Source: an uncultured Clostridia bacterium (lineage in GTDB: Bacteria; Bacillota; Clostridia; Oscillospirales; Oscillospiraceae). From it: a DNA stretch of 34,203 nt. The notes beneath the pieces are model-generated. The model was not told where the DNA came from and did no database searches. It saw only the letters and a program-made list of their open reading frames with translations. Location: positions 1-34,203 of the forward strand of contig CAMCKD010000009.1 in the NCBI GenBank assembly GCA_945875335.1, read 5' to 3'. Of the stretch, positions 1 to 34,203 are shown piece after piece. Each line of letters starts with the position of its first letter. Positions within the stretch are counted from its first letter, which is position 1. Both the position numbers and the translations under genes were made by a program.

Positions 1-89
1 GGGGCGATACCACAGCAACAGGGACACCCCCTCAGCCTTCGGCAGCTCCCCCGGTGGGGGAGCCGAGGGTGTGCGATAAACAACAATTT
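1..89. repeat. Palindromic intergenic element, class B, right part only (cut by window edge)
   Basis: The right terminal motif AAACAACAATTT lies at 78-89. Inside it is a GC hairpin (GCTCCCCC / GGGGGAGC around 44-63) preceded by CCCCCTCAGCC. The same arrangement ends the complete class B copy at 20134-20324, so this is the right half of a copy whose left half is outside the window. It follows the 3' end of trkH and may act as its transcription stop, since no separate terminator is seen between 89 and 109. Confidence 0.75.
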
Positions 90-108
90 ACAGTTATCAT
101 AAAGGCTT

Positions 109-1563
109 TTATCCGTTCTTCCAGGTTTGCAGGGAGAAGAGCACCAGGATGGGGAAAATCTCCAGGCGGCCCAGCAGCATGTCCAGGGTCAGCACCAGCT
201 TGCTGAGGACGCTGAATCCGGCGTAGTTGCATACCGGGCCCACCACCTCCAGGCCGGGGCCGATGTTATTCAGGCAGGCCAGCACGGCGGAGAAATTGGT
301 GCCGGTGGAGAAGCCGTCCAGGGAGATGATGAGAAAGCTGGCAAACACGATCAGCACATAGGCGGAAAGGTAGGCGTTGGTGCCCGCGATGACCCGCTCA
401 TCCACCACCGCGCCGTTGTTGCGCACCAGCTGCACCTTTCTGGGGTGGAGCATCTGGGCAATGCTGCGTTTCAGGCTCTTGAACAGCAGCAGCACTCTGG
501 CCACCTTGATGCCGCCGCCTGTGGAACCGGCGCAGGCACCCACCACCATCAGGCACAGCAGAATGGTCTTGGAGAAGCTGGGCCACAGGTCGAAATTCGT
601 GGTGGCAAAGCCGGTGGTGGTCATGATGCTGCTGACCTGGAACAGGGCATGGCGCACCGTCTCCTCCGCCGTGGGATAGTAGCCCCACAGATTCCAGACG
701 ATCAGCGCCACGCTGCCCACCACGATGGCGATGTACAGCCGCAGCTCCTCGTCCTTGAACACGCTGCGGAACTGGCGCAGCACCAGCAGATAGTAGCAGC
801 TGAAATTCACGCCGAACAGCAGCATGAAAACGGAGGTCACGTTCTGAATATAGGGGCTGTATCCGGCGATGGAGTCGTTGCGCACACCGAAGCCGCCGGT
901 GCCCGCGGTGCCAAAGGCGGTGCAGAAGGCCTCGAATACCGACATGCCGCCAATCAGCAGCATCACAATGTCCAGCACCGTCAGGCCGATGTAGAGAAGA
1001 TACAATATCCCCGCGGTCTTGCGCATTTTGGGCACCAGCTTGCCAACGCTGGGGCCGGGGCTCTCAGCGCGGAGCAGATGCATGGTAAAGCCCTGCCCGT
1101 TGCCCTTGGCCGGGGCAATGGCCAGCAGGAACACCAGCACGCCCATGCCGCCGATCCAGTGGGTGAAGCTCCGCCAGAACAGCAGCCCCTTTGCCATGGA
1201 CTCCACCTCCGGCAGAATGGAAGCGCCGGTGGTGGTAAAGCCTGACGCGGTTTCAAAAAGCGCATCCACAAATTTGGGGATGGCCCCGGAGATGCAGAAG
1301 GGGAGGGCTCCGATCAGACTGAGCACCAGCCAGCTGAAGGCCACGCAGACCATGCCGTCGGTGGCATAGAAGGCGTTTTTCGCGTTCTTGCACAGCAGGA
1401 ACAGAATGCTGCCCAGCACGGCGCAGATGCCCAGGGTGGCAAGGAAGCCATAGATGGCCGCCAGCTCTTGCTCACACAGGCTGATGATCAGCGGCGGCAC
1501 CATAAAGAGTCCTTCAATCAACAGAATCTGGGCGGTGAAACGCCCCATCATTTTGTAGTTCAT
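109..1563 (-). CDS. trkH: TrkH family potassium uptake channel subunit
   Basis: Membrane pore of a Trk/Ktr-type K+ uptake system. The 484-residue protein has the usual length and many hydrophobic segments. The four selectivity-loop motifs are visible: GFTTTGAS (about residue 108), GTAGTGGFG (about 218), MTTTGFAT (about 314) and NNIGPG near the C-terminus, each supplying the filter glycine of one of the four pore repeats. The start at 1563 is preceded by GGGGGA at good spacing. The stop of trkA lies 15 bp upstream, so the two genes are one operon driven from the promoter at 2976-3004. The TrkA partner encoded upstream would gate this pore from the cytoplasm. Confidence 0.95.
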   Translation of the reverse strand: MNYKMMGRFTAQILLIEGLFMVPPLIISLCEQELAAIYGFLATLGICAVLGSILFLLCKNAKNAFYATDGMVCVAFSWLVLSLIGALPFCISGAIPKFVDALFETASGFTTTGASILPEVESMAKGLLFWRSFTHWIGGMGVLVFLLAIAPAKGNGQGFTMHLLRAESPGPSVGKLVPKMRKTAGILYLLYIGLTVLDIVMLLIGGMSVFEAFCTAFGTAGTGGFGVRNDSIAGYSPYIQNVTSVFMLLFGVNFSCYYLLVLRQFRSVFKDEELRLYIAIVVGSVALIVWNLWGYYPTAEETVRHALFQVSSIMTTTGFATTNFDLWPSFSKTILLCLMVVGACAGSTGGGIKVARVLLLFKSLKRSIAQMLHPRKVQLVRNNGAVVDERVIAGTNAYLSAYVLIVFASFLIISLDGFSTGTNFSAVLACLNNIGPGLEVVGPVCNYAGFSVLSKLVLTLDMLLGRLEIFPILVLFSLQTWKNG

Positions 1564-1578
1564 GAATGTCCCCCATGG

Positions 1579-2937
1579 TTATGCGAAGATGTCGTTGAGC
1601 TGGTAAAGAACCTCCCGGCCGTTGGTCACCACCAGAACAATGTCCCCCTCCTGGAACATGGAGTCGCCGTTGGCAATCTGAGGGGCAGCGCCGTGGGTGA
1701 TGGAAACCAGCAGCACGTTGGGCTTCAGCTTGATTTGCTTCAGGGGTTCACCGCAGTGGAGGGTGTGCTCGTCCACCCGGAATTCCATGGCCTCTGCCTG
1801 GCCGTCGGCGATGGCGTGGACGGTGAGGGCAGCGCCGGTCTGGTTCTTCATGGCCCGGACATAGCGGGCGATGTTGTTGCTGCAAAGGTCCTTGGGACAG
1901 ATCACGCTGCCAAGATTGAGGCTGTCAATCAGGCTTCGGTTGTCCGCGTTGCTGAGCCGGGTAATTACCTGGGGAACCCCCCGGCTGGCGGCGTAGAGGG
2001 AGACGATCATGTTCAGCTCGTCCAGCCCGGTGCAGGTCACCAGGGCGTCGTATTGCGCCATGCCCTCGCTGAGCAGCAAATCCTGGTCGCTGACATCTCC
2101 GTGGATGATGTCCGCCTCCGGCAGCAGGGCGCTGAGCTCCTGGCAGCGCTGGAGACTGGCTTCCACGATCTTTACCGCCACGCCCTCCTTTTCCAGCCGG
2201 GCGGCCAGATAGTAGCCCACGGTGCCGCCGCCGCAAATCAGAACCCTTCGCACCCGGCGGGTGATGATGCCCAGATTGTTCAGCAGGGTGGTCAGATTCT
2301 CCGACAGGGCGGTGACGAACAGCCGGTCGCCCTCCCGCAGGATGAAGTCGCCGCCGGGGGCCACTGCGGAACCGCTCCGCAGTACCGCGCACACCAGCAC
2401 CGTGCATTTGACGATGCTCCTTAAATCCATCAGCTTCACGTTGCAGAGCTTGCTTCCGGCATCCACCCGCAGCTCCACGATCTCCGTCCGGCCCTTGGCA
2501 AAGGTGTCCCGCCGAAGGAAGCCAGGGTATTTCAGCAGCCGGTGGATTTCCGTGGCGGCCTGATTCTCCGGGTTGATGACCAGAGACAGGCCGAATACAT
2601 CCCGCATGCGGTAGGCCTGCTCGTTGTATTCCGGGTTGCGGATTCGAGCGATGGTATGCAGCTTGGGGTTCATGGAGTGGGCGGTGGTGCAGCAGAGCAG
2701 GTTGATCTCGTCGTGATTGGTCACGGCAATCAGCAAATCCGCTTCCCTCACCCCCGCCTGGTTCAGCACGGTCATGGAGGCGCAGTTGCCCTGAACGGAA
2801 AACACATCGTAGCGCTCCACGCTGGAATCCAGAACGGTGGAATTGAAATCGATGACGGTGACATCGTGATTCTCGGCGGTGAATTGCCTGGTCAGGGTGG
2901 CGCCCACCTTGCCGTCTCCGGCGATGATAATCTTCAT
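1579..2937 (-). CDS. trkA: TrkA, NAD-binding regulatory subunit of the Trk potassium system
   Basis: Cytoplasmic gating subunit that binds nucleotides and opens or closes TrkH. It has two tandem RCK units: a first Rossmann fold begins MKIIIAGDGKVG at residue 1 and a second has LICGGGTVGYYLA near residue 230, each followed by a TrkA_C-type domain. The length of 452 residues matches two-RCK TrkA proteins. I place the start at 2937 rather than four codons upstream, because GGAGG sits 5 nt before this ATG and overlaps the longer reading. It is the first gene of the trkA-trkH operon, with a promoter at 2976-3004. Confidence 0.95.
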   Translation of the reverse strand: MKIIIAGDGKVGATLTRQFTAENHDVTVIDFNSTVLDSSVERYDVFSVQGNCASMTVLNQAGVREADLLIAVTNHDEINLLCCTTAHSMNPKLHTIARIRNPEYNEQAYRMRDVFGLSLVINPENQAATEIHRLLKYPGFLRRDTFAKGRTEIVELRVDAGSKLCNVKLMDLRSIVKCTVLVCAVLRSGSAVAPGGDFILREGDRLFVTALSENLTTLLNNLGIITRRVRRVLICGGGTVGYYLAARLEKEGVAVKIVEASLQRCQELSALLPEADIIHGDVSDQDLLLSEGMAQYDALVTCTGLDELNMIVSLYAASRGVPQVITRLSNADNRSLIDSLNLGSVICPKDLCSNNIARYVRAMKNQTGAALTVHAIADGQAEAMEFRVDEHTLHCGEPLKQIKLKPNVLLVSITHGAAPQIANGDSMFQEGDIVLVVTNGREVLYQLNDIFA

Positions 2938-2975
2938 AAAATCCTCCAAATAAGGAAAATCAAAAATTCCGTTAT

Positions 2976-3004
2976 ATTATACCAGAGAATGGAACAATTT
3001 GCAA
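2976..3004 (-). promoter_or_regulatory. Promoter of trkA-trkH
   Basis: On the minus strand TTGCAA (2999-3004), a 17-bp spacer and TATAAT (2976-2981) with an extended TGG just before the -10. The leader to the trkA ATG is about 30 nt. Confidence 0.75.
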
Positions 3005-3013
3005 CGAATTCCT

Positions 3014-4174
3014 TTACGCATTGGGAGATTTTGTCAGCGCCCGCACCGCCGCCTGAATCTGGGGGTCATTTTCCGGCGCCAGGGTGCCGTAGTAGATGGC
3101 CTGGTCGGTTTCCTCGTCCACCTCCACCAGAATGTCCGGCTGGATGCCCACCTCTGCCAGGCTCTTTCCCTGGGGGGTGAAGTATTTGCCAACGGAGAGC
3201 CCCAGGCCGGAGCCGTCGCTGAGCTGGAAGGTATACTGGAAATAGCCCTTGCCGCAGGTGGGAGTGCCCACAACGGTGCCCGCGCCGTATTCCTGAATGG
3301 CAGCGGGGAAGAACTCGGCGGCGGAATAGGAATTCTGGTTGCACACCACGGCGATGGGCATGTCCAGATATGCCGCGTCGGAGTAGTCCACCTGCTCCTT
3401 GCCGGTGTAGTCCACGGAGCGGAACAGCACCCCCTCCGGCAGCAGGTAGTCCAATAGCGTCACCAGCTCCGTGGCGTAGCCGCCGGGGTTGTTGCGAACG
3501 TCAAAAATCAGCGCGGCGGCTCCCTGCTCCCGCAGAGCTTCAATGGCGGCGATGGACTCCTGGGCGCATCGGGAATCAAAATTATAAATGGATATCAGAC
3601 CAATGTCTCCTTCCAGCAGCTGGGCGGAGACCACAGGCGTCAGAATCTGCCTCCGCTCCACCTGGAAGGGAAGCACCTGACCCTCCCGCAGCACCTCAAT
3701 GTCCACGGTACTGCCCTCCGGGCCGCGCACCAAATCCCGCAGCTCGGACACGGAAAGCCCCTGGGCGCTCTGATTTTGGGCGGACACCACGATGTCCCCC
3801 GGCAGGATTCCTGCCTCCTGGGCGCTGCTGCCCTCCTGCACCACCAGCACCAGAAAGCCCCGGCCTTCCTCGTCGGCGGCGATGGTGATGCCGATGCCCA
3901 CATAGGCGTTCTCGGACTGCTCCATGTGGGCGGCAAAGTCCTTGGCGTTGAGGTAGTAGCTCCATCGGTCCCCCAGGGAGGAAACCATGGCCTCTGCCGC
4001 TGCGTCCTCCGCTGCTTCCATGTCCGCCTCGCCGATGAAGCAGGCTTTGATCAGAGACTCCACCTGTTCCAGCTTGGATGCCCTGGAAAGGCTCCCGGTG
4101 AAAAGATACAAGGTCACCGCAGCGGCGACCAGAGCGGTGGTAATATAGGACAGAACGCGAAGAAAGGTTTTCAT
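3014..4174 (-). CDS. S41 family C-terminal processing peptidase with PDZ domain
   Basis: Secreted or membrane-anchored serine protease of the CtpA/CtpB family. Residues 10-28 form an N-terminal membrane segment. A PDZ domain spans about 90-162 (YVGIGITI ... GILPGDIV). The protease core follows, with the substrate-loop motif DVRNNPGG at 225-232, probable catalytic Ser284 in NSYSAAEFF and Lys309 in CGKGYFQ. Length (386) is normal. The start has a GGGTGA site. CtpB-like proteases often lie next to ftsEX in Firmicutes, and here the ftsEX-M23 operon is directly upstream, separated by a palindromic repeat element. A specific symbol (ctpA or ctpB) cannot be assigned from sequence alone. Confidence 0.9.
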   Translation of the reverse strand: MKTFLRVLSYITTALVAAAVTLYLFTGSLSRASKLEQVESLIKACFIGEADMEAAEDAAAEAMVSSLGDRWSYYLNAKDFAAHMEQSENAYVGIGITIAADEEGRGFLVLVVQEGSSAQEAGILPGDIVVSAQNQSAQGLSVSELRDLVRGPEGSTVDIEVLREGQVLPFQVERRQILTPVVSAQLLEGDIGLISIYNFDSRCAQESIAAIEALREQGAAALIFDVRNNPGGYATELVTLLDYLLPEGVLFRSVDYTGKEQVDYSDAAYLDMPIAVVCNQNSYSAAEFFPAAIQEYGAGTVVGTPTCGKGYFQYTFQLSDGSGLGLSVGKYFTPQGKSLAEVGIQPDILVEVDEETDQAIYYGTLAPENDPQIQAAVRALTKSPNA

Positions 4175-4230
4175 AAAATCACCCGAATGTTTTTTAGAAT
4201 GTGCATATCAGCTTTCGTCAGCAATCAGGG

Positions 4231-4430
4231 AAATTGTTGTTTGTTGCACAAGCCATCGTAGGGGCGGCTACCAGCCGCCCGCCAGGTTCGTTAACTGAGT
4301 GTTTGGTTGAATGGCACAAATGTGGGAAACTGGTACGAATTCGCCCGACATTTTTTGTGATTTTCAGTTTGTACTGCGCGGGCGGCTGGTAGCCGCCCCT
4401 ACGAATGGTTTGTCATTCAAACAACAATTT
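4231..4430. repeat. Palindromic intergenic element, class A, copy 1
   Basis: Exactly 200 bp between AAATTGTTGTTT (4231-4242) and AAACAACAATTT (4419-4430). Each end carries its own hairpin, GGGCGGCT-N3-AGCCGCCC, and the two ends are also complementary to each other. The interior holds GAGTGTTTGGTTGAATGG and TGTACTGCGCGGG, shared with the copies at 8911 and 14906. Imperfect inverted similarity continues outside the motifs to about 4190 and 4475 (AGAATGTGC on the left, GCACATTTTAGAAT on the right), so the true element may be about 285 bp. It lies between the M23 gene and the S41 gene. Confidence 0.9.
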
Positions 4431-4470
4431 AACACTCTGCTGAGCCAAACCGATAAGCACATTTTAGAAT

Positions 4471-4501
4471 ATGCCCACAGCCAATTGTAGGCCGTGGGCA
4501 T
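4471..4501 (-). terminator. Hairpin at the end of the ftsEX-M23 operon
   Basis: ATGCCCAC (4471-4478) pairs with GTGGGCAT (4494-4501), and inner GCC/GGC pairs extend the stem. It begins 6 nt after the stop of the last M23 gene. The T-run behind it on the minus strand is poor, so termination is likely but not certain. It also abuts the extended end of the class A repeat. Confidence 0.5.
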
Positions 4502-4506
4502 GGATT

Positions 4507-5835
4507 TTAGTACAAGCTGACGTAATTGCAGGGGTTCACATAGGAGCCGTTGTAGGCGATTCCGAAATGCAGATGGTAGCCGGAGGCAACACCGCTCTTG
4601 CCCACATAGCCGATGGTCTGGCCCTGGCTCACGGTTTGACCCGCGCTGACAATGTAGTTGCTCATGTGCATGTAAATGGAGGAGAAGCCGTCCCCGTGGT
4701 TGATGGTCACATAGTATCCGGCGGAGTTGCCGTAGGTGGCGGTGGTGACGGTGCCGCCCCGGGAGGCCACGATGGGGGTGCCGGAGTTGGCAGACAGGTC
4801 AACACCCTGATGATAGGTGGAGGCGCCTGCAATGCCCGTATCCCGCAGGCCAAAGGGGCTGGTCAGCTTCTTGTAGCTGCAGGGAACGATCCAGGAGCTG
4901 CCCACATTGACGCTGCCGCCGCCGCCGGAATTGCTTTCAGAGCCGCCGTTAGACGCATTGTTGCTGCCGTCGGGGTTGCTGATGGGAATGGAGGGAGCCT
5001 GGGTGGTGGGGGGGACGTAGGTGGACATATAGGCGATCCACTCCGCCTCCTTGGCCTCGTTGTATTCCTGCTCCTTCAGGGCAATGGCGGCCAGAAGCTC
5101 CTCGTCCTCCTGCATCAGGTGATCCTCCTGAAGCTTCAGGTCCTCGCTCTTGGCGATCAGCTGTAAAATCAGTTCATCCGCTTCGGCCCGCTTGGCATCC
5201 AGCTCTGCCTGGGCGGCGTCCAGCTCGTCCCGGGTCACTTCCAGCTCGCTTTTTTCCTGGGCCAGCTCTGCCTGGGCATCCTCCACCGCCTTGGCGGCTT
5301 CGCTGAGCTCCTGCAGACGGCGGGTGTCGGAGGAGGCGATCTCCTCCACCATGTTCAGCCGATCCAGCAAATCGGAGAAGCTGTTGGCCTTGAAAAGCAC
5401 CGCCCAATAGGAGATGGTGCCCTCTTCCTCCATGGCCCGGATGCGGGTTTTGCAGTCCTCGTTCAGCTGGTCAAACCGCGCCTGGGCCCGATCCAGCTCT
5501 TCCTGCTGGTCGGCAATGAGGACGCTGTAGGCGGAGAGCTGCTCATTGATGTTGATGATCTCCGTGTGCAGCAGACCGATCTCCTGGTCGATGATGTTCT
5601 TCCGGGCCACCATGTCGGCGATTTCGTCGGAGGTGGCCTCATACTGCTCTTTTAAGTCGGAAATCTGGTTCTTGATGTCCTTCCGATCCTCCTGCAGCGC
5701 GTTGATCTGCTTGCGGATTTCGCTGGAGGAGGCGGCGAAAACCCGGGTGGGCAGGATGCTCAGCAGTAACGACAGTATCATAATACCGGCCATCACACCG
5801 GCCAGAATGGCGACGATACGCTTGCGGTTTTTCAT
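4507..5835 (-). CDS. Coiled-coil M23 (LytM) peptidoglycan endopeptidase, second of a tandem pair
   Basis: Probable secreted murein hydrolase acting with FtsEX. It has an N-terminal signal or membrane segment (residues 8-34), a long charged coiled coil (about 38-275), a flexible Ser/Asn/Gly-rich linker (about 285-312) and a C-terminal LytM domain. Zn ligands are visible: HQGVD (His, Asp) and HLHFG (HxH). The active site is therefore intact, unlike degenerate EnvC activators, and resembles CwlO/PcsB-type effectors in logic. The start has AAGGAG. It lies 18 bp after the paralogous gene at 5854-7068, with which it shares domain order and closely similar coiled-coil and catalytic sequences, so the pair arose by duplication. 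Confidence 0.92.
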   Translation of the reverse strand: MKNRKRIVAILAGVMAGIMILSLLLSILPTRVFAASSSEIRKQINALQEDRKDIKNQISDLKEQYEATSDEIADMVARKNIIDQEIGLLHTEIININEQLSAYSVLIADQQEELDRAQARFDQLNEDCKTRIRAMEEEGTISYWAVLFKANSFSDLLDRLNMVEEIASSDTRRLQELSEAAKAVEDAQAELAQEKSELEVTRDELDAAQAELDAKRAEADELILQLIAKSEDLKLQEDHLMQEDEELLAAIALKEQEYNEAKEAEWIAYMSTYVPPTTQAPSIPISNPDGSNNASNGGSESNSGGGGSVNVGSSWIVPCSYKKLTSPFGLRDTGIAGASTYHQGVDLSANSGTPIVASRGGTVTTATYGNSAGYYVTINHGDGFSSIYMHMSNYIVSAGQTVSQGQTIGYVGKSGVASGYHLHFGIAYNGSYVNPCNYVSLY

Positions 5836-5853
5836 AGAGTGCTCCTTTTTCGC

Positions 5854-7068
5854 TTAGAGATATGCCATGGGATTGACGTAGGTTCCGCCGTAGGAGATGC
5901 CAAAGTGCAGGTGGGGGCCGGTGGAAATGCCGGTGCTGCCCACATAGCCAATGAGCTGCCCCTGGGACACGGACTGCCCGGTGGAAACCACATAGCGGGT
6001 CATGTGCATGTAGATGGAACCAAAGCCATCCCCATGGTTGATGGAAACGTAGTAGCCCGCGCCGCCGGCCTGATAGGAGGCCTTGGTGACGGTGCCGCTG
6101 CGGGTGGCATAGATGGGCGTGCCGGTGGGGCAGGCCATGTCAATGCCCTGGTGGTTGGTGGAGGCACCGGCGGTGGGTGCCTTGCGGTAGCCAAAGGCGC
6201 TGGTGATGGTGTAGCCGGATACCGGCTCGATCCAGGTGGCGTTGGAGGGTGGGTTCTGCCCCCGCAGGGCCATCTTCACCAGCTCTTCCTTGTACTGGGC
6301 GGCTTGAAGCTCCTTCTGCTTCTGGGCCAGCTCGTTCATCAGCTCATTTTGCAGAGCCTCGGATTCATCCAGCACGATTTGGAATTCCGCCTGCTTGGAA
6401 ATGAGCTGCCGGAGGATGTCGTCGGATTCGGTGCGCTTTTCTTCCAGCATGGCCTCACTGTCGGCAAGCATCTGCCGGGTCTCCTGCAAATCGGCCATTT
6501 CCTCGGTGAGGATTCGCTGGTTTTCCTCCACATTGGCGGAGGCGATCTGCAGATCCAGCAGCCGCTGGGTGTCGGCGGCGGCAATTTCATCCACCATGTT
6601 CATCCGATCCAGAAAATCCGTGAAGCTGTTGGACTCAAAAATCACCTGCCAATAGGTGATTTCGCCCTCCTCCTCCATGGCCCGGATGCGGTCTTTGTAT
6701 TGCTTGTTCAGCTGGGTCAGCCGGGCGTTGGATTCGTCCAGCCGATCCTGGGTGTCGGCGATCATCTGGCCATAGATGCGAAGCTGCTCGTTGACGTTGA
6801 GAATCTGCTGATGGAGCAGGGAAATCTCCTGGTCAACGGCGTTCTTCTTGTCAACCAGGGCCTGAATTTCGCTGGCGTTGGCGTTGTATTGGGTTTTGAT
6901 TGCATCGATCTGTGCCTGAATGACGGCGTTTTCTACTTTAAGATCGGTGATTTCTTCTTTGATCTCGGAGGAGGTTGCAGCCCGGGCCTCAGGGGTGAGG
7001 CTCAGGAAAACCGTCAAAACTGCTAAGAGGACAGCGGCAGCAGACCGGGGAAAAGCTGCTTTTCTCAT
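5854..7068 (-). CDS. Coiled-coil M23 (LytM) peptidoglycan endopeptidase, first of a tandem pair
   Basis: Probable secreted murein hydrolase directly downstream of ftsX. I start it at 7068 (MRKAAFPRS...): a signal peptide ending ARA at about residue 28 follows, and AAGGAGAG lies just upstream. The longer frame back to 7194 has no such support. The mature protein is a long coiled coil (about 30-265) and a LytM domain with HQGID and HLHFG zinc ligands, 404 residues in all. It lacks the Gly/Ser-rich linker of its neighbour. FtsX extracellular loops are known to activate coiled-coil hydrolases of this type in other bacteria (CwlO, PcsB, EnvC), so this is its likely partner. Confidence 0.93.
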   Translation of the reverse strand: MRKAAFPRSAAAVLLAVLTVFLSLTPEARAATSSEIKEEITDLKVENAVIQAQIDAIKTQYNANASEIQALVDKKNAVDQEISLLHQQILNVNEQLRIYGQMIADTQDRLDESNARLTQLNKQYKDRIRAMEEEGEITYWQVIFESNSFTDFLDRMNMVDEIAAADTQRLLDLQIASANVEENQRILTEEMADLQETRQMLADSEAMLEEKRTESDDILRQLISKQAEFQIVLDESEALQNELMNELAQKQKELQAAQYKEELVKMALRGQNPPSNATWIEPVSGYTITSAFGYRKAPTAGASTNHQGIDMACPTGTPIYATRSGTVTKASYQAGGAGYYVSINHGDGFGSIYMHMTRYVVSTGQSVSQGQLIGYVGSTGISTGPHLHFGISYGGTYVNPMAYL

Positions 7069-7114
7069 AGGTCTCTCCTTGGAAGGCCGGATTTTGCGGC
7101 CCTCCGCTGTCTTC

Positions 7115-8005
7115 TTATACATCCATGAATTTTCGGATCGATGTCCAGCTGCCCACAATGCCCACGAACAGTCCTGCCGCGCCAAAGGTGGCAACCATGG
7201 GGATCAGCAGCTCTCCCGTAAAGGGGACGAAGGAGAACAGCCGCAGGGCGTCCACCGAGGAAATCCGCTCCACCAGGGTATCGTACAGCACCCACTCCAA
7301 TCCGAAGGCCAGGATGGCGCCGGTCATGCCCAGGGTGAAGCCCTCCACCACGAAGGGCAGACGGATGAAGCTGTTGGTGGCACCCACCATTTTCATGATG
7401 GCGATTTCGTCCTTTCGGTCATACATGGCCAGCTTGATGGTGTTGGAAATGATCAGCAGGGAAATCACCAGCAGCATGGCAATCAGAGCCACGGAAGCGA
7501 TGTTCAGCACGTTCTGGATGGTGGTGAAGCCCTCGGCCAGCTCATAGGCGGCATTGGTCTTGGCCACGCCGGGAATCTGCTGGAGCTGGCTGTCGGTCTG
7601 CTTCATCAGGGTGTTGTCCTCCAGGGTGACCACATACCGATGGCGCAGGTCCTGCGCCTGGACGCCGTTGAAGGCGGCGTTGTTGTTGTGGTCGCTGACG
7701 AAATTGTCCAGGGCTTCCTCCCGGGAGACGAACACGGACTTTTGCACGTTGTCCAATTGGTTGATCCTGGTGCCGATGCTCCTGGCCTCGGCGTCGGACA
7801 GGCTGCTGTCCACATACACCATGATCTCACTGGTCTGGTTCAGCTTGTCCACCATCACATCCAGGTTGTAGGCCAGGATGGAGAAGCTGCCCACGATCAA
7901 TAGACAGGCGATGGTGACGCACACGGCGGCGAAGGACATGAAGCCGTGGAGGAAAATGCCGTGGAAGCCCTCCTTGATTAAGTAGCCTAAATTGTTAATC
8001 TTCAT
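7115..8005 (-). CDS. ftsX: FtsX, permease-like subunit of the FtsEX complex
   Basis: Membrane subunit that passes ATP-driven conformational change from FtsE to cell wall hydrolases outside. The 296 residues show an N-terminal membrane segment, a large extracellular loop (about residues 50-165, with MVYVDSSLSD and the following helix), then three membrane segments typical of the MacB/FtsX fold. The start at 8005 ([13 protein letters not shown]) is typical for FtsX and has GGAGAGGGG upstream; an upstream TTG frame is rejected. It overlaps the end of ftsE by 11 bp, which implies translational coupling. Confidence 0.95.
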   Translation of the reverse strand: MKINNLGYLIKEGFHGIFLHGFMSFAAVCVTIACLLIVGSFSILAYNLDVMVDKLNQTSEIMVYVDSSLSDAEARSIGTRINQLDNVQKSVFVSREEALDNFVSDHNNNAAFNGVQAQDLRHRYVVTLEDNTLMKQTDSQLQQIPGVAKTNAAYELAEGFTTIQNVLNIASVALIAMLLVISLLIISNTIKLAMYDRKDEIAIMKMVGATNSFIRLPFVVEGFTLGMTGAILAFGLEWVLYDTLVERISSVDALRLFSFVPFTGELLIPMVATFGAAGLFVGIVGSWTSIRKFMDV

Positions 8006-8681
8006 CGTAGTACCCCTCTCCGTCGCTGACGACAATGCCTTCGTCAATGACAATCACCCGCTTGGAGAACAGCTGCACCAGATCCTTCTCGTGGGTAACC
8101 ACAAGAATGGTGGTGCCCAGGTTGTTGATCTCCTGAAGCAGGGACATGATTTCAAAGGAACGGGCCGGGTCCAGGTTGCCGGTGGGCTCGTCGGCAATGA
8201 TGGTGGAGGGGTTGTTCACCAGGGCCCGGGCGATGGCCAGACGCTGCTGCTCACCGCCGGACATCTCGCCGGGCAGACGCTTTGCCTTGTTTTCCAGGCC
8301 AACCAGCTCCAGCACATAGGGCACCCGATCCCGGATTTCCCGCTCCCTGGCGCCGATGACCCGCATGGCGAAGGCCACGTTGTCATAAACGCTCATTTTG
8401 GGAATCAGCCGGAAATCCTGGAACACCACGCCGGTGGTGCGGCGCAGGTAGGGGATCTCGCGTTTGCGGATGCGTTCCAGATTATAGCCGTTGACATGGA
8501 CGGTGCCGGAGGTGGGGCGGAGCTCACCGCTGATCAGCTTGATGATGGTGGACTTGCCGGAGCCGGAAGGGCCAACCAGGAAGCAGAATTCGCCGTCCTC
8601 AATCTGCATGGTCACGCCATTCAGTGCGTGAGTGCCGTGATCGTAGGCTTTAACCACATCGGTAAATTCAATCATTTGCAT
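7995..8681 (-). CDS. ftsE: FtsE, cell division ABC ATPase
   Basis: Cytoplasmic ATPase that powers FtsX. Visible motifs are Walker [10 protein letters not shown] (about residues 36-44), signature MSGGEQQR (about 140), Walker [10 protein letters not shown] (about 160) and an H-loop in VVTHEKD (about 195). Length 228 is standard. Two in-frame ATGs lie near the start (codons 1 and 3); GGAG is 4 nt before the first, which I keep. First gene of the ftsE-ftsX-M23-M23 operon, with the promoter at 8735-8763. Confidence 0.96.
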
Positions 8682-8699
8682 CTATCTCCATTATAGACT

Positions 8700-8721
8700 G
8701 GCCAAGGAAAAGCCTTTGGCC
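8700..8721 (-). other. Hairpin in the ftsE leader
   Basis: GGCCAAGG (8700-8707) pairs with CCTTTGGCC (8713-8721) in the short leader between the promoter and the ftsE ribosome site. It has no T-run, so it is not a terminator. It could stabilise the mRNA or affect translation; no known riboswitch is recognised. Confidence 0.4.
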
Positions 8722-8734
8722 GCAATGTAACCGA

Positions 8735-8763
8735 ATTGTAACACATTTCGCCCATAAAGTCAA
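8735..8763 (-). promoter_or_regulatory. Promoter of the ftsE-ftsX-M23-M23 operon
   Basis: Minus-strand TTGACT (8758-8763), 17-bp spacer and TACAAT (8735-8740) preceded by TGT (extended -10). The leader is about 50 nt. Confidence 0.8.
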
Positions 8764-8910
8764 TGCTATTCCGTCGAAAACAGGCCGCGAAGAAAAGAAT
8801 TCATAAAAAATCAATAAAATAACGCCTTGTTTTTCCGGGCAATTCCAATTTTTCCGGGATTATGTAACCCTGCCAAGGCCCGCCGCCCCACCCTGCGCCG
8901 GAAAGACGGC

Positions 8911-9107
8911 AAATTGTTGTTTAACGCACACGCCACTGTAGGGGAGGCTCTTAGCCTCCCGCCAGGTTGGTAACCTGAGTGTTTGGTTGAATGGAACAAT
9001 GTTCAGCATGGTACGAATTCGCCCTTCCTGGTTGGTAACTGAAAGCCTGTACTGCGCGGGAGGCTACGAGCCTCCCCTACAGTGGCGTGTTCGATAAACA
9101 ACAATTT
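8911..9107. repeat. Palindromic intergenic element, class A, copy 2
   Basis: 197 bp between AAATTGTTGTTT (8911-8922) and AAACAACAATTT (9096-9107). Here all four hairpin arms read GGGAGGCT or AGCCTCCC where the other class A copies have GGGCGGCT or AGCCGCCC, so pairing is kept at both ends. The centre shares GAGTGTTTGGTTGAATGG but diverges after it. Together with 8764-8910, where I see nothing else, it fills the gap between the ftsE promoter and the ABC operon terminator. Confidence 0.9.
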
Positions 9108-9149
9108 ACCTGATTGCGTGATTAAGCCGTTCTGCCCCACAAATATTAC

Positions 9150-9178
9150 TGAAAAAGCACCGGCGGGGGAGCCGGTGC
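9150..9178 (-). terminator. Intrinsic terminator of the ABC/CPBP operon
   Basis: Minus-strand hairpin GCACCGGC-N6-GCCGGTGC (9157-9178) followed by TTTTTCAG. It starts 6 nt after the stop of the small membrane protein. Confidence 0.85.
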
Positions 9179-9183
9179 AGAAT

Positions 9184-9510
9184 TCAGGAGTGATCCGATA
9201 CAATTTTCCGATAGCGTCTGTAAAGCAGGTACAGTCCCAGGGTGCACAGCGCAGTGATGCCCAGGACTCCCGCTGGGGGGTAGGCCGCACCAAGGAGGCC
9301 GCAAAACAGCCAGGCCGCGGCATACAGGCGGAAGGCAGTGCCCATTTTGCGGTTGTAGCCGGGCACATCCTGCAGGGTTTCTTTCAGCTTCTCTTCGCTG
9401 CCCGTCCAGAACTGCACCGGGGCGCTGCTGATCCTGGTCAGATACCCCGCCAGGAAAAAGCCGGATGCGCACAGCAGACAGCACAGGGCAAGGATGATTC
9501 GTCCAGCCAT
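9184..9510 (-). CDS. Small membrane protein, DUF3784-like
   Basis: A 108-residue protein with three predicted membrane segments (about residues 4-25, 62-80 and 83-98). Between the first two is a short loop containing FWTGSEEKL and a YNRKMG motif, the pattern I associate with DUF3784-type proteins; this family call is from memory and unverified. Last gene of the operon, 10 bp after the ABC permease, with a GGGAAAGG site. The function is unknown; co-transcription suggests an accessory role for the exporter. Confidence 0.7.
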   Translation of the reverse strand: MAGRIILALCCLLCASGFFLAGYLTRISSAPVQFWTGSEEKLKETLQDVPGYNRKMGTAFRLYAAAWLFCGLLGAAYPPAGVLGITALCTLGLYLLYRRYRKIVSDHS

Positions 9511-9520
9511 CGCCTTTCCC

Positions 9521-12121
9521 TCACGTCAACAGCGACACCGCCATCAGCGCGCCGCCTGCAAGAATCGAAAGCAGCATTCCGGCGTTCAGAATGCTGGTTT
9601 GAAACCGTTTCCCCTTTGGCAGCTCCAATGCGCCAGATTCAAACCGCAGATTCCGCCAGCTCATGCACAGCAGCACCAGCCCCGCCAGGGCGCAGAGCAC
9701 CAGCAGCAGCGCGTAGCCATAATAGGCCCGGAACCAGGGATTGGCCAGAGCCTCCATGGTGGAGCCGCTCAAAGCCTCCGGGGAGATTTGCCGCAGCAGG
9801 GCGGGGGCAAACACGGAGCCTAGAAAATTGATGCACATGTGGGCAATTACGCTGCAGCGCAGCCTCCCGGTGTTCAGGTAGATGTAGCCAAAGGCCAGCC
9901 CCAGGCCAAAGGCGTAGAAAAACTGGGAGAAGTTCCCGTGGTACAGCCCGAACAGCAGGGCCGAGAGCAGCACCGCGGTTTTGCCCCCGTAGATGCCCAT
10001 CCGATCGATCAGCTGCTTGCGGAACACATATTCCTCCACCAGGGGAGAAAGAACTACCATAAAGAGAAGCTGGGCTGCCAGGTTGTTGCCGGTGACGAAG
10101 GGCATCAGGGGATTCTTTGCCTCTGCCAAAGCGGTGATCAGGGAGCCGATCAGATTCCCGGCGTACATCAAAAAGACGCAGATGAAGCCAAATTTCACGG
10201 CCCGTCCTGCTCCCAGCTTCTGCTTTTTTGGCGGGTGAGCAGGGGCACGCCGCAGCACCAGCAGTCCCAGGGGAATGGCCAGCAGATACTGGGGGGCGAA
10301 GGTCATCAGCCAGATGCCCCATTCACTGGTGAATATCCCGGGGAACCAGAGGTAAGCGGCCACAATCACGCCAATCTGAACCAGAACCACGATCACCAGT
10401 ATGGTCAGAAAGCCGAAGCCCACCCGGGAGAAGCTTCTCCGGGCAGATTTCAAATCCTGTTCCTTTCCGATTGAAATGTCCTTCCCCTTGGGCTGCAGGA
10501 ACACCGAGGCCAGACTGAAGGCCCCAACGCCCAGCAGCAGATTCACAGCGGTAGCCCCCAGGGCAGCCGGCAGGGTATGGCCCATAACGATGCCGAAGGC
10601 CAGAATGCCCACATCCGGCAGCAGGCCAAAGTAGATGAACAGAATGGTGATCATCTGCTTGATGGTCTTGCCGATGGAGGCGGGGATGGAGAGGTCAATG
10701 AAGGTGACCATGCTGGTGGCGTAGAAATCCACGGAGACAATCAGCGGCAGCCATTTCAGCAGCGACAGGGGGTTCACCAGCAGCACCGCGCTGGCAAGGA
10801 GCATCGGGGGCAGCAAATCCAGCAGACAGCTCACCGTGCCGCCCAGCAGGGAATAGAAAAGCTTCTGCCAGGTGGATTCCGGGATCATGCGGAAGTAATC
10901 CAGTCCTGTGTCCTCGGCCAAAGGGTCGCCCATGGCCCGGAAGAACACCAGCACCCCCAGGGCCAGCACCACCGGCAGCGGGTTCGTGGTGCCGAAATAG
11001 AACCGCAGGGCAGCGGAAATGCCCACCGCCGCCACCAGGTAGGTCTCCATGGTCTTGGTGAGGAATCCAAAGTGAGCAAACCGGAATCGGTTATACATGG
11101 TTTTGTAAAAGTAGATATTGGCGCCCCAGCCGTGGTTCAGCCCGTCCCGCCGGAGAGAGGCCTTCCGCTCCTTTTTCCGCTGGCCGGTTGCCGCCGTGCC
11201 GCTGGTCTTCTCGGAGCGGGCCCGCTCCAGCAGGGCGGCGGTTTCCTCGGATTTTGCCATGGCGTCCTCATAGAAGTCCGCGTTGATGTGCCAGATGCAG
11301 GCAACCAGCCCGGCACCGCCAGCCACCAGCAGCCCAAGGCACAGTCCGGCTCCCAGCCAGTTTTCCTCCATCACAAACACCGCCAGCCCCTTCAGCCAGC
11401 CCCAGAAGGGGATCCACCGGGTAAAGCCCGGATTGAAGAACCGATCAGCCGCCTGCAGCATGTCCAGTCCGCTGGCCTTGAAGAACACCAGAAACGACCC
11501 CGCCAGCACAAGCAGCACCCCATAAACGCCCTTTCTCAGATACTTCTTGAATCCTGAGTGGGTAGAGCAGACGGTGTACAGCAGCACCTGCAGCAGCTTG
11601 CCAATGAAAATGGCGGAAAACCAGGTGATGAGAATCGCCGCTGCTCCCCAGCCGGAGAGCCCCAGGTTCAGCATCAGGTTTGGCAGCTGGAACACAATGT
11701 AGATGGTGGCAATCAGCGCCGTGCCCAGCTGGGTGGCCAGCCGGAACATCAGCACGGACTGGGGCTTCATGGGGGAGGGGAACAGCAGATTCACGTCCGC
11801 AGGCAGAAAGATCCTGCTGCCGTTTTTGTCCGCGCTCACCGCCTCAAAGAAGAACAGCACCAGCACCGCCCCGCCGGCAATCAGCTCCGCCAGGGCGGCG
11901 GGGGAGATGCTTAAAGGTGTGGGCTCCTTCTCCGGCACGGTCTCGGTGACGGCCTCCGGCTCTTGGTTGGCCTCCACCGCATCCTCTAAGGTGGCGGCAA
12001 AAATGCCGATGACGCCGCCAATGAGCATGCACACCACCAAAAATACCAACACCCAGGTCTTGCACAGCTTTCGCACTTGGTTCACGAAGCTGTGCAGGGC
12101 GTAATAACCAAAAAATCTCAT
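9521..12121 (-). CDS. ABC exporter permease fused to a CPBP (Abi) intramembrane protease domain
   Basis: An 866-residue membrane protein. The N-terminal part (about 1-560) has many hydrophobic segments and resembles the putative ABC exporter permease family of Firmicutes; a charged loop rich in Lys/Arg lies near 300-330. The C-terminal part (about 590-860) carries the CPBP/Abi signature: EEYVFR near residue 695, FGLYHGN near 724 and HMCINF near 761. These supply the glutamates, His and Asn/His of the membrane-embedded metalloprotease site. The ATPase partner is the gene 4 bp upstream, and GGGAGGG precedes the start. CPBP proteins process prenylated or peptide substrates, including bacteriocin leaders and immunity factors, so export of a peptide is possible, but no precursor gene is visible. 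Confidence 0.88.
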   Translation of the reverse strand: MRFFGYYALHSFVNQVRKLCKTWVLVFLVVCMLIGGVIGIFAATLEDAVEANQEPEAVTETVPEKEPTPLSISPAALAELIAGGAVLVLFFFEAVSADKNGSRIFLPADVNLLFPSPMKPQSVLMFRLATQLGTALIATIYIVFQLPNLMLNLGLSGWGAAAILITWFSAIFIGKLLQVLLYTVCSTHSGFKKYLRKGVYGVLLVLAGSFLVFFKASGLDMLQAADRFFNPGFTRWIPFWGWLKGLAVFVMEENWLGAGLCLGLLVAGGAGLVACIWHINADFYEDAMAKSEETAALLERARSEKTSGTAATGQRKKERKASLRRDGLNHGWGANIYFYKTMYNRFRFAHFGFLTKTMETYLVAAVGISAALRFYFGTTNPLPVVLALGVLVFFRAMGDPLAEDTGLDYFRMIPESTWQKLFYSLLGGTVSCLLDLLPPMLLASAVLLVNPLSLLKWLPLIVSVDFYATSMVTFIDLSIPASIGKTIKQMITILFIYFGLLPDVGILAFGIVMGHTLPAALGATAVNLLLGVGAFSLASVFLQPKGKDISIGKEQDLKSARRSFSRVGFGFLTILVIVVLVQIGVIVAAYLWFPGIFTSEWGIWLMTFAPQYLLAIPLGLLVLRRAPAHPPKKQKLGAGRAVKFGFICVFLMYAGNLIGSLITALAEAKNPLMPFVTGNNLAAQLLFMVVLSPLVEEYVFRKQLIDRMGIYGGKTAVLLSALLFGLYHGNFSQFFYAFGLGLAFGYIYLNTGRLRCSVIAHMCINFLGSVFAPALLRQISPEALSGSTMEALANPWFRAYYGYALLLVLCALAGLVLLCMSWRNLRFESGALELPKGKRFQTSILNAGMLLSILAGGALMAVSLLT

Positions 12122-12125
12122 TGCC

Positions 12126-12833
12126 TCAGCCCTCCCGGCCGCCTTCGGTCACGTCGAAGAACAGCTGCTCCAGGGTTCTGCCGTCGGCTTCCAGCTCCTC
12201 GCGGGTGAGGTTGGCATGGATAACGCCGTTTCTCATGATCAATGCCCGATCCCACAGCATGTCCACGCTGTCGATGATGTGGGTGGATACCAGCAGCGTC
12301 CTGCCCTCCTGACGCATTTCCTCCATGCAGCTTTTCAGCTCCTTGATGGCGTGGGGGTCCAGGCCGATCATGGGTTCGTCCAGCAGGAGCAGACTGGGCT
12401 GGGGCAGCAGCCCTAAGCAGATGTTTAATTTCTGCTGCATGCCCTTGGACAGCTCGTCGCCGAATTTCTTCCGCTTGTCCTCCAGCTCAAACCGGGTGAA
12501 TAGACTGTCAATGCGGCTTTTGTAATCCTTCAATCGATAGGCCCGGGCCAGGAACTCCATGTGCTCCGAGACCGTCAGATTGGGGTACAGGCTGGGAAGC
12601 TCCGGGATGTAGCCCATCACCGCCCGGGCCTGGCTGGATTTGTTGGAAAAGCCGTTCACGGTGATGTTGCCCTCATATTGCAGAAAACCAATGATGGATT
12701 TCATCAGGGTGCTTTTGCCCGCCCCGTTGGGCCCCAGCAGCACGGTGACGCTGCCCGGCTCCAAATGGAGATTCACATCGTCGCAGGCCAGAACCTTGCC
12801 GTATTTTTTGGTCAGATGTTCCACGGTAAGCAT
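12126..12833 (-). CDS. ABC transporter ATP-binding protein
   Basis: ATPase of the exporter encoded downstream. Motifs are Walker A LLGPNGAGKST (about residues 31-41), signature LSKGMQQKLN (about 132), Walker B LLLLDEPMIG (about 152) and the H-loop VSTH (about 188). I start it at 12833 (MLTVEHLTKKYG); the frame extends upstream to 13037 but crosses the promoter at 12867-12895, so that part is not coding. The 235 residues are typical of ABC-2 type ATPases. The next gene starts 4 bp after its stop. Confidence 0.93.
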   Translation of the reverse strand: MLTVEHLTKKYGKVLACDDVNLHLEPGSVTVLLGPNGAGKSTLMKSIIGFLQYEGNITVNGFSNKSSQARAVMGYIPELPSLYPNLTVSEHMEFLARAYRLKDYKSRIDSLFTRFELEDKRKKFGDELSKGMQQKLNICLGLLPQPSLLLLDEPMIGLDPHAIKELKSCMEEMRQEGRTLLVSTHIIDSVDMLWDRALIMRNGVIHANLTREELEADGRTLEQLFFDVTEGGREG

Positions 12834-12866
12834 ATCAAAATCTCTTCTTTCCTTATGATTTTCTCC

Positions 12867-12895
12867 ATTGTATACCTGCGGACAGAACTTGTCAA
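12867..12895 (-). promoter_or_regulatory. Promoter of the ABC/CPBP operon
   Basis: Minus-strand TTGACA (12890-12895), 17-bp spacer and TACAAT (12867-12872). The consensus is near perfect, with a leader of about 30 nt. Confidence 0.85.
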
Positions 12896-13043
12896 GACGC
12901 TTCAAAAAATTAAGAAAAGATGGAGAAAGAATGGGATTATCCGTTCTTTTGACGGAAAAATCCTGAGGCTTTCCCCCTTTGCGGTTCGCCTGACTGCCTG
13001 GCATGAAGCCAGCTCCATTCTGGCAGATTTTTTGCATTGAGGC

Positions 13044-13251
13044 AAATTGTTGTTTAGCGTACCCTTGCCCTCCCCTCTGGGGAGGGTGGCCGAGCGTAAG
13101 CGAGGTCGGGAGAGGTATATTGCGCAGTTGTTTCCTGCTGTTTTTGGGGAAATAGGTGCGAAAAGACCTCTTCCGTCAGCCCTTCGGGCTGCCACCTTCC
13201 CCAGAGGGAAAGGCTTCAGCGCTGCCGCGCCAGTGCTTCAAACAACAATTT
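13044..13251. repeat. Palindromic intergenic element, class B, copy 1
   Basis: 208 bp between AAATTGTTGTTT (13044-13055) and AAACAACAATTT (13240-13251). The left end carries CCCTCCCC-TCT-GGGGAGGG and GGTGGCCGAGCG, shared with 20134 and 34153. The right end has a different hairpin (CCTTCCCC-AGA-GGGAAAGG), and the GCGCTGCCGCGCCAG stretch is unique to this copy. With the sequence around it, this fills the gap between two divergent promoters. Confidence 0.85.
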
Positions 13252-13304
13252 GCAGCGTGAACCCGATGTGCATATTTTATTAACATTTTCGCAACAATCC
13301 CTTC

Positions 13305-13333
13305 GTGAATTGAGAGTGGGGCGGCGTTATAAT
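13305..13333 (+). promoter_or_regulatory. Possible promoter of the alarmone synthetase gene
   Basis: A perfect TATAAT (13328-13333) in an AT-rich stretch about 60 nt before the ATG. The -35 position 17 bp upstream (13305-13310) reads GTGAAT, a poor match, so activation or a different sigma contact may be needed. Confidence 0.45.
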
Positions 13334-13395
13334 AATTATATCAAATTTGAAGTAATTCTGCCCCGTCATAAAAATAGAGAGAGTTGGTAGAAAAC

Positions 13396-14115
13396 ATGGA
13401 AACAATGGAAACCTCTGCTGTGGTCATCAACAGGGATGAATCCGTCAACATCGATCACGTTCAGAATTTCAACCAGTGGATGAAGCAGTATGCCCGGCCC
13501 TACCGGGAGATGATGTCCTTTTACAGCTGCGCCATCATGGAGGTGGAGACAAAATTCCGGGTGCTCAGCGAGGATATGTCCCTGGCCTTTGAGCGCAACC
13601 CCATCGAAACCATCCACACCCGCCTGAAAAGCCCGGAGAGCATCATGAACAAGATGGTGCGCCGCCAGATTCCCTTGTCCGTGGAGAACATCCGGGAGAA
13701 CATCCACGATATCGCCGGTGTGCGGGTGGTGTGCTCCTTCCAGTCCGATATCTACATGCTGGCCGATGCCTTTCTGATGCAGGACGATGTGACCCTGATT
13801 CAGCGCAAGGACTATTTTCAGAATCCCAAGCCCAACGGCTATCGGAGTCTGCACCTGATCGTCAGCGTGCCCATCTTCCTCCACAACGAAAAGAAATCCA
13901 TGAAGGTGGAGGTGCAGCTGCGCACCCTGGCCATGGACCTCTGGGCCAGCACGGAACACAAAATCCGCTATAAAAAGGACAATCTCCTCTCCCCGGCGGA
14001 TCACCAGGCACTGTTCGAGTGCGCCCAGAGCTGCTCGGAAATCGACCGGAAGCTGGAACAAATCTATGAAAATGTCCTAAAATCCAAAGTCAGTCAGGAG
14101 ATAAAAACCAAATGA
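13396..14115 (+). CDS. Small alarmone synthetase, RelA/SpoT nucleotidyltransferase family
   Basis: Makes (p)ppGpp-type alarmones by pyrophosphate transfer from ATP to GDP or GTP. The 239-residue protein has only a synthetase domain: IAGVRVVC (about 110), the GTP-binding loop NPKPNGYRSLHL (about 145) and EVQLRTLAMDLWASTEHK (about 173-190). There is no HD hydrolase, TGS or ACT domain, which places it with RelP/RelQ small synthetases rather than full-length Rel. The ATG at 13396 is my choice; a TTG at 13384 follows AGAGAG directly, and an ATG at 13405 is also possible. It overlaps the next gene by 4 bp (ATGA), so translation is coupled. Which of RelP or RelQ it matches cannot be settled by eye. 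Confidence 0.93.
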   Translation: METMETSAVVINRDESVNIDHVQNFNQWMKQYARPYREMMSFYSCAIMEVETKFRVLSEDMSLAFERNPIETIHTRLKSPESIMNKMVRRQIPLSVENIRENIHDIAGVRVVCSFQSDIYMLADAFLMQDDVTLIQRKDYFQNPKPNGYRSLHLIVSVPIFLHNEKKSMKVEVQLRTLAMDLWASTEHKIRYKKDNLLSPADHQALFECAQSCSEIDRKLEQIYENVLKSKVSQEIKTK

Positions 14116-14888
14116 ATCTTGCAGTGACCATTCTTGTGTGTTTCTTTGCCGGTCTGGGCGCGGGTCTCGGCACCGGCTTTGCGGGTATGAGCGCCGCAGC
14201 AGTGATCACCCCCATGCTGGTTACCTTCCTGGGCATGGAGGCCTATGACGCCGTGGGCATCGCACTGGCCTCCGATGTGCTGGCCAGCGCCGTCAGCGCC
14301 TATACCTACGGAAAAAACAAAAATCTGGACGTGAAAAACGGCCTGGTGATGATGGGGGCGGTGCTGGTATTCACCATGGTGGGCAGCTTCGTTTCCAGCC
14401 TGGTGCCCGGCAGCACCATGGGCAGCTTCTCCGTGTTCATGACCATGCTGCTGGGCGTGAAGTTCATCGTCAAGCCTGTGATGACCACCAAGGAAGCCAT
14501 GGGCCAGGTTTCGGCGAAAAAGCGGCTGATCCAGAGCCTGATCTGCGGCAGCCTGATTGGGTTCATCTGCGGCTTTGTGGGGGCAGGCGGCGGCATGATG
14601 ATGCTGCTGATTCTCACCTCCGTGCTGGGCTATGAGCTGAAAACCGCCGTGGGCACCAGCGTGTTCATCATGGCCTTCACCGCTTTTACCGGCTCCGTCA
14701 GCCATTTCGTCATCGGCGGTGCTCCCAATTGGCTGGTGCTGGCCCTGTGCGTGGGCTTCACCCTGCTCTGGGCCAGAATCGCCGCCCGCATTGCCAACAA
14801 GGTGGATGCCAAATTCCTCAACCGCGCCACCGGCGTCATCCTCATCCTCCTGGGCGCGGTGGTGCTGCTGGTGAATGCCTTTACCTGA
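14112..14888 (+). CDS. TauE/SafE (TSUP) family membrane transporter
   Basis: A 258-residue integral membrane protein with about eight hydrophobic segments in two halves, each starting with a Gly-rich motif (GLGAGLGTGFAG near residue 14 and GFVGAGGGMMM near 155), as in sulfite/organosulfonate exporters of the TSUP family. The substrate cannot be told from sequence. Its ATG overlaps the stop of the alarmone synthetase gene (ATGA), so the two proteins are made from one message, which could link transport to nutrient stress. A class A repeat begins 18 bp after the stop and may end transcription. Confidence 0.88.
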   Translation: MNLAVTILVCFFAGLGAGLGTGFAGMSAAAVITPMLVTFLGMEAYDAVGIALASDVLASAVSAYTYGKNKNLDVKNGLVMMGAVLVFTMVGSFVSSLVPGSTMGSFSVFMTMLLGVKFIVKPVMTTKEAMGQVSAKKRLIQSLICGSLIGFICGFVGAGGGMMMLLILTSVLGYELKTAVGTSVFIMAFTAFTGSVSHFVIGGAPNWLVLALCVGFTLLWARIAARIANKVDAKFLNRATGVILILLGAVVLLVNAFT

Positions 14889-14905
14889 ATCAATGGGAAA
14901 ATGGT

Positions 14906-15106
14906 AAATTGTTGTTTATGCGACGAACCATTCGTAGGGGCGGCTATTAGCCGCCCGCCAGGTTAGATGCCTGAGTGTTTGGTTGAATGGTACAAATGTG
15001 GGAAACTGGTGCGAATTCACCCGACATTTCTTTTGATTTTCAGCTTGTACTGCGCGGGCGGCTGGTAGCCGCCCCTACGAATGGCGTGTGCGTTAAACAA
15101 CAATTT
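14906..15106. repeat. Palindromic intergenic element, class A, copy 3
   Basis: 201 bp between AAATTGTTGTTT (14906-14917) and AAACAACAATTT (15095-15106). Its core is nearly the same as the copy at 4231-4430: hairpins with GGGCGGCT arms at both ends, GAGTGTTTGGTTGAATGG, GGGAAACTGGT and TGTACTGCGCGGG. It sits between two convergent transcription units. Confidence 0.92.
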
Positions 15107-15124
15107 GTCTGTCTGCAAATCCCA

Positions 15125-15170
15125 ACAAAAAACCACGCATTCCTCCGGGTTTTCGGCTGAATGCGTGGCG
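15125..15170 (-). terminator. Intrinsic terminator of the ATP-grasp/esterase operon
   Basis: A perfect 10-bp stem, CCACGCATTC (15133-15142) with GAATGCGTGG (15159-15168). Minus-strand transcripts meet the run TTTTTTG after the stem (15127-15132). The plus side also has GTTTTTATT after the stem, so it can work in both directions. Confidence 0.9.
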
Positions 15171-15179
15171 TTTTTATTA

Positions 15180-16370
15180 TTAATAGGTGGCGGCCATATC
15201 TGCGTAGAATTCGTTCATTTCCTCTTCGGTGTCGAAGTTGCAGACGTACATCTGGTTGGCCATGGCGCCGGACAGGGCCTCGGGGATGCGGCCGGCCATT
15301 TTCAGGCAGTGGCCGTACTTCATGGTGATTTCGTAGTCATCCATCTTGTAGGTCTTGCCGTCCCGGCGGCTGTAGAAGGCGCAGTAGTGGTGGTTGCCGA
15401 TGGGCTTGGTGTTATAGTCAAAGGCCACCATGTCGGCCCAAATCTTATAAACGTCGGTCTCCTGGCTGTAGTTGTACATCTCGGGGGTGTAGCCGCCGGC
15501 GGGGCGCATGTTGACCTCCAGACCCAGGATGTCGCCCTTCTTGCCCAGACCCTCCTGATCCTCGTTGAGGATGAAGAATTCCAGATGGATGAACCGGCTC
15601 TTCACGCCGAAGGACTTCACCGTCCGCAGACCCGCGTCCCGGATGGCATCGGGCAAATCCTTCACCAGGTAATAAACGGAGTCGCCGCCCTCGTTGACAA
15701 TGTCCATCAGGGACAGGGGCGTGACGTTGCCGGACTCGAACAGGGGATTGCCATGGGAGTCGATGATGGCGTCATAGGTCTGCACATAGCCGTTGACGAA
15801 CTCCTCCATGATGTACACATTGTTATCCTTGGTGTCCATGAACCAGCGCACATCGTCGTCGCATTTCAGCTTGTAGGTATTGTTGGCGCCCACGCCGTTG
15901 TCGGGCTTTACCACCACGGGATAGCCCACATAGTTGGCAAATTCCAGAGCGTCGTCCAGGCCCTCCACCAGATGATACCGGGCGGTGGGCAGACCGGCCT
16001 TGGCATAGTATTCCTTCATGGCGGACTTGTACTTGATCTTCGCCATGTCCTCGATTTTGGGGCCGGTGGTGATGTTGAACTCGGTGCGCAGCTGGGCGTC
16101 CCGCATGAGCCAGTATTCGTTGTTGGATTCCAGCCAGTCGATCTTGCCGTATTTGAAGGTGAAGAAGGCCACGGCCTTAAACACCTCGTCGTAGTTTTCC
16201 AGGCTGGATACCTTATAATATTCATCCAGGGAGTCCTTCAGCTCCTTCACCAGGTCGGCGTAGGGGCTGTCGCCGATGCCAAGCACCCGCATGCCGTTGT
16301 TGCGCAGCTCCCGGCAGAACCGCCAGTAGGTCAGGGGAAAGTTGGGGGAGATAAAAATAAAATTCTTCAT
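15180..16370 (-). CDS. ATP-grasp domain carboxylate-amine ligase, substrate unknown
   Basis: Predicted ligase that activates a carboxylate as acyl-phosphate and joins it to an amine or similar nucleophile. The 396 residues show an N-terminal Rossmann-like preATP domain (MKNFIFISPNFP), then the ATP-grasp fold: VVVKPDNGVGANN with Lys155, EEFVNGY near 189, and the metal-binding EVNMRPAGGY with Glu285 and Asn287. It resembles carbamoyl-phosphate-synthase-like ligases used in peptide and natural product pathways. It is the last gene of a three-gene operon, 30 bp after an esterase-fold gene, and has only a weak GAGAGAAAG ribosome site. The operon context suggests that the ligase and the two hydrolases act on the same small molecule, but this is inference. 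Confidence 0.85.
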   Translation of the reverse strand: MKNFIFISPNFPLTYWRFCRELRNNGMRVLGIGDSPYADLVKELKDSLDEYYKVSSLENYDEVFKAVAFFTFKYGKIDWLESNNEYWLMRDAQLRTEFNITTGPKIEDMAKIKYKSAMKEYYAKAGLPTARYHLVEGLDDALEFANYVGYPVVVKPDNGVGANNTYKLKCDDDVRWFMDTKDNNVYIMEEFVNGYVQTYDAIIDSHGNPLFESGNVTPLSLMDIVNEGGDSVYYLVKDLPDAIRDAGLRTVKSFGVKSRFIHLEFFILNEDQEGLGKKGDILGLEVNMRPAGGYTPEMYNYSQETDVYKIWADMVAFDYNTKPIGNHHYCAFYSRRDGKTYKMDDYEITMKYGHCLKMAGRIPEALSGAMANQMYVCNFDTEEEMNEFYADMAATY

Positions 16371-16400
16371 GGCTTTCTCTCTTTCACGTTGGATGATGAA

Positions 16401-17153
16401 TCAGCCCAGGAACCAGGGCAGATAGGTTTGGACCATCTTAAACCACCAGGGCCAGTCGTGGTTCACGTCGTAGCCCCAGTATTCAAACCGGGTGTGGATG
16501 CCCTTCTGGGCGCAGACGGTATCCAGCTTCCGGGTGCTTTCCAGCAAAACGTCCTCCCAGGCACCCTGGCCGCAGACGATCAGGGACTTCTGGTGGTTGT
16601 ACATGTCCATCCAGGGGTGATCCGGGGCCATGTTGGCAAGGTAGAAGACAGGGCAGTTGTTGTAGACCAGATCGTCGCAGTAGTCGCCGAAGAACTCCTT
16701 GTTGTCATACAGGCCGGAGATGGCGAAGCAACTGTCGAAGAGGTCCGGGCGGCGGTAATAGAGGTTGGCCGCGTGCATGGCGCCCATGGAAGCGCCGAAG
16801 GTGAGAATGCCCTGGTCGTAGCCGTTCCGTTCGCCGCTCAGGTGCTTGATATAGGGCACCAGCTCCTGGGTGATGTAGTGGAACCAGCGCTCGTGGTTTT
16901 CGATGCGCCAGCGGTTGTCCACTCCTTTTGCGCCCCAGGCTTCGTTGTCGATGCAGTCGCAGGCGTAGACGGTGCAGCGGCCCGCTTCGATCCAGGGTGC
17001 CCAGTAGTCGATCATTTTGAAGTTCTCAAAATCGAAGAACCGACCCCCCTGGCAGGGGATGAACAGAACCGGCTTTCCGGCGTGACCGTAGACCTTGAAT
17101 TCCATGTCCCGGTTCAGGTGGCCGCTGTAGTGCTTGAAATAGCGAATTTCCAT
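16401..17153 (-). CDS. Esterase-fold alpha/beta hydrolase, cytoplasmic, substrate unknown
   Basis: A 250-residue protein of the esterase D/PF00756-like fold. The nucleophile elbow is FGASMGAM (Ser near residue 120). A C-terminal VNHDWPWW offers the catalytic His near residue 233, and an acidic partner lies before it. No signal peptide is seen. It starts with MEIRYFKHYSG, preceded by GAGGAG. It lies 49 bp after one esterase-fold gene and 30 bp before the ATP-grasp ligase. The protein is rich in Trp, Tyr and Asp, and is clearly different in sequence from its neighbour at 17203, so the two are not a recent duplication. A transesterase role, as in some mycolyltransferase-like members of the fold, is possible. 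Confidence 0.85.
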   Translation of the reverse strand: MEIRYFKHYSGHLNRDMEFKVYGHAGKPVLFIPCQGGRFFDFENFKMIDYWAPWIEAGRCTVYACDCIDNEAWGAKGVDNRWRIENHERWFHYITQELVPYIKHLSGERNGYDQGILTFGASMGAMHAANLYYRRPDLFDSCFAISGLYDNKEFFGDYCDDLVYNNCPVFYLANMAPDHPWMDMYNHQKSLIVCGQGAWEDVLLESTRKLDTVCAQKGIHTRFEYWGYDVNHDWPWWFKMVQTYLPWFLG

Positions 17154-17202
17154 TGGCTTCTCTCCTCGTTTCTATGTTGGGGGCGAAGTGTTTGCCCAAA
17201 AA

Positions 17203-17958
17203 TTACAGTCCCAGGCAGTCCATGAAAATGGGAATCTGCTTTTCCCAGGAGGCCTCGGAATGGGTGCCCCCGGGGACGATGCGCATGGCCAGGTTCACCC
17301 GCTTGGTCATCAGCAGGTGGGCCGTGGAGATCAGGGCCTCGGCGTTGGCGGCGTGGTTGAACATTTCCAGCTCACCGTAGTCCATATAGATGCAGGTGTC
17401 CCGCCGGATGTGAGCCCGGGCAATCATTTCCAACACCTTGCCGGAGGAAACCCACAGGCTGGGGCTGAGGCAGGCGGCCCGCTGGAAAACATGGTTGTAG
17501 GTGGTCACGGCGTACATGGCCATGAGCCCGCCCATGGAGGAACCAGCGATGATGGTGTTGCAGCGGTCGGGGAGGGTACGGTAATTGGCGTCAATGTAGG
17601 GCTTTAGCTCCTTCACCATCCAGTTCATATAGACGCTGCCCTTGCCCCGAATCCTGCCCAAAGAGGAATTTTCATAGTTCAGGGGGGAGTATTCTACCAG
17701 ACGGCGGTTGCCCTCGTGGTTGCATTCCACTGCCACGATGATCAGGTCTTTCTTGCTCTCCTCCATGTATTTGTTCATGCCCCAGGACTTGCCGTAGGTG
17801 GCATCCTGGTCGAAGAACACATTGTGCCCATCGAACATATACATCACGGGGTAACGGCGGTCGGGATCTTTTTCATAGGATTCCGGCAAATAGATGTAAG
17901 CGGTACGGGGCTTATCCCCGGACAGCTTGGGAATGGTGACATTCCACTTTTTGACCAT
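17203..17958 (-). CDS. Esterase-fold alpha/beta hydrolase (PF00756-like), substrate unknown
   Basis: A 251-residue hydrolase and first gene of the ATP-grasp operon. Family features are AYIYLPESY near the N-terminus, YPVMYMFDGHN (oxyanion region, about 37-47), the nucleophile elbow AGSSMGGLMA (Ser near 117) and GGTHSEASW with the catalytic His near 232. An acidic residue around YMDYGELE would complete the triad. No signal peptide is visible. The start at 17958 has AAGGAG upstream, and the operon promoter is at 18011-18039. Enterochelin-esterase-like proteins share this fold, but no siderophore gene lies nearby, so that function is not claimed. Confidence 0.87.
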   Translation of the reverse strand: MVKKWNVTIPKLSGDKPRTAYIYLPESYEKDPDRRYPVMYMFDGHNVFFDQDATYGKSWGMNKYMEESKKDLIIVAVECNHEGNRRLVEYSPLNYENSSLGRIRGKGSVYMNWMVKELKPYIDANYRTLPDRCNTIIAGSSMGGLMAMYAVTTYNHVFQRAACLSPSLWVSSGKVLEMIARAHIRRDTCIYMDYGELEMFNHAANAEALISTAHLLMTKRVNLAMRIVPGGTHSEASWEKQIPIFMDCLGL

Positions 17959-18010
17959 GAATCAGATCTCCTTTTTCCATATTTGGTAATTGTGATAGAA
18001 ATCAAAAAAC

Positions 18011-18039
18011 AGTATACCCGTTTCTTCCCGGCTTGTCAA
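18011..18039 (-). promoter_or_regulatory. Promoter of the esterase/ATP-grasp operon
   Basis: Minus-strand TTGACA (18034-18039), 17-bp spacer and TATACT (18011-18016). The leader is about 50 nt. Confidence 0.85.
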
Positions 18040-18063
18040 CAGAAAATTACATTTTTGTCCGCG

Positions 18064-18094
18064 TAAAAAAATCATCCGCCCGTGGTGGGCGGAC
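18064..18094 (-). terminator. Intrinsic terminator downstream of the mutY-PHP operon
   Basis: Minus-strand stem GTCCGCCC-N5-GGGCGGAT (18074-18094) followed by GATTTTTTTACG. It lies 112 bp past the PHP gene; the stretch between (18095-18205) shows no gene. Confidence 0.8.
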
Positions 18095-18205
18095 AATTCA
18101 TGGAATGTGTACAAATATGAAATACAAAATGTGTGGAATCTCACGGATGCTGATTTTGCCGGAGAAATTATGCATTCTGCCATATCTCTGCGGAGTGCCA
18201 AGGGA

Positions 18206-18991
18206 CTACAGCTTGTGAAAAATGGGCTTCCGTTCGGCGAAGGTGCATACATAGCCGAAAATCTCCCGCAGCACCTGGCAGGCTTCCTCGCTGTACTGCC
18301 CCACCCGGTCACTGCGGTGGGCATCGGAGCCGATGGTCACGATTTCGCCCCCCAGCTCCTTGAACCGGCGGAAATAATCCGGGGTGGGAAGAAAGCCGCC
18401 GCACCGATCCATGCCGCTGGTGTTCAGCTCCAGGCCCTTCCCCTTGGAGATAAGGACCCGGAAAATCTCGTCGATGATCTCCCGGTGCTCCTCATAGGGA
18501 AGGGGAGCTTTGACAGGGCTCCCGGCCCCCTTGTGCAGATAGGTCATGTGGGACAAAACATCAAAATCCTCATGGACCCGGACGCATTCCAGCATGGTTT
18601 CAAAATACCGCCGCTGGGCTTCCCAAACGGTTTTCCCCTGCCAGTATTCAGAAAAATAGACATCCATATCATCCACAAAATGGATGGAGCCCAGGACGAA
18701 GTCGTAATTCCGCTGCCCCAGCTCCTGCTTCATTCGCGCCTGATTGTCGTTGTAAAGGCCGTATTCCACCCCCCGGCGGATGGTGAGACCGGGCAGCTCC
18801 AGGGAGTCGTATTCTCTGCTGTAGGCCTCCAAATCAAAAAGCATGGTCTGCTCCCGCTCCTTCCGCAGAAAATCCCGGTGGTCGGTGAAGCAGATTTCCT
18901 TCAGCCCTCTGTCCACTGCGGCCTGTGCAAGCGCAGCCCCGGTGTCGTGGCCGTCGAAGGAGACTCTGGAATGCATGTGAAAGTCAAACAT
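18206..18991 (-). CDS. PHP-domain phosphatase, histidinol-phosphatase (HisJ) type
   Basis: Metal-dependent phosphoesterase of the PHP superfamily. From the ATG at 18991 it is 261 residues, as usual for HisJ-like enzymes. Metal ligands are visible: HMHS at residues 5-8, FTDHRD near 40, an internal HMTY region near 145, and GSDAHRSDRVG near 228. The start overlaps the mutY stop by 8 bp and has GAGGA inside the mutY end, so translation is coupled. The frame extends upstream to 19294 but only as a shadow of mutY. No his operon gene is near, so the substrate may be histidinol phosphate or another small phosphate ester. Confidence 0.88.
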   Translation of the reverse strand: MFDFHMHSRVSFDGHDTGAALAQAAVDRGLKEICFTDHRDFLRKEREQTMLFDLEAYSREYDSLELPGLTIRRGVEYGLYNDNQARMKQELGQRNYDFVLGSIHFVDDMDVYFSEYWQGKTVWEAQRRYFETMLECVRVHEDFDVLSHMTYLHKGAGSPVKAPLPYEEHREIIDEIFRVLISKGKGLELNTSGMDRCGGFLPTPDYFRRFKELGGEIVTIGSDAHRSDRVGQYSEEACQVLREIFGYVCTFAERKPIFHKL

Positions 18992-20033
18992 GGTCGATTT
19001 CCTCCCAAAATTGACGGAATGCGGTGGGCAGTGCTGCCTGAGCCCGGATTTCCTCCCCGGTGAACCACTGAAAGCAGTCCGGCCTTTCAGCGACCTCCAG
19101 GTAGTACCCACGCAGATTCCATTGAATGTGCGTAAAAATGTGCTTTCGCTCCACCTGCCGCAGCAGATTCCGGGGCCCAACCCCCATGTCTTCCGCCGCT
19201 TCCAGAGCCTGGGGGACTTCCAGCTTGCCGGATACATTGGGGAATTCCCATAGCCCTGCCAGCAGTCCCCGACTTGGCCGCTTGCGCAGGGCATAGCAGC
19301 CGTCGCAGGAGAAAATGAACACCGTCCGCTCCTCCTGCCGCTTGGCTTTTTTGGGGGATTTCACCGGCAGGGTCTCCGCCGTCCCTCTTTGATAAGCCAG
19401 ACACAGGCTGGCGCAGGGGCAGCTTTCGCATCTGGGCTTCCAGTTGGGGCCGCAGAGGGTGGCCCCCAGCTCCATCAGCGCCTGGGTGAAGTCCCCGGCG
19501 TTCTCCGGGTAGATGGCAGCCAGAGCGGCGTGCACCTTCTTCTTCGTCTCCGGCAAATCGATGGGGGAGCGGTCCTCCGTCAACCTGGCGCAGACCCGGA
19601 GCACGTTGCCGTCCACCGCCGGGGTGGGCAGGTTAAAGGCGATGGAGCCGATTGCCCCGGCGGTGTATTCCCCGATGCCCGGCAGCGCCAGCAGCTCCTG
19701 ATAGGTTTGGGGAAAAGCGCCCCCGTACTGGGAGACAATGACCTGGGCCGCCTTTTTCAGGTTCCGCACCCGACTGTAGTAGCCCAGCCCCTCCCAGAGC
19801 TTGTGGAGCTTTTCATCGTCGCAGGAGGCCAGGGCCTGCACCGTTGGAAGTTCTGCCAGAAAACGGGCATAATACCCCTTGACGGCCTCCACTCTGGTCT
19901 GCTGGAGCATGATCTCGGATACCCAGATGTGGTAGGCATCCCGATCCTCCCGCCAGGGCAGCGCCCTTCGATCATGCTCATACCAGGGCAGAAGCAGCTG
20001 GGGCAGGAGGGAGGGAAGGGAATATTCCTGCAT
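18984..20033 (-). CDS. mutY: MutY, A/G-specific adenine DNA glycosylase
   Basis: Base-excision repair enzyme that removes adenine mispaired with 8-oxoguanine. Features are the N-terminal ALPWRED region, SEIMLQQTRVEAV with the catalytic Glu, the helix-hairpin-helix LPGIGEYTAGA with the following catalytic Asp (VDGNV), the iron-sulfur cysteines in CGPNWKPRCESCPCASLC, and a C-terminal NUDIX-like 8-oxoG recognition domain containing GLLAGLWEFPN. From 20033 it is 349 residues. I choose that ATG because AAAGGGGG precedes it; the frame further upstream to 20093 crosses the promoter. Confidence 0.95.
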   Translation of the reverse strand: MQEYSLPSLLPQLLLPWYEHDRRALPWREDRDAYHIWVSEIMLQQTRVEAVKGYYARFLAELPTVQALASCDDEKLHKLWEGLGYYSRVRNLKKAAQVIVSQYGGAFPQTYQELLALPGIGEYTAGAIGSIAFNLPTPAVDGNVLRVCARLTEDRSPIDLPETKKKVHAALAAIYPENAGDFTQALMELGATLCGPNWKPRCESCPCASLCLAYQRGTAETLPVKSPKKAKRQEERTVFIFSCDGCYALRKRPSRGLLAGLWEFPNVSGKLEVPQALEAAEDMGVGPRNLLRQVERKHIFTHIQWNLRGYYLEVAERPDCFQWFTGEEIRAQAALPTAFRQFWEEIDHV

Positions 20034-20064
20034 TGTTTCGCCCCCTTTTGTCATCTTGTAACCT

Positions 20065-20093
20065 ATTGTACTAGGGGGGGAAAACCTTGTCAA
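20065..20093 (-). promoter_or_regulatory. Promoter of mutY-PHP
   Basis: Minus-strand TTGACA (20088-20093), 17-bp spacer with a run of seven C, and TACAAT (20065-20070). The leader is about 30 nt. Confidence 0.85.
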
Positions 20094-20133
20094 GCCGGAT
20101 GTTTCAACGAAAACTCCGGCAATTGGTAATCAC

Positions 20134-20324
20134 AAATTGTTGTTTGCAGAGCGCACCCTTGCCCTCCCCTCTGGGGAGGGTGGCCGAGCGCCAGCGAGGC
20201 CGGGAGAGGTGTCGTCGGTTAAAGCGTACCAGCAACCAACGTTTGACACCCCCTCAGCCCCAGTGTGCGCACTGGGGCAGCTCCCCCAGAGGGGGAGCCA
20301 AGGGTACTCTGCAAACAACAATTT
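20134..20324. repeat. Palindromic intergenic element, class B, copy 2 (complete)
   Basis: 191 bp between AAATTGTTGTTT (20134-20145) and AAACAACAATTT (20313-20324). The left hairpin is CCCTCCCC-TCT-GGGGAGGG, the right hairpin GCTCCCCC-AGA-GGGGGAGC, and the two ends complement each other (GCACCCTTG on the left, CAAGGGTAC on the right). Beyond the right motif, CTGCTGAG and CAATCAGCAC match the extended end of the class A copy at 4431-4460. It lies directly before the PIG-L gene and no other promoter is seen there. Confidence 0.88.
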
Positions 20325-20381
20325 ATCTCGCTGCTGAGTGAAACCAATCAGCACGAAATGAAAAAGCTGGAGGAAATGGAA

Positions 20382-21809
20382 ATGAAAAAGCTGGCGGCGC
20401 TGTTTTGTATGCTTTTGCTGCTGTGCCTTGCCCCTGCTGCCAAGGCGGAGGATATTTCCGGCCCGGGCCTGGTGGCGGACAGCAGCGGCATCCCGGCGGT
20501 GGAGGCGCTGTTTGATATGGATTTGCAAACTGCCCAGCGCTGCCGGGAGGACGCAGGGCTGAGCCTGTACAGTGAAGATGGAATTTTTGCCCTCTACCTG
20601 GTTTTTGACCGGGAGTATGGCTTCGTCACTCTGACCGAGGAGGAAACCGGCCGTTCAGCCGCCATCTCCACCGGGGGTCTGCTCCATTTTTATCTGGATG
20701 TACAGGCTTGCTTTGGTTACCTTCCCCAGGAGCTGACGATCTCCTTCCCTACCGGGGAGGCTCAGGTCAATGAGCTGCGGGTGTTTTCCGCCGGGACCCT
20801 TCCCGAATGGGTGCAGCGGTGGGAGAAAATCCCGGCGGGGGAGGCGGACTTGCTGCTGCTGTCCACCCATGGCGACGACGAGCAGCTGTTCTTCGCCGGA
20901 CTTCTGCCCTGGTACGCCGGGGAGCAGGGCAAGCGGGTGCAGGTGGTGTATTTCACCGACCATCGGAATCTCACCGCCCACCGGGTTCACGAAATGCTGG
21001 ATGGCCTCTGGGCGGTGGGGGTGCGGGACTATCCCGTCTTTGGCCCCTTTGAGGACTACTATACCTTTGATTTGGAGGATGCCTACCGATTCTATGAGGA
21101 CTCCGGCTGCCCCCGCCAGGCGCTGCTTTCCTTCGTGACGGAGCAGTTGCGCCGCTATCAGCCCCTGGTGGCGGTGGGCCACGATGTGGAAGGGGAGTAT
21201 GGCCACGGCATGCACCAGCTCACTGCGGATCTATTGATGCAGGCTGTGGAAATCAGCGGCGACCCGGAGGTCTTCCCGGAGCAGGCGGCGCAGTATGGAG
21301 CCTGGCAGGTGCCCAAAACCTATCTGCACCTCTACCCGGAGAATCCTGTGGTGATGGATTGGGACATCCCCATGAAAAACGGCATGACCGCCTATGAAGT
21401 AAGCAAAGAGCTGGGCTTTCCCTGCCACAAAAGCCAAATCCGTGACTTCGCCTGGTACTTCCGGGGCGCGGACCGGGCTGCAGATGTAGAAAAATACAGC
21501 CCCTGCCGCTATGGCCTCTACCGAACCACCGTGGGGGAGGACACCGGAAAGGGCGATTTCTTCCAGCACCTGGAGGGCTACAAAGACCCTCCCGCCCCAA
21601 CCGAGCCGCCCGCCCAAACTCTCCCGCCGCCGGAAACCACGCCGCCGGAAACCACGCCGCCGGAAACCACGCCGCCCACCTCGCCGGAACCCACCAACCC
21701 GGCTCCCACCGCCGAAAAAGCCTGGATTTTCATCCCCGCCGTGGGCACCGCCCTGCTGACCATCCTTACCACCTTCTTCAACACCCCGGCCTCCAAAGAA
21801 AAATTCTGA
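20382..21809 (+). CDS. Secreted, membrane-anchored PIG-L family deacetylase
   Basis: Predicted zinc-dependent deacetylase of N-acetyl sugars. From the ATG at 20382 (GGAGG 8 nt upstream) the 475-residue protein starts with a signal peptide (about 1-22, ending AKA). A lectin-like or beta-rich N-terminal region follows (about 25-140), then the PIG-L core with the metal motif HGDDE (163-167, where most members have HPDDE) and the second metal site in GHDVEGEYGHGMHQ (266-279). The C-terminus has a Pro/Thr/Glu stretch with three PETTP repeats (about 415-440), a membrane segment (about 446-465) and a short lysine-containing tail. It should face outward, held to the membrane by a flexible stalk. A cell wall or extracellular glycan substrate is likely. 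Confidence 0.88.
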   Translation: MKKLAALFCMLLLLCLAPAAKAEDISGPGLVADSSGIPAVEALFDMDLQTAQRCREDAGLSLYSEDGIFALYLVFDREYGFVTLTEEETGRSAAISTGGLLHFYLDVQACFGYLPQELTISFPTGEAQVNELRVFSAGTLPEWVQRWEKIPAGEADLLLLSTHGDDEQLFFAGLLPWYAGEQGKRVQVVYFTDHRNLTAHRVHEMLDGLWAVGVRDYPVFGPFEDYYTFDLEDAYRFYEDSGCPRQALLSFVTEQLRRYQPLVAVGHDVEGEYGHGMHQLTADLLMQAVEISGDPEVFPEQAAQYGAWQVPKTYLHLYPENPVVMDWDIPMKNGMTAYEVSKELGFPCHKSQIRDFAWYFRGADRAADVEKYSPCRYGLYRTTVGEDTGKGDFFQHLEGYKDPPAPTEPPAQTLPPPETTPPETTPPETTPPTSPEPTNPAPTAEKAWIFIPAVGTALLTILTTFFNTPASKEKF

Positions 21810-21828
21810 AAAAAATTAGAAAAAACAC

Positions 21829-21857
21829 TTGCATTTTTGAACCCGGTATGCTATTAT
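21829..21857 (+). promoter_or_regulatory. Promoter of tRNA-Arg
   Basis: TTGCAT (21829-21834), 17-bp spacer and TATTAT (21852-21857) with an extended TGC. It lies about 28 bp before the tRNA and keeps the tRNA expressed after integration. Confidence 0.75.
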
Positions 21858-21884
21858 ACTTTGGCACTCAGAAATGCAGTGTAT

Positions 21885-21961
21885 GCGCCGGTAGCTCAGT
21901 TGGATAGAGTGACTGACTACGAATCAGTAGGTCGGGGGTTCGAGTCCCTTCCGGCGTACCA
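21885..21961 (+). tRNA. tRNA-Arg (anticodon ACG), CCA encoded
   Basis: A full cloverleaf can be drawn: acceptor GCGCCGG/CCGGCGT, D-arm GCTC...GAGT, anticodon stem ACTGA/TCAGT with loop CTACGAA (anticodon ACG), T-arm with TTCGAGT loop, and encoded ACCA at the end. ACG reads the CGN arginine codons after A34 is converted to inosine. Its 3' half (21915-21961) is the attachment site of the integrated element, and the tRNA is kept intact. Confidence 0.95.
21915..21961 (+). other. attL (tRNA side)
   Basis: 47 nt identical to 28984-29030, starting GACTACGAATCAG at the anticodon arm and running to the CCA end. The sequence differs on both sides, which sets the core limits. Confidence 0.9.
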
Positions 21962-21969
21962 TCTGAAAA

Positions 21970-22000
21970 GCCCAGAATCGTCATGATTCCGGGCTTTTTT
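21970..22000 (+). terminator. Element-borne terminator behind tRNA-Arg
   Basis: GCCCAGAATC (21970-21979) pairs with GATTCCGGGC (21985-21994) with one mismatch, followed by TTTTTT. Being inside the element, it replaces the native tRNA terminator that now lies beyond attR at 29040-29086. Confidence 0.9.
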
Positions 22001-22039
22001 CGTACTTCTGGGGCTGATTTGAGAAATACCAATTAAGGA

Positions 22040-22079
22040 TTTTGGGCCAATTTTGGGTCAATTGCAAAAATTTGGGTCA
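22040..22079. repeat. Probable integrase arm-type sites, left end
   Basis: Three related units in 40 bp: TTTTGGGCCAA, TTTTGGGTCA and TTTGGGTCAC. The first two form a 21-nt block (22040-22060) repeated exactly at 28847-28867 near attR. Short direct repeats inside both element ends are typical of arm sites for tyrosine integrases. The last unit overlaps the integrase stop. Confidence 0.7.
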
Positions 22080-23471
22080 CCCCAGCTTCTTTTCAGAACG
22101 GAAAATTGCGTCCGCGATACGCTCAGCAGACTGTGTGTCCGCCTGTTCGATCAGGTGGGAATAGATGTTCTGGGTTGTGCTGACCTGAGCGTGTCCAAGC
22201 CGTTTGGAAATGCTCACCGGGTCTGCGCCGGAGAAGTACAGAACAGAGGCCATGCTGTGGCGGAACTTGTGGGCGTGGATATGGGGAAGGTTGTATTTCT
22301 TCTCAAACCTGGTCAGGTAGCCGCTGAGTGTGTCAGGAGCCATGCACCCACCACATTCCCCGGTGAACACATAGGGCGTTTCCTTCCAGCGGTCACCCAT
22401 TGCAAGCCGGGTTTCCAGCTGCCATAGCTTGTATTGCCGGAGCAGCTCCATGGTTTCCTTTGGGAGCTTGATTGTACGATCTGCGCCTGTCTTGGTGGTG
22501 GATTCATACACGCCCCTGTCCGGGGTGTATAGCAAAGTGGTGTCGATGCGGATGGAAGAATCTGTCCAGTTGACCCGATCCCATTTCAGTCCAACGATTT
22601 CACCACGGCGGCACCCGGTAATCATCAGCAAGTGAATCAGCATCTGCCATTTGATAGGCTCCTTTGCGGCAGCGTCACGAATGGCAATCAGTTCGGAGGT
22701 TTGGAATGTTCCTACCTCCGCTTTTTCTTTTTGCGGCGGGGTTGCCTTGTCGGCGGCGTTGTAGGGGACAAGCATCTCCTTTTCGGCCTGTGCCAGAACG
22801 ACATGAATGAATCGGTGATAGGCCAGCACGGAGGTGGAGGAAAGGGGTTTGTCCCGTTCATCTGCGGTAAATAGCTTCTCAAACGGAATCCCTGCGGCTT
22901 TTGCGATTTGTTCCGCCTTTTCCTTCAGGATAGCCTCTCCTTTCCCGGCGGCATTCACTGTAGATTCCGCCACACCTGCCAGTCGTGCGACCTTTGCCAT
23001 GGACAGCTTCTTTTCTTTCAGAGCTACCCGGAAATCTGCCATGGGGATGGCCCTGGCGGCAGTCTCCCGGATACCGGCTTCTTCCAGATTCTGATAAAAT
23101 CTGTTCAGGTGGATGGCCCGGATGTCCTGAATGGGCATGTGCCCGATGGCCTGATTTGTGCGGGCCATGAGCCGTCGATATCCTTCCACGGTGCGGTGCT
23201 TCGCGCCGGTGCGCTCCTTCAGGTCAACCACATAGGCGGAATACTCGGCAAAGGTTTGACGGTTATCAAATGCGTAGCCCTGCTCAATACTGCGCTCAAA
23301 GTCCGCAGCGGCCCGCTGGACGGCTTTTTCTGTCTGACGTGCTGTCATTCCGGGAGTGGGCTTATAGGTCATTCTGTGTCGGATGCGCTTCCCCTGAGTG
23401 TCAAAACCGCCTGATACTGTGATACGGTAGGAAACGCCAGTTTTGCCGGATAGCTTTTCAATCGTTGCCAT
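22077..23471 (-). CDS. int: Tyrosine integrase with an embedded XRE-type helix-turn-helix
   Basis: Site-specific recombinase that inserts the element into tRNA-Arg. From 23471 (AAAGGTG upstream) it has 464 residues. An N-terminal arm-binding part (about 1-60) and a SAM-like core-binding domain (about 72-135) precede the catalytic domain, which has Arg288 in TGCRRGE, Lys327, His401 and Arg404 in HKFRH, His427 in RLGH and the nucleophile Tyr437 in NIYSH. Between core-binding and catalytic parts, about residues 145-205 read like a Cro/XRE domain (SMAKVARLAGVAESTV ... IAKAAGIPFEKLF), which is not part of the standard fold. It overlaps the repressor gene by 14 bp and ends 115 bp from attL. Confidence 0.93.
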   Translation of the reverse strand: MATIEKLSGKTGVSYRITVSGGFDTQGKRIRHRMTYKPTPGMTARQTEKAVQRAAADFERSIEQGYAFDNRQTFAEYSAYVVDLKERTGAKHRTVEGYRRLMARTNQAIGHMPIQDIRAIHLNRFYQNLEEAGIRETAARAIPMADFRVALKEKKLSMAKVARLAGVAESTVNAAGKGEAILKEKAEQIAKAAGIPFEKLFTADERDKPLSSTSVLAYHRFIHVVLAQAEKEMLVPYNAADKATPPQKEKAEVGTFQTSELIAIRDAAAKEPIKWQMLIHLLMITGCRRGEIVGLKWDRVNWTDSSIRIDTTLLYTPDRGVYESTTKTGADRTIKLPKETMELLRQYKLWQLETRLAMGDRWKETPYVFTGECGGCMAPDTLSGYLTRFEKKYNLPHIHAHKFRHSMASVLYFSGADPVSISKRLGHAQVSTTQNIYSHLIEQADTQSAERIADAIFRSEKKLG

Positions 23472-24300
23472 TTGGTTCACCTTTCCATATTGATGCAATA
23501 TCGATTTCAGGTAGTTCGACATTTTTCAATTCTTCATCAGCCATCTTCTTCAATAGTACCCAAAGCGTTTTATTTACGTTATATTCACTAAAATCTGATA
23601 CAGTTTTTTCGGATGTGCCATTTGCAAATAGCGAAAGTTCTTTTTCTGAACGGTCAAGCATTTGACACTGTGCAATAAGAGCGTTGCTAACCATTTGGTC
23701 ATATTTACCGCTTTTTGCAATTTCATAAACGGTAGAAGTATACTTTTTTTCGAATTCGTCATAAAAATCAAGAAGTCCGTGCACTACTTCTTGGCGAGGT
23801 TTGCCGTTATTGTATTCATGCGACGATACAAAGTATTCTCCTGTAGTGAATTCTATCATTTTTTTGCTCACATAATCAAATACCACAGCTGCTTTTTTCG
23901 CGGCAAAATATAAGTGTATTTGGTAAATGAAAAGAGGAAAATCTTCGCTATTGAGAAAAGAATAGACGGCTTGTGAGAGTTCTTTGTTCTCTGATTGCTT
24001 TATTCCGGCAAGATACCGAATAGTGCTTTCTGGTAAGCCAAGTTCATCAACTGCGTTAGGGGTTGGAGATGGGTCATCGGTTAGGCCAAGAAGATAGTCT
24101 GTGGTTACATGGTAGTGTGAAGCCAGCTTTGCAACCTTGTCGTATCCAACAGACCTTTCTATATTATCATCTTCTAATGCCTGAATGGTGGATTTACCAA
24201 CGCCGGTTGCAGCGGATACATCATCCATGGTCTGTTTCTTGTGAATATTGTGAACGATGCGGGCATCTTTGAATCGTTCTCCCCGTGTGAGTTTCACCAT
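23458..24300 (-). CDS. CI/Stl-like repressor, XRE helix-turn-helix at N-terminus
   Basis: Predicted master repressor of the element. Of 280 residues, about 10-75 form an XRE domain (MDDVSAATGVGKSTIQALEDDN ... YHVTTDYLLG), followed by a long, Lys/Phe/Tyr-rich C-terminal region that I do not recognise and that lacks a visible LexA-type Ser-Lys protease site. Lack of self-cleavage would fit derepression by binding a helper-phage protein, as for Stl of SaPIs, but this is inference. AGGAGG lies 6 nt before the start. It is transcribed away from the early genes, with clustered GAACA/TGTTC operators between. Its AT-rich sequence differs from the GC-rich integrase it overlaps. Confidence 0.85.
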   Translation of the reverse strand: MVKLTRGERFKDARIVHNIHKKQTMDDVSAATGVGKSTIQALEDDNIERSVGYDKVAKLASHYHVTTDYLLGLTDDPSPTPNAVDELGLPESTIRYLAGIKQSENKELSQAVYSFLNSEDFPLFIYQIHLYFAAKKAAVVFDYVSKKMIEFTTGEYFVSSHEYNNGKPRQEVVHGLLDFYDEFEKKYTSTVYEIAKSGKYDQMVSNALIAQCQMLDRSEKELSLFANGTSEKTVSDFSEYNVNKTLWVLLKKMADEELKNVELPEIDIASIWKGEPNGND

Positions 24301-24484
24301 ATTGCGCCTCCTAAATATGGAACAAATATTATTTATGTTCTATATATGTTTTTTGTTCGGAACATTTTGCACTGTCGAATAATATGTTGTATATTTAGAA
24401 CAACAACGACATGCGTTCTAAATTTTAATATAAACGAACAAGAGGTATCTGTCAACAACAATTTTATTATAGGAGGAAAAAACT
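24301..24484. promoter_or_regulatory. Divergent operator/promoter region of the element
   Basis: An AT-rich switch between the repressor and the early genes. TGTTC/GAACA half-sites recur: GGAACA (24319-24324), TATGTTC (24334-24340), the palindrome TGTTCGGAACA (24354-24364), the inverted pair TTTAGAAC (24394-24401) and GTTCTAAA (24415-24422), and CGAACA (24435-24440). A TAATAT at 24426-24431 could be a -10 for the early genes; exact promoters are not clear. A strong AGGAGG serves each direction. Confidence 0.75.
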
Positions 24485-24673
24485 ATGGCAAACAAAGAAA
24501 TTAAAGAGGCGGCTAAGAGAGCGGGAATTTATTTGTGGCAAGTTGCGAATGCCTATGGGATCAGTGACGGTAATTTCTCCAGGAAGCTCAGGGAAGAGTT
24601 TTCCGAAGTGGAAAAGGAAAAAATACTGAGCATCATTGACCGGCTGGCGCATGAGAAGCGGGAGGCGATTTAA
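24485..24673 (+). CDS. Small helix-turn-helix early regulator
   Basis: A 62-residue protein, first of the rightward genes, with a very strong TAGGAGGAAAAAAC leader. The sequence AAKRAGIYLWQVANAYGISDGNFSRKLR reads as a helix-turn-helix, followed by a second amphipathic helix (KEKILSIIDRLAHEK). Similar tiny proteins in Firmicutes prophages oppose the CI-like repressor (Cro-like) or help start replication genes. Its stop overlaps the next start by 1 nt. Confidence 0.8.
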   Translation: MANKEIKEAAKRAGIYLWQVANAYGISDGNFSRKLREEFSEVEKEKILSIIDRLAHEKREAI

Positions 24674-24912
24674 TGCCCAACGTATTGACAATTCGTGAAG
24701 CTGTTCAGCGGGCGAGGGATGACGGCTTGCAGATCACGGAATACACTCTGCGGCAATGGGTGAGGACTGGTGCGGTTCCAATCCGAAAGGTCGGGCAGAA
24801 GAGCCTCATTTTCTATCCGAACCTTGTAAAGTATCTGCAATGTGAGGACGGCGCAGACAATACACCCGCCACGGTGGCGGCTGCCCCCGGTATCCGCCGG
24901 GCAGACCTGTGA
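24673..24912 (+). CDS. MerR-like winged helix DNA-binding protein, possible excisionase
   Basis: A 79-residue protein with the pattern TIREAVQRARDDGLQITEYTLRQWVRTGAVP then KVGQKSLIFYPNLVKYL. This is the helix-turn-helix plus wing of MerR/AlpA/Xis-type proteins. Its place just after the first early gene, coupled by a 1-nt overlap (TAATG), suggests an excisionase or an AlpA-like activator of integrase. The C-terminal tail (ATVAAAPGIRRADL) is low complexity. Function not proven. Confidence 0.75.
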   Translation: MPNVLTIREAVQRARDDGLQITEYTLRQWVRTGAVPIRKVGQKSLIFYPNLVKYLQCEDGADNTPATVAAAPGIRRADL

Positions 24913-24926
24913 GGCGGTGATTTCCT

Positions 24927-25238
24927 GTGAAAATGCGTGTCCGCGATTCCCTGCGATATGGGAAAGAGAATGCGATTCCATCCAAGATGCTTGCTCAGAC
25001 GCTGGGGTTTCGTTCTGTTCGGGATTTGCAAAAGGCAATTGAGGGGGAGCGGGCAGCCGGGGCGGTGATTCTGTCTGACCCATGCGGTGGCGGGTACTAC
25101 CTGTCCAGTGACCCGGACGAGCTGCTGCGCTTCACCAGGACGCTAAATGCACGGGCAAAGAACACCCTAAAGGCCGCAGAATCCGCACAGCGGGCTCTGG
25201 ACGATGCAACAGGGCAAATGCGGATAAAGGGGGTGTGA
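24927..25238 (+). CDS. Small element protein of unknown function, before the replication genes
   Basis: 103 residues. GAGGCGGTGA lies 6 nt before a GTG at 24927; an ATG at 24933 in the same frame is the alternative start. The N-terminal half (RYGKENAIPSKMLAQTLGFRSVRDLQKAIEGERAAGAVILSD...GGGYYLS) looks like a winged helix, with the GYYLS turn as wing, and the C-terminal part is a long helix (ARAKNTLKAAESAQRALDDA). It may bind DNA as part of replication start. It sits 4 bp before the replisome organizer gene. Confidence 0.75.
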   Translation: MKMRVRDSLRYGKENAIPSKMLAQTLGFRSVRDLQKAIEGERAAGAVILSDPCGGGYYLSSDPDELLRFTRTLNARAKNTLKAAESAQRALDDATGQMRIKGV

Positions 25239-25242
25239 TTCT

Positions 25243-26010
25243 ATGGCAGACAGGAGAATGTTTTCAAAAAACGTTACGGAGAGCGATTTGTTCCTAGATA
25301 TGCCAGCCTCGGCACAAGCTCTGTACTTTCATCTTGCCATGCATGCAGATGATGATGGCTTCGTGGGGAATCCAAAGAAAATAATGCGGATGGTGGCGGC
25401 AGCAGAGGATGATGCCAGGCTCTTGATTACAAAGAGATTCCTAATCCCATTTGAAAGCGGCGTCGTCGTTATTCGGCACTGGCGTATTCACAATTATATA
25501 CAGAAAGACAGGTACCGCGAGACAATCTACACAGAAGAAAAATCAGCTATGTGCATACAGGAAAACAAGGCATATTCGCTGAGAAGTGGTGATGTTCAAT
25601 CATTGGATACAGGATGTATACAAAGTGTGTCCGAAATGGACGCTCAGAATAGATTAGGTAAGGATAGGATAGGAAAGAATAGAGAAGGAGAGAATGTGGC
25701 GGGCAAGCCGCCCGTGCCCACAAAGCCGATCAGAAAAGCCTATGGGGAATTTGGCTGGGTAAAGCTCAGCGACGACGAATACAACCGCCTTTCAAATGAC
25801 CTGGGAGAGGCCGAGGTCAAGCGGTGCATCGCCTATGTCGATGAATCAGCACAGACTACCGGGAATAAAAACAAGTGGCGGGACTGGAATCTCGTTATTC
25901 GGAAATGTCACAAGCAGGGGTGGGGTACGACCATGCAGCAGAAAAATGGAGGCTATGAGAGCGGCGTTGACCGCCTGGCCAGAATGTACAAGGAGGAATT
26001 TGGAGAATGA
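25243..26010 (+). CDS. Phage-type replisome organizer
   Basis: 255 residues. The N-terminal domain (MADRRMFSKNVTESDLFLDMPASAQALYFHL ... GFVGNPKKIMRM) is the winged-helix part shared by phage replisome organizers and DnaD-like primosome proteins. A low-complexity linker (about 125-165, RLGKDRIGKNREGENV) leads to a C-terminal DnaD-like helical region (WVKLSDDEYNRLSNDLG ... YVDESAQTTGNKNKWRDW). Such proteins bind the element origin and bring in helicase through a loader. The following loader gene overlaps by 4 bp (ATGA), which supports this. The origin may lie inside this gene, but I could not pin down iterons. Confidence 0.85.
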   Translation: MADRRMFSKNVTESDLFLDMPASAQALYFHLAMHADDDGFVGNPKKIMRMVAAAEDDARLLITKRFLIPFESGVVVIRHWRIHNYIQKDRYRETIYTEEKSAMCIQENKAYSLRSGDVQSLDTGCIQSVSEMDAQNRLGKDRIGKNREGENVAGKPPVPTKPIRKAYGEFGWVKLSDDEYNRLSNDLGEAEVKRCIAYVDESAQTTGNKNKWRDWNLVIRKCHKQGWGTTMQQKNGGYESGVDRLARMYKEEFGE

Positions 26011-26558
26011 CCAAACAGGATACATATCAAGTGCTTGCTGCATTACAGGCATTTTACCCGGATTCATTTCGCGGCATGACAGATGCGGCGGCTCAGTTGA
26101 AGGTCACACTTTGGCAAGAGCAGTTTGCTGATGAACCCGTCGCATTGGTACAGGCTGCCGTAAAGGCCTATGTCTCTACCGACAAGAAAGGATTTATGCC
26201 GGTTCCTGGACAAATTAAGGAACAAATAGCGATTCTACAGGACAAAGGCGGCCTGAATGAGCAGTATGCGTGGGAGCTGGTGACGAATGCTCTGCGCAAT
26301 AGTTCCTATGGTTCCTTGGAGGAGTTTGCAAAACTACCCGCCGATGTCCAGTGTGCCGTTGGCAGTCCTAACACGCTGAAAACCTGGGCGCAAATGAATT
26401 TCGGTGAGTTGCAGACGGTGATTGCATCCAATTTCAAGCGGGACTATCGGGCAATTGTTGCACAGAAGAGGGATTTTGCCAAAGTCCCGGAGTCCGCAAA
26501 GAGAATGATAACCCAAAATCAAATTGAGGGTGCAGATTTTGAAAGAGATGGAGCCTGA
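26007..26558 (+). CDS. Helicase loader/inhibitor, phage G39P-like
   Basis: 183 residues. The start region (YQVLAALQAFYPDSF ... LKVTLWQEQFADEPVALVQAAVKAYVSTDKKGFMPVPGQIKEQI) matches the pattern of phage loader proteins of the SPP1 G39P type, which deliver the replicative helicase to the organizer-bound origin. The C-terminal half (about 80-183) is helical and would contact the helicase. It ends the rightward operon. Together with the organizer it gives the element its own replication start while using the host or helper-phage helicase. Confidence 0.82.
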   Translation: MTKQDTYQVLAALQAFYPDSFRGMTDAAAQLKVTLWQEQFADEPVALVQAAVKAYVSTDKKGFMPVPGQIKEQIAILQDKGGLNEQYAWELVTNALRNSSYGSLEEFAKLPADVQCAVGSPNTLKTWAQMNFGELQTVIASNFKRDYRAIVAQKRDFAKVPESAKRMITQNQIEGADFERDGA

Positions 26559-26599
26559 ACGATTTCTGATCGGGTGTGACCCACTTGCGAAAACGTGAA

Positions 26600-26642
26600 G
26601 AGTTCCGCCACAGGATGATTTGAAAACCCGGTGGCGGAACTC
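26600..26642. terminator. Perfect 12-bp hairpin at the end of the replication operon
   Basis: GAGTTCCGCCAC (26600-26611) and GTGGCGGAACTC (26631-26642) with a 19-nt loop. It lies between the convergent loader and hypothetical genes. The T-run is weak (TATTCTT on plus), so it probably serves as a terminator, perhaps both ways. Confidence 0.65.
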
Positions 26643-26661
26643 TATTCTTGCTCTGAAGATG

Positions 26662-27210
26662 TCAAAGAACAGTAACGTCCTTTTCGATAAACTCCTGAAG
26701 CGTTGACATTGGAATGTAGATCACTTCACGCCGAGTTTTTCCGATTAGTGCAGTCTTTGGGCGGTCAGCACGCGGCAGCATGTATCCTGCAATTTCTAAA
26801 CCGTCCATCACATCACTGTTTGAATACAGGGTTGTGCCTGTATATTTGAATACTTTCAACATTTTCTTGATGTCGATTGCAACAACGTCACCACAAAGTA
26901 CACCGAGAATTTTTGAACCAGGAGCAGGCATCTCATTTTCGTCAATGATGCAGTAACGCGGGAAGCCGCACCGCCCTGATATTGCGCACCCCATCGCATT
27001 CATACAGAATAATGCACTATCTGCTTTCAGCTGTTCTGTCTCTGTTAGAACCGGCTTGTTCCACTCTACGAATGACATGAGGAAACGCGGATGCTTAGTA
27101 GTGTTTTTGGCAAAAGTAAGCATTATTTTCTTTATTGCCTCCAGCTCAGAAGTGTTCAGATACGGAATATGAGAACGAATTGAGCGGATACATTCTTCTC
27201 GACTTTCCAT
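26662..27210 (-). CDS. Cargo protein of unknown function
   Basis: 182 residues from the ATG at 27210, which has GGAGG 5 nt upstream; a TTG four codons earlier overlaps that site and is rejected. The N-terminal part is helical (ECIRSIRSHIPYLNTSELEAIKKIML). The middle contains three cysteines (FCMNAMGCAISGRCGFPRYC) that could bind metal, then a beta-rich region (KILGVLCGDVVAIDIKKML). The end is a possible DNA- or partner-binding part (LIGKTRREVIYIPMSTLQEFI). No membrane segment. I do not recognise the family. It is oriented against the replication genes in the spot where satellites carry cargo such as phage-interference genes. Confidence 0.75.
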   Translation of the reverse strand: MESREECIRSIRSHIPYLNTSELEAIKKIMLTFAKNTTKHPRFLMSFVEWNKPVLTETEQLKADSALFCMNAMGCAISGRCGFPRYCIIDENEMPAPGSKILGVLCGDVVAIDIKKMLKVFKYTGTTLYSNSDVMDGLEIAGYMLPRADRPKTALIGKTRREVIYIPMSTLQEFIEKDVTVL

Positions 27211-27330
27211 AATAACCTCCAATTTTTCTTGACTTGGGAGCGGACGGGGCTAATCATTACCCCGTCCCATCTTTGGATTGACGTTGGTCTTTGCATCTTA
27301 GTCTTGGCCGGGTGATGCAAGGGGCTTTTC

Positions 27331-27633
27331 TTATGCGGTGACCGGCTGCACCTGGGAGCGCCCGAAGTAGGAAGCCCGGCGGGTGCCGCTTTTGGTGGCG
27401 GGGTCTGTGATGGTGGTCTGGTACATGGCCTTGCTCTGATGGCGGACTTCATAGCCCAGCTGCTTCCACCCTGCCCAGGTGTGGGTTTCTTCGGCGATTC
27501 CTGCGGCCTCCTGGGCGGCGTGGCGGGCTTTTTCGTTGGCCCAGGCCATTCTCAGTGCCAGGGAAAAGGAAGCTGCTCCCTTGCGGTAGTGCCTCCATGC
27601 GGCCCTCATGATGCTGCTCAAATTGTACTTCAT
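27331..27633 (-). CDS. Small mobile-element protein with an ArdC-like N-terminal pattern
   Basis: 100 residues with AGGGGG before the start. The first half (NLSSIMRAAWRHYRKGAASFSLALRMAWANEKARH) is a pattern common to short proteins on Firmicutes mobile elements. The second half (TWAGWKQLGYEVRHQSKAMY ... ASYFGRSQV) resembles the ssDNA-binding start of ArdC-type antirestriction proteins, where a Trp is followed by Gly-Tyr/Arg-x-Val and a Lys-rich turn. No protease domain follows. An antirestriction or DNA-protection role is a guess. It has its own promoter at 27758-27786, divergent from the RHH gene. Confidence 0.72.
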   Translation of the reverse strand: MKYNLSSIMRAAWRHYRKGAASFSLALRMAWANEKARHAAQEAAGIAEETHTWAGWKQLGYEVRHQSKAMYQTTITDPATKSGTRRASYFGRSQVQPVTA

Positions 27634-27757
27634 GTGATTACCCCCTGCTTTTGTTTATCTGCCGTCTCTCCGGGCTGTCACCGTTCCAAATTCCTTTTCT
27701 TTACACCAGGGTCGAATGAAACGGTTTAGCTTGCGCTCCCTCTCTCTTTGTGTCTAT

Positions 27758-27786
27758 ATAATATAATATATGTTCCCATATATCAA
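27758..27786 (-). promoter_or_regulatory. Promoter of the ArdC-like small gene
   Basis: Minus-strand TTGATA (27781-27786), 17-bp spacer and TATTAT (27758-27763). The leader of about 115 nt (27634-27750) contains no recognisable structure. Confidence 0.65.
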
Positions 27787-27849
27787 GATGGGATAATGAA
27801 CAAATATGTACCCATATATTTAGTGAACATTCTATATGGACACATATAG
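27768..27849. promoter_or_regulatory. Operator repeats between two divergent promoters
   Basis: Two 16-bp direct repeats, ATATGTTCCCATATAT (27768-27783) and ATATGTACCCATATAT (27804-27819), differ at one base. A palindrome CTATATG-N4-CATATAG (27832-27849) covers the -35 of the RHH promoter. The first repeat covers the spacer and part of the -35 of the leftward promoter. This is what an autoregulating RHH protein would bind. Confidence 0.7.
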
Positions 27850-27865
27850 ACTTATATGCTATAAT
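27837..27865 (+). promoter_or_regulatory. Promoter of the RHH gene
   Basis: TGGACA (27837-27842), 17-bp spacer and a perfect TATAAT (27860-27865) with extended TGC. Confidence 0.8.
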
Positions 27866-27938
27866 ATAGCCATGGTGGAAGAGTGGGCAGATATGCCCCG
27901 CTCCCCACCGCATCACAGAATAGCGGGAGGCTGAGAGA

Positions 27939-28142
27939 TTGAACGTAGAAGAAAAGCGTGTGAGCGCAGCGCAGAGGAAAGCAACGGATAAATACCTTGA
28001 GAAGTTCGATGAAATGAAAATACGGGTGCCAGCAGGGCAAAAAGCAGCTGTAAAGGCTCATGCAGAGGCCCAGGGGGAGAGCCTGAACGCCTTTATCAAT
28101 CGGGCCATCACCGAAACCATGGAGCGGGACAGCGAAAAATAA
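27939..28142 (+). CDS. Ribbon-helix-helix (Arc/CopG-like) regulator, TTG start
   Basis: 67 residues. After a charged N-terminus (about 1-26) the sequence MKIRVPAGQKAAVKAHAEA and ESLNAFINRAITETMERD is a ribbon-helix-helix: one beta strand and two helices. The start is a TTG at 27939, chosen because GGGAGG lies 8 nt upstream and no ATG occurs before the RHH domain. It likely binds the repeats at 27768-27849 as a dimer and controls both divergent promoters. RHH proteins can be antitoxins, but the toxin next to it (28280-28369) has its own antisense RNA, so the RHH is more likely a transcription or copy-control regulator. Confidence 0.82.
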   Translation: MNVEEKRVSAAQRKATDKYLEKFDEMKIRVPAGQKAAVKAHAEAQGESLNAFINRAITETMERDSEK

Positions 28143-28167
28143 AACCCCCGTCACCAGGGCGGGAGCA

Positions 28168-28196
28168 TTGACAAAGAGAAGAATTTCGGGTATAGT
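28168..28196 (+). promoter_or_regulatory. Promoter of the antitoxin RNA
   Basis: A perfect TTGACA (28168-28173), 17-bp spacer and TATAGT (28191-28196). No open frame with a ribosome site follows on the plus strand, so it should make a short RNA. Confidence 0.85.
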
Positions 28197-28202
28197 AATA
28201 GC

Positions 28203-28290
28203 ATAACGAGGGCGCTACCGGCAGACGGTTCCCCCGAAACGTTTACCTAGAAGTAACCGCTTGCTTGGAGGCTGGGCGGTTACTTCTTTC
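28203..28290 (+). ncRNA. Antisense antitoxin RNA of a type I toxin-antitoxin pair (predicted)
   Basis: Predicted RNA of about 85-90 nt starting 7 nt after TATAGT. It ends in a perfect 12-bp hairpin, AGAAGTAACCGC (28249-28260) with GCGGTTACTTCT (28276-28287), then TTTCTAT. The hairpin overlaps the last codons and stop of the toxin gene on the opposite strand, so the RNA is complementary to the 3' end of the toxin message. This convergent 3' overlap is the layout of TxpA/RatA-like systems. Exact ends are inferred. Confidence 0.72.
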
Positions 28291-28369
28291 TATCATTTGC
28301 CTGGATAACCAGGGCGATAAGTGCGATAAGGAAAATGCCGAACTGAATCAGTTCTTGCCATGTAACCAT
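28280..28369 (-). CDS. 29-residue hydrophobic toxin, putative holin-like (type I TA)
   Basis: A short gene hidden by its size. It has a strong AAAGGGGGTGG ribosome site, then MVTWQELIQFGIFLIALIAL followed by a short polar, lysine-rich tail (ANDRKK). This is one membrane helix with a charged end, the make-up of the putative holin-like toxin family (Hol_Tox) and of TxpA/Fst-type toxins. The ribosome site can be hidden: CGCCCCC (read from 28401 to 28395) pairs with GGGGGTG (28382 to 28376) in the leader. The UAA stop lies inside the hairpin shared with the antisense RNA. A consensus promoter is at 28459-28487. Overproduction would be expected to damage the membrane; within the element it would act in maintenance or abortive defence. 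Confidence 0.85.
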   Translation of the reverse strand: MVTWQELIQFGIFLIALIALVIQANDRKK

Positions 28370-28458
28370 ACCGACCACCCCCTTTCTCTCGATTGGGGGC
28401 GAGAAGCATCACCCCCATGAGGGGGGAACCGCCTACCGTTACTGGTAGCGCCATGGAC

Positions 28459-28487
28459 AGAATATCACACCATTAGACGGAAATCAA
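28459..28487 (-). promoter_or_regulatory. Promoter of the toxin gene
   Basis: Minus-strand TTGATT (28482-28487), 17-bp spacer and TATTCT (28459-28464). The message would start near 28452 and carry an 80-nt structured leader. Confidence 0.72.
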
Positions 28488-28846
28488 GAACAATTCAATT
28501 GTATCGCTTCCCCAGGCGTGATAAAAGGTACTGCAACGTTACTGTGAAAGCTATGCGAGAGCGGCGAGCCCAAGATTCCGTTAGTTATTGTGATTTTTGA
28601 ATTGATTTCATTCACCTTTTGCAAAAAGGCATGCTATGAGCCGTTGTCGCAGAAAGCCTGTATAAATCAAAGGAAATTCGCCCACCATCTGCAATTATCA
28701 GAGGGGCATTTCGTAGTGTTATATAGGAAATATGGTTGGATGTTTTTTTCATCTTGCTTATGGAGCATGAGATTGATCTAAACGGCTTCATTTAAAAACA
28801 AATGTTTTTATCATTTTCGACTGTAAGGCTTTTTAAATGTGAAAAA
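28488..28846. other. Gene-poor stretch inside the element
   Basis: I see no gene with a ribosome site here. It is AT-rich with CTTTTTAAATG near 28830 and could hold attP-proximal binding sites. A 63-codon open frame in it has no ribosome site and no protein character. Confidence 0.5.
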
Positions 28847-28867
28847 TTTTGGGCCAATTTTGGGTCA
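28847..28867. repeat. Probable integrase arm-type site, right end
   Basis: 21 nt identical to 22040-22060, composed of TTTTGGGCCAA and TTTTGGGTCA, 117 bp inside attR. Same orientation as the left copy. Confidence 0.7.
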
Positions 28868-28983
28868 CACCCCCCGAAACGGCCCAATCAGTAGTGATAC
28901 GAGAAGTATTGAAAAAATAGGAAAAACATATAAATAATTTGCATTTCCGCATGAGATAATACGACACGTTATTCTCTGTATCG

Positions 28984-29030
28984 GACTACGAATCAGTAGG
29001 TCGGGGGTTCGAGTCCCTTCCGGCGTACCA
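28984..29030 (+). other. attR (copy of the tRNA-Arg 3' half)
   Basis: 47 nt identical to 21915-21961. It is followed by the native tRNA terminator, showing that this side is the original downstream chromosome. Confidence 0.92.
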
Positions 29031-29039
29031 AGGCAAGAT

Positions 29040-29086
29040 AATCCGAACCTTATCTCGGTGGGAGAAGGGTTCGGATTGTTTTTTTA
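29040..29086 (+). terminator. Original tRNA-Arg terminator, now cut off by the element
   Basis: AATCCGAACC (29040-29049) and GGTTCGGATT (29068-29077) form a 10-bp stem followed by GTTTTTTTT. It lies 10 nt after the CCA of attR. Confidence 0.9.
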
Positions 29087-29089
29087 CTT

Positions 29090-29257
29090 GGGACTCGAAC
29101 AATAAAATGCAGATGTCCGGTGGACATCTGCTCGGCGGCGGCTCGACGACGCCGACACCATAATGTTGCGAGTCCCTTCCGGCGTACCAAGAAGAATGAT
29201 CCGAACCTTATCTCAGCAGGGGAGGGGTTCGGATTATTTTTGTATTTGGGACTCGAA
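29090..29257. repeat. Tandem scar: second tRNA 3' end plus terminator, with T-arm-complementary ends
   Basis: GGGACTCGAAC, the reverse complement of the tRNA T-arm, lies after each of two terminators (29090-29100 and 29248-29257). Between them is a hairpin GCAGATGTCC-N3-GGACATCTGC (29109-29131), then 21 nt of tRNA 3' end (29169-29189) and a second terminator. The stretch 29090-29177 has imperfect inverted ends (GGGACTCG ... CGAGTCCC), like a small mobile unit. No gene is seen between 29031 and 29265. Confidence 0.75.
29199..29240 (+). terminator. Second copy of the tRNA-Arg terminator
   Basis: ATCCGAACC (29199-29207) and GGTTCGGAT (29226-29234), then TATTTTTG. It is a close copy of the hairpin at 29040-29077. 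Confidence 0.8.
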
Positions 29258-29265
29258 CAAAAAAT

Positions 29266-29475
29266 ATCCGCTACAAGATGAGGAACCTGCGAAAGCTGGG
29301 AATCACAGACAGAAATGCGGGTATTCCTGCCAACTCCAGAAAGGGATACTGGCGGATAGCATCCAGCTCAACATTGCAAACAGCCTTCTCAAACGGGCGG
29401 CTTGAGAAGGCTGTATTGCTGAGTCCCTTTTTGACGATCCTGAATCAGTATCAATTCATTGCAAATTCAGAATGA
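29266..29475 (+). pseudogene. Group II intron reverse transcriptase/maturase, C-terminal fragment
   Basis: About 69 residues remain. MRNLRKLGI, then an Asn-Ser-Arg-Lys-Gly-Tyr-Trp-Arg-Ile-Ala run (SRKGYWRIASS), then LQTAFSNGRLEKA, match the end of LtrA-like maturases (NTRKGYWRIA ... LSN..L.KAG). The reverse transcriptase domains, start codon and ribosome site are missing, and no domain V hairpin of an intron is seen. The fragment starts shortly after the second tRNA scar, so the tRNA-Arg downstream region has taken several insertions. Confidence 0.75.
29380..29414 (-). terminator. 13-bp perfect hairpin downstream of the MATE/O-acetyltransferase operon
   Basis: ACAGCCTTCTCAA (29380-29392) and TTGAGAAGGCTGT (29402-29414) with a 9-nt loop. 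It is 73 bp past the acetyltransferase stop and inside the maturase fragment. The minus-strand run is only TTTG, so termination is probable but not sure. Confidence 0.5.
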
Positions 29476-29486
29476 AGATGTGGATG

Positions 29487-30116
29487 TTATTCCGCACTGC
29501 GGAGTCTGCGCTCTTCCTCCAGGTCTTCCTCCTCGATGGGGCGCTGGCGGTAGTAGTATTTCATATCCGATTCATCAATCTGCCGGATGACCTTGCAGGG
29601 ATTGCCCGCTGCCACGCAGTTTGCCGGGATGTCCTTGGTTACCACACTGCCCGCGCCGATGACGGTGTTGTCGCCAATGGTCACACCGGGGCAGATGACG
29701 CTGTTGGCTCCAATCCAGCAGTTATTGCCGATGGTCACATGGTCGCAGTACATATATTCCCGCATGTTCGGATTGATGGGGTGTCCAACCGTGGCAATGG
29801 TCACGGCAGGGCCAAACATGACGGCATCCCCGATGGTGATTTTTCCGTCATCGATGAAATTGCAGTTGACATTGATGTAGGTGCCCTTGCCCACGGAGAT
29901 GTGCCGCCCATAGCAGAAATAGAAGGGCGGTTCGATCCAGGCATCGCAGGGCTTGCCGAAGATTTCACCCAGCAGCTTCACCCGGCCCTCAACGTCCTCG
30001 GGCTGAGAATCGTTGAAGCACTTCATCCGCTGCTTTGCCTCCAGCCGTTCCTGGGGCATTCCCTCGCACATATCGGTGAAGAGCTTGCCGGCCATGATTC
30101 GTTCGTGCATTGTCAT
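29487..30116 (-). CDS. Sugar O-acetyltransferase, maltose/galactoside acetyltransferase type
   Basis: Transfers acetyl from acetyl-CoA to a sugar hydroxyl. The 209 residues have an N-terminal Mac domain (MTMHERIMAGKLFTDM ... RLEAKQRMKCFN), then left-handed beta-helix hexapeptide repeats (ISVGKGTYIN, ITIGDAVMFG, VTIGNNCWIGANS, VTIGDNTVIGAGSVV) and the catalytic-His loop TVGHPINP near residue 111. Close in build to Maa/LacA/NodL. An acidic C-terminal tail (EEEDLEEERR) follows. Its start overlaps the MATE stop by 4 bp, so translation is coupled. Confidence 0.92.
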   Translation of the reverse strand: MTMHERIMAGKLFTDMCEGMPQERLEAKQRMKCFNDSQPEDVEGRVKLLGEIFGKPCDAWIEPPFYFCYGRHISVGKGTYINVNCNFIDDGKITIGDAVMFGPAVTIATVGHPINPNMREYMYCDHVTIGNNCWIGANSVICPGVTIGDNTVIGAGSVVTKDIPANCVAAGNPCKVIRQIDESDMKYYYRQRPIEEEDLEEERRLRSAE

Positions 30117-31468
30117 GTTACAGTTCCTCCTTCGGGTTGTGTCAGATTTTTAACCCATTTGTATTTTTTGAAGTGTATGTACACTGCGGGGAGCTTGATG
30201 ATCTCATCCAGGTTGATGATAAAATAAACCGCAAGAACCGGCAGCTTCCAGACAAATGCCGCCAGCAATCCCAACGGAACCGTAATGCCCCATAGGGTAA
30301 CCGCGTCGCAGAGGAAGCCGAATTTGCTGTCCCCACCGGCGCAGAAGATTCCGCCAATCACTGTGCTGTTCACCGATTTCCCTATGCAGTAATAGGAACA
30401 GATTGCCAGCATCCCGTTCAGGTATGCCTTTGCGTCAGGCGTCAGACTTGCCATGCTTACGATCAACGGACGAAGCAGGAGCAGCACACCGCCGGTGATT
30501 GCCCCGAAGAGAATGGACAGTCGGGCAATACGAATTCCGTAGGACTTTGCCCGCTCCAGATGGTTCGCCCCCAGCTCGTTTCCCACCAGTATTCCCCCGC
30601 CGCTTCCAATGCCCATGCAAACACAAATCAGGAGATTTTTTGCGATGTTAGCTAGGGAATTTGCCGCAACCGCATCGCTGCCCATGTGTCCCATAATCAC
30701 ACTGCCCATGGTAAAGCCCACACCCCAGACGATTTCATTTCCCAGTACCGGGGCGGTATATTTCCAGAATCTGCGGCACAGCGCATTGTCCCGAACGCGG
30801 AAATACTGCCAGCGGAACCCGATGCACCCACTGAAGCGGGAGTCCAGGAATGCCCAAATCAGCTCCGCCAGGCGTGCCAGGACGGTGGCAATGGCAGCGC
30901 CCACAATTCCCAGCCGGGGCAGCCCAAACAGACCGAAAATCAGCAGGGCATTCAGGCCGATATTCAGCAATACCGAGACGGACCCAATGCGGGAGGCGGT
31001 GGAAGCCCGTCCGCAATTCTTCATAATACACAGATATACCTGAGAGATCCCGCACAGTAGGTAGGAAAGACTGACTGCGCGGAGATAAGCGGCTCCATTG
31101 GCGATCAGCGTCGGTTCATTGGTAAAGATTCTCATAACAGCCTGGGGCATCAGCGCGGTGATCAGGGTGAACCCGGCACTGACCGGCATGGTAACCTTAA
31201 GTGCCATGCCAAGAATCCTTTCCACGGCGTCCCGGTTTCCATTGCCCCAGTACTGGGCAGCAAAGATGCTCGCCCCGATGGTCATGGCAGAAAGATACAG
31301 GCTGAACACAAACTGCACCTGGGAAGCCAGGGAAATGCCTGCCATTGCATCCTGATTCAGCATCCCCAGCATCACCGCATCCGAAGCGCTGACCGCTGCC
31401 AGCATGAACTGCTGGAAGGCAATGGGAAGCACCAGGCCGCGAAGCTTCTTGCCAAATCCCTTTTCCAT
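30113..31468 (-). CDS. MATE family multidrug/cation antiporter
   Basis: A 451-residue membrane protein with about 12 hydrophobic segments in two halves. Family features are the start KLRGLVLPIAFQQFMLAAVSASDAVMLG, the Q-rich AISLASQVQFVFS and the second-half GNELGANHLERAKSYG, typical of MATE exporters that use Na+ or H+ gradients. AGGGGG precedes the start. First gene of an operon with the O-acetyltransferase and divergent from an AraC regulator. The arrangement suggests that the regulator senses a compound which the pump exports and the acetyltransferase modifies (inference). Confidence 0.93.
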   Translation of the reverse strand: MEKGFGKKLRGLVLPIAFQQFMLAAVSASDAVMLGMLNQDAMAGISLASQVQFVFSLYLSAMTIGASIFAAQYWGNGNRDAVERILGMALKVTMPVSAGFTLITALMPQAVMRIFTNEPTLIANGAAYLRAVSLSYLLCGISQVYLCIMKNCGRASTASRIGSVSVLLNIGLNALLIFGLFGLPRLGIVGAAIATVLARLAELIWAFLDSRFSGCIGFRWQYFRVRDNALCRRFWKYTAPVLGNEIVWGVGFTMGSVIMGHMGSDAVAANSLANIAKNLLICVCMGIGSGGGILVGNELGANHLERAKSYGIRIARLSILFGAITGGVLLLLRPLIVSMASLTPDAKAYLNGMLAICSYYCIGKSVNSTVIGGIFCAGGDSKFGFLCDAVTLWGITVPLGLLAAFVWKLPVLAVYFIINLDEIIKLPAVYIHFKKYKWVKNLTQPEGGTVT

Positions 31469-31480
31469 GGAGACACCCCC

Positions 31481-31509
31481 TTGAAAATACCGATGTAATC
31501 TGATATGAT
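31481..31509 (+). promoter_or_regulatory. Promoter of the AraC-type regulator gene
   Basis: TTGAAA (31481-31486), 17-bp spacer and TATGAT (31504-31509) preceded by TGA (extended -10). A short palindrome ATGATG-G-CATCAT (31505-31517) overlaps its end and may be a binding site. Confidence 0.65.
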
Positions 31510-31515
31510 GGCATC

Positions 31516-31544
31516 ATTATAGTATATTTTTTCAGGTTTGTCTT
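31516..31544 (-). promoter_or_regulatory. Promoter of the MATE/O-acetyltransferase operon
   Basis: Minus-strand AAGACA (31539-31544), 17-bp spacer and TATAAT (31516-31521). The -35 is weak, as expected of a promoter needing an activator such as the divergent AraC protein. Confidence 0.55.
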
Positions 31545-31593
31545 TCAGAATATCACATACAACTTTAACAATCGTACATTTTGGGAGAATGGT

Positions 31594-32460
31594 ATGAACT
31601 TAACGGTTTTACAGGACAGCTCCGAGCAGATTCATTATAACAATCCCTGCATCCCCATCTATGTCCGCCGGGGAAATCTGCGGAGCTTCTCCAATATGGC
31701 AGCGCTGTGTCACTGGCACGATGATGTGGAGCTGCTGCTGACTCGCCAGGGCTACCTGAACTACAATATCAACGGCAGCACGGTACGCCTGGCAGAGGGC
31801 AGTGCCATCTTTGTAAATTCCAGGCAAATGCACTTTGGCTACAGCGCCGATGGAACGGACTGCGAGTATGTGTGTATTACCTTTCGCCCTCAACTGCTTT
31901 GCGGAAACGAGGAGCTGGTCAATCAATATGTTTTTCCGGTGCTGTCCGCGCCCCAGGTGCCCTATCTGCTTTTTAAAGCTGCCATCCATGAAGCTGTTCT
32001 GGCGCTGCTGGATCAAATCGACACACTGTACGACACCAAGCCGGTGGGCTATGAGCTGTCCGCCCTCAGCTGCTTATTCGCCCTACAGGCAGAGCTGTAC
32101 CAGTATGTGGCCCGGCACACCGACGCACTGGCCGCAGGGGACAGCTGCCTGCGAATTGTCAGAAAAATGCTGGACTATATCCGCACGCATTATGCCGAAC
32201 ATATCACCCTGGAAGCAATCGCCAACGCCGGGTGTGTCTGCCGGACAAGATGCTGCCAGATGTTCAAGCAGTATCTGAATATGTCCCCCATCGACTATCT
32301 CAATTCTTTCCGCCTGGAAAAGGGGATGGAACTGTTAAAGCAAACCGACCTGTCCATCACAGAAATTTCCTCCGCCTGCGGTTTTTCCAGCCCCAGTTAT
32401 TTTGCGGAGCGGTTTCTGATGGCCAAAGGCTGCACCCCGACACAATATCGGAGAGACTAA
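31594..32460 (+). CDS. AraC family transcriptional regulator with cupin sensor
   Basis: 288 residues. The N-terminal half holds a cupin-like ligand domain (LCHWHDDVELLLTRQGYLNYNINGS ... SAIFVNSRQMHFG). The C-terminal part (about 190-288) has two helix-turn-helix units: HITLEAIANAGCVCRTRCCQMFKQYLNMSP and SITEISSACGFSSPSYFAERF, then CTPTQYRR. GGGAG lies before the ATG. Divergent from the MATE operon over 125 bp, which it most likely controls. The first HTH has an unusual Cys-rich stretch (CVCRTRCC). Confidence 0.92.
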   Translation: MNLTVLQDSSEQIHYNNPCIPIYVRRGNLRSFSNMAALCHWHDDVELLLTRQGYLNYNINGSTVRLAEGSAIFVNSRQMHFGYSADGTDCEYVCITFRPQLLCGNEELVNQYVFPVLSAPQVPYLLFKAAIHEAVLALLDQIDTLYDTKPVGYELSALSCLFALQAELYQYVARHTDALAAGDSCLRIVRKMLDYIRTHYAEHITLEAIANAGCVCRTRCCQMFKQYLNMSPIDYLNSFRLEKGMELLKQTDLSITEISSACGFSSPSYFAERFLMAKGCTPTQYRRD

Positions 32461-32508
32461 GGAATAATTTCAGAAAATGAGTTTTATAGCTGCGTCCGTG
32501 CAGTACCT

Positions 32509-32517
32509 TGCTATAAA
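32509..32517 (+). promoter_or_regulatory. Possible extended -10 promoter of the two-component operon
   Basis: TGCTATAAA 27 bp before the regulator ATG. No good -35 lies 17 bp upstream. Confidence 0.4.
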
Positions 32518-32543
32518 ATAGAAAACGAAAGAAGGTGTTTGCC

Positions 32544-33221
32544 ATGCAGAAGATACTCCTTTTAGAGGATGATACCGCTCTGGGAAACGGCATTCGTCTG
32601 GCGCTGCTAAGCCCCTCGGTGCAGCTTACGCTTTGCCGCACGCTGGCGCAGGCACGCAGCGCGTTTGCGCAGAGCAGCTTTGACCTGCTGATTCTGGATA
32701 TCAATCTGCCCGACGGCAGCGGTCTGGAGCTGCTGGAGCAGGTTCGGAAAACAAGCGATGTGCCTGTGATTTTGCTGACTGCCAACGATATGGAGATGGA
32801 TGTTGTCACAGGGCTGGAATCCGGGGCGGACGATTACATCACAAAGCCTTTTTCTCTGGCAATCCTACGGGCAAGGGTGAACGCCCAACTGCGGCGGGGA
32901 ATGTCCACGAAAACATCCTGTATTGAGATTGACAGGTTCCAGTTTGACTTTGACCGGATGGAGTTCCGCAAAGACGGTCAGCTTATGGAACTGAGCAAAA
33001 CGGAACAGAAGCTGCTGCGAATTTTAATCGAAAACCGTGGGCAGACCCTGTCCCGCGGCACACTGATAGACCGGGTCTGGACGGATGGGGCGGAATTCGT
33101 GGACGAAAATGCCCTGTCCGTTACCGTCAAGCGGCTGCGGGATAAACTGGAGGACACACCTTCCAGCCCGCAGTATTTGAAAACGGTGTACGGCATCGGT
33201 TACACCTGGGCGGTGAAGTGA
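32544..33221 (+). CDS. OmpR/PhoB-type response regulator
   Basis: 225 residues from the ATG at 32544, which has AAGGTG upstream. Receiver domain: ILLLEDD at 4-10, phosphoacceptor Asp52 in LILDINLPDGSG, Thr79 in LLTAND and Lys101 in YITKPF. DNA-binding winged helix at about 130-225 (ELSKTEQKLLRILIENRGQTLSRGTLIDRVW ... TVKRLRDKLED ... YGIGYTW). The kinase gene begins 1 bp after its stop, so the pair is co-translated. Confidence 0.95.
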   Translation: MQKILLLEDDTALGNGIRLALLSPSVQLTLCRTLAQARSAFAQSSFDLLILDINLPDGSGLELLEQVRKTSDVPVILLTANDMEMDVVTGLESGADDYITKPFSLAILRARVNAQLRRGMSTKTSCIEIDRFQFDFDRMEFRKDGQLMELSKTEQKLLRILIENRGQTLSRGTLIDRVWTDGAEFVDENALSVTVKRLRDKLEDTPSSPQYLKTVYGIGYTWAVK

Positions 33222-33222
33222 T

Positions 33223-34119
33223 ATGACAGTTTGGGGATATGCAATCATCGCTGCTTCCATTTTACTTGCGGGCGGAATCGTATTCTGTTATCGCCGGCGC
33301 ACCCGGCGGATTCTGGGGAGCCTGAGCAGGATGCTGGACATTGCCATGGAGGGGAATTTCACCGAGGACAGCTTCGACGAGAGCCTGCTCTCCGCGCTGG
33401 AAAGCAAGCTGGCCCACTACCTTGCGGCGTCCACGGTGTCCGCCAGGAATGTAGCCGAGGAGAAGGACAAGCTGAAAGCCCTCATCGGGGACATTTCCCA
33501 CCAGACCAAAACGCCCATCGCAAACATCCTGCTCTACACCCAGCTTCTCATGGAGCAGCCGGGAAACCTCGATTTTCTGGATGCGCTGGAGGGACAGACG
33601 AGGAAGCTCCAAAGCCTGATTGAAGCATTGGTAAAAACCTCCCGCTTAGAATCCGGGATTATCGCTCTGCACCCGGCGGACGGAAACCTGCAAACGGTAA
33701 TCGATGCCGCCCTTTCTCAGATCGCGCCAAAGGCTGCGGCGAAGGGAATTCAAATCTCCCTGGAACCTACGGATGCCGACGCTGTCTTTGATCCGAAATG
33801 GACGGAGGAAGCTGTCTACAATCTGCTGGACAATGCCGTGAAATATACCCCCGCCGGCGGAGCGGTTGGCGTGTCGGTGACGGCTTACCAGCTGTTCTCT
33901 GCTGTCCATGTCAGCGATGCCGGGCCGGGAATTGCCGAAGAGGAACAGCCCAGGGTGTTCCAGCGGTTTTATCGTGGTGCGGAACACAGTGATGAAGAAG
34001 GCGTGGGAATTGGGCTGTATCTGGTGCGGCAAATCGCCGAGGGTCAGGGCGGCTATGTGAAGGTCAGCTCTCGGGTTGGTTCAGGCAGCACCTTTTCCCT
34101 GTATCTCCCCAGAAAATGA
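33223..34119 (+). CDS. Sensor histidine kinase, short-sensor type
   Basis: 298 residues with a single N-terminal membrane segment (about 5-23) and almost no extracellular part. The H-box is DISHQTKTPIAN with His93, the N-box NLLDNAVKYTP near 203, G1 DAGPGI near 231 and G2 GVGIGLYLV near 258. Kinases of this kind in Firmicutes often work with antimicrobial-peptide ABC exporters (BceS-like logic), because they lack a sensor domain of their own. The downstream gene is outside the window, so this cannot be checked here. A class B repeat begins 33 bp after the stop. Confidence 0.94.
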   Translation: MTVWGYAIIAASILLAGGIVFCYRRRTRRILGSLSRMLDIAMEGNFTEDSFDESLLSALESKLAHYLAASTVSARNVAEEKDKLKALIGDISHQTKTPIANILLYTQLLMEQPGNLDFLDALEGQTRKLQSLIEALVKTSRLESGIIALHPADGNLQTVIDAALSQIAPKAAAKGIQISLEPTDADAVFDPKWTEEAVYNLLDNAVKYTPAGGAVGVSVTAYQLFSAVHVSDAGPGIAEEEQPRVFQRFYRGAEHSDEEGVGIGLYLVRQIAEGQGGYVKVSSRVGSGSTFSLYLPRK

Positions 34120-34152
34120 AAATTGCATATCGGCTTCCGTCAGCAACCCGGT

Positions 34153-34203
34153 AAATTGTTGTTTGTAGAGCGCACCCTTGCCCTCCCCTCTGGGGAGGGT
34201 GGC
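34153..34203. repeat. Palindromic intergenic element, class B, left part only (cut by window edge)
   Basis: AAATTGTTGTTT (34153-34164), then GCACCCTTG and the hairpin CCCTCCCC-TCT-GGGGAGGG, as in the copy at 20134. Outside the motif, GCATATCGGCTTCCGTCAG (34126 on) matches the outer flank of the class A copy at 4204-4222, showing that the shared end is longer than 12 bp. Confidence 0.85.

What the first reader, a model, noticed from the sequence alone, without database searches (positions are those of the whole stretch)
21915..29030. Compact 7-kb satellite-like element in tRNA-Arg with its own replication start but no structural genes
The sequence shows a perfect 47-nt att repeat, integrase, CI-like repressor, divergent operators, two early DNA-binding proteins, replisome organizer, helicase loader, cargo genes and a toxin-antitoxin pair, with no terminase, capsid or conjugation gene. 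From known PICI layouts this fits a phage satellite in a gut Clostridia host. The replication pair (organizer plus G39P-like loader) means it calls in a helicase rather than encoding a primase-helicase as SaPIs do.
Basis: partly seen in the sequence, partly recalled or inferred. Interest (0 to 1): 0.82.

Follow-up and report, generated by a model that had tools for sequence, protein, structure and literature searches.

The report
Compact modular phage-satellite-like element
A 7-kb mobile DNA element sits in an arginine tRNA gene of a gut Clostridia bacterium, can probably pop out as a circle and copy itself but shows no genes for a virus particle, and belongs to a family that keeps its integration end while swapping its DNA-replication genes.

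Summary
A perfect 47-nt repeat (21915-21961, 28984-29030) at tRNA-Arg bounds a 7,069-bp element with integrase, CI-like repressor, small DNA-binding proteins, DnaD-like organiser and G39P-like loader; no terminase, capsid or relaxase matched. A deleted prophage is disfavoured: same-genus genomes show the empty site, and in a clade of six integrases (84-93% identical to this one) four elements close at 6.9-7.1 kb while replication genes differ outright: DnaD+G39P, AAA_25, primase-helicase, DnaD+DnaC, G2P-like Rep. Three more distant relatives are closed circles with a rebuilt attP; one pairs an organiser-like DUF6291 protein with a G39P loader. Another circle (8,390 bp) comes from what is probably a DNase-treated faecal particle library. 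Phage satellite is the best reading, but no helper, packaging signal or induction was shown, and one integrase relative sits beside a relaxase. Loader-type replication is not new: satellite Javan208 has an annotated DnaI loader. Least expected: the integrase carries an HTH-like insert in its core-binding domain, matched in length in 58 of 59 aligned integrases; I saw no description of it.

The parts
21885..21961 (+). tRNA-Arg (acg), integration target, still recognised as intact after insertion
   Evidence: ARAGORN; Rfam RF00005
21915..21961 (.). attL core, 47 nt
   Evidence: perfect direct repeat
28984..29030 (.). attR core, 47 nt
   Evidence: perfect direct repeat; flanks contiguous in empty sites
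22039..22078 (.). left arm-type repeats TTTTGGGYCA-like (three, read by eye)
   Evidence: D11; sequence; analogous repeats near att in relatives; binding inferred
28846..28867 (.). right arm-type repeats (two)
   Evidence: identical 22-mer to left end; binding inferred
22077..23522 (-). tyrosine integrase with XRE/Cro-type HTH insert (about residues 158-222) in the core-binding domain; most relatives start at the internal MATIEK (about 23471)
   Evidence: PF00589, and HTH_3 below its cut-off; alignments
23458..24300 (-). CI-like repressor
   Evidence: phrog_8; 72% identity over 97 N-terminal residues in L100
24301..24484 (.). divergent promoter/operator region, GGAAC/GTTCC half-sites
   Evidence: compared by eye with L100; promoter-like sites
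24485..24673 (+). small protein, 62 aa, probable DNA-binding
   Evidence: phrog_17740; found in L131, L132, L133, L141 but not L130
24673..24912 (+). MerR/HTH_17-like protein, 79 aa, probable excisionase/AlpA-type
   Evidence: weak HTH_17; found in all five tRNA-Arg-clade siblings
24927..25238 (+). 103-aa early protein (phrog_2113)
   Evidence: at E<=1e-3 tblastn hits 2 of 50,697 phage records, both faecal scaffolds L110 and L111
25243..26010 (+). DnaD-like replisome organiser/helicase loader
   Evidence: phrog_8489 E=1.2e-73; up to 60% identity to phage proteins
26007..26558 (+). G39P-like helicase loader
   Evidence: PF11417 E=6.6e-10
26662..27222 (-). 186-aa cargo ORF without recognised family
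   Evidence: no match at E<=0.1 (only phrog_19563 E=0.13), none in 69, 125
27331..27633 (-). 100-aa conserved cargo protein
   Evidence: 54-72% identical copies in L130/L099, L132/L100, L135, L137, L142; not found in L131, L133, L141
27634..27938 (.). divergent regulatory region with TATATGGG/ACATATA-like repeats
   Evidence: by eye, shared with L099 and changed in L100
27939..28142 (+). ribbon-helix-helix (Arc/HicB-like) regulator, 67 aa
   Evidence: 71-84% identical in L099, L100, L133; weaker in L131; not found in L141
28280..28369 (-). 29-aa Hol_Tox-like membrane peptide (type I toxin candidate)
   Evidence: PF16935; similar small ORFs at C43, C69, C25 of own genome
28168..28290 (+). putative antisense RNA: promoter-like 28168-28196, terminator-like hairpin 28261-28279
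   Evidence: function inferred

Best explanation
A complete integrated phage-satellite-like element. Shown by sequence: site-specific insertion at the 3' end of tRNA-Arg with the tRNA restored; its own integrase, repressor and phage-type replication genes; no genes recognised for a particle or for conjugation. Inferred: when the CI-like repressor is lifted, orf62/orf79 (Xis/AlpA-like) turn the integrase to excision at the arm and core sites; the circle replicates when the DnaD-like organiser and G39P-like loader bring in a DnaB helicase from host or helper; a helper phage packages the product. The integrase's extra HTH domain would be one more DNA (or repressor-type) contact in the recombination complex.
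For: Exact att duplication and tRNA. Empty attB in same-genus genomes, flanks contiguous (L191 90% over 210 nt, L182 85% over 207 nt; L181, L187, L193 shorter). Of the 21 same-genus loci besides the window, 2 carry a related element (L180, L183), 5 match the right flank contiguously and 14 match it no further than 53 nt. A clade of six integrases (FastTree support 1.0): the five that can be placed lie at tRNA-Arg, four close at 6.92-7.07 kb, and replication genes differ. Closed circles L142 8,599 bp, L254 6,869 bp, L261 8,822 bp, each with one tRNA-like core between arm repeats; L261 carries DUF6291 + G39P. L110, an 8,390-bp circle in a faecal scaffold set that fits a filtered, chloroform- and DNase-treated particle study. 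Replication proteins fall in phage families. One relative has an HK97 protease-capsid fusion (L233), two have tape-measure-like genes (L141, L215). General layout resembles streptococcal satellite Javan208.
Against: No helper phage, cos/pac site or packaging gene identified; comparison with 12.5 kb of the host's one TerL-bearing contig gave only chance-length matches (best 15 nt, E=0.07). The window's own attP junction was not found in viral contigs. The particle-library relative is distant (integrase 32% identical) and its link to the published study is inferred: the accession prefix does not occur in that paper or its protocol paper. The integrase class also occurs beside a MobA-type relaxase (L103) and on large contigs: L264 (36.9 kb, phage-type early genes), L259 (49.9 kb), and interrupted copies L278 and L291 (43.7 and 43.9 kb). 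Gut relatives of this host may make GTA-like particles that package random DNA (PMC12946183, passages).
Confidence: 0.77

Rival explanations
1. An integrative mobilisable element that lost (or never had) a relaxase and is moved by conjugation in trans through a mimicked oriT.
For: Same integrase class beside a MobA/VirD2-type relaxase in L103 (PF03432 E=1.1e-37); the RHH protein of relative L261 has a NikA-like match (E=3e-5, below cut-off).
Against: No relaxase among the 10 window proteins; replication genes are phage families; a circular relative in a probable particle library. oriT was not searched for.
Confidence: 0.12
2. A prophage remnant: integrase, repressor and replication region left after deletion of the structural genes.
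For: Gene order resembles the early region of a temperate phage; HTH-type integrases also occur on 36.9-49.9-kb contigs (L264, L259).
Against: Three siblings at the same tRNA also close at 6.9-7.0 kb while replication genes are exchanged; circular relatives of 6.9-8.8 kb; in 16 of 16 element-bearing genomes no TerL match lies within 60 kb of the element on the same contig, though many of those contigs are short.
Confidence: 0.06
3. An integrated plasmid-like element that spreads by natural transformation or vesicles; circles in particle libraries are carry-over.
For: Circular forms exist; some relatives carry rolling-circle (G2P-like) Rep.
Against: CI-type repressor and phage helicase-loader genes; capsid and tape-measure genes in a few relatives.
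Confidence: 0.05

Closest known systems
Streptococcus satellite phages (Javan208, 8.7 kb; Javan378, 7.7 kb)
   Same: Compact; integrase, oppositely read small-gene block, and in Javan208 a 286-aa hypothetical protein followed by an annotated DnaI helicase loader.
   Different: Their integrases lack the HTH insert; Javan208 carries a Clp protease-like protein; of window, L099 and L100 query proteins against nine Javan208 proteins only the L100 DnaC-type loader hit (E=3e-8; integrase not in that set).
PICMI of Vibrio (PMC10803314, passages read)
   Same: Minimal: integrase, AlpA-type regulator, one replication gene, few unknowns, no capsid-remodelling genes.
   Different: Integrates next to fis, is modelled with DUF3987 and DUF5906 primase domains, has a known virulent helper; here tRNA site, CI-like repressor and loader-type replication.
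SaPI-type PICIs (recalled)
   Same: int, master repressor, replication module, chromosomal att site.
   Different: No TerS, capsid-size or packaging-interference gene recognised; Stl-type derepression not testable.
VEIMEs and tycheposons (named in PMC11389934, passages; details recalled)
   Same: Integrative elements with tyrosine recombinases, proposed as phage satellites.
   Different: Marine hosts; no sequence comparison was made.

Membership tests
Phage satellite (general) | Site-specific integration with its own recombinase | tested here: met
   47-nt att, integrase, empty sites
Phage satellite (general) | Lacks genes for a full particle | tested here: met
   None of the 10 proteins scanned hits a structural family
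Phage satellite (general) | Excises to a circle | tested here: inconclusive
   Seen for relatives L142, L254, L261, not for this copy (no match)
Phage satellite (general) | Packaged in a helper's particles | not testable with these tools
   Only indirect: distant circular relative L110 in a probable particle library
PICI | int and divergently transcribed master repressor (recalled) | tested here: inconclusive
   int and CI-like gene are both on the minus strand; the divergence is between CI and the early operon
PICI | Packaging redirection or interference genes (TerS, capsid morphogenesis, ppi; recalled) | tested here: not met
   No such family hit; ORFs of unknown function remain (186 and 100 aa)
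PICI | Induced by a helper phage protein | not testable with these tools
   -
cfPICI | Own capsid genes | tested here: not met
   Absent here; a protease-capsid fusion only in relative L233
PICMI | int + AlpA + DUF3987/DUF5906 primase at fis | tested here: not met
   Different site and replication genes
IME | Relaxase or oriT | tested here: inconclusive
   No relaxase hit; oriT not searched

The most novel reading that the evidence does not exclude
The HTH-in-integrase recombinases mark a large, undescribed group of compact satellites in the host's order of gut Clostridia, built as plug-and-play cassettes: a constant integrase/AlpA end with a varied repressor, an often shared RHH end, and a replication slot refilled with unrelated systems (DnaD+G39P, DnaD+DnaC, AAA_25, primase-helicase, DnaB-like, rolling-circle Rep), sometimes with a lone capsid or tape-measure gene captured from helpers. 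The inserted HTH would let the integrase itself read an operator or partner repressor, tying excision directly to the lysogeny switch.
Probability: 0.4. Interest if true: 0.68.

Novelty: new variant of a known kind. Interest (0 to 1): 0.55.

Why it matters
Phage satellites are well charted in a few genera, but in the listings I saw (open-access library, 15 of 67 and 10 of 3,228 papers shown) none dealt with them in Oscillospiraceae or their relatives, dominant gut bacteria whose phage biology is little known. An integrase signature would make such elements searchable. Siblings at one tRNA site with unrelated replication systems are a natural experiment on which replication genes a satellite needs, and a test of whether replication type tracks the helper.

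Tried and rejected
Decayed prophage: set aside on siblings, circles and empty sites. Helper search: own genome gives one TerL (phrog_2, contig C28) and none with PF03354; C28 looks like a prophage fragment by its ORFs; no shared packaging-like sequence. TerL matches occur in 16 of 16 element-bearing genomes searched, but no element-free control was run, so this is not evidence for helpers. Exact attP search of viral contigs: nothing; the arm-repeat pattern hit one 52-kb contig, not followed. PADLOC: none of the 5 window proteins tested matched; among the 5 relatives' proteins L110 gave AbiD and a weak PDC-M03B match. NCBIfam: of 9 window proteins only the integrase and RHH matched, all below the curated cut-offs.

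Closing elements by repeat: 19 of 65 loci (L132 added by hand with an imperfect repeat). Dropped: L209, L214, L221, L228, L232, L241 (repeats of 21-39 nt, a few mismatches allowed, not at a tRNA end) and loci with no repeat, many cut by contig ends. L130 also has a longer repeat at spacing 7,080, so its size may be 6,921 or 7,080. L231 and L233 rest on 24-25 nt; L225 and L227 have no tRNA called; L223 is only 3.8 kb.

Contig lengths of HTH-plus and HTH-minus integrases from the 45 loci: my first count (29 v 15, p=0.0017) was wrong, because L289 and L291 had not been assessed and L278 was left out. Corrected, 29 v 13 assessed: medians 11.5 v 16.9 kb, Mann-Whitney p=0.0055. With L278, L289, L291 as plus (HTH-like on inspection; L289 only partly seen): 32 v 13, medians 12.5 v 16.9 kb, p=0.023, and 4 of 32 v 4 of 13 exceed 30 kb. 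Weak, and confounded by assembly breaks and by how sequences were picked; I do not lean on it.

Structure prediction of the integrase was submitted and still unfinished; no fold result exists.
Full report
What is there. The repeat and the tRNA are exactly as stated. Between them lie, left to right: integrase and CI-like repressor (minus strand), then a divergent run of orf62, orf79, orf103, a DnaD-like organiser and a G39P-like loader (plus strand), then a 186-aa ORF of unknown family and a conserved 100-aa protein (minus), an RHH regulator (plus) and a Hol_Tox-like 29-aa ORF (minus) facing a promoter-like site. Identical 22-mers sit about 80-140 bp inside each att core and look like integrase arm sites. 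G+C is 48.1% against 57.0% outside.

It is a separable unit. In same-genus genomes G020 and G024 the left flank, the 47-nt core and the right flank run on without the element (L191 and L182). The short third att-like copy at 29169-29191 is inside the flank that matches there, so it belongs to the chromosome, not to this element.

It has siblings. Integrases 93, 92, 91, 85 and 84% identical over the alignment occur in L130 (=L099, G030), L131, L132 (=L100, G005), L133 (goat rectum MAG) and L141 (viral contig). The tree joins the six with support 1.0. Four close at 7,069, 6,921, about 6,954 (imperfect repeat) and 6,928 bp, all at tRNA-Arg; L131 also ends at tRNA-Arg but was not closed, and L141's contig ends at the integrase. 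orf79 is found in all five siblings; RHH in four (not L141, and weak in L131); the repressor varies; the 100-aa protein was found in L130 and L132 only. Replication genes are unrelated: DnaD-like + G39P (window); AAA_25 (L130); a 634-aa AAA_25 protein with sub-threshold zinc-finger and Toprim matches and phrog_239 primase/helicase E=9e-35 (L131); DnaD-like + DnaC (L132); a DnaC 79% identical to that one beside an unsearched 211-aa ORF (L141); a G2P-like Rep piece, below the Pfam cut-off but phrog_3584 E=1.4e-18 (L133). So calling in a helicase is true of this copy but not a family trait.

Wider family. A profile of ten integrases hit 57 of 394 genomes of the host's order (host included; unnamed in the tool, with a named sibling called Oscillospiraceae) at E<=1e-75; 42 of the 69 listed matches span the insert region, the other 27 cover mainly the catalytic half. 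Of 65 loci I examined, 19 (window included) could be closed by a repeat, 3.8 to 13.5 kb, at tRNA-Arg, -Met, -Thr, -Asn, -Pro, -Leu or unassigned sites. I scanned only some of their larger ORFs. Among those, structural matches were L233 (7.6 kb; prohead-protease/capsid fusion, PF04586 E=1.4e-30, PF05065 E=2.8e-10) and L215 (13.5 kb; tape measure phrog_1535 E=6.4e-58); the unclosed L141 also has one (phrog_28775 E=1e-75). L103, a 6.8-kb contig, pairs such an integrase with a relaxase.

Circles. Of the 45 viral-contig loci, 21 were held as whole contigs; four of these, all HTH-type, have terminal repeats: L142 (99 nt), L254 (127), L261 (127), L263 (77). In L142, L254 and L261 the joined ends show one tRNA-3'-end-like core between arm repeats, as a rebuilt attP must; I read these by eye, by likeness to tRNA-Met, -Thr and -Arg att cores. 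In L263 no attP was seen beside the integrase. L261 pairs an organiser-like DUF6291 protein with a G39P loader (PF11417 E=1.3e-13). L110 (MT836843.1) has a 124-nt terminal repeat and the same arrangement by eye, though no whole tRNA was called; it and L111 hold the only orf103 hits among 50,697 phage records at E<=1e-3. The record says human fecal samples, Mexico, clone scaffold_3214. The iScience study PMC8361208 (passages, and section 30 in full) purified particles with 0.22-um filters, chloroform and DNase I and assembled with IDBA-UD at k up to 125, which would give a 124-nt overlap for a circle; the accession prefix is not in the text, so the link is an inference.

The integrase. Between the core-binding helices it has about 65 extra residues that match Cro/CI-type HTH models (HTH_3 E=6e-4, below cut-off, residues 167-217; phrog_8 at 157-242). 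Of 59 integrases of at least 350 aa (3 shorter ones dropped of 62), 58, window included, have 71-82 residues where L140 has 13. The insert was matched to HTH models only for the window; the others are judged by length and pattern, and they were picked by similarity, so this is not a frequency. Javan208, Javan378, L276 and the host's other integrase L121 lack it. In the passages I read, the tyrosine-recombinase classification PMC8138268 describes other insertions but not this one; searches listed no description.

Verdict. A compact element with its own integration and replication genes and no recognised particle genes, best read as a phage satellite of an apparently undescribed group; excision is shown only for relatives and the means of transfer is unproven. 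The nearest documented anatomy I compared is the streptococcal satellite Javan208.

Noticed in passing
L233 7811-9559 (G229 genome): A 7.6-kb tRNA-Leu element with replication-initiation (phrog_3584) genes and a 582-aa HK97 protease-capsid fusion; no other large ORF that looks like a head gene was listed.
   Followed up: partly
L141 3599-7195; L215 10740-12380: Tail tape-measure-like genes in satellite-like elements, in L141 directly behind the DnaC gene.
   Followed up: partly
window 29031-29264: A third partial att copy and a duplicated 69-nt terminator-like unit right of attR, also in empty sites and in L099: likely remains of older tRNA-Arg insertions or a chromosomal repeat.
   Followed up: partly
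window 28180-28470; G000 C43, C69, C25; L099 16166-16246: Hol_Tox-like small ORFs are dispersed in the host genome and found in this element and, elsewhere and inverted, in sibling L099.
   Followed up: partly
L120 10600-20000 and L121 1-1990 (G000:C1 about 335-347 kb): A second int/MerR-like/DnaD-like/AAA-loader-like region beside tRNA-Ala in the same genome; its far end was not found.
   Followed up: partly
L252 (MT836267.1): An 11,334-bp circle from the same faecal scaffold set with integrase, AAA_25 primase-helicase-like and terminase genes.
   Followed up: partly
L137, L142, L219: Sigma-70-like genes recur (L219 only below the Pfam cut-offs); could act on late phage genes.
   Followed up: no
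L110 5832-6638; L213 9715-10776: Abi_2 (AbiD-type in L110) abortive-infection genes as cargo.
   Followed up: no
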